52,741 nt of DNA from an uncultured Patescibacteria group bacterium. GTDB taxonomy: Bacteria; Patescibacteriota; JACMRA01. Under the pieces are notes generated by a model. It was not told where the DNA came from. It saw nothing but the letters and a program-made list of their open reading frames with translations, and ran no database searches. The translations under genes and the position numbers were made by a program. Of this stretch, positions 1-52,741 are shown in pieces. Each line of letters starts with the position of its first letter. The stretch's first letter is position 1. The stretch is from positions 64,576-117,316 of the forward strand of contig CALITC010000010.1 in assembly GCA_938041505.1 (NCBI GenBank). The letters are read 5' to 3'.

Positions 1-560
1 GGCGATCCCCATTCTAGGGCTCCACAAATACGATAGTCTGCGGTAGGTAGTACAACAACCTCTTCTTCCATATCGATTGATATTGGCTTATAGGTATTTA
101 GAGACTCTAGGATTTCACTCCTTCTGTCGAATAAACACCTTACCTTACCTTGGCCACTGGTTGAGCGACCGGACATCAGCAAGGAGGGTTCGAAGATTAG
201 CTTTTCTCCACAGAAATTGGGTGAGTATGTGACTTTGCATGACTCTTCGCTGTCGAGAGTCTCAATCAGATACGATTTTTTCAAGACCGTTACGGCACCA
301 AGACCAAGTAAGCCTTTGGATACTACGTGCTCCTCACATGTTTCTTCGTCGAATAAAATGATCATCACTTCATTTTCTCTAGTATTTCTTTTTTGAATAT
401 AGTGGTATTCCTTAGGAATATCTTCTCCTGGTTTTATGATTAAGACGTCTTTGTACAACCCTTTAATAATTACCAGAATTTCTTCTAAAGATATTTCCAC
501 TTCCTGTGGTTGATTTTCTTTGATGATTTCCTGTAACTTTTCAGAGTAGTAAATTCCCAT
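1..560 (-). CDS. Orphan protein, C-terminus outside window (paralog of the gene at 7293-7895)
   Basis: The minus-strand frame opens at an ATG at 560 and runs 186 codons to the window edge without a stop. A GAGG Shine-Dalgarno core lies about 9 nt upstream. The translation begins MGIYYSEKLQEIIKE. Its first 60 residues match the protein at 7293-7895 in spacing and chemistry: ISLEEILVIIKGLYK against ISSKEITTIVEGMEE, then an IPKEYHYI / LPKKYRYI block. No known domain, signal peptide or membrane segment is visible; it is probably a small soluble cytoplasmic protein. It has its own promoter at 616-644. I recognise no function. That it is coding is well supported by open length, Shine-Dalgarno and the paralog. 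Confidence 0.8.
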   Translation of the reverse strand, partial: MGIYYSEKLQEIIKENQPQEVEISLEEILVIIKGLYKDVLIIKPGEDIPKEYHYIQKRNTRENEVMIILFDEETCEEHVVSKGLLGLGAVTVLKKSYLIETLDSEESCKVTYSPNFCGEKLIFEPSLLMSGRSTSGQGKVRCLFDRRSEILESLNTYKPISIDMEEEVVVLPTADYRICGALEWGS

Positions 561-615
561 TTTTTTATATCCTCGTTATTGTATTGTTTTGAGCTTTGCT
601 ATTTAGCTTATATTA

Positions 616-644
616 TATTTACCATATATTTTTATATATGTCAA
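616..644 (-). promoter_or_regulatory. Sigma-70 type promoter for the gene at 1-560
   Basis: On the minus strand TTGACA is followed after 17 nt by TAAATA. Transcription would start near 609, about 50 nt before the ATG at 560. Confidence 0.6.
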
Positions 645-678
645 GACAATCATAGCCCCCCCCTGCAATTCTGAAGAT

Positions 679-710
679 AAAAAAACTCCTGAATAATAAA
701 TATTCAGAGG
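679..710 (-). terminator. Intrinsic terminator
   Basis: Read on the minus strand, CTGAATA pairs perfectly with TATTCAG around a 5-nt loop and is followed within three bases by a run of seven T. There is no gene between it and the promoter at 783-811, so it ends a short non-coding transcript or acts as an attenuator ahead of the gene at 1-560. Confidence 0.65.
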
Positions 711-776
711 ATTAATGATGTAACTAACCTTTTTGCTTCTAGTGCTAAACTAGTTAAGATGTGTTTCATTCCTAAC
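679..776 (-). ncRNA. Candidate small RNA (about 100 nt) between a promoter and a terminator
   Basis: A promoter at 783-811 and an intrinsic terminator at 679-710 enclose about 100 nt with no convincing ORF. The 5' end can form a weak hairpin (GTTAGG against CTTAAC). A similar GGTATA...TTAGG...ATGAAA stretch follows the promoter of the gene at 1070-1924 (about 2155-2199), which suggests a copied leader module. It could be an independent small RNA or a relic of a leader whose gene was lost. Confidence 0.4.
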
Positions 777-782
777 TCATAC

Positions 783-811
783 GTTATACCATATATAATT
801 TACTTTGTTAA
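783..811 (-). promoter_or_regulatory. Promoter of the candidate small RNA at 679-776
   Basis: The minus strand reads TTAACA, 17 nt, TATAAC, with ATGG immediately before the -10 box. The same ATGG before the -10 occurs at the promoters at 616-644, 2194-2222, 8601-8629 and 9600-9628. Confidence 0.55.
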
Positions 812-834
812 GTATATTTGCATTTACTCAAAAA

Positions 835-1005
835 ATAATACAAGGTGAAAACCGCTTCGAAAAAAGACTAGATTTAAGTGAAGCTCCCATGGGTTTACAC
901 CCGGGATATCTCTTCCTTCGAAAGCTCGTTACTTTCCCAACCGAAATCGCTTCACGATTCAGCTGCCAATCCCACAAGCTTACCATCGAGGTATTCTTCG
1001 CAGGA
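835..1005 (-). mobile_element. Probable 3' remnant of an IS200/IS605-type element (tnpB tail and right-end hairpin)
   Basis: This 170-bp island is clearly GC-richer than its surroundings. Read on the minus strand, three successive frames give pieces that look like one frameshifted coding tail: LDGKLVGLAAES, then EAISVGKVTSF, then RDIPGVNPWELHLNLV. The inverted repeat at 886-905 (CCC..GGG type) followed by AGCTTCAC resembles the subterminal hairpin at the right end of IS605-family elements and their omega-RNA. No transposase gene, left end or flanking repeats remain. The assignment rests on remembered style of tnpB tails and is tentative. A plus-strand ORF across 805-1035 is taken as a shadow. 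Confidence 0.35.
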
Positions 1006-1007
1006 AT

Positions 1008-1038
1008 AAAAAAATGCCTCTCAAAATATATCTGAGAG
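1008..1038 (-). terminator. Intrinsic terminator of the gene at 1070-1924
   Basis: On the minus strand CTCTCA pairs with TGAGAG around a 9-nt loop and is followed by GCA and seven T. It lies just 30 nt beyond the stop codon at 1070. Confidence 0.75.
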
Positions 1039-1069
1039 ACACTAAGTTATAAATTATTGGTAAGATAGG

Positions 1070-1924
1070 TTATTTTTTAATAAACATTTTGATACCATCA
1101 ACTACTGTCTGAATTGGCAAAGTCGAAGCCATAGGTTGACCTCGTTTCACATCTCCACGAGGGGAGTTAGTGAACAAGCCTGGTTTTCCACCCCACCCTG
1201 CCTCAAGTGTAAGAAGATACTCTTCTATTTTAGGAATGTCGAATTCAGTAACAAATTCAGAGGCTCGCGCGATCATCCATTTGAAGGATCCGTCTGCAAG
1301 TGTGCAGTAGACTGCATAACCTCTGTAACCCTCTTCATAAAGAGTATTTTTTAGGGCTTCTTCGCATCGTACAATGATAAACTCTTCGCTAGGATCGCGA
1401 TACAGAGTTTCATACTTCGCAAGTGTTATTGGAGCTGTCACCATTGATCTAAGCGACTCGACAGATTTAATTGCAAGTTCAGCTAGCTCGTCTTCAGGGA
1501 TTTGCATCTCTCTAAAGGGTATTATTTCCTGAGCTGTCGTCAAAACACTTAAGAGCGTTTGGTCGACACTTGGTGCTGTTAAAGGTCCAACTCGGTCCCA
1601 AAGATCTGCAATAGAGACAATTCTTTGAGTTTCAACAGTCGCTGCCAGCGAGCGATATGTTAGAATGTAAATACATACTAAGTTATCAAAATTTCTTACT
1701 GCGTTCAAAAGAACTGTCTTTGGAAATTTACGACGCTTAATAGCATCCTGATGCACCATAGCGCAAGCGCTAAGGCGATAGGTTGATCCTGCATCGTGGT
1801 GGTCATAGCAGTAGTTTTTTGGGTCATGAAGACCACATTCAATAAAAACTGCCTTACCAAACATCGGATGTTCTCTTACACTTTCCTCGTTTTGGCATGA
1901 GCGATCTACAACAACTTTAACCAT
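1070..1924 (-). CDS. Unknown protein with a DHH-phosphoesterase-like motif
   Basis: The 284-residue product starts at ATG 1924. An AGGAG Shine-Dalgarno lies 6 nt upstream of it, so the open frame up to 2017 is not used. Around residues 40-60 there is CYDHHDAGSTYRLSACA, which resembles the DHH motif of DHH-family phosphoesterases. Near the C-terminus GWGGKPGLF followed by NSPRGD recalls the glycine-rich block of DHHA1 domains. The first metal motif (HxDxD) of that family is not visible, so catalysis is doubtful. There is no signal peptide or membrane span. It stands alone with its own promoters (2194-2222; a second TTGTTG-N18-TATAAT around 2050-2080) and terminator. A remote DHH-like enzyme or nucleic-acid/nucleotide-binding protein is the best guess. 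Confidence 0.6.
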   Translation of the reverse strand: MVKVVVDRSCQNEESVREHPMFGKAVFIECGLHDPKNYCYDHHDAGSTYRLSACAMVHQDAIKRRKFPKTVLLNAVRNFDNLVCIYILTYRSLAATVETQRIVSIADLWDRVGPLTAPSVDQTLLSVLTTAQEIIPFREMQIPEDELAELAIKSVESLRSMVTAPITLAKYETLYRDPSEEFIIVRCEEALKNTLYEEGYRGYAVYCTLADGSFKWMIARASEFVTEFDIPKIEEYLLTLEAGWGGKPGLFTNSPRGDVKRGQPMASTLPIQTVVDGIKMFIKK

Positions 1925-2193
1925 TTTTAACTCCTGGGACTTTTTGCCCATATATTTTATTAACCAACCCACACAATGAATGAAAACAAGCGACTTTTTG
2001 CGCATATTTTTATACAATGTCTTTTTGATGTAGGTTGAAGTTATTCACTATAATATATTATAATGAGCAGCTTTAGCCCACAACAAGAATTAGATTTTTG
2101 GGAATAATAAATAGTATTTGATTGTTAGATAAAACTATTTTTTATGCTTTCAGTTGTTAACTTGTTAGGACATATTTCATACCTAATATTTAA

Positions 2194-2222
2194 AATATAC
2201 CATTATTTTTTATAAATGTCAA
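2194..2222 (-). promoter_or_regulatory. Promoter upstream of the gene at 1070-1924
   Basis: The minus strand has TTGACA, 17 nt, TATATT: a near-consensus promoter. Its start near 2187 leaves a leader of about 260 nt. The leader begins with TTAGG-N12-CCTAA, a small perfect hairpin. An AT palindrome with a second -10 box lies nearer the gene at about 2050-2065. I see no gene between 2018 and 2294. Confidence 0.65.
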
Positions 2223-2294
2223 GTAATTTTTGCAAAAACTCTATTTATGTAAAGAATCTAACCATGCAGATATACACTGTAAATAATTTGTCAA

Positions 2295-5200
2295 TTATTT
2301 TTTGCGCCCAAATTTGTTGGCTAGCCCGGCTAACAGACCTTGATCTACCGCTGGCGCTGGTTCTTCTGATTCTTTTTTCTTCTTCGAATCTGGTAATGGT
2401 GCTTGGATTTTGGCTTGCTCAATTATCAACACTCTGGTAAATCCATCTGTAGCTACTAGCTCACTCTTTTGCTTGGATAGATCGATATAATACCTGGCTT
2501 TTGGCTCAAGATTTATATCTTCTGTGTTTATAGATGTAATCACAAAGTCTTGGACGTAGCCACCCTCTTCGTTGTAATATTCTCTTGGCTTGAGATTGGC
2601 TGATACTGCTTTGTTCGATATAATGAACTTACGCACCCGCTCTCGCTCAGATTCAGAAAGATTGGTTTTTGGGTTAATGTGATCTAATACTGTCTTGGCT
2701 AATTTTGCACGCTTATCTGGATTGGTCACTATTCTATCATACATATAATTACCATCTGCGACTTGCTGCTCGGCTTCTAGCTCCTCTGCACTTACTTCTT
2801 TTTCAACCTTTTGGGTTAGTTTTCCTTTGGACTTGATTTCGTAGGAGCTGAACTTTGGGTTCTCCTCAAATTCACTATAGGCAGGAGTCCTTCGTAACTC
2901 AGGGATATAGCCGTCTTTATCGTAATCGTGACTGAATTCAATGTACGCAAGCACCTCACCATCCACTACGAGCTCATCAGTGATAGCCTCTTCGTACTCG
3001 CCTGTATTGATTTGATTGCGAGAATATTTTGCTTGTGTGTATCGATCGAGCAACTCATTAGCCTTTTGCTCAATTATTTGGAGTGCTACCTCCCCCCTAT
3101 TGAGATAGCTCAACTCTAGTTCTAACACTTGATCAAGCTCATCCATTCTTGATTCAAACCTCTCGTCTTGCTCACCTATCATCTGATCTAGCTCCTCTAA
3201 CTTATTTATGATTGTAACGTAGTCCGGATTAGCGGTATCTTGATCAACTTTATCTAACAATTCTTGGATCTTTGCTTCATACGATTGCCGATTATCCTCG
3301 TATTCTTGCATTGCACTTGCATTTGATTCTTGCTGTGCGAATTTGGTATATAGCTCAATGTATACGCTATTCTCCTTAATATCCTGGACATCAACACTCC
3401 AGTACATACTCAGATTGCCCCAGCCATCTTTTGATAGACTTGGGTACGCCATAAGGATAGAGTTTTCGAGAGGATCTTTGCCTATCTCTAGAGGTTTGAG
3501 CTTCTCTAGCTCCGCAGTGGATTCGATTGCCTTGATATCAATTACTTTGACTTCTGAATCTGCATCATTGAGACTCTCTTGGAGTATTCTTTGTTTTTCG
3601 GTGCGGACCTCAGATTCTAAAAAATCGCTAATCTCTATTGGGTAAGAAGTATACTCTTTGATATGTGCAACTGTTAATCCAGTCAACTCTTCAATTTCAT
3701 GAACAAAACCTTCCTTGTAGAACTTAATAAATTCTTTGCCCTTCAAATCGATACTCGCATACGGCTTTTGGACACCCTCGATATCAAATACTTTGTATTG
3801 TAGCCGGGCACCCTCGTAGCTTTGTGGATATTTTTCCATGAGTTCGTTGATCCTTTGTAGTTGTTCTTGCTTATATAACTGAGCGGCACCTACTTCCAAA
3901 CTAACTCTGCCTTGCTCTTTGGCCGCCTTAAGCTCTGGTATGGTTTTGAGATTGGTATCTTCCAGTATATCCTTATAAAAATTATGGAGATCTCCCTCAC
4001 CTTTGTGTGGTAACTCGGCTCCACTTAGATTGCCTATGTCTGACAAACTGTTATAATAGTTGAGAATACCTCTATTGGAAAAATGGTCTTGGATATATTG
4101 TTGTGGCTTAGAAGAAAGCTCTGCCACAAATAATTCATGGGCTTTTTGTGGACTCTCAGCGCCGCTCGTTGATAGCGTTTTGGTTCTGAGAACTCGCTGT
4201 GTATTTTGACGATAGTCTTGGAATATAACCCTTTCTTCTTCGCGAATATCTCCTGTCTCCATATCGTATTGTGTGGTTTCCCGCTCATCCTCTCGCACGA
4301 GCCAACTCGTGTATTTGTCAGCTGCCACCATCGAGTCGAGCGTCACCCCTTGCAGCCCAGAAGCTATTAGTGTATTTCGTCCGTGATATATATTAGAGGC
4401 TATTGCGTAGTCTGGTTCGCTATCTTGAATCAGCGAGTCTTTGGCTATTGTCACTTGCTCACCTGATGGGAGGTGTTGGTAGACCAGCCCACTTCTGGTT
4501 CTCTTGACCTTCCTCATAATAGTGTGTGGAAGTGCGTAGATAGCTAACTTCTGCAATAACTGCTCTTCATTGGCTTGAGATTCTGTCTGTTCTTGGCTAG
4601 ATTTATACCCTTCTTTTTGGAGAGTGTTCAGAATTCTGTCTTGCTCCCGATCTATGTCCTCGAACACTTCCAGCCTCATTCCGACTGCTTTCCCTAGGTC
4701 TAATTCAAATACTTTTTGGATTACTTCATCTAAGGCTTTTTGTGGATTGTGCTCCTTACCACTTTTGATAATACGATTAATCTCAGCTACTCCCTCACTA
4801 AAATCCTGCTCTGTATGACGAATTGATTGGTGAGATTCTGCATAAGGTTGGCAGACTTCTAGAATTTTATCATAGACTTCTAAGTCGGACTGTATATCTG
4901 GGTAGATATGAGCTACAAGGTTCGTTAGACCGCCAAAACTAATATGATTAGTGATCAAATAGCTCATATTGTTGATCATACTCACCATTCGCACCACTCT
5001 TGCTGTATTTCCAGCTTCCAAAGATTCATAGACCATGATCGCATAATCTATAGGCAACTTAGTCTTCAGCAAAAAGCTACCAAATTCTGTTACATTGTTC
5101 TCACTATCAAGAGCCTCAATACCATAGAGCCTAGCTAATGACGATTTTATTTTGGCTCGATACTGCCCTTTGGTCTCCGGGTTGTTATCCAGTGTTTGGA

Positions 5201-6593
5201 GGTATTGCTCTAGAGATTTTGGCTTGTACTCACTTGGAACATTCGTCTTAGTAATTGACTTGAGAAAACCGGCAGACTCCAGGATTAGATAGGTTGGATC
5301 TCCTTCTATGATCGTGTTACGCATCGAATCTTGGATAGCATCTTCATAAAACCCTGTGTGACCGAGAACCGGGCGAGAATCTTCAACATTCCTTCCTGCC
5401 CTACCTAACCCTTGAGCAACTTCTTGCTTGGATGCCGGTATGACTCTCATGATTTCGCGCCTAGTGTGCGGACTATAGATTGGTCTATTAACGACTCCGC
5501 TGTGGATAGCGCGATTCAGATTAAGATCTTTCTCAAAATTAACCCCTCGACCCGCTATATCAGTACTTACAAAAACCCCAACTTTGCCTGGGCTGATTGG
5601 CTGATGCTGCTTGGTAAACATCTCATCTTTTTCTAATTTGCTGTGCAAGGTTCTAACTTCCACCTGATTACCAAACATGCCCTCTACCGAGCGAGCGAAT
5701 TTCTCCGTACTATATATGGTGGGCATGAACACTATTACACTTTCTCCTGGCTCTAACGGTAGCTCGCTCTCTGTATCTAACCATTCTTGCAGCTTATTGA
5801 GCGGTTCTTGGGTGTAGGTCTTTGTCGCAATGCGCGGGTTTTCTTTGGATCCAAATATACTATTAAGTTCTTCATCTTCTGCATAGCTGACCGTGATAGG
5901 ACGCGGTCTTTCGGCCTCAGGAGCAGTATATATCATGTCTGGAGCAATGTTATACATTGTTTGGAACTCTGGGATGTTAAGAGTTGCAGAAACAAAAAAT
6001 ATTTTCATATCCGGCCTGACTGTAGAGAGCCACTTGATAGCCGGGATTAACTTCTGCTCCATACCATCCGCCTCGTCAATGATTAAGGTATCTACCTGCT
6101 GCACATCTCGAACACCTCGGTTGTTACTCTCGTCTCCTTCACTCAGAACATACGTCAGACTCCCTAATGTAGGGTCTTTGAGCAAAATATCGTAGAGCTT
6201 ACCTCCAGTCATAGCAATTATCGAATCAGAATTCTGTATATCTCTCCCGCCTTCTCCTCCAATCCAACGACCTACAAAACGCTCACCTCCCGCTACAGAT
6301 TGATTACCTGTGTGTTGTATATCTTGCACCATTGCACGTGTGGTAGAGCTAATAATGGTTTTGGCTGGCTCCGAATTATCATACTTGTCTTGGCGAGCTT
6401 GCTCCAATAAGCTATGCGTTTTGCCTGATCCAGTACCAGCTTCGATTGCAAAGATATTACGAGCAATTGGAATTGCAATGGGACACACCAGATCTTCGAG
6501 AAGTTGTTGCTGAAGCGATTCGATACCCTGCTCGGTAAGCTGATTGATATGCTGCTGGTTTTGTTGTTGATACTCAAAGGATTTGCGTTCCAT
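2295..6593 (-). CDS. Giant HrpA-like DExH-box helicase with a long C-terminal extension
   Basis: The 1432-residue protein has a complete superfamily 2 helicase core: Walker A GTGSGKT (53-59), DEAD (173-176), SAT (202-204), STDIAGRG (343-350) and QGLGRAGR (394-401). This is the arrangement of DEAH/RHA-type ATPases such as HrpA. An HA2-like helical region follows (about 450-560; LPIDYAIMVYESL), then an OB-fold-like segment (about 690-790). The last 550-600 residues are charged, partly coiled-coil, and match nothing I know. Likely role: ATP-driven remodelling of RNA or RNA-protein complexes in the cytoplasm. The promoter is at 6620-6648; the leader is only about 20 nt and lacks a Shine-Dalgarno. 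A truncated copy of residues about 1299-1411 lies at 8033-8362. The helicase call is firm, its substrate unknown. Confidence 0.9.
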   Translation of the reverse strand: MERKSFEYQQQNQQHINQLTEQGIESLQQQLLEDLVCPIAIPIARNIFAIEAGTGSGKTHSLLEQARQDKYDNSEPAKTIISSTTRAMVQDIQHTGNQSVAGGERFVGRWIGGEGGRDIQNSDSIIAMTGGKLYDILLKDPTLGSLTYVLSEGDESNNRGVRDVQQVDTLIIDEADGMEQKLIPAIKWLSTVRPDMKIFFVSATLNIPEFQTMYNIAPDMIYTAPEAERPRPITVSYAEDEELNSIFGSKENPRIATKTYTQEPLNKLQEWLDTESELPLEPGESVIVFMPTIYSTEKFARSVEGMFGNQVEVRTLHSKLEKDEMFTKQHQPISPGKVGVFVSTDIAGRGVNFEKDLNLNRAIHSGVVNRPIYSPHTRREIMRVIPASKQEVAQGLGRAGRNVEDSRPVLGHTGFYEDAIQDSMRNTIIEGDPTYLILESAGFLKSITKTNVPSEYKPKSLEQYLQTLDNNPETKGQYRAKIKSSLARLYGIEALDSENNVTEFGSFLLKTKLPIDYAIMVYESLEAGNTARVVRMVSMINNMSYLITNHISFGGLTNLVAHIYPDIQSDLEVYDKILEVCQPYAESHQSIRHTEQDFSEGVAEINRIIKSGKEHNPQKALDEVIQKVFELDLGKAVGMRLEVFEDIDREQDRILNTLQKEGYKSSQEQTESQANEEQLLQKLAIYALPHTIMRKVKRTRSGLVYQHLPSGEQVTIAKDSLIQDSEPDYAIASNIYHGRNTLIASGLQGVTLDSMVAADKYTSWLVREDERETTQYDMETGDIREEERVIFQDYRQNTQRVLRTKTLSTSGAESPQKAHELFVAELSSKPQQYIQDHFSNRGILNYYNSLSDIGNLSGAELPHKGEGDLHNFYKDILEDTNLKTIPELKAAKEQGRVSLEVGAAQLYKQEQLQRINELMEKYPQSYEGARLQYKVFDIEGVQKPYASIDLKGKEFIKFYKEGFVHEIEELTGLTVAHIKEYTSYPIEISDFLESEVRTEKQRILQESLNDADSEVKVIDIKAIESTAELEKLKPLEIGKDPLENSILMAYPSLSKDGWGNLSMYWSVDVQDIKENSVYIELYTKFAQQESNASAMQEYEDNRQSYEAKIQELLDKVDQDTANPDYVTIINKLEELDQMIGEQDERFESRMDELDQVLELELSYLNRGEVALQIIEQKANELLDRYTQAKYSRNQINTGEYEEAITDELVVDGEVLAYIEFSHDYDKDGYIPELRRTPAYSEFEENPKFSSYEIKSKGKLTQKVEKEVSAEELEAEQQVADGNYMYDRIVTNPDKRAKLAKTVLDHINPKTNLSESERERVRKFIISNKAVSANLKPREYYNEEGGYVQDFVITSINTEDINLEPKARYYIDLSKQKSELVATDGFTRVLIIEQAKIQAPLPDSKKKKESEEPAPAVDQGLLAGLANKFGRKK

Positions 6594-6611
6594 ACAAAGG
6601 ATGTTGTAGTT

Positions 6612-6648
6612 ATGCTATAATTATAGCATGTTTAATAAAAATAAGCAA
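6612..6648 (-). promoter_or_regulatory. Helicase promoter with an 18-bp perfect palindrome over the -10 box
   Basis: The minus strand has TTGCTT, 17 nt, TATAAT (6648 to 6620). The bases at 6612-6629, ATGCTATAATTATAGCAT, are a perfect 18-bp palindrome containing the -10 box on both strands. A dimeric repressor site or a bidirectional -10 would both fit. Confidence 0.65.
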
Positions 6649-6738
6649 TGATAGTATGATTTTCTTATTCATAACAAAAAATCTGCAATACTAGAGATTA
6701 CAGATCATTATTTTTCTTTTACTGGTTGATTTATATGG

Positions 6739-7098
6739 TTACACTTTTATATAGTCTTGATCGTCCATACTCCATTCCCAGAAAACTTCATGGGTATGAT
6801 TATTTCTAATCACCTCCCACTTACCATTAATATAAGCTATGTCTTGAGGAAGTTGTTGAACATCCTCCCAGCCAGTATTATCGGCTCTTCGTCTACATAG
6901 AGAAATATCTACAAGATGACAACCTTGCAAATCTTTATCCAACAGGCTAATAATTTGATCCCATGTGGTAAATTGCCTATTAAATGGCAATGGATGCATG
7001 CCATATTCCATATACCCACTTCCATTGTCGTATCTAGCAACCCAGTGAGTTGCTTTTTCAGATATTATTGAATTATCGATACCTGGTTTAATACTCAT
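6739..7098 (-). CDS. Small orphan protein, 119 residues
   Basis: The ORF starts at ATG 7098 and encodes a soluble, aromatic-rich protein: ATHWVARYDNGSGYMEYG near the N-terminus, KWEVIRNNHTHEVFWEW near the C-terminus, with no membrane segment. Codon usage and composition look genuine. A TTGACA box lies 50 nt upstream on the same strand. The Shine-Dalgarno is weak (TTGAG). It sits alone, back to back with the gene at 7293-7895 and upstream of the helicase. I do not recognise a family. Confidence 0.6.
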   Translation of the reverse strand: MSIKPGIDNSIISEKATHWVARYDNGSGYMEYGMHPLPFNRQFTTWDQIISLLDKDLQGCHLVDISLCRRRADNTGWEDVQQLPQDIAYINGKWEVIRNNHTHEVFWEWSMDDQDYIKV

Positions 7099-7129
7099 TT
7101 AGTTATACTCAAGAAATCATTGATATTAA

Positions 7130-7157
7130 TCTTTACATATATTTTATATAATGTCAA
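7130..7157 (-). promoter_or_regulatory. Promoter of the gene at 6739-7098
   Basis: TTGACA on the minus strand followed after 16 nt by TAAAGA. The -35 box is perfect and the -10 box weak. Confidence 0.45.
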
Positions 7158-7210
7158 ATTACTTAATATGGCTCAACCTATTTTTAAGGTCGTCTAATTC
7201 TTAATTTTAC

Positions 7211-7239
7211 TTGACATTATTATTAATATATGTTATTAT
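7211..7239 (+). promoter_or_regulatory. Promoter of the gene at 7293-7895
   Basis: TTGACA, 17 nt, TATTAT. The expected start near 7246 leaves a 47-nt leader. The promoter is divergent from the one at 7130-7157. Confidence 0.75.
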
Positions 7240-7292
7240 TACTGTATTAGGCCAATCGCTTAACTTAAAAAAAACTATATCGAGGAAAAGAC

Positions 7293-7895
7293 ATGCAACA
7301 CAAGAACTCAGCACTATTACAAGAATTCATTGACACAAAGACACCCAAGACTGGAATAATCTCTTCTAAAGAGATTACAACGATAGTCGAGGGAATGGAA
7401 GAGTATGAAGTATTACACTTTAGTAAGGGAGATTTACTTCCCAAAAAGTATCGATATATATCTTATTCAGAGCTTGAAAGTAACTGCTTGCTCATTTTGG
7501 GTGAAGAAAGTGGTCTTGTGTACAAAACAGGCTTTTTTACACAAGTGAAACAAAGAGAATATTGTTTAATCACTTTAGAGCAAATAAGAGTAAATTATGT
7601 TGGTTCAATATCAGACGAAAAAGTTTGCTACTATTTTCAACACACTCTTTTTTTTCAAGGAAGTTCTAAAATATGGCAAGAGCTTCGACTTAGAATAATC
7701 GAAGAATTTGGACTTGAGAATATTGAAGTAAAACTTCCTGAAAAGGTCGTAACCTTACCCCTTCCAGAATTCATTGACATTGTTGGTGATGTAGATGGAA
7801 TGAGCACCTTTGAAGTTATACAGTGCTTCAAAAGCGAAGCCCGGGCTATCGCTGATACGTACATCACTCAGCTCAATCAAGTTGTTGATGGATAA
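7293..7895 (+). CDS. Orphan protein, 200 residues (paralog of the gene at 1-560)
   Basis: The ORF starts at ATG 7293 with GAGGAAAAG just upstream as Shine-Dalgarno. It is a single-gene unit, with its own promoter at 7211-7239 and a strong terminator at 7923-7955. Residues about 20-60 align with the N-terminal part of the protein at 1-560. The rest is mixed beta/alpha with no signal peptide, membrane span or known motif. The two paralogs flank the helicase gene and face outward. Function unknown; coding status is well supported by promoter, Shine-Dalgarno, terminator and paralog. Confidence 0.8.
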   Translation: MQHKNSALLQEFIDTKTPKTGIISSKEITTIVEGMEEYEVLHFSKGDLLPKKYRYISYSELESNCLLILGEESGLVYKTGFFTQVKQREYCLITLEQIRVNYVGSISDEKVCYYFQHTLFFQGSSKIWQELRLRIIEEFGLENIEVKLPEKVVTLPLPEFIDIVGDVDGMSTFEVIQCFKSEARAIADTYITQLNQVVDG

Positions 7896-7922
7896 AAAAA
7901 TGCATTTCCCAATAGTTCATTG

Positions 7923-7955
7923 CCGCGTAATTATTATATTATGCGGTGTTTTTTT
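7923..7955 (+). terminator. Intrinsic terminator of the gene at 7293-7895
   Basis: CCGCGTAA pairs with TTATGCGG (one G-T pair) around a short AT loop. It is followed by TG and seven T. Confidence 0.85.
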
Positions 7956-8032
7956 ATCTTTAGTTATAGACCTCTTTCCTATGTCACACAACGCCAGAAA
8001 AAACCCTAGTAATTTCAAAGCTTTTCACTCTA

Positions 8033-8362
8033 ATTATTTTTTCTTCTTCGACTCTGGTAATGGTGCTTGGATTTTGACTTGCTCAACTATCAGCACTCTG
8101 GTAAATCCATCTGTAGCTACTAGCTCACTCTTTTGCTTGGATAGATCGATATAATAAATGGCTTTTGGCTCAATATTTATATCTTCTGGGTCTATGGATG
8201 TAATCACAAAGTCTTGGATGGGTTTATCCTCTTCGTTGTAATATTCTCTTGGCTTGAGATTGGCTGATACTGCTTTGCCGGATGTAATGAAACTTACACA
8301 CCCGCCCTCTCAGACTCTGAGAGATTTATTTTTGGGTGAATACGATCTAATGAAGTCTTGTA
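8033..8362 (-). pseudogene. Truncated duplicate of the helicase C-terminal coding sequence
   Basis: About 330 nt match the helicase gene at about 2360-2698 nearly base for base. Identical stretches include the 20-nt block starting ctggtaaatc (8099 here, 2436 in the gene) and the block coding for KSELVATDG. The copy corresponds to helicase residues about 1299-1411. It carries an extra A near 8292 (atgaaac for atgaac) and a rearranged segment after it, so the frame is broken. It has no start codon or promoter. It lies in the same orientation as the parent, about 5.7 kb away, and ends abruptly in unrelated sequence on both sides. A dead partial duplication, or the scar of a recombination that once had a second helicase copy here. 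Confidence 0.85.
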
Positions 8363-8472
8363 ATGTGAAATTTATACTTGCCAAGCAGAACAAAAAAGTA
8401 ACAATTTGGCTTACAGATGTTTACGGCGAAGTTTTGTTTGCTTATTTTGCGCACGAGCGTAAAGAGGCATAG
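8363..8472 (+). other. Orphan 3' end of a plus-strand coding sequence abutting the helicase fragment
   Basis: From the edge of the duplicated helicase segment to the stop at 8470-8472 the plus strand stays open and reads like real protein: VKFILAKQNKKVTIWLTDVYGEV then FAYFAHERKEA. The ORF can be extended upstream to 8254 only by reading the helicase copy backwards, so that part is an artefact. The best reading is the surviving tail of a gene whose 5' part was removed when the duplicate arrived. It could also be chance coding potential. Confidence 0.35.
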
Positions 8473-8600
8473 CATATTTATTTAATCATAGTTTAATATG
8501 CTGAATTATAATCCTGATTTTATTTTCAATCGGGGTTTTATTTGATAGAAAAAATATTTTAGTAATTGCTTTACTAAAGCATAGCTTAATCTATACTTGC

Positions 8601-8629
8601 TTGACATGTAAATATATTTATGGTATATT
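8601..8629 (+). promoter_or_regulatory. Promoter of the gene at 8858-9445
   Basis: TTGACA, 17 nt, TATATT, with ATGG just before the -10 box. Transcription would start near 8636 and leave a 222-nt leader. Confidence 0.75.
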
Positions 8630-8635
8630 TAACAT

Positions 8636-8857
8636 GTTAAGATAACAATCCTTAATGATTTACAAACAAGAAGTGGTAGTCTAGTTATTATCCTTCTCTA
8701 ACAATATTAGTTTTTAATACTACCAATTCTCAGAGTGAATGTGAGTGGCAAACTATGTACTGATGCAATACTAAATATAGTTAAAACAGTACCTAGTTTG
8801 CCGCTCAACTTCCTGGGTCGGTGATAATATAATCTTACTCTATAACAGGAGAATAAT
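8636..8857 (+). promoter_or_regulatory. Long structured 5' leader of the gene at 8858-9445
   Basis: The predicted leader can form a 20-bp hairpin: bases 8743-8762 pair with 8787-8806 with one G-T pair and one mismatch, closing a 24-nt loop. An upstream stem TGGTAGT (8674-8680) with ACTACCA (8719-8725) is also possible. No T-run follows the hairpins, so they are not simple terminators. An AGGAG Shine-Dalgarno sits just before the ATG at 8858. Such a leader may regulate translation or stability. I do not recognise a known riboswitch. Confidence 0.55.
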
Positions 8858-9445
8858 ATGTTTAATACAGAAGCAGACTACTACGATACCAACCTCTGTA
8901 TCCAGGACGATATCATATCTTGGGAAGAAATCATCTTTCAAATTTATGGCGTTCAACAGCGCAAATTAAGAAATTTCTTAGGAGCAGATGGTATCCAAGA
9001 AAGGCTTTTTGGAGACGAAGCAGGAGATGGCTTGTTTCTCGATAACCGACGCGGCGAACGTGTCGAGTCGGAATCAATCGAAACAGAATATGCTATTAAT
9101 GCTTATCTCGAGTCTAAAAAGATGGACGATTTTGTGGAAGCGATTCTAGAAATTGCAGACTTAAAAGTCCAGGAGCAGATTCTTCTTTTCTTCTCTCACA
9201 AGTACAGTCAAGAAATTGGTGATGATTGGCATCAAGAGCGTTGCAAAATTACAAACACTATTCGTGACTTCTTGCAACAAATTTCTGACAGATTCAATTC
9301 TGGTTATGAAATTGAACTGTTTAAAATCATCGACCCAATGATGCGAGCGAAATACTCTATTAGAGCCAAAGGTAAAAAAGATAAAAATGCTGAATCTGCT
9401 TTGGCAAAGGGAATCTTAGTCGAAAGCGGCTTCTTCCAAAGTTAA
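8858..9445 (+). CDS. Orphan protein, 195 residues (intact member of a tandem pair)
   Basis: It starts at ATG 8858 after AGGAGAATA. The product is soluble and acidic. Conserved blocks shared with the next gene are DIISWEEIIFQIY, IQERLFGD, AILEIADLKVQEQILLFFSHKYS and MMRAKYSIRAKG. The shared core suggests a helical protein. No catalytic motif, signal peptide or membrane span is visible. It is preceded by a strong promoter and a structured leader. I see no clear terminator after it. I cannot name the family. Confidence 0.8.
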   Translation: MFNTEADYYDTNLCIQDDIISWEEIIFQIYGVQQRKLRNFLGADGIQERLFGDEAGDGLFLDNRRGERVESESIETEYAINAYLESKKMDDFVEAILEIADLKVQEQILLFFSHKYSQEIGDDWHQERCKITNTIRDFLQQISDRFNSGYEIELFKIIDPMMRAKYSIRAKGKKDKNAESALAKGILVESGFFQS

Positions 9446-9599
9446 ACATACTTTTTTTGATAAGCACACTACACCTTCCCGATTCTTTATTGAGTTGGGA
9501 ATTTATTTTTAACAAGATCAAATGATAAGCAAACAATCATATTGAACAAGTCGAACCCGTTTAGTATGCCTGAAACTATAAAAAACTATGACACTTTAT

Positions 9600-9628
9600 T
9601 TGACATATTTTATATTTTATGGTATGTT
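9600..9628 (+). promoter_or_regulatory. Promoter of the frameshifted paralog at 9688-10232
   Basis: TTGACA, 17 nt, TATGTT, with ATGG before the -10 box. It looks like a copy of the promoter at 8601-8629, but the long hairpin leader is absent here. Confidence 0.7.
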
Positions 9629-9687
9629 TAATAAGTTTAGATTTAAATACATTAATAACGTATATTATTATTTAATTAGGAGGACAA

Positions 9688-10232
9688 ATGCCCAAACTTG
9701 AGATTGTTTCTTGGAAACAAATCATCCAAACTCTCTATGTAGAAGGTGGTCATGAGATATTGCCTAGAACGGAGATGGCTCTATTAGAGAGCGCCTATAT
9801 GGAGGGCTCGGTGTGTTTGACGAAGGTTGGTATAAAGTCAACCAAAAGGGTGAATGGCTTCCATCTAAATATGTAAAAGTGGATGAGGCTATAGAAGAAT
9901 ACCAGAAAGACCAATCTGATGAAAATCTTGTGAAGGTGATTCATGAAATTGCAGACCTTGAAATTCAAAGACAAATTCTTTTGTTTTTCAAAGATCAGTA
10001 TTCCTCAGATAACTCTCCAGAAGAAGTGGATTCGTTGATATTAAATATAGAGCAGATTATTAAGCCTTGTCTTGCAAAAATTGGCTTTGGTGACTTACCT
10101 GAAGATGATCGACATGCAGATTTAGTAATGCGCTCAAAATATAGCTTACGAGCACTCAAAGGTTGTGAAATAATAAAGCTTGAACAGAAACTCGGTTTAA
10201 AAGCCTTATTCGCAGAGATTTCTGTTTTTTGA
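9688..10232 (+). pseudogene. Frameshifted paralog of the gene at 8858-9445
   Basis: Translation starts well: TTAGGAGGACAA then ATG 9688. The first frame gives EIVSWKQIIQTLY, matching DIISWEEIIFQIY of the upstream gene. Homology then moves to the -1 frame around 9762-9770 (LPR | NGDGSIRERLYGG, matching ADGIQERLFGD) and continues to the stop at 10230-10232 through VIHEIADLEIQRQILLFFKDQYS and VMRSKYSLRALKG. Adding one A in AGAAC would restore one continuous reading frame. A terminator follows at 10262. It could be a recent pseudogene, a sequencing error, or a gene still giving a C-terminal piece from GTG 9813. The stop is UGA. Confidence 0.75.
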
Positions 10233-10261
10233 ATCAAAAGAATCTATCCAACCTAACCTTA

Positions 10262-10293
10262 CCCTGATTTCACTTAAATCAGGGATTATTTTT
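10262..10293 (+). terminator. Intrinsic terminator
   Basis: CCCTGATTT pairs perfectly with AAATCAGGG around CACTT and is followed by ATTATTTTT. Confidence 0.85.
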
Positions 10294-10379
10294 GTAATAC
10301 TTATATATGAATCTAAAATATTTTCTATAGTACGGTAGTGCCAAGCATATTCAGTTTTTTGACTTATTATAAACACTAC

Positions 10380-10408
10380 TTGACATTTAATATTAAATGT
10401 ACTATGAT
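10380..10408 (+). promoter_or_regulatory. Promoter of the gene at 10445-10747
   Basis: TTGACA, 17 nt, TATGAT; start expected near 10415, 30 nt before the ATG. Confidence 0.75.
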
Positions 10409-10444
10409 ATTTGGTAGATAATACAATTAATTTAGGATGGAGCA

Positions 10445-10747
10445 ATGAAAAGCACTATTTACTTATATTGGAATAAGCATTTTTTAACAGAAGCTGTGGA
10501 TTGCGCCGCTCAAGACGAAAATAAAAATCCAATTAAATTATCCTCCGAACTTTTAGAGGAATCCAGCTCTCGTGTTGGATTCATAGGTCATTTTTCAGAT
10601 GGTAAAAAACGTTTTCTTCGCGTTGCTAAAGGCTACACAGATGAATGCACTTATTGTGATCACCCCAATGGGTACATGCGCACCAACGGTCTCTATGAGG
10701 ACTACCGTATCGGGTATTTTGACTGCTCCTACTGTGGTTCAAACTAA
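10445..10747 (+). CDS. Small zinc-ribbon protein, 100 residues
   Basis: It starts at ATG 10445 after GGATGGAGCA. Two CxxC pairs (CTYC near residue 77 and CSYC at the C-terminus, about 20 residues apart) form a four-cysteine zinc-binding ribbon. The N-terminal 70 residues (IYLYWNKHFLTEAVDCAA ... DGKKRFLRVAKG) match nothing I know. There is no membrane segment. It is a single-gene unit with its own promoter and terminator. Zinc ribbons of this size usually bind nucleic acid or a protein partner, but no partner is visible here. Confidence 0.75.
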   Translation: MKSTIYLYWNKHFLTEAVDCAAQDENKNPIKLSSELLEESSSRVGFIGHFSDGKKRFLRVAKGYTDECTYCDHPNGYMRTNGLYEDYRIGYFDCSYCGSN

Positions 10748-10777
10748 CGATCTTTTTATTTTTTGTAACCATTATCT

Positions 10778-10805
10778 CCCATCTGCTATCTGCATGGGTT
10801 TTTTT
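10778..10805 (+). terminator. Intrinsic terminator of the gene at 10445-10747
   Basis: CCCAT pairs with ATGGG around an 11-nt loop and is followed by seven T. Confidence 0.75.
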
Positions 10806-10833
10806 GTGTTCATGTAGGCATGCTTTCAGTTAT

Positions 10834-10862
10834 TTGACAGTATGTAAAAATTAGTTTACATG
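10834..10862 (+). promoter_or_regulatory. marR promoter with an embedded operator
   Basis: TTGACA at 10834-10839 is followed by the inverted repeat ATGTAAA-N6-TTTACAT (10842-10861), which fills the spacer and overlaps the weak -10 region (TACATG). MarR proteins typically bind imperfect palindromes of this size at their own promoters. Autorepression of the marR-RND unit is therefore inferred. Confidence 0.65.
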
Positions 10863-10886
10863 TTAACCATTGATTAGTTAAGTATT

Positions 10887-11303
10887 ATGAAAAAAGGACT
10901 TTTTGCGAACCCTATTTTTCGAATGGGTAAAGTAGTACATGAATTTGTACATCACGCCAATCTTGAATTGGAGAGGTGTGGTTGTCTTTCGTTTTCACTC
11001 TTTATTATCCTCTTTCGGGTCAAGCACTGTCAGCCAGTTAGTCAGAAGGACTTAGCTAGCGAAACAGCGCTTTCGGGCGCGGCAATCTCGCGGCAGATTA
11101 AGAAGCTTGAAGAAGAAGGATTGATTGAGAGACACCAAGGAGAAGATCGGCGCAATCAGCTCATCACCATAACCAAAAAAGGTATTGCCAGCTTAGATCT
11201 TTGCGAAGAAGTAGTTTCCCCGATGCTCGAAAAGCGCTTAGAACTCCTGACCTTCGATCAACAAAAAGAGTTGTCAACTATTCTTAATACACTTACTATC
11301 TAA
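10887..11303 (+). CDS. MarR-family transcriptional regulator
   Basis: The 138-residue protein has the MarR winged helix-turn-helix. The recognition region SQKDLASETALSGAAISRQI is followed by KKLEEEGLIERH and the wing motif EDRRNQLITITKKG, with its hallmark DRR. Helices at both ends would form the dimer interface. It lies 23 nt upstream of the RND transporter on the same strand, so the two are likely cotranscribed. The palindrome at 10842-10861 is the expected operator. By analogy with other MarR-transporter pairs, a ligand that relieves repression may be exported by the pump; the ligand is unknown. Confidence 0.92.
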   Translation: MKKGLFANPIFRMGKVVHEFVHHANLELERCGCLSFSLFIILFRVKHCQPVSQKDLASETALSGAAISRQIKKLEEEGLIERHQGEDRRNQLITITKKGIASLDLCEEVVSPMLEKRLELLTFDQQKELSTILNTLTI

Positions 11304-11326
11304 AACATTATTCACATCATATTATT

Positions 11327-14300
11327 ATGGCACACAAAAAAGATTTTAATTATAGAATCACAGAATTCTTCTTGAACAATACAAGACTTACGATACTCAG
11401 CTTATTTTTGTTGGTCGTTGTAGGTATATTTGCTACCCTATCGCTTAAAACTGTTGGCTTCCCTAACCCGGAGATCAAGTTCACTATTGTTAATACAGCG
11501 TATCCTGGAGCGGATGCAGGGACAATTCTTAGAGATGTGACCGAGCCTTTGGAAGATTCCATAAGCGACATTGACGGTATCGAAACGTATAATTCTCAAT
11601 CACTTGATTCGTTTAGCTCGCTCAGCATTGGTATCGAAGGTGACGCCGATAAGACTGCCGTTGATGCAGATATAAAAGAAGCTATTGGTGGAGTAGTGTT
11701 GCCCGAGGATGCAGTAGAACCTAATATTTTTAGTCCTGAGATCGGGGGAGCTGATATCTTACTATCTTTGTATCAAGCTGATCCTCAGCAGAGATTTGCC
11801 GATACTCAAAACCTAATTGATTTCATTGAAGACCTCCCAGAGACAGATGAAGTCACTCAAGATAATGAGTTCTCGCAATCTGTTGTTCTAACTCTTGACC
11901 CGGGTGCCCTAACCGCACGTAATCTAGAAGCAGCAGATGTCGAGAGAACAATATTAAGTAGTGACGAAACCCTGCCTGTCGTTACCGGAGTGGAGCTCGA
12001 TGGACAAGTGCAATCTATTGTAACCAGCCTATCTCAAGATGTTTCTTACGAAGAACTTAATGATTTAGAAATATTTTACACTATTGAAGGCGCCCCAGGT
12101 ACACCTCCAGTCACTGAATCAGTCGAACTAGGTGAAATTAGCACTTTGGAAAAACAATATAGCTTTGCTAACCCTGGTGAGTCTTTGCTTGGTATTCGCG
12201 ATGAGTCAGGTGAGGGAGTGGTGCTCGAGGTTGTTTCCCTGAATGTGAAAACTAAAGAAAATGTCGACCAAACCCAATACTACAATCAAATCAAAGACTT
12301 TATCGCTGATACCGACGATCTTGATTTTACGAACGGCGAACTTCCGGAGACTGAGAAGACTGTTGTGATAGATAACTACACGCAAGCGGCTGAGAACGAA
12401 GAGCAGGTTAATGAGGTACTCAGCGGACTGCTTGGTGGCCCCTTAGACGTAGATAATGCAATCGCCTCCAACCTTGGCTGGGCTCTGGGTGGAATTCAGC
12501 TTGTGTTCTTAGTTATGTTGGCCTTTGTATCATGGCGAGCTGCTGTGATTGCCGCTGCTAGTATCCCGCTTTCTTTGGTTTTTTCTAATATCTACCTATT
12601 CCTTATTGGCGAAAATCTAAACACTCTAGTGTTGTTCTCATTCGTTCTCGTAATCGGTCTAGTTGTTGACCCTGCTCTTGTAATCTTAGAGAGTATTCAG
12701 CGCAAGATAGACACTGGTCTTTCTGGAAAAGAAGCTGCTCTTGCTGCTGTAAGAGATGTAGGTTTGGGATTGTTCTTAGCAACCTTGACCAACATAATTG
12801 TCTTCACCCCATTTGGAATTATTTCAGGAGTACTAGGACAGATCTTCCGGAACATACCACTTACAATATTGCCAGCGGTTATAGGGTCGTACATTGTTCC
12901 ATTGATATTCTTATCTTGGATTGGAAGTGCTTTCATGAAGCGAGGAAAAAACACTTCAACCAGCGAAGAAGAGAACCTGTGGCCAATTGCTAGGTGGCTG
13001 ATTAGGCTTAACACCAAGATTCTCAATAGCAACAGATTGTTGAGGGCGTTCATTATTATTCTGGGATTGGTACTTTCTTTTGGAGTAACTGGAATTTTGT
13101 TTACTTCTGGAAATGTACGTTCTGTGCAATTTGCAACTGGGGATGATCCGGCGTATTTCATAGTTCAAACTGAGTTCAAGGCAGGTCTGACTGACTCAGA
13201 TAGGAGCACCGGAATCGAGAAACTTGTTGGTGAGGTTATAACCACTCGTGATGTGTCTCAAGTGTTCTTAAACAATGAGTTTGGTGTCTTTGCTCGTACC
13301 GATGTGGATAGAGATCGTACCACACGAGAGATCGCCGAAGATGTTAATAAAGATCTTGGTGAGCTTGATAAGTACTTCTTAGATATCAAAGCTGAAGTTG
13401 CAGCCAACGGACCTCCAGAGCCTCTCTATCAAGTTGCAATTGCAGTCAAGGACGATAACTTAGAAATCATCAAGGATGCCAGTATCGCAGTTGGAAAAGA
13501 AGTCGAAACTATCTGTGAAGATGGCGGTACGTTTGTGATTAATAACTGTGATGGTGAAGAGAATATTGTTGCTAAAGTTGACGATGGTTTTAGTGGCCGC
13601 ACAACCAAGGTTATTACCTACAACTTAGATCGGGGGGCGCTGGCTAACAATGGACTTCTTTCACCTCAAGGGCCGGCGAGTATTCTTGCCAATCAGCAAC
13701 TTAGAGGGCAATTCCCTGTTGCAAGCAACACCGAGGAGCTAACAACTATTAACGTAGCCGGAGAAGAGCGGAACCTCTTTGTGAGAACAGGAGATACAGA
13801 ACCTCAAGCCGAATCAGAGATTAGTTCATCATCACTTACGAATTTCCAAGGTCAAGATATCCCACTAAATGATGTAGTTGAGTCTACCACCACTACTGAT
13901 TCCCAATCAGCGATTCGAAGAGTCGACGGCGAAACTGTGAATACGGTCCAGGTTCGACTTACTTCTGACTACAGTGACCAAGGAACGGCAGCACAGGTGA
14001 CAACTGCAATTGTAGATTACTACGCTGATAATGATTTTGCTAGAACTATCGATCTTGGATTACAAGAGGAAAATATTGAGAGTTTTGATGGTGGTGGAAG
14101 TGCTGGCTTCTTAAAGAGCTTCCAAGAACTTCTTCTAGCTTTAGTACTAGCGATTGTCTTCTCGTATTTTGTGCTTGCAGTTTTCTTCAACTCACTTACT
14201 CAGCCTTTTACCATCCTCTACACTATCCCCCTAACCTTTATTGGTATCTTCCCGGCAATTGGTTTCTTATCTAATGGGCAATTTGGATTGCTAGAAATTA

Positions 14301-14818
14301 TTGGACTCATTATCTTAGTGGGACTTGTTGAGAACGTGGCTATCTTCTTACTTGATAGCGCCAATCAATATATCCAAGAAGGGAAAGATCCGAAGAGTGC
14401 AATTGCTTTTGCCTCAGGTATTCGTATGCGACCAGTCATCTTAACCAACCTAACTGCAGTGGCGTCTCTAGCTCCTCTAGCCTTCTTATCAGAAACATAT
14501 CGCCCACTTAGTTTGGTAATCATCTTCGGGCTTTCTACATCTGGTTTGGTGAGCCTGGTGACCACCCCGATTCTATTCATCTTCTTCAGATGGTTAAGCT
14601 ATAGATTCCGCCAGCTCAGTGGCTTGAGTAAGGTTGTGTTCTTCGCCTTATTCCCGATCTATGTTATTGTATGGGGACTCTCCAAAAAAGGTGATGAGCA
14701 TTACGAGACAGCTGCCAGCACAGAACCTCAAGTATCGCAGACTGCGGAAGAGAAAACAGGTTTCTTTGCTAAAAAATCTTCTTTGGATACAAGCAAACTC
14801 AAAAAGGGTAAGAAATAA
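11327..14818 (+). CDS. RND-superfamily efflux transporter
   Basis: The 1163-residue protein has the twofold RND layout. A first membrane helix (about 20-40) is followed by a large extracytoplasmic domain and a bundle of five to six helices (about 380-545). After a further helix near 575-595 comes a second large domain, and helices follow at about 930-1090. The N-terminal TVGFPNPEIKFTIVNTAYPGA is typical of AcrB/HAE-type pumps. The usual helix-4 proton-relay pair DD reads DP here (GLVVDPALVILES, near residue 445). The helix-10 region reads GLVENVAIFLLD instead of the usual K/N-containing motif. Proton coupling may therefore be altered. No membrane-fusion protein or TolC gene is nearby, which fits a one-membrane cell. 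The start has no Shine-Dalgarno. Confidence 0.9.
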   Translation: MAHKKDFNYRITEFFLNNTRLTILSLFLLVVVGIFATLSLKTVGFPNPEIKFTIVNTAYPGADAGTILRDVTEPLEDSISDIDGIETYNSQSLDSFSSLSIGIEGDADKTAVDADIKEAIGGVVLPEDAVEPNIFSPEIGGADILLSLYQADPQQRFADTQNLIDFIEDLPETDEVTQDNEFSQSVVLTLDPGALTARNLEAADVERTILSSDETLPVVTGVELDGQVQSIVTSLSQDVSYEELNDLEIFYTIEGAPGTPPVTESVELGEISTLEKQYSFANPGESLLGIRDESGEGVVLEVVSLNVKTKENVDQTQYYNQIKDFIADTDDLDFTNGELPETEKTVVIDNYTQAAENEEQVNEVLSGLLGGPLDVDNAIASNLGWALGGIQLVFLVMLAFVSWRAAVIAAASIPLSLVFSNIYLFLIGENLNTLVLFSFVLVIGLVVDPALVILESIQRKIDTGLSGKEAALAAVRDVGLGLFLATLTNIIVFTPFGIISGVLGQIFRNIPLTILPAVIGSYIVPLIFLSWIGSAFMKRGKNTSTSEEENLWPIARWLIRLNTKILNSNRLLRAFIIILGLVLSFGVTGILFTSGNVRSVQFATGDDPAYFIVQTEFKAGLTDSDRSTGIEKLVGEVITTRDVSQVFLNNEFGVFARTDVDRDRTTREIAEDVNKDLGELDKYFLDIKAEVAANGPPEPLYQVAIAVKDDNLEIIKDASIAVGKEVETICEDGGTFVINNCDGEENIVAKVDDGFSGRTTKVITYNLDRGALANNGLLSPQGPASILANQQLRGQFPVASNTEELTTINVAGEERNLFVRTGDTEPQAESEISSSSLTNFQGQDIPLNDVVESTTTTDSQSAIRRVDGETVNTVQVRLTSDYSDQGTAAQVTTAIVDYYADNDFARTIDLGLQEENIESFDGGGSAGFLKSFQELLLALVLAIVFSYFVLAVFFNSLTQPFTILYTIPLTFIGIFPAIGFLSNGQFGLLEIIGLIILVGLVENVAIFLLDSANQYIQEGKDPKSAIAFASGIRMRPVILTNLTAVASLAPLAFLSETYRPLSLVIIFGLSTSGLVSLVTTPILFIFFRWLSYRFRQLSGLSKVVFFALFPIYVIVWGLSKKGDEHYETAASTEPQVSQTAEEKTGFFAKKSSLDTSKLKKGKK

Positions 14819-14837
14819 CTTGGCTTCTCAGCTTACG

Positions 14838-14873
14838 CAAAAAATAGATCTTTCTCTTGCGAGATCTTTTTTT
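14838..14873. terminator. Bidirectional terminator between convergent genes
   Basis: AGATCT at 14846-14851 pairs with AGATCT at 14862-14867. Poly-T follows on the plus strand (TTTTTTT) and also on the minus strand (ATTTTTTGCG). It can therefore end both the RND gene and transcripts arriving from 14920. Confidence 0.75.
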
Positions 14874-14919
14874 GTCACCAGCTAAAGTTTTTTTGACATG
14901 CTTGTATAAACCCACTCCT

Positions 14920-15558
14920 CTACTTTTCTGATAAGTGTTCATAGTCATTCCAGCGCCACAAAAACCATGTTTTGTCCTCGACTTGCCTAAATTCACTGAT
15001 ACCTGTGTTCTTCATGTACATGGTACGCGCAAACTCCTTACGTAGACTCCCAGTTAAATTCTGATCGAATAATACTTTAGCTATAACTATCTTCATAATA
15101 TATCCGTGTGTAAAACACAGGATTCTTTTTCCTTTGGTTTGGTCTACTAGTTTAATTATCTCTTGAGCTCTAATATTCAAAAGATCAAAATTCTCTTCAT
15201 CAGAATATCTCCAGCCTGGAAGATGAAAATTATCTTGGATTTCTTTGATAATTGACACCCTTACCGGATCTGCTTTGTTGAGCCCATAAAGTACAGATGG
15301 CTTTCTTCTTTTAACCAAGCACTTATCGGTTTGAATATCCAAATTATGGTAACGATTAACTATCTTTGCCGTGTCTATACATCTATCATACGGAGAGGAC
15401 AACAAGACATCAAACGACTCGTTCTTTAATCTTTTGCTAAGGAGTTCAGCTTACTCAATTCCATACTCAGTAAGTTGAGCTTCTGAACCTTGCTGAATAC
15501 CACCTGCATTACCGGTAGACTCTGCATGACGTACGAAATAAACTGTTTTGCGAATCAT
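14920..15558 (-). pseudogene. Histidine-phosphatase (phosphoglycerate mutase-like) gene with an in-frame TAA
   Basis: From ATG 15558 the frame reads MIRKTVYFVRHAESTGN, with the RHG-type catalytic motif of the histidine phosphatase superfamily. It runs to LTEYGIE at codon 35, where codon 36 is TAA (15451-15453). The same frame continues AELLSKRLKNESFDVLLSSPYDRC, then RILCFTHGYIMKIV with the second catalytic histidine, to the stop at 14920. LTxxGxxQAxxL is the normal family pattern, so CAA (Gln) to TAA is the likely change. Without readthrough only the C-terminal two thirds could be made, from an internal start near 15405, and that part lacks the phospho-acceptor histidine. It ends a minus-strand run of envelope genes, 26 nt after the DUF2207-like gene. 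Confidence 0.8.
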
Positions 15559-15583
15559 ATTTTGTTAGTTTTTAATATCCTGC

Positions 15584-17128
15584 TTACCAGCTGCCGCCCC
15601 CTCCGCTGAATCCACCGCTTGAGCTGCTGAAGGAACTGGAGGATGAATGCGTGCTTGGTGGGTAGAATGCTGCGGTGGAGACTATGCTGGAGGTTCTGAC
15701 GATTGAAGATGCTTCTTGGACGTTCGGGAAATGATTTTGTAGGAAGTCAGTGAGCTTATGCAGAATCCCAAAATTGGCCGCAAAAGGTATCTGATCTAAG
15801 TAATGCTGCACGCCTTCGAGGTTGTTACTAAAATTCAGCTTGTGCTTCTCTACATATGTCAGATAATAATAATATTCCTTGATCTCTTTACGAAGCGCAG
15901 TTCCTCGCAGGTTTGGGTTAGCCCAGCTTATAACAATCCACACATAGAAGACAAACAAGAATCCATAAGCCATAAGGATAATTCCTAAATAGGAGTTTCC
16001 AATCAATAGGTTTTGGAAGGTGATATTTAAGACAATTAGTAAAATGAAAAAAATGAAAATTGGTATAATTATTAGTGAAGCTATCCAATTATAATTGATC
16101 TTTTTTTGTTCATAGTATTTGGCGGTGGACTCGATAAGATATTTATCTAGTTCTATTGGGTGCCTGCTTTGGGAGAACTTGGTTTTTTTAATTCCTTTTG
16201 CTAGATCAGTCCGCTCAATGTTATTAATTGCCTGGTTAAAAATTGAGGGTAAAATATTTGGGAGCTTCTTAAGCTTGTGTATCTTCATTTGCTTTTTATC
16301 AAATAGAAGAGATATATATTTTTGATTACTGAGCCAGAGTAGATATCCAAGCATAGTTTTTTGAATGGATGACTTACCGTTGGTGCGAATAAATTCAGCT
16401 TCCCACGGATAGACTTGTGGATGCTTAAAATTTGGATTTTTTGTATTTCCAAGTGGTTTGTTTTTTGCCAGCAGCAACCACGACGCGTAACCTATGGTAG
16501 AGGTTACTACGAATGTGTTAATGAACCCTTTGAACCGATGCCACTGAAACAGGTACCCTGGTATTTGGTTTTTATTCTTGTTGATTGTAATCTCTGTCTT
16601 TTTAGTATTGCATTCTATAACACCGCATTGCAAACTATTATTTTGCTGCACCTGAATATCCCCCACTTCTTCCAACCAATCTTGGAGAACAATAAAATTA
16701 TACTTATACTCGGTGTTTGTAGTTGCTTCTATGGTAAAAGTGTAAATATATGTCCCGTTGGGCAAAAAATTATCCTCTTCTCCGAATCTTAGCCGAAACT
16801 CATCCCACTCTTTAATTTCTGAATAGCTTGTCTCCACTTCTTGGAACGACGAGGCATCAACGACTGAATATTCGAGTAATTGATAGTTAGTCCACACTCC
16901 ATCTTGATTTTTGGGGAGACTGATAAATATTCCTCTTGATGGGTTGTTAAATTTTTCAGATATGGTGTATGTTATATCCAGATTCGAGGACTCGTCATGT
17001 TGTACGTCAATACTAATTTCTTCTGTTCTATTGGGAACGTAAGAGTCTGTTTCATTTTGAGCTATAACATTAACAGAAACTATCGAGCTCGCTATCCAAA
17101 GCAGCGTAAAAAAACGAATCAGAAACAT
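15584..17128 (-). CDS. DUF2207-like membrane protein
   Basis: The start at 17128 (MFLIRFFTLLWIASSIVSV) gives a signal peptide and lies 8 nt after the mraY stop, so translational coupling is likely. The longer frame to 17224 overlaps mraY and is rejected. The mature N-terminal part (to about 190) is an extracytoplasmic beta domain. A helix near 225-245 leads to a cytoplasmic segment. A helical pair follows at about 365-420. The tail is serine-rich and ends SSGGFSGGGGSW, a signature of DUF2207 proteins. Length (514) fits the family. Function unknown; its place after mraY suggests envelope work. Confidence 0.8.
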   Translation of the reverse strand: MFLIRFFTLLWIASSIVSVNVIAQNETDSYVPNRTEEISIDVQHDESSNLDITYTISEKFNNPSRGIFISLPKNQDGVWTNYQLLEYSVVDASSFQEVETSYSEIKEWDEFRLRFGEEDNFLPNGTYIYTFTIEATTNTEYKYNFIVLQDWLEEVGDIQVQQNNSLQCGVIECNTKKTEITINKNKNQIPGYLFQWHRFKGFINTFVVTSTIGYASWLLLAKNKPLGNTKNPNFKHPQVYPWEAEFIRTNGKSSIQKTMLGYLLWLSNQKYISLLFDKKQMKIHKLKKLPNILPSIFNQAINNIERTDLAKGIKKTKFSQSRHPIELDKYLIESTAKYYEQKKINYNWIASLIIIPIFIFFILLIVLNITFQNLLIGNSYLGIILMAYGFLFVFYVWIVISWANPNLRGTALRKEIKEYYYYLTYVEKHKLNFSNNLEGVQHYLDQIPFAANFGILHKLTDFLQNHFPNVQEASSIVRTSSIVSTAAFYPPSTHSSSSSFSSSSGGFSGGGGSW

Positions 17129-17136
17129 AAAAAAAA

Positions 17137-18246
17137 TTAAGTAAGAATACCAATAACAAAGCCAATCACTGAGGACATAATTGAAATTAACCAGTAACGC
17201 ATCGTAACTTGATGACGTAACCAACCAATATGTTCAAGGTGGTGATGGAGAGGGGCTGCAGAAATCAATTTTCGTTTGAATATTTTTTTGGAGAGGATTT
17301 GCAAAACGACGGATGCCTCCGTCACAACTAGCATGAATCCAGCTATAGGTAAAATATATACTGCATCTATTAAGAACGCAACCACACCAAGAGTCAGTAA
17401 AAGACCCATTGTCCCTGTGTCTCCCATGTAGAATCGAGCAGGAGGAATATTAAACCATAGATAAGCTGTGAGCGCCCCAGATATAACCATCATAAAGGTT
17501 GAGATATCATACAGCTCTCGAGCAAAAGCAATACCACCAAAACACAGAAATATTGGAATAAACACCCCTGCACTCATACCATCAAAGCCATCGATCATAG
17601 AGCTACCATACATTGCCAGCATAACCACCACAACTGCAGGAATTATAAGCAAGCCACCATCCAATCCTCCTGGCAAGGCAATCGATGAAAAATCTAGGTT
17701 GATAAGTGGTAAGCTGACACTGACTAACCCCAGTCTAAAATAGAACCAAAGACCAATAAAAAAACTTAAAGAGGTTACTAAAAACAACCTATGGGAGAGC
17801 TTAAGACCACCAGCTTTGTAGTTACCTCCAGTGACGAGCGTTGCCAATGCATCGTCAACAAAACCAAAAATTGATGCGAAGAAAAGTGTGCCAATTGGAA
17901 TGAAGGTCTCTTTCCTATCAATAAAGTTGAGGAATTGCGCTGTTTGGTTTTCAGGGAATATTTTGAGTACCAGCCAGAAGAAAAGCGCAAAGGCTATCAC
18001 CGTTATCCATATTAGTAACCCGCCAGCACGAGGCACCAACCGCTTCTCTTCGTTTTCTTTATAAAACTGTTTGGTTACTGTCAATTCTTCACCAGTGGTG
18101 GTAACATTGCGTGCTGACTTTTTCCAAAACTTTAACCAAGTCAGTAGATTGATGAGCGTAGGAGCCCACCACATGGCAATAACAAAAGTTAACGCTGTGT
18201 AAGAGAATATCTTAGCCGCTTGTAAGTAGAGTTCGGAGTAGATCAC
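17137..18246 (-). CDS. mraY: MraY, phospho-N-acetylmuramoyl-pentapeptide transferase
   Basis: The 369-residue polytopic protein transfers phospho-MurNAc-pentapeptide from UDP to undecaprenyl phosphate, making lipid I at the inner face of the membrane. Diagnostic residues are present: FGFVDDALATL (Asp-Asp), MIDGFDGMSAG, MGDTGTM, and APLHHHLEHIGW. The last, the histidine triad, separates MraY from WecA/TagO relatives. About ten membrane helices are visible. The start is GTG at 18246, 20 nt after a small membrane protein gene. Within the run it follows GT4 and precedes the DUF2207-like gene. Confidence 0.9.
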   Translation of the reverse strand: MIYSELYLQAAKIFSYTALTFVIAMWWAPTLINLLTWLKFWKKSARNVTTTGEELTVTKQFYKENEEKRLVPRAGGLLIWITVIAFALFFWLVLKIFPENQTAQFLNFIDRKETFIPIGTLFFASIFGFVDDALATLVTGGNYKAGGLKLSHRLFLVTSLSFFIGLWFYFRLGLVSVSLPLINLDFSSIALPGGLDGGLLIIPAVVVVMLAMYGSSMIDGFDGMSAGVFIPIFLCFGGIAFARELYDISTFMMVISGALTAYLWFNIPPARFYMGDTGTMGLLLTLGVVAFLIDAVYILPIAGFMLVVTEASVVLQILSKKIFKRKLISAAPLHHHLEHIGWLRHQVTMRYWLISIMSSVIGFVIGILT

Positions 18247-18266
18247 ATCGGGAGAGAGTTACATTA

Positions 18267-18407
18267 TCAAATAAGCAAATTACCAACAAAGGTAAGAATA
18301 AATACTACAGAAAATACAATAAAAATCGAGAGAAACGCAGCTAGCAAAATTTTTTGACGTTCAGACAAGCTCTCTGCTTTTTTAAACCATTCTGATACCT
18401 TAGACAT
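18267..18407 (-). CDS. 46-residue single-pass membrane protein
   Basis: ATG 18407 opens a 46-codon frame. The first 19 residues (MSKVSEWFKKAESLSERQK) form an amphipathic, charged cytoplasmic segment. They are followed by one hydrophobic helix, LLAAFLSIFIVFSVVFILTFVG. The stop is TGA immediately followed by TAA. It fits tightly between the GT4 gene (33 nt before) and mraY (20 nt after). This spacing and the clean membrane topology argue that it is real. A helper or regulator of the neighbouring glycosyltransferases is a guess. Confidence 0.65.
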   Translation of the reverse strand: MSKVSEWFKKAESLSERQKILLAAFLSIFIVFSVVFILTFVGNLLI

Positions 18408-18440
18408 TTGGATTGATTATAGGTACAGAGAATATTGTTG

Positions 18441-19556
18441 TCAAGATAATACCTCTTCTAATCTGGCAGCAAAATCACTCCACGAAAACTTATTTACTTG
18501 GGACTTAGTGTGTGCTTGAAGCCTTTTATAATAAGTGTCATCATCTAGTACAAGATTCATAGCTGCGGTAAGCTCAGACTCATCAAAAGGATTTACATAT
18601 ACGCTCCCTGCACCACCAACTTCAGGCATGCTAGATATCGCAGAAGTAATCACAGGCTTACTATGTGTAAAGGCCTCTAATATAGGAAATCCAAAGCCTT
18701 CATACAAAGATGGGTAGAGAAGCGCATAACAGTGTTGAAGATAGCTATACTTGGTTTGCTCATCTGCATCTAGAACCAGTCTAATTCTGCGATGACCTTC
18801 GGCGAGCTGCCGTACCTTTTTTAAGTACTTTTGGTTTATAGGGCGACCCAGTAATACCAAATGTATTTCAGGATTTTTTTCACTGGTTTTCATAAAGGCG
18901 CGAATCATATTTAACCAATTCTTGCGTGGCTCAATACCGCTAATGGCTAAAAAATATTTGCTTTTCATGGGCCTAGGTTGAGATTCCAACTTACTATCTA
19001 CAGCTCCAGGGTAAAGAATTCTTAGTTTCTTTTTTGGAATTGATAGATGCTTATATATATCCCGAGCTGTATTGTGAGAATTGGTGATAATACGATATGA
19101 ATTTTGAGTAAGTAGCTTATACACCCTACCGTTTTCGATTAAGCCCTGCCTCCAACTCACCCTACTTGGATTGAGCATAGAATATATATCGTGCATGGAT
19201 ACCACGAGCTTTGTTTTGGGATGAACTTGAATTGGTTTTGGCTGCGGTAGTAGTAAGTAGTCAAACTCTTTGCAAGAGTCGTTATTGATACTTATCCGCA
19301 TTCTCATAAGAGTAATTGCTGTGGAAATCCTTTGCGAGTGGTGCAGCTTGGAATTATAGTACTGAGCCAATGAAACAAACCTAAAGCTATCGGTGTTTGG
19401 CAATAATCTCTGCAGGCTCATTCGCGACTCATCATTGAGCCCTATAACAGTATACGTGTGGTGAGCTGGTAAATGTTCCAATAACTTTAGGGTGTAGTTG
19501 TTGATTCCTGTTATTACGTTATAGTTAAGACCTCGAAGATCTATCCCGATATGCAT
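18441..19556 (-). CDS. GT4-family glycosyltransferase
   Basis: The 371-residue protein has the two Rossmann halves of GT-B enzymes. The N-terminal acceptor side begins MHIGIDLRGLNYNVITGIN. The C-terminal nucleotide-sugar side contains YFLAISGIEPRKNW, LVLLGRP and the GT4 signature YPSLYEGFGFPILEAF (about 285-300), with the two glutamates of the E-x7-E motif. GT4 enzymes transfer sugars from activated donors to glycans or lipids. As first gene of the minus-strand envelope run it probably builds a surface polysaccharide or glycolipid. The stop is TGA, rare in this window. The 83 nt upstream is shared with the divergent S41 gene. Confidence 0.85.
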   Translation of the reverse strand: MHIGIDLRGLNYNVITGINNYTLKLLEHLPAHHTYTVIGLNDESRMSLQRLLPNTDSFRFVSLAQYYNSKLHHSQRISTAITLMRMRISINNDSCKEFDYLLLPQPKPIQVHPKTKLVVSMHDIYSMLNPSRVSWRQGLIENGRVYKLLTQNSYRIITNSHNTARDIYKHLSIPKKKLRILYPGAVDSKLESQPRPMKSKYFLAISGIEPRKNWLNMIRAFMKTSEKNPEIHLVLLGRPINQKYLKKVRQLAEGHRRIRLVLDADEQTKYSYLQHCYALLYPSLYEGFGFPILEAFTHSKPVITSAISSMPEVGGAGSVYVNPFDESELTAAMNLVLDDDTYYKRLQAHTKSQVNKFSWSDFAARLEEVLS

Positions 19557-19639
19557 AATGCATATATTTCCTTATAATTTTATTTCTGTAAATATACAAT
19601 GAGTTGGACAATTCTTTGGTAATAGAGTAGTATCTGGTA

Positions 19640-20800
19640 ATGGAAAACCAACCAAAGCATCAGGTCAGATTTTTGATTTTATCACTTGTAATTTTTGTAC
19701 TATCGATTAGCACTCTTTTATTGCTGGCGGACAAATACACACCTTCACTCCTAAGGCGTTCAAACAGTTCTTCCTTAACTCCGAAGCAGTATACCTCACT
19801 TAAGGATGAAATTAAGAATACCATTGACAGGAACTATTACCAGTCTATTGGTGATGTAAATTACGAAGAAGGCGAGGTTAGAGGGCTTGTATCAGCTCTA
19901 GAAGACCCCTATACTGAATACTTGAGTAAAGAAGACTATGATGAATTTACCCAGGCCTTAAATGAGCAATACGTGGGTATCGGTATCCGCTTCAGTAACA
20001 AAGTAGAAGGATACCTTGTCGAAGAGGTAATGGACAACTCTCCTGCTCTGCGATCTGATGTTCGAACCGGTGACTATATATTCAAGATCGATGGCACACC
20101 TGCTTCTGATATTTCTTTTGATGATATTGCAGATCGTATACGAGGCGAAGAAAACACCAAGGTTGACTTAACCCTCTTGCGCGAAGGACAGGAAGTTGAA
20201 GTATCAATAACCCGCCAAAGGATTGAGGTAGAACAATTACAACTAGACATCCAAGATGATACTGCTGTGATTACTATCTCATCGTTTGGCGAAGACTTGG
20301 ACTCGAAGATGGTTGGGATTATTAACGAGATCAATGACGCCAATATCGAGAACGTTATTTTGGATTTGAGATCTAATGGGGGCGGCTTATTGCAAGAATC
20401 GATCGAGATTGCTTCTTACTTCATGGATCCGAATGAAGTGGTGATGATTGAGAAAACCAAAAATAACCGTCAGGAATTTAGGACCACTTCGAAGTCTGCC
20501 ACGCTCAAAGATAAAAATGTAGCGGTGCTGGTTAATCGGTATTCGGCGAGTGCTTCCGAGATAGTAGCCGGAGCCTTGCGTGATAACACAGGTGCAACCC
20601 TCATTGGTGAAAAAACCTTTGGTAAAGGTGTGGTGCAGCGTATCTTCAATCTTTCTAATGGGGGTATCCTCAAACTAACAATTGCCGAGTGGTTTACCCC
20701 TAACGAAACCAAGATTAATAGTATTGGACTAAGTCCAGATGTGAGTGTAAATCCAGAGGAGGACGCACTTGAAATCGCTATTGAACAATTTTCTAATTAA
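19640..20800 (+). CDS. S41 C-terminal processing peptidase (CtpA-like)
   Basis: The 386-residue protein begins with a signal anchor (residues 9-30). A helical cap follows. The PDZ domain (about 105-190) contains GIGIRF and the SPA..SDVRTGDYI block. The S41 catalytic domain has YSASASEIVAGAL (nucleophile serine) and EKTFGKGVVQ (general-base lysine). It cleaves proteins outside the membrane, typically envelope or misfolded substrates. A TTGGAC-N18-TAGTAT promoter ends only a few bases before the ATG, so the message is probably leaderless. It is followed after 17 nt by a membrane protein. Confidence 0.92.
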   Translation: MENQPKHQVRFLILSLVIFVLSISTLLLLADKYTPSLLRRSNSSSLTPKQYTSLKDEIKNTIDRNYYQSIGDVNYEEGEVRGLVSALEDPYTEYLSKEDYDEFTQALNEQYVGIGIRFSNKVEGYLVEEVMDNSPALRSDVRTGDYIFKIDGTPASDISFDDIADRIRGEENTKVDLTLLREGQEVEVSITRQRIEVEQLQLDIQDDTAVITISSFGEDLDSKMVGIINEINDANIENVILDLRSNGGGLLQESIEIASYFMDPNEVVMIEKTKNNRQEFRTTSKSATLKDKNVAVLVNRYSASASEIVAGALRDNTGATLIGEKTFGKGVVQRIFNLSNGGILKLTIAEWFTPNETKINSIGLSPDVSVNPEEDALEIAIEQFSN

Positions 20801-20817
20801 GCGTATAGTTATATCAT

Positions 20818-21465
20818 ATGGCTGAGCAACAACCTTTAACCGATCAATCACTTTGGGACCTCAAAAGCTTCCCGGCAAAAATCAAAGATGATGAGGATAT
20901 AATAATGATTACACGCCAAGATATAGTTATCTTATTCACTCGCGGACTATTATTATTTTTAGTTTTCTTTGGCATGCTTGTTGCGCGAACTTTTGCTGGA
21001 GGGTTGCTGGGTGATATCGGTATGGGGATTTTCGACACCGCCTTTTATGGGATTACTATTCTTCTACTCATGGTATTTACTCTTTATTTCCACAACTACT
21101 ATCTTTCGCTGCAGGTGATCACTAATGAGCGAGTAATTGATATAGATCAAAAAGGTGTCTTTAATAGGGAGGTTAATGAATTATCACTTGGGCAGATCGA
21201 AGACGTCTCGTTCAAGCAGCAAGGATTTTGGGGGACTATTTTTAATTATGGTAATGTTATTCTACAAACAGCTGGAACAGGTTCTAACGCAGGTGGTAAT
21301 CTAGAGGATAAGATTAATGGTTTTGTCTTCAACAATGTCCCTAACCCAACAGGTGTTTGCCACATAATATCCACCATGTTCCAAAAAGAAGAATTAGCAG
21401 ACTTCGAAGAAGCGGCTGCCGCTAATGCCGAAGCTCTTAGAGATGTTTTTGAGAAACGGAAATAA
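20818..21465 (+). CDS. Membrane protein with a bacterial PH-like domain
   Basis: The 215-residue protein has two membrane helices (about 42-62 and 75-95). A bPH_2-type beta domain follows: ITNERVIDIDQKGVFNREVNELSLGQIEDVSFKQ, then GNVILQTAG. These membrane-anchored PH-like domains are common in Gram-positive and CPR genomes and are probably scaffolds; no enzymatic motif is seen. The gene follows the S41 protease by 17 nt and is likely cotranscribed. The C-terminal 30 residues are alanine- and glutamate-rich. Confidence 0.8.
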   Translation: MAEQQPLTDQSLWDLKSFPAKIKDDEDIIMITRQDIVILFTRGLLLFLVFFGMLVARTFAGGLLGDIGMGIFDTAFYGITILLLMVFTLYFHNYYLSLQVITNERVIDIDQKGVFNREVNELSLGQIEDVSFKQQGFWGTIFNYGNVILQTAGTGSNAGGNLEDKINGFVFNNVPNPTGVCHIISTMFQKEELADFEEAAAANAEALRDVFEKRK

Positions 21466-21484
21466 AATGATAGATTTCACACAT

Positions 21485-21516
21485 AAAAAAGTGCCTAGAA
21501 TTAAGTATCTGGGCAC
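21485..21516 (-). terminator. Intrinsic terminator for the minus-strand gene at 21558-21740
   Basis: On the minus strand GTGCCCAGA pairs with TCTAGGCAC (one G-T) and is followed by TTTTTT. It has no T-run on the plus strand, which shows that the small minus-strand gene upstream is transcribed. Confidence 0.75.
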
Positions 21517-21557
21517 TGTAGTTGGTATTAAAATCTGCAAAAATTATTACTTCGATT

Positions 21558-21740
21558 TTAAGCAGCTTCTTCGTTTCTATAAATTAATTTTCCTCAATCG
21601 TTACATTTATGAACGTAACGACCGCCTATTCTGAGGCTAACGTTGTTTTCATCTCCATGAGTTTTTCTGATGAAATTTAAATCACCATGCCTACATGTTA
21701 TTTTGTTAACAATTGCCTTAATTTTTGAAAAAATACTCAT
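21558..21740 (-). pseudogene. Small zinc-ribbon gene with in-frame TGA at a zinc cysteine
   Basis: ATG 21740 opens a frame reading MSIFSKIKAIVNKITCRHGD, then GRYVHKCND, then TGA (21594-21596), then GKLIYRNEEAA and TAA at 21558. The two genes upstream end in the same module: CVSCGKNIWKNER and CSDCGKTIYRNIPNHIG. Here the second cysteine of CxxC is replaced by TGA (C-N-D-*-G-K). The product would be 48 residues if TGA stops, 60 if it is read. The gene has a -35 box at 21799-21804 and a good terminator at 21485. Nonsense mutation is the simplest view; reading of UGA as (seleno)cysteine is possible but no clear SECIS hairpin follows. Confidence 0.65.
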
Positions 21741-21775
21741 TTCATTCTTCTTTTTATAACTAAAATGTAGATATA

Positions 21776-21804
21776 TTTTTAGCTTACAATTATACTTTTG
21801 TCAA
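21776..21804 (-). promoter_or_regulatory. Probable promoter of the gene at 21558-21740
   Basis: TTGACA on the minus strand followed after 17 nt by TAAAAA. The -35 box is perfect and the -10 box poor. Confidence 0.45.
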
Positions 21805-21866
21805 GCGTTATTCTAAGCAATTTTAAGATTAGCACACCCTAAATAGCGCTTATCATTACAAATCAA

Positions 21867-22592
21867 CTATCTCTCGTTTTTCCAGATATTCTTTCCGCAA
21901 GAAACACATTGAAAAAGATGATTAGATTGAATACCAAGATCAATTTTTTGAATATACTCAGCATCAGAATAGCTTTTTAGATGTTTCACTACTCTATGTT
22001 TACAAAACAAACTTTCCCAAAAACTGAACGGAGTCTTTGTATCGCTGTTATTCTCAACTATTGGAAAGCGTTTTTTGAGATCTAGATAAGCTGTTAAGGT
22101 GTTGTCAACCTCAATCAGCGGGTTATGCAACCTGCTTCGTACGTATCCGTATTTTTCTAGGTAATCATCCACAGAGAGATGGTTTTCACCGACTTGTTCT
22201 AGACACCCTGCTATATCAATAAGCGGAAAGATTAGATTAATATCATATGAAGAACCTTCAAATATTGCTTTCATTTCTTCTAGCAATTGAGACTCACAAG
22301 GTTGCACAACGTGAGCTAGAGTGCGAATCCTAACCCCACTAAACGTAACATAATAGTCACAAAAATCTTGGATAAGATCATCAGTAGGCTCTAACTCTTG
22401 TATATATGGATACACTTCATCTCTAATAAAATTATCGTATGGATTTGGAAGAGCGCTTAATCTTTTGCCAAATTTTCTGATTTCCTCGCCATGCCAATCA
22501 TAGAGCTTTACCCCAATGGCGACAATCGGACCGTTGAGACCATTTTTTTCGACATCTAGTGATAAAATATTCAGAATATTTTTGTTTAACAT
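21867..22592 (-). CDS. Predicted DnaQ-like exonuclease-fold protein with C-terminal zinc ribbon
   Basis: The 241-residue protein starts at ATG 22592 with AGAGGG upstream. Residues 10-45 (ILSLDVEKNGLNGPIVAIGVKLYD) resemble the first motif of DEDD exonucleases, where SLDVE holds metal-binding acids. Near 155 HNPLIEVDNTLTAYLDLKK resembles the third motif (Hx4D), but the spacing gives Hx4E or Hx6D, so activity is uncertain. The C-terminal 45 residues hold CKHRVVKH ... CVSCGKNIW, a zinc ribbon shared with the next two genes. A role in trimming or sensing nucleic acid is inferred only. Confidence 0.55.
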   Translation of the reverse strand: MLNKNILNILSLDVEKNGLNGPIVAIGVKLYDWHGEEIRKFGKRLSALPNPYDNFIRDEVYPYIQELEPTDDLIQDFCDYYVTFSGVRIRTLAHVVQPCESQLLEEMKAIFEGSSYDINLIFPLIDIAGCLEQVGENHLSVDDYLEKYGYVRSRLHNPLIEVDNTLTAYLDLKKRFPIVENNSDTKTPFSFWESLFCKHRVVKHLKSYSDAEYIQKIDLGIQSNHLFQCVSCGKNIWKNER

Positions 22593-22629
22593 TACTGAAT
22601 CAAACCCTCTAAATATATTTCTGTTTAGC

Positions 22630-22658
22630 TATATTGGTTATTTTTTTACTTGCGTCAA
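22630..22658 (-). promoter_or_regulatory. Promoter of the gene at 21867-22592
   Basis: TTGACG, 17 nt, AATATA on the minus strand; expected leader about 30 nt. Confidence 0.5.
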
Positions 22659-22729
22659 TAATTCCATCACAAAAAAACAGCAGAATATTATCAACTGCTT
22701 CAATATTGTTGTAACTGTACCACTTATCC

Positions 22730-23206
22730 CTAGCCTATGTGGTTCGGGATATTACGGTAAATTGTTTTACCACAATCACTACAAGTATATCTATATCTTT
22801 GAGCTTCTATAACATGCTCTAACTCCTGGGCATTTGCATACCCGTCGAACTTAATTACACGATGATTACAGAGAGGTATCCAGTTCCAGATTTTTCTGGG
22901 AAACCTATTTACCTCTTCTTTTTTTAGCAATAACTCTCTGTTGGTTTTCTTATAGAACTGCCTTACCAGTTCTTCTGGTGAATCAGTTTTTTTATCGAAG
23001 AGTATTGCTGAAGTATGTATCTTTTTTACAACATTAGAGCTGGTAATTACAATATGCGGTTCATCTGGCATAGTGATTACCTCTAAAGAACTAACCCTTG
23101 AAGGTTGTAATTCAAGAGATATGCTACCGTGTTGCGCATACGCAACACTATATAAATCTCCATTATCCACTATTGCGACAATTTTTTTCTCTGCTGGAAA
23201 TCCCAT
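22730..23206 (-). CDS. Orphan protein with the shared C-terminal zinc ribbon
   Basis: The 158-residue product starts at ATG 23206 (AGGTAATAAAA upstream). The N-terminal 100 residues are beta-rich (KKIVAIVDNGDLYSVAYAQHG) and unlike anything I know. The C-terminus carries CNHRVIKFDGYANAQE ... YTCSDCGKTIYRN, the same CxH-R-V-x-K / CxxCGK module as in the genes at 21867 and 21558. It has its own promoter at 23249-23277. The family looks like different heads joined to one zinc tail, which suggests a common partner. Confidence 0.7.
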   Translation of the reverse strand: MGFPAEKKIVAIVDNGDLYSVAYAQHGSISLELQPSRVSSLEVITMPDEPHIVITSSNVVKKIHTSAILFDKKTDSPEELVRQFYKKTNRELLLKKEEVNRFPRKIWNWIPLCNHRVIKFDGYANAQELEHVIEAQRYRYTCSDCGKTIYRNIPNHIG

Positions 23207-23248
23207 TTTTTATTACCTTTGTATTTACTTATTGAATAAAGTATTGCA

Positions 23249-23277
23249 ACTTTATATCATATATTTACTTTTGTCAA
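23249..23277 (-). promoter_or_regulatory. Promoter of the gene at 22730-23206
   Basis: Perfect TTGACA on the minus strand with TATAAA 15 nt or TAAAGT 17 nt downstream. Confidence 0.5.
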
Positions 23278-23286
23278 ATACTTCTT

Positions 23287-24732
23287 CTATCGAATCCGTG
23301 GGCCTTGGCTGATGTAGAGTTGATATTCTTTAGCAGCTTCGGAGATACTTTCTTTGATTGGCTGTCCTTCGAATTGGATCCTATCGATCATATCGGCCCA
23401 GATTTTCTCTACTGCTTCTACTTGTGGCTTGTAGTAGTTGTCAGCGTAGAGTGCCCCGTCAGCAAAAATAGCTGTTTTGTTGTCAGCTTGCTGCTGCTCA
23501 GCAATCACATCTTTGCGGGCACTTGGGAGCTTGGTTTTGGCTGCTAACTGGCTCTGTACTTCGGGAGTAGAAAGGTAGAATAGAAATTTTTCTGCAGCGT
23601 CTCTAGCAACAGCTTTTTGAGGATTTCTCGTGAGCTCAACACTCATGCCGTCCATAAAGAAGAAACCGAAAGTCTTTTTGTTCTCTTGGTCAAGCTGGGG
23701 CAACTTTGCAACGTCATACTTAAGCCTGCTGTTGCGCTGCAGAATGACGTCATCCATGAATTTATAATGGATCATGTATGCCAACTTACCTTGAGTGAAC
23801 TGATCTATGCTGTTTGGCGAAGAAGTATTCCAGCTATAGCGAGTGCTTCGAGAATCAGCAAAACTATTATAAAAATTAAGGGCGTTAAGTGTCGGATTGG
23901 TATCATCAATATTATCAAAATTACTGTCTGTTACCAAGTTGGTATCAATATCGTCTTGATTGGCACTTCTAGCAAAGGCGACCTGACCTGACTGATAATC
24001 ATAGACTTGACCCCCACTTTGGAAAATTAGTAACGGCACGATATCTTGGAAGCGATTAATGTTTGGTTCACTACCTGTCCCCAACCCACCAGTACCCAGG
24101 GCAATTGCGTTCTGCCTAAAATTCAATCCCGAGGAGTCTCGCTTGTTTAGCGAGTTGAGCTGCACATCTAGATCCCTCCAAGAAGCAGGTGGTAATGCAA
24201 TCCCCGCCTGAGCCAAAATATCTTTGTTATAATAGAGCTGCATATTCTCCACATACGAAGTAATCGCAAAGACTTGATCCCGATCTGTTGTATCGCGGAC
24301 TGCAAGATCTACAAAACTATTCTTGTAATCAGTTAGGAATTGTCCAGTGAATAGTTCATTAGGACTCATAAATTCTTTATACGCTGGAAGATCGTCGTTG
24401 CGGATGGTGAAAATATCCGGCCCGGCCCCTCGCGCGATATCGTTAATAATGCTTCTATAGTAATCTTTGCCGTCACCGTAGTTCTTAGTTATGATCTCAA
24501 TATCGACCTTTTCATTACCAGGTATGGCCTGAAAATCTTTGATGATGTCACTGTACGTCTCTTTGCCATAAAATGGTTTCCACCACGTTAAGGTTACCGG
24601 TTCTGCAACCTGACCTAATTGAGGGGTGGTTGGTTCGGGCCTAAATAATAATAACAACCCTCCAGTTAGCAGGAGAAGAACAACGACAATTAGGATAATT
24701 ACATTACGTTTATTGGAGAGAAAATCAGACAT
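23287..24732 (-). CDS. Extracellular solute-binding protein, family 1 type
   Basis: The 481-residue protein has an N-terminal membrane anchor (about 10-30, VIILIVVVLLLLTGGLLLLF) without a lipobox. It then has the two-lobe fold of family 1 substrate-binding proteins: TLTWWKPFYGKETYSDIIKDF, then ENMQLYYNKDILAQAGI and PPASWRDLD. These proteins capture sugars or peptides for ABC importers. No ABC permease or ATPase gene is in the window, so partner and ligand are unknown. The preceding GTG is skipped in favour of ATG 24732. It lies 51 nt downstream of the unknown gene at 24784. Confidence 0.85.
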   Translation of the reverse strand: MSDFLSNKRNVIILIVVVLLLLTGGLLLLFRPEPTTPQLGQVAEPVTLTWWKPFYGKETYSDIIKDFQAIPGNEKVDIEIITKNYGDGKDYYRSIINDIARGAGPDIFTIRNDDLPAYKEFMSPNELFTGQFLTDYKNSFVDLAVRDTTDRDQVFAITSYVENMQLYYNKDILAQAGIALPPASWRDLDVQLNSLNKRDSSGLNFRQNAIALGTGGLGTGSEPNINRFQDIVPLLIFQSGGQVYDYQSGQVAFARSANQDDIDTNLVTDSNFDNIDDTNPTLNALNFYNSFADSRSTRYSWNTSSPNSIDQFTQGKLAYMIHYKFMDDVILQRNSRLKYDVAKLPQLDQENKKTFGFFFMDGMSVELTRNPQKAVARDAAEKFLFYLSTPEVQSQLAAKTKLPSARKDVIAEQQQADNKTAIFADGALYADNYYKPQVEAVEKIWADMIDRIQFEGQPIKESISEAAKEYQLYISQGPRIR

Positions 24733-24783
24733 CACAATATATACCTTACTTAAATATTTTAGAGATAGCTACCGAAGAGCATT

Positions 24784-26394
24784 CTAAGGAGCGGTTGGGC
24801 CAGCAGTTGGTGCACTTCCGTTGAAACCTCTATCGATATACTGGGAAGTAATATTAGACAAAGTTCTTTCAGCGCTATCTAAGCTAGTTCCAGTGGCTTT
24901 GGAGATAGCCTGCGAGACATATGCGTTACCAATCTTACTAATTATCTTAACCGCTGCTTCGGCTGCAAACTCAAAAACTGCTTTGAGAATGTTGTCCTTA
25001 AGCTGGGTAAGAGCTCCTTGGACAGTACTCAAAAGAGTATTTACTGAGCCAATGGCTTCTGCTGAGCCACTTGAGTTGCTGGAAGCAGTAGTGGATATGT
25101 TATCTTGCAAAGCTGGTAAACGATTTTGGCTTTCGCATTGTTCTTTGTTGTAAGCATTCACTCCAACTTTATCACTGGTTTGGATGGTTGCGCTTGCAAG
25201 ATCAATAGTTCCCTCAGAGATACTGAAATCAGATGAATTTAAAAACTGCTCATTAGCAAGTTCTGTACCAGAAGACTGTATCTCACCAAACCCATCACTC
25301 AAGAATCCGATCTTGCAATCGCTTGGAGCTTGTCTCTCATAATTGTCGACCACAGCTTCAAATGCTTCTTGCTTAACCTCCACATACTCTCTAATGGCAG
25401 CTTTTGTTTGGGCTGTAGAGTCTGCTGGAGTGCAGCTAACACTTACTTTTGTAAGTCCGGTCTCCAATAGAATCGCAGAGCCTTCGCGCACAACAGGTGT
25501 TTCAGGCTCATCTTCTCCACAGGCAATGCCCTCTGCAATTTGTTCAATATTTTCTATTGTTGCCTCAGTATCCTCTTCTGACTTTACTTGATCGATAAGC
25601 TTTTGACTATCGAGCCGCTCATTTAAATCTGCACCGTTTTCTTCTGTCTGGTTTCTAAACGTTTCTTTGTCTTCATCACCAGTAAGTCCTTCGGAATTAC
25701 CTCTGAGACTAAAGTTGACTACACTATCAATTCCCACCCCTGTAATAGCATTTTTTAATAATTGGTAGTTCCTATTTTTTGAAGAGGTGATATTTCCTGA
25801 ACTTCTCCTACAAGATTGTTTACTACCCTCTATCGCTGCCGACCCTGCAGCACCACCAGCAAGACCTGCACCTTCAGCGATATCTCTAGCCACGCTGTTT
25901 TTTGTAAGATCGGTGTCATTAAAGATCTTTCTGATCACCGAATCAGCGCTTTGGTTAAGACACTCAGATATTTGGAAGGCTTTGAGACCCATTGCTGCAT
26001 TGAGTGAAGACACGCTATCTCTTAGACCTGTAGTAACCCCAATCCAAGTACCCATTTTGTTGATAATATCTCCGAAGAAATCAGTAATCTTATTGATAAT
26101 AAGTCCAATAATTGCCGAAATTGCAAAAGCAATCGCAACTCTAATAATTTTTTCGATAATACGAGGCGCGTCAGCCGCAATCGAGACCACAAAAGCTTCA
26201 GTTTTGATTGGTTTAAAAAAATATTTTGCAGAATCTAAGATATTATTGCTTTTTGGTCTACGGATTAATCCAATACTAGCATCGGCTTCCCTTAGCTTGG
26301 TTGTGCTTGAATTATTCGCTCCAAAGAAAAGCATCGCAACGCCAAAAATACAAAAAGAGGCGATCAGTACTCGAAACCATTTTGGTATAGTCAT
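24784..26394 (-). CDS. Unknown secreted or membrane-associated protein, 536 residues
   Basis: It opens with a signal anchor (FRVLIASFCIFGVAMLFFGA). A second hydrophobic stretch lies near 85-105 (IRVAIAFAISAIIGLIINKI). The middle is low-complexity and acidic, with about eight cysteines (SECLNQSAD, KQSCRRSSGN, VSCTPADS, SDCKIGF) that could form disulfides outside the cell. The C-terminal 100 residues are predicted helical and may be amphipathic. Similar cysteine-rich proteins are seen near secretion or pilus genes in CPR genomes, but no pilin or ATPase gene is here. It lies between murJ and the solute-binding protein on the same strand. Confidence 0.6.
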   Translation of the reverse strand: MTIPKWFRVLIASFCIFGVAMLFFGANNSSTTKLREADASIGLIRRPKSNNILDSAKYFFKPIKTEAFVVSIAADAPRIIEKIIRVAIAFAISAIIGLIINKITDFFGDIINKMGTWIGVTTGLRDSVSSLNAAMGLKAFQISECLNQSADSVIRKIFNDTDLTKNSVARDIAEGAGLAGGAAGSAAIEGSKQSCRRSSGNITSSKNRNYQLLKNAITGVGIDSVVNFSLRGNSEGLTGDEDKETFRNQTEENGADLNERLDSQKLIDQVKSEEDTEATIENIEQIAEGIACGEDEPETPVVREGSAILLETGLTKVSVSCTPADSTAQTKAAIREYVEVKQEAFEAVVDNYERQAPSDCKIGFLSDGFGEIQSSGTELANEQFLNSSDFSISEGTIDLASATIQTSDKVGVNAYNKEQCESQNRLPALQDNISTTASSNSSGSAEAIGSVNTLLSTVQGALTQLKDNILKAVFEFAAEAAVKIISKIGNAYVSQAISKATGTSLDSAERTLSNITSQYIDRGFNGSAPTAGPTAP

Positions 26395-26462
26395 AGTAAA
26401 TATGTAATGATTATTATTATACTAGATAGTATAAGCGCTTTTTCGATTTTGCACAAATTTTT

Positions 26463-27875
26463 TTACTTCCCTTTTCTTGTACTTTCAAAAATATCCCTAC
26501 CCCGGTCAGCGGCGGTAACTACAAACATATACAGAAATACCACCACGAAATTAATTAGAATACCGGTAGAAACCGCAATCCCGGAGTCAAAATTAACAAC
26601 TGACACCAGGACGAACGTCAATGTCATCTGCACCACAAAACCTGTGAGAGAGATGATTGCCGGTTGCCAAATACGCTCTTTGACGTAGATATACTTTGAG
26701 AGTATCTCGATCAGCGACTGGAAAACGATCGCCAGTGCAGAAATCCTGGTGAGCAAGATTATATATTCAGCATTATCTTGGCCACGACCAAATAATTCAA
26801 AAACCCAAAGGACAAGAGGGGCAAAAAGCAGTGTACCAACAGTACCAATGGCGGCCACACCCCCAACACCTTGTAAATAATAGAAAAACTGCTTCCATTG
26901 TCGACGTTTAGAGGTTTTGACGCTGTTGAACGTTCGGGAAATATTTGGGAAAAATACTGTAGAAGCTGAGGTTATCAGCGAAAAGAAGACGCCTTGGATT
27001 GATAGAGCAAGATCAACTGCAAAAATTTGACCAGTGTCGCTCGTTACCCGATTGATCAATAGATTCCCAGCTACCAGCCCATTGATGATAAAAATCCTAG
27101 GAACATAGACTTGCCAGGTGGAGATAAGATCTTTTTTGTGAGTTTTGAGGGCTCGTTTTAGATACTTACCAATATTGAACGAACTAAATTTGATCCCACC
27201 TCTTTTGGAGTCTACTATGTACAATATTGAATTAAGCACTGCCCCACCCATCATCCCAATCGCAGGAGCGTAGTAATTGAATGGAAATAGCATTATTCCG
27301 ATGATAGTTCCAATATTGTAAATTGCTCCCGCCCAAGAATATATCGTAAAGCGCTCTTTGAGTGTAAGGTACACCCCAAATACGCCTTGCGTTGCAAAGG
27401 TTAGCGGCCCAAGCATTAATAGTCTAGTCATCCATAAATAATTATCGTATAAGCCGGCATCCTTAAATGCATTCATAGCAGACTCTGAAGTGGTTACCTC
27501 TAAAAACCACGGAGTGAAGGTAATTATCACAATAGATATTAAAATTAGAGCCGCAATGATAGATATATATACCAGATTAATATACTCACTAACTTTGGTG
27601 TGCTCTTTGTCATCAGTTGCCTCTAGTCTACTCGCCACGGGGAGCACGGAGCTAGAAATCGTGCCCATTATCAGTAGGGATACTAATAAGTCCGGGATTT
27701 TTGTTGAGGCTAATAAGAGATCCGAATCTATCCCTGAAAAACGCTGATATATGAGTAGATTACGGACCAGACCGAGCCCTCTTGATACAAACATGAAGAA
27801 GGTAAGAACGGCAATATACTTGAAGGAAGCCTTCTGAGAAAACTGTTGGATTTTGGCTCGAACACTGGCCAGCAT
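26463..27875 (-). CDS. murJ: MurJ-type lipid II flippase (MviN)
   Basis: The 470-residue polytopic protein has about 14 helices and the MVF-family opening FMFVSRGLGLVRNLLIY, then LLLASTKIPDLLVSLLIMGTISSSVLPV. It flips lipid-linked peptidoglycan precursors to the outer face of the membrane. The ATG at 27875 is preferred over the upstream GTG at 27902. It completes the step after MraY/MurG. The genes at 24784 and 23287 follow on the same strand. Confidence 0.88.
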   Translation of the reverse strand: MLASVRAKIQQFSQKASFKYIAVLTFFMFVSRGLGLVRNLLIYQRFSGIDSDLLLASTKIPDLLVSLLIMGTISSSVLPVASRLEATDDKEHTKVSEYINLVYISIIAALILISIVIITFTPWFLEVTTSESAMNAFKDAGLYDNYLWMTRLLMLGPLTFATQGVFGVYLTLKERFTIYSWAGAIYNIGTIIGIMLFPFNYYAPAIGMMGGAVLNSILYIVDSKRGGIKFSSFNIGKYLKRALKTHKKDLISTWQVYVPRIFIINGLVAGNLLINRVTSDTGQIFAVDLALSIQGVFFSLITSASTVFFPNISRTFNSVKTSKRRQWKQFFYYLQGVGGVAAIGTVGTLLFAPLVLWVFELFGRGQDNAEYIILLTRISALAIVFQSLIEILSKYIYVKERIWQPAIISLTGFVVQMTLTFVLVSVVNFDSGIAVSTGILINFVVVFLYMFVVTAADRGRDIFESTRKGK

Positions 27876-27973
27876 ATGCAATAAAGTTAGTTGAAAAAAC
27901 ACTCCCTGTCAAACACTATAGATAACATATGCTAGTATTTGCATGCCGAATATAAATAGACCTTATCTTGGAT

Positions 27974-28003
27974 AAAAAAAGGATTGTAAGTGTTTACAAT
28001 CCT
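27974..28003 (-). terminator. Intrinsic terminator of the gene at 28037-28960
   Basis: On the minus strand AGGATTGTAA and TTACAATCCT form a perfect 10-bp stem with a 4-nt loop, followed by seven T. Confidence 0.9.
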
Positions 28004-28036
28004 ATAATATTTACTATTATTCTTATTTCATATAGA

Positions 28037-28960
28037 CTAACCAGTAAACTCTTCCATTTCTCTTAGTGCTTTAAAAAACACTTTTTCCTCTATCCCAAAT
28101 CTCTCGAAAGAAGATATTTGAACATCTCCCTTTTTTTCTCCGTTGCCTTGCTTTGTGTGAATCTGAATACTGTAATTGTACCCATTTTCTGACTGAGAAA
28201 ACGAAAATTTTTGAATCGTTTCTGCCAAATATTCACTGAGTTTTTCGTTTTGAATTAATTGCAGTATTTTATAAAAATCTTTACTTAATTTACCTTCAAA
28301 ACCTAGCGAATTCAGGAGATTATTTAGGGTTTCCACCGAATCTGTAGACAGCCCGGTGCACTTTCTTATTACAGCTATGTGCAATAAAATGTTAACGATA
28401 GAGGTATCCGATTGGTTGAGCATATCTGCCGTTACGACATCTAGAGCGTACTGGAGCACTAAACTCTCGTCACTCCCTTTTGTCCAAGCAGTCGTACCAT
28501 TATCTTTAGAGACACTGCATAGGTACACACCCATATTCTGCGGTAACCCTCTGTTTATTAAGATTGATGCCTCTGGGTTCGTCATCAGCAATGCAGATGA
28601 CATAGGAACCACATCTCCTTGTTCACAAGAATATTTTGTAATACATGTTCCAGGAGGTAAGACATAGCCATCTATAACTCCCACAGTGTTTTTATCACTG
28701 CTGAGTATTTGATACTCTGCAATATTCATAAATATTGCTTCCACAGTGTCAAAACTTCTTTTACCAATAAAGATTATCGGCAAGTTATAGTTAGAACTAT
28801 TTTTTAAGGTCTGATTTTCTCCAAGCGTTCCTAGCTTCGCAACCACCTCCATTTTGAGTAGAGTGCTGTCAAGCTCAACAACCTTAATTAGCAATAGTTC
28901 AAGCCAGTTTGTACGCATGTCAACAAGTAGAGCATGGGTCAATGTCTTCGAATTTGTCAT
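28037..28960 (-). CDS. Orphan protein, 307 residues
   Basis: It starts at ATG 28960, with AGGAAA 7 nt upstream. The protein is soluble, mixed alpha/beta, with no signal peptide or clear motif. Segments such as LPIIFIGKRSFDTVEAIFMNIAEYQIL and SILINRGLPQNMGVYLCSVSKDNG look like a folded domain. The C-terminal third is more charged (YNYSIQIHTKQGNGEKKGDVQ). It is a single-gene unit with a strong promoter and a strong terminator, like the small orphan genes of the window. Family not recognised. Confidence 0.75.
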   Translation of the reverse strand: MTNSKTLTHALLVDMRTNWLELLLIKVVELDSTLLKMEVVAKLGTLGENQTLKNSSNYNLPIIFIGKRSFDTVEAIFMNIAEYQILSSDKNTVGVIDGYVLPPGTCITKYSCEQGDVVPMSSALLMTNPEASILINRGLPQNMGVYLCSVSKDNGTTAWTKGSDESLVLQYALDVVTADMLNQSDTSIVNILLHIAVIRKCTGLSTDSVETLNNLLNSLGFEGKLSKDFYKILQLIQNEKLSEYLAETIQKFSFSQSENGYNYSIQIHTKQGNGEKKGDVQISSFERFGIEEKVFFKALREMEEFTG

Positions 28961-29073
28961 TGTAATTTCCTGCGGCCCGTAAAGAATAATTAAGTGGGTT
29001 GTTCCGCAAACTCCGAATGGAGATATAAGAAAAGCTCGGTCTTAAAGTAGCTTTAATGGAAAATGACTCTTGT

Positions 29074-29102
29074 ATATTACCACTTTTTTTATATTTTGTC
29101 AA
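29074..29102 (-). promoter_or_regulatory. Promoter of the gene at 28037-28960
   Basis: TTGACA, 17 nt, TAATAT on the minus strand. The leader would be about 110 nt; no strong structure was found in it. Confidence 0.65.
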
Positions 29103-29166
29103 GTTATTTTATAATCTTATCGATGCTTATTGACTAAAGTTCATTTGTTTTACTACACTGCCCAAT

Positions 29167-30528
29167 ATGATTCAATCCACCAATCCAGCCACCGGTCAAA
29201 TTATTCAAACCTACGATGAGATCTCAGCCGAAGTTCTAGAGTCCAAGATTGCTCAAGCCTATGATGAATTTCAGAAGTGGAAACAGGTCAGCGTGGCTGA
29301 TCGTGAGAAAATGTTTATGAAACTTTGTGCAGAATTACGAGCCAACAGATCGCACTATGCCCACCTAATTACTTTGGAAATGGGTTGTCCGATTAGCCAA
29401 GCCGAGGCTGAGATAGAAAAGTGTGCCTATATTGCTGAGCTCACTGCCAGCCAGGCTCATGGCTATCTACAACCTAAGAACATCAAGACTGATGCTTCTG
29501 AGAGCTATATATCTTACGAACCTCTTGGAGTGGTTTTGCACGTTGCACCTTGGAATTATCCATTTTACCTTGCCCTGCGCCCTGCTCTAGCGGCTATCAT
29601 GTCTGGGAACACCGTCTTACTCAAGCATGCCTCCAACGTCCCGCAGTGCGCACTTGCTCTTGAGGAGTTGTTCAAAAAGGCAGGCTTCCCTGATGGGGTG
29701 TTCGAGAGTTTGCTGATTAGTTCTAGCAAGGTTGAAGGTATTATCAACGATGATCGAGTAAGTATGGTGACCTTGATTGGTAGTGACAAAGCAGGGTCTG
29801 CTGTAGGGTGTTGCGCTGGAAAGTCGATTAAGAAGAGTGTGATGGAGCTTGGGGGAAGCGACCCGATGATTGTGATGCCAGACGCGGATATCGATGAGGT
29901 TATTAAGGCTGCGAGTTACACCAGACTGCGGAATGCTGGGCAAAGCTGCAACGCTTCCAAACGATTTATTGTACATAGAAGCATAGTTGAAGAATTCACT
30001 AACAAGCTCAAAGATGCATTTTCTCAGGAAGTTATCGGAGATCCGACTGAGAAAGAAACAACTTTTGGACCGGTTGCAACAGCCAGTAGTATTGAGGATC
30101 TTAAGAGGCAAGTTGAGGGCTCAGTGAAGCTTGGAGCCAAGATTGTTACCGGTGGTAAGCAGATGGATCGAGATGGGTATTATTGGGAGCCGACAATTCT
30201 TGCGAGTGTCCACGAAGACATGCCAGTGATGCAAGAAGAGGTATTTGGGCCGGTAGCTCCAATCTTTAGTTGTAACAGCTTGGAAGAAGCGATTGCAGTA
30301 GCTAATCGCACGCCCTACGGACTTGGAGCCAGCCTGTGGACTAAGGATATTGAGCTAGCTCGCACTGTCATTCCACGACTAGAGGCAGGCAATGTCTATA
30401 TCAACAAAGTAGTCCGAGGCAATCCAAAACTACCTTTTGGAGGAATCAAAAAAACAGGCTTTGGCAGAGAGTTTGGAGAGCATGGATTCTATGAATTTGT
30501 CAACATCAAGAGTGTGGTTATTGCATAA
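29167..30528 (+). CDS. NAD(P)-dependent aldehyde dehydrogenase
   Basis: The 453-residue enzyme oxidises an aldehyde to the acid; the family pattern is closest to succinate-semialdehyde dehydrogenases. Visible landmarks are PWNYPFYLALRPALAAIMSGN (NAD site), KHAS, MELGGSDPMIV (general-base Glu), RNAGQSCNASKRF (catalytic Cys), and EVFGPVAPIFS near the end. Length is normal for the short SSADH group. No metabolic partner is adjacent. It lies convergent to nothing and is followed by an RNA-like intergenic region. Confidence 0.93.
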   Translation: MIQSTNPATGQIIQTYDEISAEVLESKIAQAYDEFQKWKQVSVADREKMFMKLCAELRANRSHYAHLITLEMGCPISQAEAEIEKCAYIAELTASQAHGYLQPKNIKTDASESYISYEPLGVVLHVAPWNYPFYLALRPALAAIMSGNTVLLKHASNVPQCALALEELFKKAGFPDGVFESLLISSSKVEGIINDDRVSMVTLIGSDKAGSAVGCCAGKSIKKSVMELGGSDPMIVMPDADIDEVIKAASYTRLRNAGQSCNASKRFIVHRSIVEEFTNKLKDAFSQEVIGDPTEKETTFGPVATASSIEDLKRQVEGSVKLGAKIVTGGKQMDRDGYYWEPTILASVHEDMPVMQEEVFGPVAPIFSCNSLEEAIAVANRTPYGLGASLWTKDIELARTVIPRLEAGNVYINKVVRGNPKLPFGGIKKTGFGREFGEHGFYEFVNIKSVVIA

Positions 30529-30552
30529 GTTGATGGTTATCACAAAAAAAAC

Positions 30553-30581
30553 TTGACAGTATCTTATTTATAAGCTATATT
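30553..30581 (+). promoter_or_regulatory. Promoter of the candidate RNA at 30588-30888
   Basis: TTGACA, 17 nt, TATATT, starting 25 nt after the aldehyde dehydrogenase stop. The expected start is about 30588. Confidence 0.75.
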
Positions 30582-30587
30582 AATATT

Positions 30588-30888
30588 AACCTATCGTAAA
30601 ATAGGTAGCAAAATAAAAAAACACAACTTAATAATAACTCATTTTGGAGGTGTCTCATGCAATGGAGTTAGTAGTTATTAGCGACGAAAGCTAATTGTGT
30701 TTGTATGTTTATTCTTAATGAACTGGTGCTGCTATTTGAACGCAGAAAAACAAACACTCTGACCTTGAATTTGCATAATAAACTTATGTCTGTTCTTAAT
30801 TCGAAATTTTCTTTTCAGAAATATAAGAAAGGTTATAATTCCACAACTAAAAGCAACATTTACCGTCTTTTCTAAAGGACGGCTTTTT
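30588..30888 (+). ncRNA. Candidate structured RNA with ideal Shine-Dalgarno and a tiny ORF
   Basis: This 300-nt unit has a consensus promoter and a terminator but no normal gene. The 5' end forms a hairpin (ACCTAT / ATAGGT, 30589-30606). AAACACAA (30619-30626) can pair with TTGTGTTT (30695-30702), but GTGTTTGT (30697-30704) can equally pair with ACAAACAC (30750-30757), so two exclusive folds exist. An inner stem TAATAACT / AGTTATTA (30632-30639 / 30673-30680) holds in its loop GGAGG at 30646-30650. Six nt later comes ATG CAA TGG AGT TAG (MQWS). A second ATG at 30662 gives MELVVISDES. It may be an attenuator, a regulatory RNA or a remnant of a gene leader. I recognise no known RNA family. Confidence 0.5.
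30863..30888 (+). terminator. Terminator of the candidate RNA
   Basis: CCGTC pairs with GACGG around a T/A-rich loop that can extend the stem, followed by CTTTTT. Confidence 0.7.
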
Positions 30889-30964
30889 GTTATAGATTTC
30901 TGATTCGGAACTTATTCTATCTTATCCAAGTGTAAACTATGGATAAATTACTAATTTTTTTTGG

Positions 30965-31046
30965 TCGCGGAGGAGCTAGTTGAGATTTTTTCTCAAAGAG
31001 CGCTCCTCATTGGACTAGGTATTTTTCTTAGTCCAATATTTTTATG
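30965..31046 (+). other. Two-hairpin element ending in a strong terminator
   Basis: GAGGAGC (30970-30976) pairs perfectly with GCTCCTC (31002-31008), and an internal TTGAG / CTCAA can pair inside. Directly after it ATTGGACTA (31009-31017) pairs with TAGTCCAAT (31029-31037), followed by ATTTTT. I see no clear promoter between 30890 and 30965, so this may terminate readthrough from upstream or be the end of a small RNA. No coding sequence is convincing between 30900 and 31160. Confidence 0.5.
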
Positions 31047-31164
31047 TCAATTATTTAGTTTCGTCGATGGATTTGCCTGCCTGACTATCCCTACCCCTAG
31101 GAGTTGCGCCATAGTTGCAGAAAGAAGTTTGAAATAGAATTGTTACACACTCAAGGGTTATAGC

Positions 31165-31194
31165 TTGACAAGGTCGATTTTTTGAGGTTATGAT
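31165..31194 (+). promoter_or_regulatory. Promoter of the gene at 31228-31629
   Basis: TTGACA, 18 nt, TATGAT; start near 31201, about 27 nt before the ATG. Confidence 0.7.
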
Positions 31195-31227
31195 TAAGGT
31201 ATCTTAAGAATTTAGGAGTTTACGATA

Positions 31228-31629
31228 ATGAAGTTAAGTCTGGCTCAGATCAATGCAATGCCCTTAGATGTATTTAGTATTCTATGGTTTACCAATCTTC
31301 TTGATAAGGTATTCATGTTTGATATTCCAGAAGGTGAAGCACTCAATGATTTAGCTTTTGGCATCTTTTTTACCAATAGCATTGCAGAATTGCAGCAAAG
31401 CTTTGAAGATGTTGATCTGAAGTTTTTGAACCAAGTTTTTGTCCCGTATTTTCGAGCGCATTACAGTCATAGTTTTGGTTTTTTTGGTTTTAGGATTCGT
31501 ACAAACTTACCATTAGCACAAAAACAGATGGTTTACGATAATTTTAGAAGCCAGCTATTAGACCTCATTAACTCATTTTTGCAGGGTGTTGTTATATCAA
31601 AACCCCGATATGAAAAATACATGAAATAA
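31228..31629 (+). CDS. Orphan protein, 133 residues
   Basis: It starts at ATG 31228 after AGGAGTTTACGATA. The protein is hydrophobic and aromatic but lacks a clear membrane helix: FSILWFTNLLDKVFMFDIPEGEAL near the N-terminus, HYSHSFGFFGFRIRTNLPLAQKQMVYDNF in the second half. It is probably an all-helical soluble domain. It is a one-gene unit with its own promoter. Family not recognised. No sign of damage in the frame. Confidence 0.7.
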   Translation: MKLSLAQINAMPLDVFSILWFTNLLDKVFMFDIPEGEALNDLAFGIFFTNSIAELQQSFEDVDLKFLNQVFVPYFRAHYSHSFGFFGFRIRTNLPLAQKQMVYDNFRSQLLDLINSFLQGVVISKPRYEKYMK

Positions 31630-31665
31630 ATTTATTTATTATTTTTTAAGGACATAGAAAAGTGC

Positions 31666-31694
31666 TTGACAAGTGTAATTTTTTGTAGTATATT
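31666..31694 (+). promoter_or_regulatory. Promoter of the candidate RNA at 31701-31804
   Basis: TTGACA, 17 nt, TATATT; the expected start is near 31701. Confidence 0.75.
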
Positions 31695-31700
31695 ACATGT

Positions 31701-31804
31701 AAGTTCTTCGAGATTAGACTCTACTACAATGCTGTTTTATTTACATTGGGAGGTGATCATTTCGTACACTCAGACCAAGCATAATCACTTGGTCTCTATT
31801 TTTT
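31701..31804 (+). ncRNA. Candidate small RNA, about 104 nt, carrying a perfect anti-anti-SD sequence
   Basis: A consensus promoter and a perfect terminator stem (AGACCAAG / CTTGGTCT, then TATTTTTT; 31772-31804) enclose about 100 nt without an ORF starting at ATG, GTG or TTG. At 31748-31759 it contains GGGAGGTGATCA, of which GGAGGTGATC is complementary to the 3' end of bacterial 16S rRNA over ten bases. Only an ATT codon stands at proper distance; reading from it would give a 19-residue peptide running through the terminator. Either a small RNA that contacts 30S subunits, or the leader of a lost gene. Confidence 0.5.
31772..31804 (+). terminator. Terminator of the candidate small RNA
   Basis: Perfect 8-bp stem AGACCAAG / CTTGGTCT with an 8-nt loop, then CTATTTTTT. 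Confidence 0.85.
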
Positions 31805-31882
31805 ACTCTGATTCTTAATAATTTGACAGAGACTTTGACATTTTGCATTAGCTTGGCCAAAAAAAGTTGTGTGAAGCCAATT

Positions 31883-31938
31883 AGGTCTATATAAAACTAT
31901 GTTCCTCGAGCATTCGAGATAATAGACCTGTGTGTTTT
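31883..31938 (+). other. Long hairpin upstream of the small membrane protein gene
   Basis: AGGTCTAT (31883-31890) pairs perfectly with ATAGACCT (31922-31929). A smaller CTCGAG-type hairpin lies inside the loop, and GTGTGTTTTT follows. It may be a terminator or attenuator ahead of the gene at 31956. Confidence 0.45.
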
Positions 31939-31955
31939 TGGCATATCGGTCTATT

Positions 31956-32180
31956 ATGGAAATTGTAGGATTTAACTTGCTTCTTTTACATGTTCTCTTT
32001 GCTCTTACTTTTTTATGGAGGTATTTTCGACCTTTGGTGAGAAGTGAAATGGATTTTGATCCAGATGGCATCATTTTAAATGTGAGGGATTACACTTCAT
32101 TAAGAACCACCTACCTCAGACCAATTGTTATCTCGGTTTTTAGGTCGTTCTTACTTATGTTGCTGCCCAATTTGGTTTAA
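31956..32180 (+). CDS. Small membrane protein, 74 residues
   Basis: From ATG 31956 the frame reads MEIVGFNLLLLHVLFALTFLWRYF, a single hydrophobic N-terminal segment. A hydrophilic part follows (RPLVRSEMDFDPDGIILNVRDY), then a second hydrophobic stretch near the C-terminus. No Shine-Dalgarno is evident. Support comes from the excellent plus-strand terminator 27 nt after the stop. It may be translated weakly or under control of the hairpin at 31883-31938. A minus-strand ORF over the same bases looks like a shadow. Function unknown. Confidence 0.45.
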   Translation: MEIVGFNLLLLHVLFALTFLWRYFRPLVRSEMDFDPDGIILNVRDYTSLRTTYLRPIVISVFRSFLLMLLPNLV

Positions 32181-32206
32181 CATACCATAATAATCGGCGG
32201 TAACAC

Positions 32207-32241
32207 GTGACTAAGTTTTTAGAGCTTAGTCACAATTTTTT
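32207..32241 (+). terminator. Terminator overlapping the end of hisS
   Basis: GTGACTAAG and CTTAGTCAC form a perfect 9-bp stem followed by AATTTTTT on the plus strand. The hisS stop codon lies within the right arm. Confidence 0.85.
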
Positions 32242-33512
32242 AATTCATTTATTAACACCGATTCCTTTGTAAAGCCTTTTTGTTCTCTTGTTTTTAAGTT
32301 TTTTAAGGTGATAGCACCTTCTTCTTCTATTATTGCGACAAACTCATACCCTTTGCCGTCTGCATATTGGATTTGTTTGCCAAACTTTGCAACTTCGAGA
32401 CTTGCTTCACTTCTAATCTCCACTGCTCTCAAATTTGCGGCGAGCTTATGCGATGCTTCTTGTCTGGATTCATCCATGAGCATTACGTATACGCCAGACC
32501 TTGGTTTGGTTCCTGTAAGCAGTTTTTCTTCGTTCAAGATGAAGAACAACCTAGATAAGCCAATCGATCCCCCTACCCCTGGGAAGCTCTGCTTGGAGAA
32601 ACGGGTGGCGAGATTGTCGTAACGGCCTCCAGAGGAAATGCTGCCGTAGCTCTCGTGACCATTAATCGTAGTCTCGTATACAAACCCCGTGTAATAGTCC
32701 AAGCCTCGTACGATACTCAGGTCTATAATAATCTTGCCTCTTCGTAGATTGAGATTGGCCACAGTTTCTTGTAGATAGTCAAAATCTTTGGTAATAGCTG
32801 CGACTTCTGAGATCGAATATGTTTTGGATACTTCATCTAGGAATTTTTCTGCTACAGACGCTTCTAGTTGGCACTCCTCCTGGAGCCGATTCAAGCTAAC
32901 CTCCCTGCTTACTTTTGCAAGTTTGTCGATGATGTTAAACGCTGGCTTGATACATTCTGCGCTCACACCAAGTGTTTGGATATACTTACCCAAAAACTCT
33001 CGATTGTTGATGCGAATTGTAAAGTCAAACAAATCCATATTATCCAAAGTTGAGGCAATTACTCCAAGCACTTGTCCGTCGTAGGCGAGTGGCAGATTAT
33101 CTTTGGCTACGACATCTACATCTGCTTGGTATAATTCTCGGTATCTGCCTTTTTGCGGCCTTTCTCCACGCCAGACGCGGTCGATTTGGTAGCGCTTGAA
33201 TGGGAAAGTCAGGTGACCTTGGTGCTGAGCTACGTACCTAGCAAACGGAGTAGTCAGATCGAATCGTAAACCGCGATCACTACCAGTATTATCCACTTCA
33301 CTCTTAGCGCGGGTTATGGCGTAGATCTCCTTGGTGATATCACCTTCACTGGCTAAGGTGTGTAGGTATTCTACAGCTGGGGTCTCGATATACTCGAAGC
33401 CGTACAATTCGAAACTTTTTTGGACAGTATTCTTGAGATTGGTAAACAAGCGCTGGGTCTCAGGTAAATATTCGGGAAAGCCTTTGGGGCTAACATAGCT
33501 AATGGCGGTCAT
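32226..33512 (-). CDS. hisS: Histidyl-tRNA synthetase
   Basis: The 428-residue class II enzyme charges tRNA-His. The start is taken as ATG 33512 (MTAISYVSPKGFPEYLP); an upstream TTG at 33533 is less likely. Motif 2 is visible as YQIDRVWRGERPQKGRYREL. The HisRS-specific motifs follow: IVRGLDYYTG, then SSGGRYDNL and motif 3 GGSIGLSRLF. The C-terminal 90 residues are the anticodon-binding domain (SGVYVMLMDESRQ, IQYADGKGYEFVAII). The gene is intact. Confidence 0.95.
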   Translation of the reverse strand: MTAISYVSPKGFPEYLPETQRLFTNLKNTVQKSFELYGFEYIETPAVEYLHTLASEGDITKEIYAITRAKSEVDNTGSDRGLRFDLTTPFARYVAQHQGHLTFPFKRYQIDRVWRGERPQKGRYRELYQADVDVVAKDNLPLAYDGQVLGVIASTLDNMDLFDFTIRINNREFLGKYIQTLGVSAECIKPAFNIIDKLAKVSREVSLNRLQEECQLEASVAEKFLDEVSKTYSISEVAAITKDFDYLQETVANLNLRRGKIIIDLSIVRGLDYYTGFVYETTINGHESYGSISSGGRYDNLATRFSKQSFPGVGGSIGLSRLFFILNEEKLLTGTKPRSGVYVMLMDESRQEASHKLAANLRAVEIRSEASLEVAKFGKQIQYADGKGYEFVAIIEEEGAITLKNLKTREQKGFTKESVLINELKNCD

Positions 33513-33574
33513 ATAGCTAATAACTTCATACAAATATTATTTTTGGTCAAAGAAATTAATACCGCAGCTTCTAA

Positions 33575-33603
33575 TTGACGTATTTATTATTTTATGTTAT
33601 CAT
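33575..33603 (+). promoter_or_regulatory. Promoter of the secreted-protein gene at 33635
   Basis: TTGACG, 17 nt, TATCAT; a GAGGATAAACAA Shine-Dalgarno and GTG start follow. Confidence 0.7.
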
Positions 33604-33634
33604 ACAATTAGTTAATTTATATGAGGATAAACAA

Positions 33635-35106
33635 GTGAAAAAAAGTTTGCTTTTTTTACTAACTACACTACTTTTTAGCGCGAAGCCTTCAGTGGCTGGG
33701 GTTGAAGGCGATTTAGCTCAAATCAAAGATTTTGTAAGTTATAGCTGTGTTTATGATAGTCAAGGCCGGGTTGCTGGCTTAGATAAAACCAAGCATAATC
33801 AGCCAGGTGGAACTTTTGAAAGCTATGACTTTAAAGTCTATAGTAGCTGCAACTTACCAGAGACTCGATTTAAAAAAGTCGATGTTAATATCAAAGGTAT
33901 TACCAAGCCATTGTACAAGAACTTCTTCGATCCAAATATATGTTTAACCTTGATAGGAGCGAATAATTCAGTTTTTGGAAGTTTCAATTGTCCATTGGTA
34001 TTAGGTTATGCAACTGAAGATGTAGAGCGTATTTTGTCTTCGAGAGAAAAACTCCCACAGGCAAGTACCGCGAAGCTATATGTTGGTAATATTTCTAATT
34101 CAACTATCCATTCAGATAGTAGATTACACGCTAAACTTATGGATGAACAAGGCAAGCCCGCCGTTGCGAATGGATGGCTTATTGTTAATGATCTTACGAA
34201 TGGTATTAATCAAATTCACAAATTCAACGATTTTAATACGATTGAATACGTAGACATTAAACCCCTTTTGTTCATTATAAATATGTAACCATTGAAGGGT
34301 TAGTTGAGTTTACGAACGGCAATAAAGTTACTATTCCGTTTAGCAATTCAATTACATATTCTCAATATCCTAGTGACTATGTAGAAGAGAATGCAGAGCT
34401 ACCAAGCTTAACCAATCCTGGATTTTGGGTTGGAGCATCACTCCAAGTGATCGATGCATACAGCGACGAGCCTAGGAGGTGCTTGGGCTACGATACCTTA
34501 CTGCTTGGCTATAATGTCTCTCAAAACAACAGAGCTCTTAGTTGCATAGGTACAGTCGCTCCATTTTTCCCAGCTGGTAAATTAGTGAAAATTGCCAATA
34601 AGTCTGACGAAGCGCACTACGTAGTCAAAAGCACTGTTAGAAATGGTGATACACTGGTGGAACTGGCGCCTGCTCAAAAATCCTTAACTTACCTAAATGA
34701 AATTGTCTATACAACCACTCAAGGTCGCAAACTAACAAAGAGCTGGTTTGCTAAATATAAGTTGCCTGATGGAGATTTGAATCATGGTTATAACCATATT
34801 CTTTACCGCCATTCTCCAAATTCATCAGCTACATTACTTAATCCTAGCAAAGCAAAAAGTATAGGCAGATTCTCTAGCGATTCTGACATCAAGCCACTAA
34901 TTGAGAGTGCTTTGACCGACAAATTATCAACTGCTCAAATTAGAAATATAGAAAAAGGTGGTATTGAAGTGATAGTTGATTTTGAGCGTCAAATTGGATT
35001 TCAATACAATAACCCAAAAACAAACAATATAATTCCTTTGGATAGGCTTCTTATAGTTCTGGACGATACTGGAAGCATTATCACTGCTTATCCTATCAAA
35101 AAGTAA
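33635..35106 (+). pseudogene. Secreted protein gene split by a 1-nt deletion
   Basis: GTG 33635 starts a clean signal peptide (MKKSLLFLLTTLLFSAKPSVAG). An N-terminal domain follows with paired cysteines (SYSCVYDSQGR, YSSCNLPETRF, NICLTLIG, SFNCPLV). The frame stops at 34288, but the -1 frame is open from about 34260: FVHYKYVTIEGLVEFTNGNKVTIPF, then LTNPGFWVGASLQVIDAYSDE. It continues through the 219-residue C-terminal domain to 35106. One missing base in the run CCCCTTTT (34262-34269) explains it. Restored length is about 490 residues, secreted, with a possible SH3-like or wall-binding second half. It could be a recent pseudogene or a homopolymer error. The N-terminal domain has a degraded paralog at 35730-36090. 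Confidence 0.75.
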
Positions 35107-35139
35107 TTTCTAGCTTAGAAATTACCAATCAAATCTTAA

Positions 35140-35168
35140 CCTGTTTCAAAATGAAGCAGGTGTTTTTT
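35140..35168 (+). terminator. Terminator after the secreted-protein gene
   Basis: CCTGTTTC pairs with GAAGCAGG (one G-T pair) around AAAAT, followed by TGTTTTTT. Confidence 0.75.
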
Positions 35169-35204
35169 AGACAATTACATTTTCGTATGATAATATATAG
35201 AAAT

Positions 35205-35665
35205 ATGAATATTCAATATCATAATTTGGAGCAAGAAATTGAGTACTATGAATTTAAGTTTGGTAGGCATGACTCTAAACTTTACGAACTCAATGAAGAG
35301 TATAGTTCATATGCAGCTCAGATTAAGTCTTTGACGCAAAACAAGTTTATCGAGAACAATACGGAAAACTCAATGATGACTGGGCACAGCTTTATCACAA
35401 CCTCTCACACGCTGATATACATGGAGAAATTCGTTGTAGGATTTATAGCACTCTAATTTTCCTTGATATTGACTTTTTTAATCACACAGTACTCATTGAT
35501 GGCTATATTGAACACTCTCTGAGTTTGGATAGATTAGCCCGAGAATCTAGAGTCCCTATCAAAAGAACAACTGACTTTGACAAGGACTTAGAAAGTATGG
35601 GAATTAAAACCCTACCGGATACCTACGACCACCTCAAATTTATTGTAAACGAAAGCCAGAAGTAA
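35205..35665 (+). pseudogene. Orphan gene split by a 1-nt deletion
   Basis: ATG 35205 reads MNIQYHNLEQEIEYYEFKFG ... AAQIKSLTQ. Sense then moves to the -1 frame at the A-run near 35337-35342: KQVYREQYGKLNDDWAQLYH, then EIRCRIYSTLIFLDIDFFNH ... PDTYDHLKFIVNESQK and TAA at 35663. Adding one A would give one 154-residue protein. It is soluble, with a coiled-coil-like N-terminus. I see no Shine-Dalgarno beyond a weak one and no promoter of its own; it follows the terminator at 35140. Family unknown. Pseudogene or sequencing error. Confidence 0.65.
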
Positions 35666-35729
35666 TACATAACTTTACTATATTTTTATTGGTATTGTTA
35701 TTTCATGAATTTCACACAGGACTATATCA

Positions 35730-36090
35730 TTGCTGTATAAAACACTTACTTTCATAATTGTTAGTACCCTGTTGGCAGTTTTTACTTCCAGCCTGGTTTT
35801 GAGTCAAAACTCGACTGTACTCAGGCCATAGCTAAGTTTGAGAATATTATTCGTTTTATCTCGCTATCGGCACTACTGATTGCAGTGTTAAGAACCATTA
35901 TTTTGATAGCGTTCGGTTTGGGATCGATGGTCAGGTTACTAAGCCAGTCTTGAGTCATAGTATTATTAATGCGCAGTGCGTGCCACCTGGGGCTACAAGA
36001 GGAACAATTCTGGATAAGTCAGTTGATTGTTTGCACACAGCAAAAGAGATAACTGACGGCTTCTCTATTGATGATAGCCACCAGCCCTAA
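35730..36090 (+). pseudogene. Degraded paralog of the N-terminal domain of the secreted protein
   Basis: AGGA precedes TTG 35730, and the frame opens with a signal peptide (LYKTLTFIIVSTLLAVFTSS) but stops within 33 codons. Downstream frames hold recognisable pieces: QPGFESKLDCTQAIAKF, then DCSVKNHYFDSVRFGIDGQVTKPV ... NAQCVPPG ... VDCLHTAKEITDGF to TAA at 36088. These match CNLPETRFKKVDVNIKG-ITKPL ... NICLTLIG ... FNCPLVLGYATEDVE of the gene at 33635, with the cysteines in register. At least two frameshifts separate the pieces. Clearly a dead copy. Confidence 0.7.
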
Positions 36091-36189
36091 TTAAGTGAAT
36101 TTGTAATCTTGTTTTACCTTAATAAGGCAAGAACTATCGAAAAAATTATAAGACTTGCTCCATCGTAGAACTGGTCATTTTTTTTAACG

Positions 36190-36218
36190 AAAAAATAGCC
36201 GCACTATTAATCCAGTGC
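36190..36218 (-). terminator. Terminator of the adhesin operon
   Basis: On the minus strand GCACT pairs with AGTGC around an 8-nt loop, followed by GGCTATTTTTT. It lies about 40 nt beyond the stop of the gene at 36259. Confidence 0.55.
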
Positions 36219-36258
36219 AGACTCGTATATTTATATTTAGATTACTTTTATGTGCTAT

Positions 36259-36711
36259 TTATTCAGGATAAGCTGGCAGGTTTAACCCATAAAATGATAT
36301 AGCTCTTGCGGCTGTTTTATATATTTCTTTTGGAGTGGAGGTGTTTACTTTACCTACACTTGGTTTGTGAAATTCTAAAATCTTATCCTTACGCGCTTCG
36401 GAGGTTATGGAAGTAATAATGAACCGGCTCTTGTTCGAGGAAGGAATCCCCGTAAGAACTAGAAGGTTTTTTCTGGTACGTTTGTGAAAGATGGTTATAC
36501 CTTTGAATGTAGTGTAGAAGCTAATCTTTAGATCACTGTTTTCCGAGACTGCAAGACTTCCACTATACTGGATTTGTGCACGATTATTTTGGAAGGTTTT
36601 ATCTACATATACCTCAATTAGCCCAACTATTTTATCCAGCTCTTGATTCGCTTCTTCAATTTTTGAGTCAAGTTCATTTTGTTTTTTTGTAACTGGTTTT
36701 TGAGTGGTCAT
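36259..36711 (-). CDS. Orphan protein, 150 residues, last gene of the adhesin run
   Basis: It starts at ATG 36711, 43 nt after the glycoside hydrolase. The first 35 residues are lysine- and glutamate-rich and probably helical (KKQNELDSKIEEANQELDKIV). The remainder is a beta-rich domain (QYSGSLAVSENSDLKISFYTTFKGITIFHKR). There is no signal peptide or membrane helix, so the product is cytoplasmic. I cannot assign a family. Shared strand and short spacing make it part of the operon with the two genes upstream. Confidence 0.6.
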   Translation of the reverse strand: MTTQKPVTKKQNELDSKIEEANQELDKIVGLIEVYVDKTFQNNRAQIQYSGSLAVSENSDLKISFYTTFKGITIFHKRTRKNLLVLTGIPSSNKSRFIITSITSEARKDKILEFHKPSVGKVNTSTPKEIYKTAARAISFYGLNLPAYPE

Positions 36712-36754
36712 TTTTTTGCTTCAATCACATGCAATTTTGACTTATCAAGTAATA

Positions 36755-37858
36755 TTAAAAAAACCACTTTTGTCTACCTCCTAATTGCGAATTTGATTTA
36801 CTGAGCATTTGAATCGCGCTGATTATCTTATCATGTTCTTCGGTGAGCTTATGCGATCTGATTTTTTTGATAAGTTTTTCGACTCCCCATAGGCGGATGA
36901 CAAACTCGTCTTGGCCTGCTGGAATGGCTTGGCCGCTTCGCCATAGTGCATAACAAAAAGCTTCGTAGCTGTCACCTGGCCACATAGCCCTACCCCATTT
37001 TTCGAACTGGCACTCGCTTACCTCAAACTTGACTTGTGGCGGTACTAAGTTCATCGGTGGGGATGTAAACTTCATTCTTACAAAATCGTCAAAATATCTA
37101 ACCCCTGGGTAGAATTTATAGTTGGTGTCGGTCACAAAATAATAGTTATAGCCGACAATAAACTTTTTATGATTGCCATATTTTTTGATAAACTGGAATA
37201 TCTGATAAATATTTGACCTTCCTGCGGAATTAAGGAGAATGGGAATTTTTGGATAATAGAGATCCACCAAGCGAATCAACTCATTCAAATAATCTTTACC
37301 AGAAGTGGTCTGAAGAGTGCCAAATTTTTTGAAGCTTTCGTTCTCTGGTTGAATACTTGTGAAGGCGTCTTCCCCGTACTTGTGATGTAGGGTTTTGAGA
37401 AGCCTATCAGTGTAGTCTAACGCTCTTATCGCGATATCATCACCAACATGGATACACTGACCTTTGCGAATAGTACATTCGTTACTTACCCAATCTGGTA
37501 TAAATTGCTCTGGCCAGCCAGCCGACTTGATCGGCCCGATGTTGAGTGAGATTTTGGCTTTTTGCTTGAGGAGTTTTTCGATTATTGGCTCGTAATAACT
37601 GAGGTTTAATTTGTTTGGGGATTTTTCTATCTTATTCCAGCGCAATCCCAGGCGAACTTCTTGAATCCCAAGTTTTTTTAAGTCATCCAGACCATCTATT
37701 GCAGCTTCTTGAGAACCCATACTTTCTGGACGGTACGTACACCCGAGAACGGCAGCGGGGAATTTCTTATAATAAGAACTCATGAAGTCTTTTGGTTCGC
37801 TATTGAGATGGTCGCGAGAAGATAGGGCTTGAAAAAACTGATTGAAATCAATAAACAT
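36755..37858 (-). CDS. Clan GH-A-like glycoside hydrolase (TIM barrel)
   Basis: The 367-residue protein starts at ATG 37858, 21 nt after the surface-protein gene. Sequence features fit a (beta/alpha)8 retaining glycosidase: LGIQEVRLGLRWNKIE (strand 2), KISLNIGP (strand 3), TSIQPENESF, where the Glu after Asn would be the acid/base, and FEVSECQFEKWG, where Glu would be the nucleophile. Substrate is unknown. There is no signal peptide, so it is either cytoplasmic or exported another way. Its operon with a giant surface protein suggests glycan processing linked to the cell surface. A GH5- or GH39-like family is possible. Confidence 0.7.
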   Translation of the reverse strand: MFIDFNQFFQALSSRDHLNSEPKDFMSSYYKKFPAAVLGCTYRPESMGSQEAAIDGLDDLKKLGIQEVRLGLRWNKIEKSPNKLNLSYYEPIIEKLLKQKAKISLNIGPIKSAGWPEQFIPDWVSNECTIRKGQCIHVGDDIAIRALDYTDRLLKTLHHKYGEDAFTSIQPENESFKKFGTLQTTSGKDYLNELIRLVDLYYPKIPILLNSAGRSNIYQIFQFIKKYGNHKKFIVGYNYYFVTDTNYKFYPGVRYFDDFVRMKFTSPPMNLVPPQVKFEVSECQFEKWGRAMWPGDSYEAFCYALWRSGQAIPAGQDEFVIRLWGVEKLIKKIRSHKLTEEHDKIISAIQMLSKSNSQLGGRQKWFF

Positions 37859-37879
37859 TACCAACTATCCAAACTACTA

Positions 37880-40800
37880 TTATCTTTTTTGTAAACCTTT
37901 GGAACAGATAAAGAGTAACGTGCCTATGCCAGTAATGATAGTTACAATGTATAGAATACTTTCTTGGTTTTGATGACGATTAAGATTAACCCTACCAGTC
38001 CGAATTAAGTTAATGGATTCTAAGGTATCACTACTTACCACCCCGCTTTCGATTAGAGTCTGACCTTGTTCGTTGTACCCTACACTAAAAGTTGGTGTTC
38101 GGAATGTAGACGGGTCAGCTTGAGAGTCTTGGTCATTACCAGTTAATTGGTATCCCAAGGGAAGTGAAGCATATTCAATAGCGTAGTCACCTTCAATTAA
38201 GTAGCAGAACTCGTACTCTCCATTAGCATCACTTACTGTTCTGCCGATCTCATTATTGTTGTCGTCGTAGAGAATTACTTCTACACCTGAGAACAATGGT
38301 TCGTTTGCATCTCTAACACCGTCTCCATTAAGATCTTCCCATACGAGACTTGAGACACAGCTCATGCGGTAGAGCCCAAAGTCAATTGTGGTATTGGTGC
38401 TAGTGTCAGTGTCTGCATCATCAGCTGGCTCGCCATTGGAGCTTAAAACAATCAATGAAGAAACATAGTCGCCGTTGGCATTAAGAGTTCCGTTATCATC
38501 ACTGTCTATGTCAGTATTGGCATCTGGGGCTGTCTCGTAATTACCTGCAACAGAACCATTTTGACCAGAAGTCGGGGTAAATCCTTCTAGAGGATCACCT
38601 GGTGCAAAGTTGCTTGCGGGAATGACAATGAAGTACCCACCTGCAAGCAAATCAGTAAAGAGATAGTTACCGTTTGCATCTGTTACTGAAGTTCCAGGGA
38701 GTGCTGAGCCAGTGCCAAATGGCAACAAGGTATCAATTGTACCACCATCAAATATTCCATCATTATCTATGTCTTGATAAATGTTTACTGTCACTCCAGC
38801 AATACCAAACTCTGTTCCATCAAGCGTTCCACTGTTATTCCTATCTTCAAATACCAAGTCTCCAAGCGAGAGCAAAGGTATGTAGCCCTGGTCTGAATCA
38901 AGATTTGGCAACCCACCAATAAATGAAATTGCTGGTGTTTGTCCGGTAGTAACATCACCATCGGAATCCAACGCTGTGTCTGTCCCTTGTGCTTGGGATG
39001 AAGGGGTGTACCCAGTGGCCGAAGTGTGGTCGAACTCTACAATATATTGCAAAGCAGGATTAAGGTTGTCGAAGCTGTAAGACCCATCTGTTCCTGAAGC
39101 TGTGGATTGGAGAATTGTGGGTGTCAATGCCGCAGCATCGTACAAATTAATAGTCACACCTTCAACTCCACCTTCACCACTGTCTTGAATTCCATTAGCA
39201 TTAAGATCCTCGAATACAAAATCACCAATGGAGAGAAGTGGCACATAACCTTGGTCGATACCAGTAATAATTTGTCCGGCAGGAACTTGGAAGATATCTG
39301 AGACTATACCAGTAGTAACATCACCATCTGAGTCAGTTGTGCAAGATTGATCCTGAGGAAGAACAATAGTTAAGGTTGACCCCCCATTGCTAGTACATGT
39401 TTGATCTTCCGGTGAAGGAGTGTACCCAGAAGGTGCTGTACTGTGATCGAATTCTATCTGGTATTCAACACTTGGATCGGTAATACCACTGAAGAAGTAT
39501 TCTCCATTGGAATTTGTTATGGCAGTACCAGCAACTGTATTTGCTCCATTTGGATCGCTGTACAATGTCACGGTAACACCTTCAATTCTAGTCTCACCTA
39601 AGTCTTGAATACCATCACCATCTGTATCTTCGAAGACATGTCCTTGGACTCCTCCATCAAACACAATCGTAGCTTGGTTCTCATCGTCTTCAGCAGTGTT
39701 TGTGTCGAATGGATTGTTCGCGTTATTAGTGGTAGAATCTACATCTGTTTGATCAGCCGCTGTTACTTGAGCAGTGTTTACAAAACTTCCTGTAAGGGTA
39801 TCAGCTAACGAACTAACTTCAGCATCTAGGTCTAGAGTGTGATTATCTTGAGCATCTACATCACCAATAACCCATTCTAGAGTTGCTGGGCCAGTCACAG
39901 GTAATGCTGTGGTTACACTTCCAATACTGGGGTTTGCTGCTGCAATAGTAACACCTGCTGGTATAGCATCTTGTACTGTAACACCCGTTGCATTTATTGA
40001 AGCAGATACGTTGTTGATAGTTAGTCTGTAATCATAGGTTGTTGGTGTTGCGCTTCCATTGAATCCTGGAAGTGCTCCGATCTCTGTATCACCAAATGTT
40101 CCATCTTCATTACCGTCTACTTGCTTGGTAAGTTCCAAGTCTACCTGCTCCTCAAACAATCCAAGATCAACGTTTCTATTTCCTTCGTTAAGGCTAAGCT
40201 CCTGTTCTGTTGAGCTAAGGAAATTAGCTGAATTAGAGTCATCTTCTACATCACTGTCGTCAGTACCATCCCCTGCTCCATTTCCATTTACATCACCAGG
40301 TTCTGTAGGTGAAAAGAAATTAGGAATGTTATCGAAGACTACATAGTACCAACTTGGCAAAAGATTACGGAATAGGAAGTATCCTGGGTTGCCATTGGCA
40401 TCATCAGCGGTAGTTTGAGGGGAGATTGCGTTACCAGAAGCGTCTAAAGTCACTTGCGTATCATCACCTCCTCCACGTAGCATATCTGCACCAGCATCCC
40501 AAAGGGTAGCTAAGACTCCGTTGATTCCTTCGCTTGGAGCTTCATCCTGGATACCATTTTGGTTCTGATCATTCCACACATAGTCACCAATAGTGGTGTC
40601 TACTACGATGTTACTGACCTCATTACTAATTACATTGAGAAGTCCATCAGGTGCCACTTCAAAGTGGTTAGTGTAGATATCGTCTTGTTCGTTGCCATTT
40701 GTATTAAGGTTCAAAGTAAAATTGTATGCGATTCCATTGTTTGGTATACTACCAATATCTACACGAAAGGCAGTTACTTCAGCATTAGAAGCTGGACAAT

Positions 40801-43330
40801 CTGCGTCTGTAGCAAAATCTCCTGGAAGACACCAGACCGTTGTTCCTGTAGTTGCGCCAGGTGTGTTAATAACATTACTTGGATCGTTATCATCTGTGTT
40901 AATACTTGCAGGTGCTGCTTTGGTATAGTAGTAGGTTTCACCCCCTTTATCTCCTGTGAGTGAGTCGAACTCTATTGTTCCAGAGAAGTCAGAAGGGGTG
41001 GCACGCCCATCTCCGTTGAATGGAAGTACATCGATTAATACTGCTCCTGGAATACTATCATTACGAGAGTTGGTGTATTGCAAAATGTAAGTAAGTGTTT
41101 CACCTACTTGAATCTGCGGTGTGGTGGTCAGCTTAGAAACTGAGAATACTGCGTCTTTAAGTACTTGAATATCTTGTGTATCACTTCTCTCTTCGAAGGG
41201 CGCGGTGGTTTCAGGAGTGTTTATTTCTACAGTATTTGTGACAAATTCAAAATTGGGAGTTGCTTGAGAGACAGTCGTACTAAATTCAATATCATCTAGA
41301 TCTAAACCAACTGGTGAATTAGGGAGAATCCATGTCATAGTGGTGGTTCCGTCAGTATTCACTACAACAGTATCCGGCTCTCGAGGAGCACCAGCGAGGG
41401 TTGCGCTACCTACTTGATAAGATAAGTATGATGGCAATGTGTCAGTTATGGTAGCGGTTGTAGTAGTTGGAACATCTGGAATACCGAGAATAGTAGGTTC
41501 TAGTAAAAATCTTACCGTGCCACCAGAGATAAACTGATTATTACCAGTATCAGGGGAGAGGGTTTTTTCTATTTCAGGAATATTTGGATTAAACCTATGC
41601 TCTTCAAAACGAGACACGTCCCAGTTTCCGCTATCAAAATTATCTCGTTTTGTGGCTAAGAAGTCTCTTATCAAAAAACCTCCTGGGATAACATCCCCTG
41701 CTATATGACTTCCTTCATAGGCATCGTCATAAAAAGCGTTTCTTACTTTGTAGTTTACTAGATAATTCACACTTTCGCCCGATGGAAGAGGCTCGGTTTG
41801 CTTAATTCGAATTATGTTGGTGTTTGCTTGGGGGGTGGAGCTCCAAGTTACTCCTGGCTCATTATCTTCGCATGTAGTAGCACCCATATCGGTAAAATTA
41901 ACAAATGCTTTCTGACCGTAATCTACTGTATACGCATACGATCTATTGGAGGTCGTGCTCAGATATTCTTGTGTCGTGTGATCGAACTTGTCACAGCTAA
42001 CGAGGCCTGTGTGACTTTGGATCCATGAGTTTGAAGCACCTAATACTGAATAAAACTCTTCTCCACTATACAAATCTCTAATTATTCCGCTTGACCATGG
42101 ATAGGGGTCAATTTGCGAAGCTTTATTTGAATTTCCGCCATTAAGATTTCTAAACCTTGTTTTGTTTGTGTTGTTTGTTAGATCTATCTCATTACCTGTT
42201 CCATAATTACCCTGCCCCGAAATCGAATTTGGGAACACTCCACTAAGTGTGTTTTCTATAAACCTTACCTCATTTTCTGGAATACTCGTAAGAGGTTCAA
42301 ATACTCTAATTGCCAATGCAATCACATACGCATCTCCGTTTGGAATAGGACTACTGCCCCAGAAGCTTGTTGGAATGTGGTCTCCACTCAAATCAGCGTC
42401 ATTGATAGTAACGGTAATTGGTGTACCAGGGCCATCTGGTTGAGTGCACACAGCAGTTCCAGAGTCACTCACTGAGATACTGTCACTTGATAGCCCTAGC
42501 TCTCGAAATAACTGACCTCCGCTATAGCCAAAGTTTACAAAATCACCACAAAAACCATTGACCCATGTTGCCAGTTCTAACTCACTGTCAGGAGTGCTCC
42601 CATCATCAAATCCAAATGTGTCTGTTATTATTAAGGGTTGGCTGGGGTCTAACATTTCACTTCCTTTGGCGTTATCTTCTGTTTTTACCAGAATAGGTAT
42701 GGTTGCGAGATAGCCATCTGGGCGAATACCGTCGCTCGGCACAAATGTCTCGAATGCTGGCCTTTTTTCAATATCGAATCGTGGAGCTGCAGAGATTGTT
42801 GCACTCACACTATTGGAAGCTGCCAAAGCAGAATTGTCCCCCACTATTGTTGCTGAAGTGGTAATAGAGTCACTATTAGCAGATGTTCCACGTGCTTTTG
42901 CTTGAGGAAATAATTGCACAGTAGTACCAGAAGGAATCGTGTTGCCGTTGGTGTTATCACTATCAAGATCGTATACACAAGTGATGGTTTGCTCATCAGC
43001 TGAAATACTCGACCCTGCTCCACACTGCAGAGGTAAGAATATCCACTTAGCTGTGTTTGGAAGTACTTGCACAATAGTAACATTATCATCGCTTCCACCG
43101 TTCACATTGAAATCCCATTCATAGAGAATAGTGTCATTAGTGCGAACTATATTATTAGTGATGCTGGAGTCGTTACCTGGGTCATCATTGTTATCGAAGT
43201 CTGGAGAACCGGTCTCTATTTGATTGAGTGTGATATCAAGTGTCGCTGCACTCGCAATTATATTTTGAACTCCGAATGATATAATTAACGAAACAAAAAC
43301 TAGTCCTCCTAATATTTTTTTTACCAACAT
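37880..43330 (-). CDS. Giant SdrD-type repeat surface protein, 1816 residues
   Basis: The true start is ATG 43330 (MLVKKILGGLVFVSLIISF), giving a signal peptide cleaved near ASAATLD; the frame upstream to 43381 is rejected. The first 700 residues are beta-rich, and DUF11-like domains lie near 720-900 and 1050-1190. Five SdrD B-like calcium-binding repeats begin near residues 914, 1228, 1367, 1487 and 1658, each with W/F-x-D-x-N/D-x-N/D-G-x-x-D (for example VWNDQNQNGIQDEAP, VFEDTDGDGIQD). The C-terminus has a membrane helix (SILYIVTIITGIGTLLFIC) then KGLQKR, without LPXTG. It is probably a membrane-anchored stalk or adhesin for contact with a host or partner cell. TATAAT lies 12 nt upstream of the ATG, so the message is nearly leaderless. 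The frame is intact. Confidence 0.9.
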   Translation of the reverse strand: MLVKKILGGLVFVSLIISFGVQNIIASAATLDITLNQIETGSPDFDNNDDPGNDSSITNNIVRTNDTILYEWDFNVNGGSDDNVTIVQVLPNTAKWIFLPLQCGAGSSISADEQTITCVYDLDSDNTNGNTIPSGTTVQLFPQAKARGTSANSDSITTSATIVGDNSALAASNSVSATISAAPRFDIEKRPAFETFVPSDGIRPDGYLATIPILVKTEDNAKGSEMLDPSQPLIITDTFGFDDGSTPDSELELATWVNGFCGDFVNFGYSGGQLFRELGLSSDSISVSDSGTAVCTQPDGPGTPITVTINDADLSGDHIPTSFWGSSPIPNGDAYVIALAIRVFEPLTSIPENEVRFIENTLSGVFPNSISGQGNYGTGNEIDLTNNTNKTRFRNLNGGNSNKASQIDPYPWSSGIIRDLYSGEEFYSVLGASNSWIQSHTGLVSCDKFDHTTQEYLSTTSNRSYAYTVDYGQKAFVNFTDMGATTCEDNEPGVTWSSTPQANTNIIRIKQTEPLPSGESVNYLVNYKVRNAFYDDAYEGSHIAGDVIPGGFLIRDFLATKRDNFDSGNWDVSRFEEHRFNPNIPEIEKTLSPDTGNNQFISGGTVRFLLEPTILGIPDVPTTTTATITDTLPSYLSYQVGSATLAGAPREPDTVVVNTDGTTTMTWILPNSPVGLDLDDIEFSTTVSQATPNFEFVTNTVEINTPETTAPFEERSDTQDIQVLKDAVFSVSKLTTTPQIQVGETLTYILQYTNSRNDSIPGAVLIDVLPFNGDGRATPSDFSGTIEFDSLTGDKGGETYYYTKAAPASINTDDNDPSNVINTPGATTGTTVWCLPGDFATDADCPASNAEVTAFRVDIGSIPNNGIAYNFTLNLNTNGNEQDDIYTNHFEVAPDGLLNVISNEVSNIVVDTTIGDYVWNDQNQNGIQDEAPSEGINGVLATLWDAGADMLRGGGDDTQVTLDASGNAISPQTTADDANGNPGYFLFRNLLPSWYYVVFDNIPNFFSPTEPGDVNGNGAGDGTDDSDVEDDSNSANFLSSTEQELSLNEGNRNVDLGLFEEQVDLELTKQVDGNEDGTFGDTEIGALPGFNGSATPTTYDYRLTINNVSASINATGVTVQDAIPAGVTIAAANPSIGSVTTALPVTGPATLEWVIGDVDAQDNHTLDLDAEVSSLADTLTGSFVNTAQVTAADQTDVDSTTNNANNPFDTNTAEDDENQATIVFDGGVQGHVFEDTDGDGIQDLGETRIEGVTVTLYSDPNGANTVAGTAITNSNGEYFFSGITDPSVEYQIEFDHSTAPSGYTPSPEDQTCTSNGGSTLTIVLPQDQSCTTDSDGDVTTGIVSDIFQVPAGQIITGIDQGYVPLLSIGDFVFEDLNANGIQDSGEGGVEGVTINLYDAAALTPTILQSTASGTDGSYSFDNLNPALQYIVEFDHTSATGYTPSSQAQGTDTALDSDGDVTTGQTPAISFIGGLPNLDSDQGYIPLLSLGDLVFEDRNNSGTLDGTEFGIAGVTVNIYQDIDNDGIFDGGTIDTLLPFGTGSALPGTSVTDANGNYLFTDLLAGGYFIVIPASNFAPGDPLEGFTPTSGQNGSVAGNYETAPDANTDIDSDDNGTLNANGDYVSSLIVLSSNGEPADDADTDTSTNTTIDFGLYRMSCVSSLVWEDLNGDGVRDANEPLFSGVEVILYDDNNNEIGRTVSDANGEYEFCYLIEGDYAIEYASLPLGYQLTGNDQDSQADPSTFRTPTFSVGYNEQGQTLIESGVVSSDTLESINLIRTGRVNLNRHQNQESILYIVTIITGIGTLLFICSKGLQKR

Positions 43331-43374
43331 AGTATTAAAGTTATTATACACAATAATTGAAAAATTCGAAAAGG

Positions 43375-43403
43375 TTGTCAAATAAATATAAAGTTGATAT
43401 AAT
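43375..43403 (+). promoter_or_regulatory. Promoter of the Nramp-like gene (leaderless start)
   Basis: TTGTCA, 17 nt, TATAAT ending at 43403. The ATG is at 43412, only 8 nt later, so transcription begins at or next to the start codon. Confidence 0.75.
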
Positions 43404-43411
43404 AAGTATAT

Positions 43412-44680
43412 ATGCTCTTTCCAAAACCAAACAAAACTCTCTGGCAGCTGCTGGGGCCTTCTGTGCTTCTTGTAGCTATGGCTATTAGTGGAGGCGAATT
43501 ACTACTCTGGCCTGATTTGACCGCTGAATATGATTTTGGGGTGATATGGGCTGTTCCGATAATTCTATTCTTGCAGTATTTTGTAAACATGGAGATCGAG
43601 CGTTACACAACCGTAACCGGGAAAAACACCCTAACTGGCCTCTTGGGACTACAAAAATGGTTGGGGCTACTCTTTATAATATCTATTGTCGTTAGTCTGG
43701 CATGGCCGGCCTGGGCTTCACCTGCCGGGAGTATGGTTGGGTATTTACTTGGTGCCGAGCAATATAGCCAGTGGTTTGGGATTGCTATTATGCTGGGGCT
43801 TATCGCAATATGGCAAAGCAAAAAAAGCTACTTTATTCTGGAGCGGATCTCCAAGCTGGGATTGGTTGCGGTACTTGCTATTGTACTCTTCACTATCGGT
43901 AGTAATTTTGACACTCAATTACTTACAAGCTTTGGAGAGGGCGTGAGAAGTTTCGGTACGTTCCCTGATGGCATTAACCGTTTTGCTTTATTGTCGGCAC
44001 TTGCTTATGGAGGTGTAGTGGGGGTTCTTAACCTGGTGCAAAGTGACTGGGTGCAGAGTAAAGGTTATGGCGCTGCTGGAGTCGAGAACCCAGAGAAGAT
44101 TATTTGGAATCCAATCTCGGTTGGTCACTTCAAGGAGTGGTGGAGACTTCTTAAGATCGAACATGGAATTGTGTACTATTTTGGCAATATTCTCGGCATT
44201 GGACTCCTGACTTCCCTAGCATTTTTGACTATTCGTGGGCGCGGGGTGAGCGGCTTTGGCGTACTAACCGAGCAGGTTGATGTGCTTAGCGATGAGTCTC
44301 GAGTGTTAGGACTCGTCTTCGGTATTGCCGTGGTCCTACTCTTCACGATGGCTCAAATGACGATTCTCGATGCCCAGGGTAAGCTTCTCCAAAAATGCCT
44401 CCCCCAATTCGGCTCTTCCGCTAAAATCTCTCAGTTCATGGGCTTTGTTGGAATTGCCATCTTACTGCTGAGCTTCTTCGTTCCTTCGTTTTCACAACCT
44501 GCTTTTTTGCTGAGATTATCAGCTTCTTTGTCTGCTGGCGTGATGGTAATCTACCCTCCCCTTCTTTTGATCCTCAATAGCAAACTTCCTTTTGAAACTC
44601 GGCCGAACTGGTTCAGTAAGCTGATGGTGATTACGTGTAGTGTTTTTTATTTGATTATAATTTGCTGGAGCTTACTATAA
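43412..44680 (+). CDS. Nramp-related membrane transporter lacking canonical metal motifs
   Basis: The 422-residue protein has about 11 helices and the general Nramp/LeuT-fold layout: LGPSVLLVAMAISGGELLLWP in helix 1, IEHGIVYYFGNILGIGLL in the middle, TMAQMTILDAQGKLLQK in helix 8-9. True Nramp metal transporters have DPGN in helix 1 and MPH in helix 6. Here helix 1 reads SGGE and no MPH is found. Mn/Fe transport is therefore doubtful; Nramp relatives that move other cations or solutes have such changes. It is divergent from the surface-protein gene and appears leaderless. No partner gene follows. Confidence 0.75.
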   Translation: MLFPKPNKTLWQLLGPSVLLVAMAISGGELLLWPDLTAEYDFGVIWAVPIILFLQYFVNMEIERYTTVTGKNTLTGLLGLQKWLGLLFIISIVVSLAWPAWASPAGSMVGYLLGAEQYSQWFGIAIMLGLIAIWQSKKSYFILERISKLGLVAVLAIVLFTIGSNFDTQLLTSFGEGVRSFGTFPDGINRFALLSALAYGGVVGVLNLVQSDWVQSKGYGAAGVENPEKIIWNPISVGHFKEWWRLLKIEHGIVYYFGNILGIGLLTSLAFLTIRGRGVSGFGVLTEQVDVLSDESRVLGLVFGIAVVLLFTMAQMTILDAQGKLLQKCLPQFGSSAKISQFMGFVGIAILLLSFFVPSFSQPAFLLRLSASLSAGVMVIYPPLLLILNSKLPFETRPNWFSKLMVITCSVFYLIIICWSLL

Positions 44681-44753
44681 AAAAGCGTACAAAAATAGGA
44701 GCGTTTTATTGCCCCTAGATGCCACTATATAAATAGCTTATTTCACTTTTTCG

Positions 44754-45506
44754 TTAGTCAATTTTAAAAACCTGATTCAGGTCATCCATCATACCAGGCT
44801 TATTGTGAAAGAATTCATGACTAGCTTGTAGCTGACTGTCTTCAAGTAATAAATTAGGTTCGCTATTATAATTTTCGAGAAAATAACCTTCCAGAAACCA
44901 GGAAACTTCTGTGGACCTTGTATATTTCCTTGAGGTCAACAAATGCTGTATGCTTAGATTATTTTGATCCGCCAAGCACTCCATGTAATTATGATATAAG
45001 ACCGCTTGAGTTGCCATTCTTATCAAGTTTGCTTGAACTTTTATCGGTTTGTTATCTACAAAATATAACATTCTTTCGTTGAGATAAATATTCACCTTCC
45101 AAGATCCATCTACTATCGTCGGACAAACTATAGGATGATCGGTAGTGGTCAGAATAGTTTGCGCAAGTTTTTGAGCTGAGCCTTCCTCATCAATGAGGTT
45201 TAGATCTTTGAGCTGGTTGATGAGTTTATGTTCTTTTGTAGTAAGATTTTCGAAAGCATTTTCGTCACTTATCGATCCGGCAACTGCTAATCAGTTTTCG
45301 AGATCTGCAATTGGTGAGGTAAAGGTGTACCGCACGACATGCTGCTGAGTAAGCAAAATCCAGTATTTGTATAGTATACTTTTAAATAGCTTGCTTTTAA
45401 TTTCTGGAAAGGAAATTCCAGATGTGTTATCTCCACCTGTCAGGCAGCAGAAAGCTGCTTCCATAGATCTTATGACTTGACGTTGATTTTACGATAATTG
45501 TTTCAC
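44754..45506 (-). pseudogene. Orphan gene with in-frame TAA and TGA (paralog of the gene at 45636)
   Basis: AGAGG precedes GTG 45506. The frame reads KQLS, then TAA (45489-45491), NQRQVIRSMEAAFCCLTGG ... TSPIADLEN, then TGA (45291-45293), LAVAGSISDENAFENLTT and on to the stop at 44754. Both stops are in one continuous frame. TAA fits a CAA change; TGA could come from TGG or CGA. The segment KVNIYLNERMLYFVDNKPIKVQANLIRM ... FLEGYFLEN aligns with QIKICLSTRLLRPTCGELTKLQVNMVRS ... LFRGRYLDN in the gene at 45636, so the pair is tandem paralogs. Only a 113-residue piece could be made from ATG or TTG starts near 45095. Confidence 0.7.
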
Positions 45507-45635
45507 TATTTACCTCTCATATATAATGTCTTTTTTATTGGCATTTTTTTTAATAATCTGCAAACAACATATAGTAATCGACTTATGGAAAAACAAAAGG
45601 AGTAAAGGTACCCCTTTAATTAATAGCTGCTTAAG

Positions 45636-46370
45636 TTAGCACATTACCAACTCTGGCAAGGCAAAAGCTGCACTTCCTTGTCCTATTCTTCTATATTGTT
45701 TAACCGAATATTCTAGATCTGGATTCTGCTGATAAAACGTTGAATCATCAATATGATTATCCAAATACCTGCCACGAAAAAGTTCTGCCATCCGCACAAT
45801 ATAATCGTACTGACTTTGAGGAACTGGATCATGAAAATTTGGATGCTTTAAGGCATTATTAACCAGAACCTCCCAGAATTTAACAGTTAAAAACATGCTT
45901 CGCACCATATTTACTTGCAATTTAGTCAATTCTCCACATGTGGGCCGCAAGAGTCTCGTGCTTAGACAGATTTTGATCTGCGCTTTACATTGACTTTTCT
46001 CTAAGAATATTAAGGGTTTATCAGTATAAATATCAATCAGATTACATATGTCATGTATATCCATACGATTGATAGTGATACCTAGTTTATACAGGGCGCA
46101 TATGATCTCAACCTCTGTTAACAAATACTTAAATACTACTTCCGAATCCTTACAAGATCTCATGAAACTACACGTCTCGATATCTTGTGGAGAAGGGAGA
46201 ATATGAAAACTTACTAGTGGTGTTTGATGCACAATGTGGGAGTAAAATTGGGCCAGAGGTGTGACGAGATCATCATTAATTTTATTAAATGATTGCGTGT
46301 TATTGCTCTGACGTTCCAAAAATGAGTTGACACACTGGTTATGTAATTCAACTACTGGATGATTTTTCAT
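45636..46370 (-). CDS. Orphan protein, 244 residues (intact paralog)
   Basis: It starts at ATG 46370, with AAGGCGA upstream as weak Shine-Dalgarno. The protein is soluble, mostly helical, with seven cysteines spread along it (DIETCSFMRSC, CKAQIKICLS, RPTCGEL). No catalytic motif or membrane segment is seen. It is intact, whereas its neighbour at 44754-45506 carries two nonsense codons. Family unknown. It is divergent from pyrD. Confidence 0.7.
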   Translation of the reverse strand: MKNHPVVELHNQCVNSFLERQSNNTQSFNKINDDLVTPLAQFYSHIVHQTPLVSFHILPSPQDIETCSFMRSCKDSEVVFKYLLTEVEIICALYKLGITINRMDIHDICNLIDIYTDKPLIFLEKSQCKAQIKICLSTRLLRPTCGELTKLQVNMVRSMFLTVKFWEVLVNNALKHPNFHDPVPQSQYDYIVRMAELFRGRYLDNHIDDSTFYQQNPDLEYSVKQYRRIGQGSAAFALPELVMC

Positions 46371-46579
46371 TTAGTATCGCCTTTCTATATTCCTACATTA
46401 TTACCTAACCTAAAAAATAAGTTTTGTAAATATATAACATTACGGTCAGAACAATGTCATTCTTTCAATATTCTGGATATTTTCAACTTTCTATTATACG
46501 CCAGACAAACCTTTACAATATTCTGAAATTATGTTTTAACCTGAGTTGGTCAAATTAGTTTATTTCTGAGGACTTGTAT

Positions 46580-47548
46580 ATGCTTTCTACTGCTATAAAC
46601 CCCTTTTTTAAGGTCGTCATTGCCGGTGTTGAATTTAGCTTCCCAATATTTAATGCAAGCGGCCCACTATGCACTTCGGAAGAAGAGCTGCATAACCTCG
46701 CGGAGTCTAAGTCTGGAGCGATTGTTACTAAATCCTGCACTTTGAATTATCGCCAGGGCAACGCGCTTCCGCGATATTCTTATAATGAGAATGGGTTTTT
46801 TAGCGTCAACTCAACTGGATTAGCAAACCTTGGCTGGTTAGAATATCTTGATATCGTTGAAAGACTATCTAGTACCACTGACAAACCTATAATCGTAAGT
46901 ATAGCGGGGATGAATATGGCAGATAACCTTACAATTATTAGAGGTTTCCAGGAGCAAGGTCTCGCTTCTCTCCTAGAAATCAATTTGTCTTGCCCCAATA
47001 TTGCAGGTAAGATGGAGGTTGCGTTTGAGCTAGATACTCTGCCGGAATCCTTAGAGCAAATCATGGCTCTCAAGAAAACTATTCCAATGGGCATCAAATT
47101 ACCTTATTACCCCTCCCGACTCATGTTAGAGCGAGTAGCCAGAATTCTTGAGGCGGCACAGGTAGATTTTATATCCACCACCAACTCTTTGACAGGTCTG
47201 GACCTTAATCCTATTGATGGTAAATCGTCAATCAAGCCAAATAACGGTATTGGTGGGTGTGGTGGTAATATACTCCCATTCGCCCTCGGTCAAGTTGCGC
47301 AATTTTCGCAGCACTTCGGTGGTAAAATTCCAATAATTGGAGTTGGTGGAATTCGAAACGGGGAAGATGTTATTCGATATTTTCGTGCCGGTGCTTCGGG
47401 TGTCCAACTTGGAACCCACTTTATGGAAAACGGACCCGGAGTTTTTGAAGATCTGCACCAGCAAGTGTTAGATTTTAGAGATTTGCACCATCCGCAATAC
47501 AAGTCTATTCTTAATTATCAAAATACAATATCAGACCCTGCAGAATAA
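46580..47548 (+). CDS. pyrD: Dihydroorotate dehydrogenase, class 1A type
   Basis: The 322-residue flavoenzyme oxidises dihydroorotate to orotate. Start ATG 46580 follows GAGGA. Diagnostic sequences: FNASGPLCTSEEEL, SVNSTGLANLGWLEYLD (substrate loop), INLSCPNIAGK (Asn and the catalytic Cys of class 1A), and PIIGVGGIRNGEDVIRYFRAGASGVQLGT (phosphate-binding end of the FMN site). Class 1A enzymes are soluble homodimers that use fumarate. It is followed by pyrC, the preceding step in the pathway. Confidence 0.92.
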   Translation: MLSTAINPFFKVVIAGVEFSFPIFNASGPLCTSEEELHNLAESKSGAIVTKSCTLNYRQGNALPRYSYNENGFFSVNSTGLANLGWLEYLDIVERLSSTTDKPIIVSIAGMNMADNLTIIRGFQEQGLASLLEINLSCPNIAGKMEVAFELDTLPESLEQIMALKKTIPMGIKLPYYPSRLMLERVARILEAAQVDFISTTNSLTGLDLNPIDGKSSIKPNNGIGGCGGNILPFALGQVAQFSQHFGGKIPIIGVGGIRNGEDVIRYFRAGASGVQLGTHFMENGPGVFEDLHQQVLDFRDLHHPQYKSILNYQNTISDPAE

Positions 47549-47690
47549 AACCTATTGTGTTGGGACTCTGATTATTCTAAAACACAAATACCCACAACAC
47601 TATGTTATTGGGTACTTTCTTTACAAAATTGAATTTTTGTTTGTTACTCGTGGTAGGTAGATTATACCATTTATTTGCGAGGATTAAATA

Positions 47691-48755
47691 ATGACCAATA
47701 TAATTACACTTCCCATAGGTGATGATTTCCACACGCATTTGCGACAGTTTAAGAAGGTCGATGAACTCTGCATGGATGCGCGCAACCTTGCTCCACTTGG
47801 CCTTCAGGGAGGATTCCAAAGGTTTCTGGCTATGCCAAACCTCAAACCTCCAATTACTAGCACTGCACAAGCTCTAGAGTACCAAAAAGTACTTGAGGAA
47901 TCCGCTCCCGGAGGCACCTTTTTGATGTCGATGTATTTATGTAATGACCTCTCAGTCGAAGAGCTAGAGACGGCACACAAAGCAGGTGTTAAATGGGTGA
48001 AACTCTACCCATCGGGCGTAACCACTAATAGTGACGGAGGAGTTGATGATATCGAAGAATATTATCCGCACTTCGAGAGAATGCAAGAGCTGGGGATGTT
48101 CTTGAATATTCACGCCGAACTTCCAAAAAGCTGGGCACCCGAATCACTCAATGTATTTTCGATGACCGCGGAGGCATTTTTTATTCCTGTTTTACAAGAC
48201 ATTATTAGCGACTTCCCTGACCTTAAAATCGTGATTGAACATGTTTCTTCCAGAGTTATGGTGGATTTTATCGCAACTCGCGATCGGAACGTGGGCGGTA
48301 CAATTACAGCTCACCACTTACTAACCATCTTGGACGACTCGCTTATAGATCGTTCGCTGACCTGTAAGCCTACTCCCAAATCTCCTGACGACCGGCAGGC
48401 ACTTCTCGATGTAATTGACTCGGGCAACAAAAAATTCTGGTTAGGTAGCGACAGTGCGCCGCACCCTACAAGCAAAAAGTTGAGCTATGCCTGCCCTTGC
48501 GGAGTTTTTTCGAGCCTTAATCTGCTGCCCATACTTGTGCACATATTCGAACAAAATAATATGTTACTTGGAGAGAATGGCGAGCTTTTGAACACATTAC
48601 CTAATTTTATTAGCAAATATGGGCGAGAATTTTACAAGCTTCCCGAGCTAGAAGGTACTGTCACTCTTGTGAGAAAACCTCAGAAAATTCCTGAGTCTAT
48701 TTTTGGAGCAACGCCTTTCTTGCATGGCAAGACAATTGACTGGTCAATTAAGTAA
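47691..48755 (+). CDS. pyrC: Dihydroorotase, class II (E. coli PyrC type)
   Basis: The 354-residue zinc amidohydrolase cyclises carbamoyl-aspartate to dihydroorotate. Metal ligands are visible: DDFHTHLRQ (His-x-His), VKWVKLYPSGVTTNS (carboxylated Lys), FLNIHAELP, KIVIEHVSS and GSDSAPHPTSKK (Asp). The start has GAGGATTAAATA upstream. It lies 142 nt after pyrD and a weak hairpin separates them, so they may have separate promoters (TTGTTA-N16-TATACC upstream of pyrC). The length is normal. Confidence 0.94.
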   Translation: MTNIITLPIGDDFHTHLRQFKKVDELCMDARNLAPLGLQGGFQRFLAMPNLKPPITSTAQALEYQKVLEESAPGGTFLMSMYLCNDLSVEELETAHKAGVKWVKLYPSGVTTNSDGGVDDIEEYYPHFERMQELGMFLNIHAELPKSWAPESLNVFSMTAEAFFIPVLQDIISDFPDLKIVIEHVSSRVMVDFIATRDRNVGGTITAHHLLTILDDSLIDRSLTCKPTPKSPDDRQALLDVIDSGNKKFWLGSDSAPHPTSKKLSYACPCGVFSSLNLLPILVHIFEQNNMLLGENGELLNTLPNFISKYGREFYKLPELEGTVTLVRKPQKIPESIFGATPFLHGKTIDWSIK

Positions 48756-48789
48756 GTAAACTTGTTATTTAGACCTATACAAATCTTTC

Positions 48790-48818
48790 AACCCGCACGA
48801 ATACAGCGGGTTCTATTT
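48790..48818 (+). terminator. Terminator-like hairpin after pyrC
   Basis: AACCCGC pairs perfectly with GCGGGTT around a 9-nt loop. The T-run after it is poor (CTATTTAT). Confidence 0.55.
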
Positions 48819-48897
48819 ATAACTTTTTCCTTTATGCACTGTTATACTAAGCGATTATTATTACACTCTAGCTTTTTTCTCACACCATACGCAATTA

Positions 48898-49836
48898 TTA
48901 TCTAAGATGGGCGTATTTATCTAATTCTTTTAGTTTTTCAAAATCTATATCAGTGACTACTTTTTTGGCGGCAATGCAACCCTTGCAGACTACATTATGG
49001 ATCCGACCTGGCTTTGTTTTGTTGTGCTCGTCGAGCTCATAATAATCCACTAGATTCTCAGATTGCTGATTGCAAATAGCACACCTTCCAATCACTTGAT
49101 GCTTCGGGTCGTCCTCATTGAAGGCAACCGTAACTCGCCCGTCGAATACATACAACTTACCAAGGAAATCTTCGTTGGGATATTTCTCCATATAAGTGAC
49201 AATTCCGTCTTGAAGTTGATGAACATCATTAAATCCATTATTTAGAAGCACACCACTTGCTTTTTCGCACCTGACACCCCCTGTGCAGACTGTAACGATG
49301 GTTTTATTTTTTAAATGCTCTAATTGAGGCAGCATGTCCGGCAATTCGCGAAAGTTACTAAATCCTTTGAGTAAGAGAGAGTCTTGAAAATGACCTACGG
49401 CATATTCGTAATCGTTGCGCATGTCCACGATATAAAATTCTTTGTCGCTATGAATCCATTCATGTAGGCCTTCGGCACTGAGATAATTACCGGTTTTTTT
49501 GGCTAATGGTCCAACATTATATTTGTCTTCAATTTTGGTCATAACGATCTCATCTTTGACGCGGACTTGTAGCTTGGGAAAAGCATCACCGATACCCGGA
49601 GAAATCTTAAATTTTATCTCAGCGAATCCTGGTTCTTGCTTAGTAACCTTCATATATTCTTCACACGCTTCTGGAGTACCTTCAACCGTACCGTTGAGAC
49701 CTTCTTTGGCTATTAGAATTCTGCCTTTGAGGTTGAGGCGTTCACAGAGTCTTCGTTGGCGATACATGAGCTCTTTTGGAGTATCTACTGGTGTATAGAT
49801 ATAGTATAACAATACATGATAATTAGGCTGTAACAT
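48898..49836 (-). CDS. trhO: TrhO-type rhodanese-domain protein (tRNA uridine-34 hydroxylation)
   Basis: The 312-residue protein matches the TrhO/YceA family, which hydroxylates the wobble uridine of certain tRNAs. An N-terminal ferredoxin-like domain (LYYIYTPVDTP, GRILIAKEGLNGTVEG) is followed by a rhodanese domain (about 120-225) with active loop VCTGGVRCEKASG. Next is a four-cysteine zinc site (CAICN ... CKGC). Length is normal. It is transcribed away from the gene at 49933. Confidence 0.9.
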   Translation of the reverse strand: MLQPNYHVLLYYIYTPVDTPKELMYRQRRLCERLNLKGRILIAKEGLNGTVEGTPEACEEYMKVTKQEPGFAEIKFKISPGIGDAFPKLQVRVKDEIVMTKIEDKYNVGPLAKKTGNYLSAEGLHEWIHSDKEFYIVDMRNDYEYAVGHFQDSLLLKGFSNFRELPDMLPQLEHLKNKTIVTVCTGGVRCEKASGVLLNNGFNDVHQLQDGIVTYMEKYPNEDFLGKLYVFDGRVTVAFNEDDPKHQVIGRCAICNQQSENLVDYYELDEHNKTKPGRIHNVVCKGCIAAKKVVTDIDFEKLKELDKYAHLR

Positions 49837-49872
49837 ATGAGACCCAACTTATATCAAAATCAATTTTTCGTC

Positions 49873-49902
49873 AAAAAAAACACCCCTCTTTGTATTGAAG
49901 GG
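49873..49902 (-). terminator. Terminator of the gene at 49933-50418
   Basis: On the minus strand CCCTT pairs with GAGGG (one G-T pair) and is followed by GTGTTTTTTTT. It lies about 30 nt beyond the stop. Confidence 0.7.
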
Positions 49903-49932
49903 ATAGTTAATAAATCAGTTCTGGTGAAATCA

Positions 49933-50418
49933 TTATTGTTGAGTAGTTAGATGCCTTTGTTTTCTTAGCGCTTGCCACAGAGCATAACCCATTTCTTCAT
50001 CGAGAAGTTGCTGACCGTCTAATCTACTGCCGATATCATTAATCTCTGAATGGTTTAAGTGTGGGACTTGCCTAATTAGCTGGTTACAGGCTTTGGTATA
50101 TTTTCTTTTACTCAATAACTCTAGGCATTGAAAGTAAGTATAGTTTATTAATAGTGACAAAAGCCAAAAAGGCAAGAGTACACCGATCCAATAGAGTAGA
50201 TTGGTGTATAACGATCTTACACTATCCAAGTCAGCAGGGATTATATTCGGCCATGGTCTTCTGAATACCTCACCATAAAACTCCGGATACACTATCAACA
50301 AAATGAAGAATATAAACAAAGCATTTATGACGAAATATTTTATATAATAATACCTTTTTCGATTTCTATACACTTCGCTAATACTATTTTCGATTGTCTC
50401 TAGATGTTGAACGTACAC
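49933..50418 (-). CDS. Small membrane protein, 161 residues
   Basis: It starts at GTG 50418 after a perfect AGGAGG 6 nt upstream. Two hydrophobic helices are visible (YFVINALFIFFILLIVYP, and YWIGVLLPFWLLSLLINYT), separated by an external loop of about 40 residues. The C-terminal 60 residues are soluble and charged (NQLIRQVPHLNHSEINDIG). No family recognised. It has its own terminator and probably its own promoter. Confidence 0.7.
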   Translation of the reverse strand: MYVQHLETIENSISEVYRNRKRYYYIKYFVINALFIFFILLIVYPEFYGEVFRRPWPNIIPADLDSVRSLYTNLLYWIGVLLPFWLLSLLINYTYFQCLELLSKRKYTKACNQLIRQVPHLNHSEINDIGSRLDGQQLLDEEMGYALWQALRKQRHLTTQQ

Positions 50419-50554
50419 TTAAAGCCTCCTTATACTAATAATAACTAACAAAGCACAGCTATCTTTTTTTGTCTAGAATCCTATGAAGTTGCTAAATGTA
50501 TACCTAAGGTGGTGGGAAAGTGGAGTGATTATTCACTAGGTAGGTTCTGCTTAC

Positions 50555-51931
50555 TTATTGGCTCCATAGCTCGTTGGAAAGAAGTCCAATAATTATGAAA
50601 ATAGGCATTATAAAGATTGGAGAGAACGTTAACCATTGTATAACATACCCTAACAGAGCAAACGAAAGAATAGTTATAGTCTTAAGCCTTAAGTTGCTGT
50701 CGAACGAATATTGTTTTGCTTTTATAAAACCTGATATTAGCAGGCTTAGCAGCATAAATAAAAAAATTGTAAAGGCTAAGAACCCGTGCTCGAGCCACAC
50801 TTCAACATAGACATTATTGGTAATAAGGTATTGATCTTTACCTGCAAACCACACTAGTGGTCGCGCCCAGTGCGCGTATTGCCCGCTCCCCACTCCGGTG
50901 AACGAAAACTGAGGGAGTAAGTCTGTGGCAATGCGTAAGAACAACCCCCTATCCACCGCTGTGGAGCTTCTCCCTTGGACTGTGAAAATAAATAATCTCC
51001 AGAGCTCGTTGAGTACGTTTCTTGCTTGAGGCGAGTACACAAACAAACCAAGGATACCCACAACACCCAATATAACAAGTGTTGATAACCTGCTCCAGAC
51101 TCGATTGAAGTTGGTCTTAGTGGCCATAAATATAACCAAAATAATCAGAAGCCCCAGCAGAGTAACAATGGCAGATTTGGAATTGGTCAGCAAAAAAGCA
51201 CTGGTAAAGAGAGCGAGTAGCAGTGAATTATTGGCAAATAATTTGTTCAGAAATTGGTTTTTATAAGTTTTAATTGTGTCTGAGTGTTGCACAAATACCA
51301 GTGATGTAATTATCGGCAAGAATAACATCCCAGCAAAATAAAGCGGCTCTAAGGCAGTGCCCTGAGCTCTAGCAATACCGAGAACCTGCTTAGTATACTG
51401 CTCATCTAAAAGAGTGAGAGTTGCTGGCAGCCCAACCAAATCCCCGACAACCTGATAGAGCGCAAACAGAGACGTGAACACCATCACGAAAGTAATATCT
51501 TTGATTCGCTGGTAGACATTGGTCGTGAAGTTAGACAAAAGAAACGCAGCCCCAAACGCTAATAGAGTTGCAATCATTGTACTTAAGAATCTATTTGGTC
51601 TCTCGACAAAATACCAAGATGGAATTCCCGCAACTGTAAATAATAGTAGTGGCCAAAAAATTGGATTGAGCTTAGTTTGTAAAAGATCTTTGTCTCTTCT
51701 AACTAAGAGTACGGCAACTACCCATAAGCCTAGCAAAGTAAATATTTGCGAAAAACGTATCGTTAACCCTGCTCCACCACCTACCGTCAAACTTGGAATT
51801 CTTTCGAAGGGATAGGCAATTACAAGCCACGTGCACAGCTTGTGTGGCCAGCATAATGTCGCGTGCTTCCAGATTACTATACTACCTAAGATTAGGCAGG
51901 CTAGGAAGACGAGGGCTAGAGTGGCAATCAT
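50555..51931 (-). CDS. O-antigen ligase / polymerase-like membrane protein
   Basis: The 458-residue protein has about 12 helices and the Wzy_C-type large loop between late helices: VYSPQARNVLNELWRLF ... QGRSSTAVDRGLFLRIAT, then TGVGSGQYAHWARP and NNVYVEVWLEHGF. Such proteins ligate or polymerise surface glycans at the outer face of the membrane. It lies 4 nt after proS and so may be cotranscribed with it. Fits with the GT4 and surface-glycan theme, but no other Wzx/Wzy genes are here. Confidence 0.8.
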   Translation of the reverse strand: MIATLALVFLACLILGSIVIWKHATLCWPHKLCTWLVIAYPFERIPSLTVGGGAGLTIRFSQIFTLLGLWVVAVLLVRRDKDLLQTKLNPIFWPLLLFTVAGIPSWYFVERPNRFLSTMIATLLAFGAAFLLSNFTTNVYQRIKDITFVMVFTSLFALYQVVGDLVGLPATLTLLDEQYTKQVLGIARAQGTALEPLYFAGMLFLPIITSLVFVQHSDTIKTYKNQFLNKLFANNSLLLALFTSAFLLTNSKSAIVTLLGLLIILVIFMATKTNFNRVWSRLSTLVILGVVGILGLFVYSPQARNVLNELWRLFIFTVQGRSSTAVDRGLFLRIATDLLPQFSFTGVGSGQYAHWARPLVWFAGKDQYLITNNVYVEVWLEHGFLAFTIFLFMLLSLLISGFIKAKQYSFDSNLRLKTITILSFALLGYVIQWLTFSPIFIMPIFIIIGLLSNELWSQ

Positions 51932-51935
51932 AGAG

Positions 51936-52741
51936 TTAGAGAGGTAGGAGAGTAGACTCGCTAGTCCGGCGGTTTCGGAACTCTACAGAATTTTGTTCAA
52001 GAGTTCGAGGGGTAATAATGATTTGATACGGGCAACCTATGAGATCTGCGTCGCCGAGCTTTTGACCCATACCTATGGTTCGATCATCCCAGAGAATATC
52101 ACCCTCTTTGGCATCTATTCCGTTGATTGCACTGGTGTTGTTGTATAAGCCTGCAGCTATGCTGAGTACTTTGCTTTTAGTTTCCTGATCTTTTGGATTG
52201 AAGTGCGTCACCAGGTGGTATTTGAACGGAGCGATAGACTCTGGCCAAATTAAACCACGCTCATCGTTGTTGTTCTCAGCAATCACACCAAGGCAGCGAC
52301 TAGTACCGATGCCATGACAACCCATGGTTGGGTGTTTTTGCACATTGTTCTCATCGGTGTAGATTATATTAAAAGCCTTCGTCCACTTATCGCATAAGTC
52401 AAAAATATTACCAACTTCTGCCGAAACATGTTCGATATATTGTTGACCAGACGATGGATGAATATCTCCTGCTTGCGCTTCTTTGAGATCGTACCACTGC
52501 GTAGGCATGTCGACATCCCTCCCAAAATTCACGTTAATTGTGTGATAGCCTGTACGGTTAGTCCCGCATTCAAAATTAGTTAACCCTTCCAAAGAGTCAT
52601 CGAAAAACATATAGATACTCTCAGGGAGGTTAATTATCCCTGCATATCCTAAGACAGCTCCAGTTAGAGATTCGATCTTTTGTTCACTAGCCAGACCTTT
52701 GATCTTAGAACCAACGTGTTTCTGAAGTTTTTCGGTGTTTA
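51936..52741 (-). CDS. proS: Prolyl-tRNA synthetase, C-terminal part (5' end outside window)
   Basis: The frame is open from the window edge to the stop at 51936 (268 codons). It begins inside the editing (INS/YbaK) domain: SLTGAVLGYAGIINLPESIYMFFDDS, then ECGTNRTGYHTINVNFGRDVD. Class II motif 3 follows as HPTMGCHGIGTSRCLGVIAENNNDERG, then IWPESIAPFKYHLV and the anticodon-binding domain. It charges tRNA-Pro. The order INS domain before motif 3 is that of the bacterial-type enzyme. No damage is seen. Confidence 0.92.
   Translation of the reverse strand, partial: NTEKLQKHVGSKIKGLASEQKIESLTGAVLGYAGIINLPESIYMFFDDSLEGLTNFECGTNRTGYHTINVNFGRDVDMPTQWYDLKEAQAGDIHPSSGQQYIEHVSAEVGNIFDLCDKWTKAFNIIYTDENNVQKHPTMGCHGIGTSRCLGVIAENNNDERGLIWPESIAPFKYHLVTHFNPKDQETKSKVLSIAAGLYNNTSAINGIDAKEGDILWDDRTIGMGQKLGDADLIGCPYQIIITPRTLEQNSVEFRNRRTSESTLLPL

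Follow-up and report, generated by a model that had tools for sequence, protein, structure and literature searches.

The window analyzed here is a 52,741-nucleotide stretch of the draft genome (1.12 Mb, 69% complete) of an uncultured, ultra-small bacterium of the Patescibacteria (CPR). Our focus is a promoter-to-terminator unit, referred to below as unit 1, in the 699 intergenic nt that separate an aldehyde dehydrogenase gene from an orphan open reading frame (ORF) of 133 amino acids. The elements of this region are as follows:

29167-30528, + strand: aldehyde dehydrogenase (ALDH) gene, upstream neighbour of unit 1
30553-30581, + strand: promoter 1, TTGACA-17-TATATT, sigma-70-type, 11/12 consensus positions, read from the sequence
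30588-30606, + strand: predicted 5' end of the RNA, a 6-bp hairpin ACCTAT/ATAGGT (RNA fold, -5.3 kcal/mol)
30646-30652, + strand: Shine-Dalgarno (SD) sequence GGAGGTG, partly paired in a weak hairpin (GGAGG at 30646-30650)
30657-30671, + strand: four-codon ORF MQWS, ATG CAA TGG AGT TAG (ATGCAATGGAGTTAG), with a second TAG next (TAGTAG to 30674)
30662-30694, + strand: alternative 10-codon ORF MELVVISDES, stop TAA, its ATG 11 nt past GGAGG
30863-30889, + strand: intrinsic terminator 1, an 8-bp stem (30863-30882) with a 4-nt loop, then CTTTTTG, read from the sequence
30967-31047, + strand: two tandem hairpins, the second a terminator (31009-31047), from sequence and folding
31228-31629, + strand: ORF133, the orphan ORF of 133 aa, downstream neighbour of unit 1

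The promoter and the terminator together suggest that unit 1 is transcribed, with a start site that we place by inference at about 30588, 7 nt past the -10 box, and a predicted RNA of about 300 nt (30588-30889). A + strand promoter matching at least 11/12 positions occurs in 1.6% of dinucleotide shuffles of the 699-nt region. The sequence-only reading of this DNA had described some 300 nt with a strong promoter and a terminator but without a gene, and this description holds, in that the promoter matches 11/12 positions, the terminator stem is followed by CTTTTTG, and no known gene lies in the unit. The 5' hairpin is matched in stability by 3% of intergenic 23-nt windows, and the stretch between it and GGAGGTG is A-rich. 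Beyond terminator 1, the tandem hairpins could possibly serve as a back-up 3' end upon read-through. The segment 30895-31047, which begins just past the end of the region covered by the sequence-only reading and was thus missed there, is the sole strongly structured part among those tested (z = -5.0, with 0/200 shuffles folding as well).

Searches of the family genomes and of phage and viral collections do not turn up ORF133, and its structure is predicted with low confidence (mean pLDDT 55). Genetic code 25 was considered because relatives are labelled Gracilibacteria and SR1, and was rejected: the long ORFs are intact under table 11, which applies to this genome, TGA ends two of 38 genes, and code 25 yields no convincing ORF in the unit. 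Amber read-through was likewise dismissed, TAG being a stop in use that ends six of the 38 genes. ARAGORN finds no tmRNA or tRNA in the window, and Rfam gives no match at the gathering score, only weak chance matches.

The SD of unit 1, about 58 nt from the predicted start site, is strong by the standards of its surroundings. The anti-SD is intact, as the 16S 3' end of the genome itself shows (L151 positions 428-412, antisense strand), and the duplex between the two is calculated at -15.0 kcal/mol. Of the gene starts of the window, 22 were scored and the best reaches -11.9 kcal/mol, most gene starts there having little or no SD despite the intact anti-SD. Shuffles of the unit contain GGAGGTG in 0.28% of cases, and GGAGG with a well-spaced ATG in 0.5%. 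The spacing from GGAGG to ATG 30657 is 6 nt, such that SD, start, a few codons and a stop follow one another in the layout of a minigene. That GGAGG is suitably placed before ATG CAA TGG AGT TAG, as previously proposed, is correct, both sequences being found exactly. Two further descriptions stand in part. The four-codon ORF is indeed nearly absent, but this no longer applies if ATG 30662 is used, which gives 10 codons. Similarly, GGAGG was said to sit in a hairpin loop, but it is not simply looped out, as its GAG forms a weak 3-bp helix with CUC 30654-30656 (the three bases being unpaired with probabilities of about 0.1, 0.04 and 0.11).

Downstream of the mini-ORFs, a segment of 10 nt can enter either of two helices:

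30619-30626 with 30695-30702, + strand: helix H1, 5' arm AAACACAA and 3' arm TTGTGTTT, from folding
30697-30704 with 30750-30757, + strand: helix H2, 5' arm GTGTTTGT and 3' arm ACAAACAC, from folding
30695-30704, + strand: shared segment, in the 3' arm of H1 and the 5' arm of H2

Folding bears out the earlier claim that 30695-30704 can pair upstream or downstream, as two mutually exclusive 8-bp helices. The RNA truncated at 30705 favours H1, while the full-length RNA favours H2 over H1 (about 0.89 vs 0.10). As a preference for H1 and then H2 is the normal order of co-transcriptional folding, no regulatory reading is required. Shuffling yields a double 8-mer switch of this kind in 1.8% of cases and a double 7-mer switch in 18%; about 1% of all 303-nt windows contain the 8-mer form. 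Overall, the folding of unit 1 is not clearly better than that of shuffles (z = -1.6 for the whole unit, -0.6 without the terminator, and -0.9 for the part closed by H1), and the switch is probably due to chance. We note that all shuffle probabilities given here are post hoc, the feature having been chosen from 52 kb, and that much weight can therefore be given to the promoter, the terminator and the SD alone.

The sequence-only reading missed a further gene-less promoter-SD-terminator unit 1.1 kb downstream (31666-31803), here called the second unit and itself spotted after the fact, whose -35 and -10 boxes are identical to those of unit 1:

31666-31694, + strand: second-unit promoter, TTGACA-17-TATATT
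31749-31758, + strand: GGAGGTGATC, a 10-nt complement of the 16S 3' end (-20.7 kcal/mol)
31772-31803, + strand: second-unit terminator, read from the sequence

Its predicted RNA is about 100 nt long (31701-31803), and the SD lies 48-58 nt from the predicted 5' end in both units. The second unit holds no gene, and no start codon is found at a usable distance from GGAGGTGATC. Both units outpair all 22 scored gene starts with the 16S rRNA, and, the antisense strand of the 16S gene aside, GGAGGTGATC is the strongest intergenic anti-SD site in a 325-kb sample of this genome. Sites of -15 kcal/mol or stronger are, however, not rare genome-wide, with 91 coding and nine intergenic examples in that sample. 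Pairing between the two units, or of either one with ORF133 or the ALDH start, is no better than in shuffles. Downstream of the second unit, an orphan 82-aa ORF (31932-32180) has the look of a small membrane protein.

Of the 60 strong intergenic promoters in the 325-kb sample, 14 proved to be gene-less. GGAGG is present in three of these 14, comprising the two window units and a unit encoding a 26-aa peptide, such that a strong SD is combined with the lack of a gene only in the two window units. The peptide-encoding unit (L147, G000:C10, 11139-11370) has a strong promoter, GGAGGAGG, the hydrophobic peptide MNHRIFRLVLIILIFLFQIIQRFLDN and a terminator, and looks like a small membrane peptide gene of type I toxin-like character. 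Elsewhere in the same genome, an orphan 12/12 promoter on the minus strand (L158, G000:C9, 5323-5210) is followed by a terminator-like stem within about 95 nt, and the sequence upstream of this promoter recurs as a near copy about 780 nt further on.

In a census of 58 genomes, a promoter paired with GGAGGTG nearly always precedes a gene, the gene-less cases being L116, L117, L120 and the second window unit. L117 (G014:C9, about 1500-1858), from another Patescibacteria genome, is a 300-nt gene-less unit with a promoter, AGGAGGTG, a four-codon ORF MGGG, a terminator-like end and a fold z of -4.4; it was rejected as a relative of unit 1, its own sequence being private to its genome but for one short match elsewhere. 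L120 (G033:C79, about 511-710) is a gene-less promoter with GGAGGTG, a terminator-like stem and no start codon, and resembles the second window unit. These cases are analogies to unit 1, and not its relatives.

A DNA search with the unit against 58 relatives and 380 genomes of the phylum returned short, scattered matches to different parts of it, with no shared architecture. A covariance model built from the single sequence in its favoured fold found only itself among the 380 genomes and nothing credible in the sample of its own genome. The ALDH gene is present in four of the five family relatives, and the model search revealed no similar unit behind it there; no same-genus genome is listed among the relatives compared. 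The sequence-only reading had suggested a covariance search for the paired segments and had named loss of the stems in relatives as counting against it; as neither DNA nor model search of these genomes finds any relative, this outcome has largely come about for the stems. With no homologue found by either route, there is no evidence of selection on any part of unit 1, which is most likely a lineage-specific, indeed species-specific, RNA.

Taking these observations into account, we tentatively favour, among several readings, that in which unit 1 is a small orphan RNA stabilized by ribosome docking, of the STAB-SD or minigene type. Of the readings that assign the SD a role while invoking no protein, it is the most economical. 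The RNA transcribed from unit 1 would be small (about 300 nt), stand-alone and lineage-specific, and its strong SD would dock a ribosome or a 30S subunit at a distance of about 58 nt from the 5' end. Docking would take place whether or not the 4- or 10-codon minigene is translated. The docked ribosome or subunit, together with the 5'-terminal hairpin, would then keep RNase J from degrading the RNA in the 5'-to-3' direction, and the sister RNA (31701-31803) would be protected in like manner, its SD being longer and lacking a start codon. The promoter, terminator, SD, minigene, 5' hairpin, sister unit and RNase J gene of this explanation are seen in the sequence, and from them we infer transcription, ribosome binding, protection and a later role of the RNA. 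RNase J is encoded in this genome (TIGR00649 at 525 bits, cut-off 400), as well as in all five family relatives, well above the family cut-off. That ribosome binding itself may be the function of unit 1, as the sequence-only reading had put forward, is plausible on this analysis, and gains some indirect support from the second unit with its longer SD, the hairpin at the predicted 5' end and the RNase J gene. The pairing energies of both units relative to the scored gene starts, the scarcity of GGAGG among the 14 gene-less promoters and the existence of further gene-less promoter-SD units in the phylum, L117 among them, also count in favour of docking. Against docking, the SD is partly paired, no homologue is found by DNA or covariance model, and, as noted above, sites of its strength are not rare in the genome.

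Nearly as likely as docking is that unit 1 is a plain orphan small RNA, or another short gene-less transcript, whose SD, mini-ORF and pair of helices arose by chance. The same genome does contain orphan promoter-terminator units without an SD, such as L158 near 5323. In addition, folding is near the shuffled expectation, the double 7-mer is common in shuffles, and nothing is conserved in DNA or covariance-model searches, all in line with this possibility. However, GGAGGTG occurs in each of two neighbouring units, at 0.28% each in shuffles, and the well-spaced ATG makes coincidence less easy still, even though both of these arguments are post hoc.

Next in order is the decay of a small gene, which we consider unlikely. 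Unit 1 would then be the remnant of a gene of about 72 codons, of which the promoter, the SD, ATG 30657 and the terminator survive, broken by TAGTAG at codons 5-6 or, in a variant of this reading, by a frame change from the frame of ATG 30662. The frame of ATG 30657 does remain open for 66 codons past TAGTAG (30675-30875, + strand), a point missed by the sequence-only reading, with its stop TAA at 30873-30875 in the terminator loop, and a 66-codon open frame running into the terminator occurs in 0.4% of shuffles for that frame, or 1.4% for any frame. Within this continued frame lies a further ORF:

from ATG 30705, + strand: 56-aa ORF

Despite its length, the open frame does not look coding, as its codon score of -8.7 over 66 codons is below that of all 67-codon segments of the window genes (lowest about -6), and Pfam and NCBIfam give no match for the 56-aa ORF. 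Weak protein hits in the 380 genomes are chance matches, most of them with in-frame stops and the one in the same family antisense to EF-G, and the predicted structure of the 66-aa frame is of low confidence and uninformative (mean pLDDT 66). Testing unit 1 as a small protein gene thus revealed neither coding-like codon usage nor homologues.

The 56-aa ORF also invites a reading based on translational coupling, in which translation of MELVVISDES would open the helices near ATG 30705 and allow re-initiation on this ORF. The arrangement is suggestive, as the stop of the 10-codon ORF (30692-30694), the shared segment (30695-30704) and ATG 30705 adjoin, the stop ending 10 nt before the ATG. ATG 30705 has no SD, however, codon usage is non-coding, an ORF of at least 56 codons is present in 4.4% of shuffles, and the first two bases of AUG 30705 are mostly unpaired in both folds, all of which render coupling improbable.

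There is also a very small chance that both window RNAs have the ribosome as their target in trans, occupying the 16S 3' tail through 7- and 10-nt complementarity to the anti-SD. If true, translation would be biased toward the weak-SD and SD-less genes that dominate the genome, and this ultra-small bacterium would possess a pair of small RNAs directed at the ribosome.

Least probable of all is a transcription attenuator acting on ORF133 (31228-31629) or another downstream gene, despite a leader-like layout of SD, short ORF with Trp, alternative helices and terminator upstream of a gene. Neither helix overlaps the terminator, from the stem of which the shared segment is about 100 nt away, and with either H1 or H2 forced the terminator still forms, with probabilities of 0.7-1.0 at all eight pairs. 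The SD is not freed in either case, the GAG core of SD 30646 being mostly paired both ways. ORF133 is preceded by the second terminator (31009-31047) and a separate 11/12 promoter (31165-31194). With the terminator unchanged, the SD not freed, and ORF133 behind a second terminator with a promoter of its own, attenuation is rejected; the earlier reading of the exclusive folds as attenuator-like is not supported on these points, nor by a folding energy near that of shuffles. A translational attenuator of the erm type was set aside on similar grounds, as ATG 30705 lacks an SD and the GAG core of SD 30646 is mostly paired either way. Should the docking idea fail, unit 1 would still serve as a useful caution that chance can readily supply two alternative helices of 8 bp in an AT-rich 300-mer.

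Returning to ribosome docking, known systems offer close parallels. Where bacteria lack RNase E, the stability conferred by leaders is commonly determined by occlusion of the 5' end and by a strong SD, which need not be accompanied by a start codon (PMC3997798). The STAB-SD leaders of Bacillus (cryIIIA type; PMC3997798) resemble unit 1 in having a strong SD in the 5' region with a dispensable start codon, and the host of unit 1 likewise has RNase J and a structured 5' end on the RNA; the difference is that the SD there stabilizes a long mRNA, whereas here it would lie on a gene-less RNA of about 300 nt (unit 1) or about 100 nt (second unit). Minigenes, such as the six-codon minigene of LEE4 and axe-txe mg2 (PMC8708949), resemble unit 1 in that a strong SD precedes a very short ORF and the RNA is AU-rich, and they illustrate the principle that ribosome occupancy can itself be the function: in LEE4 mRNA, ribosome binding to the SD of the minigene suffices for protection (PMC8708949). 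Those minigenes, however, are located in the leaders of real genes, while that of unit 1 is on a predicted stand-alone transcript.

Translational and transcriptional attenuators of the erm and amino-acid operon types, with their leader peptides, also combine a short ORF with mutually exclusive helices, but in unit 1 the helices gate neither the terminator nor any downstream gene's SD, and no gene stands out as being regulated. The layout of unit 1 is also that of orphan small RNAs and small mRNAs that have a sigma-70 promoter and an intrinsic terminator, and several more of these are present in this genome; what sets the two window units apart is the strong SD without a gene, found only in them in the 325-kb sample. 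Within the literature collection searched, no paper joins Patescibacteria, small RNA and Shine-Dalgarno, and RNA regulation in this group therefore looks little explored. If ribosome docking does apply, it would represent the STAB-SD or minigene device on gene-less RNAs, in a genome with mostly weak-SD starts. Judged from its sequence, unit 1 would be ordinary in kind, the twist being that two adjacent gene-less RNAs carry the strongest predicted ribosome-docking sites of their neighbourhood.
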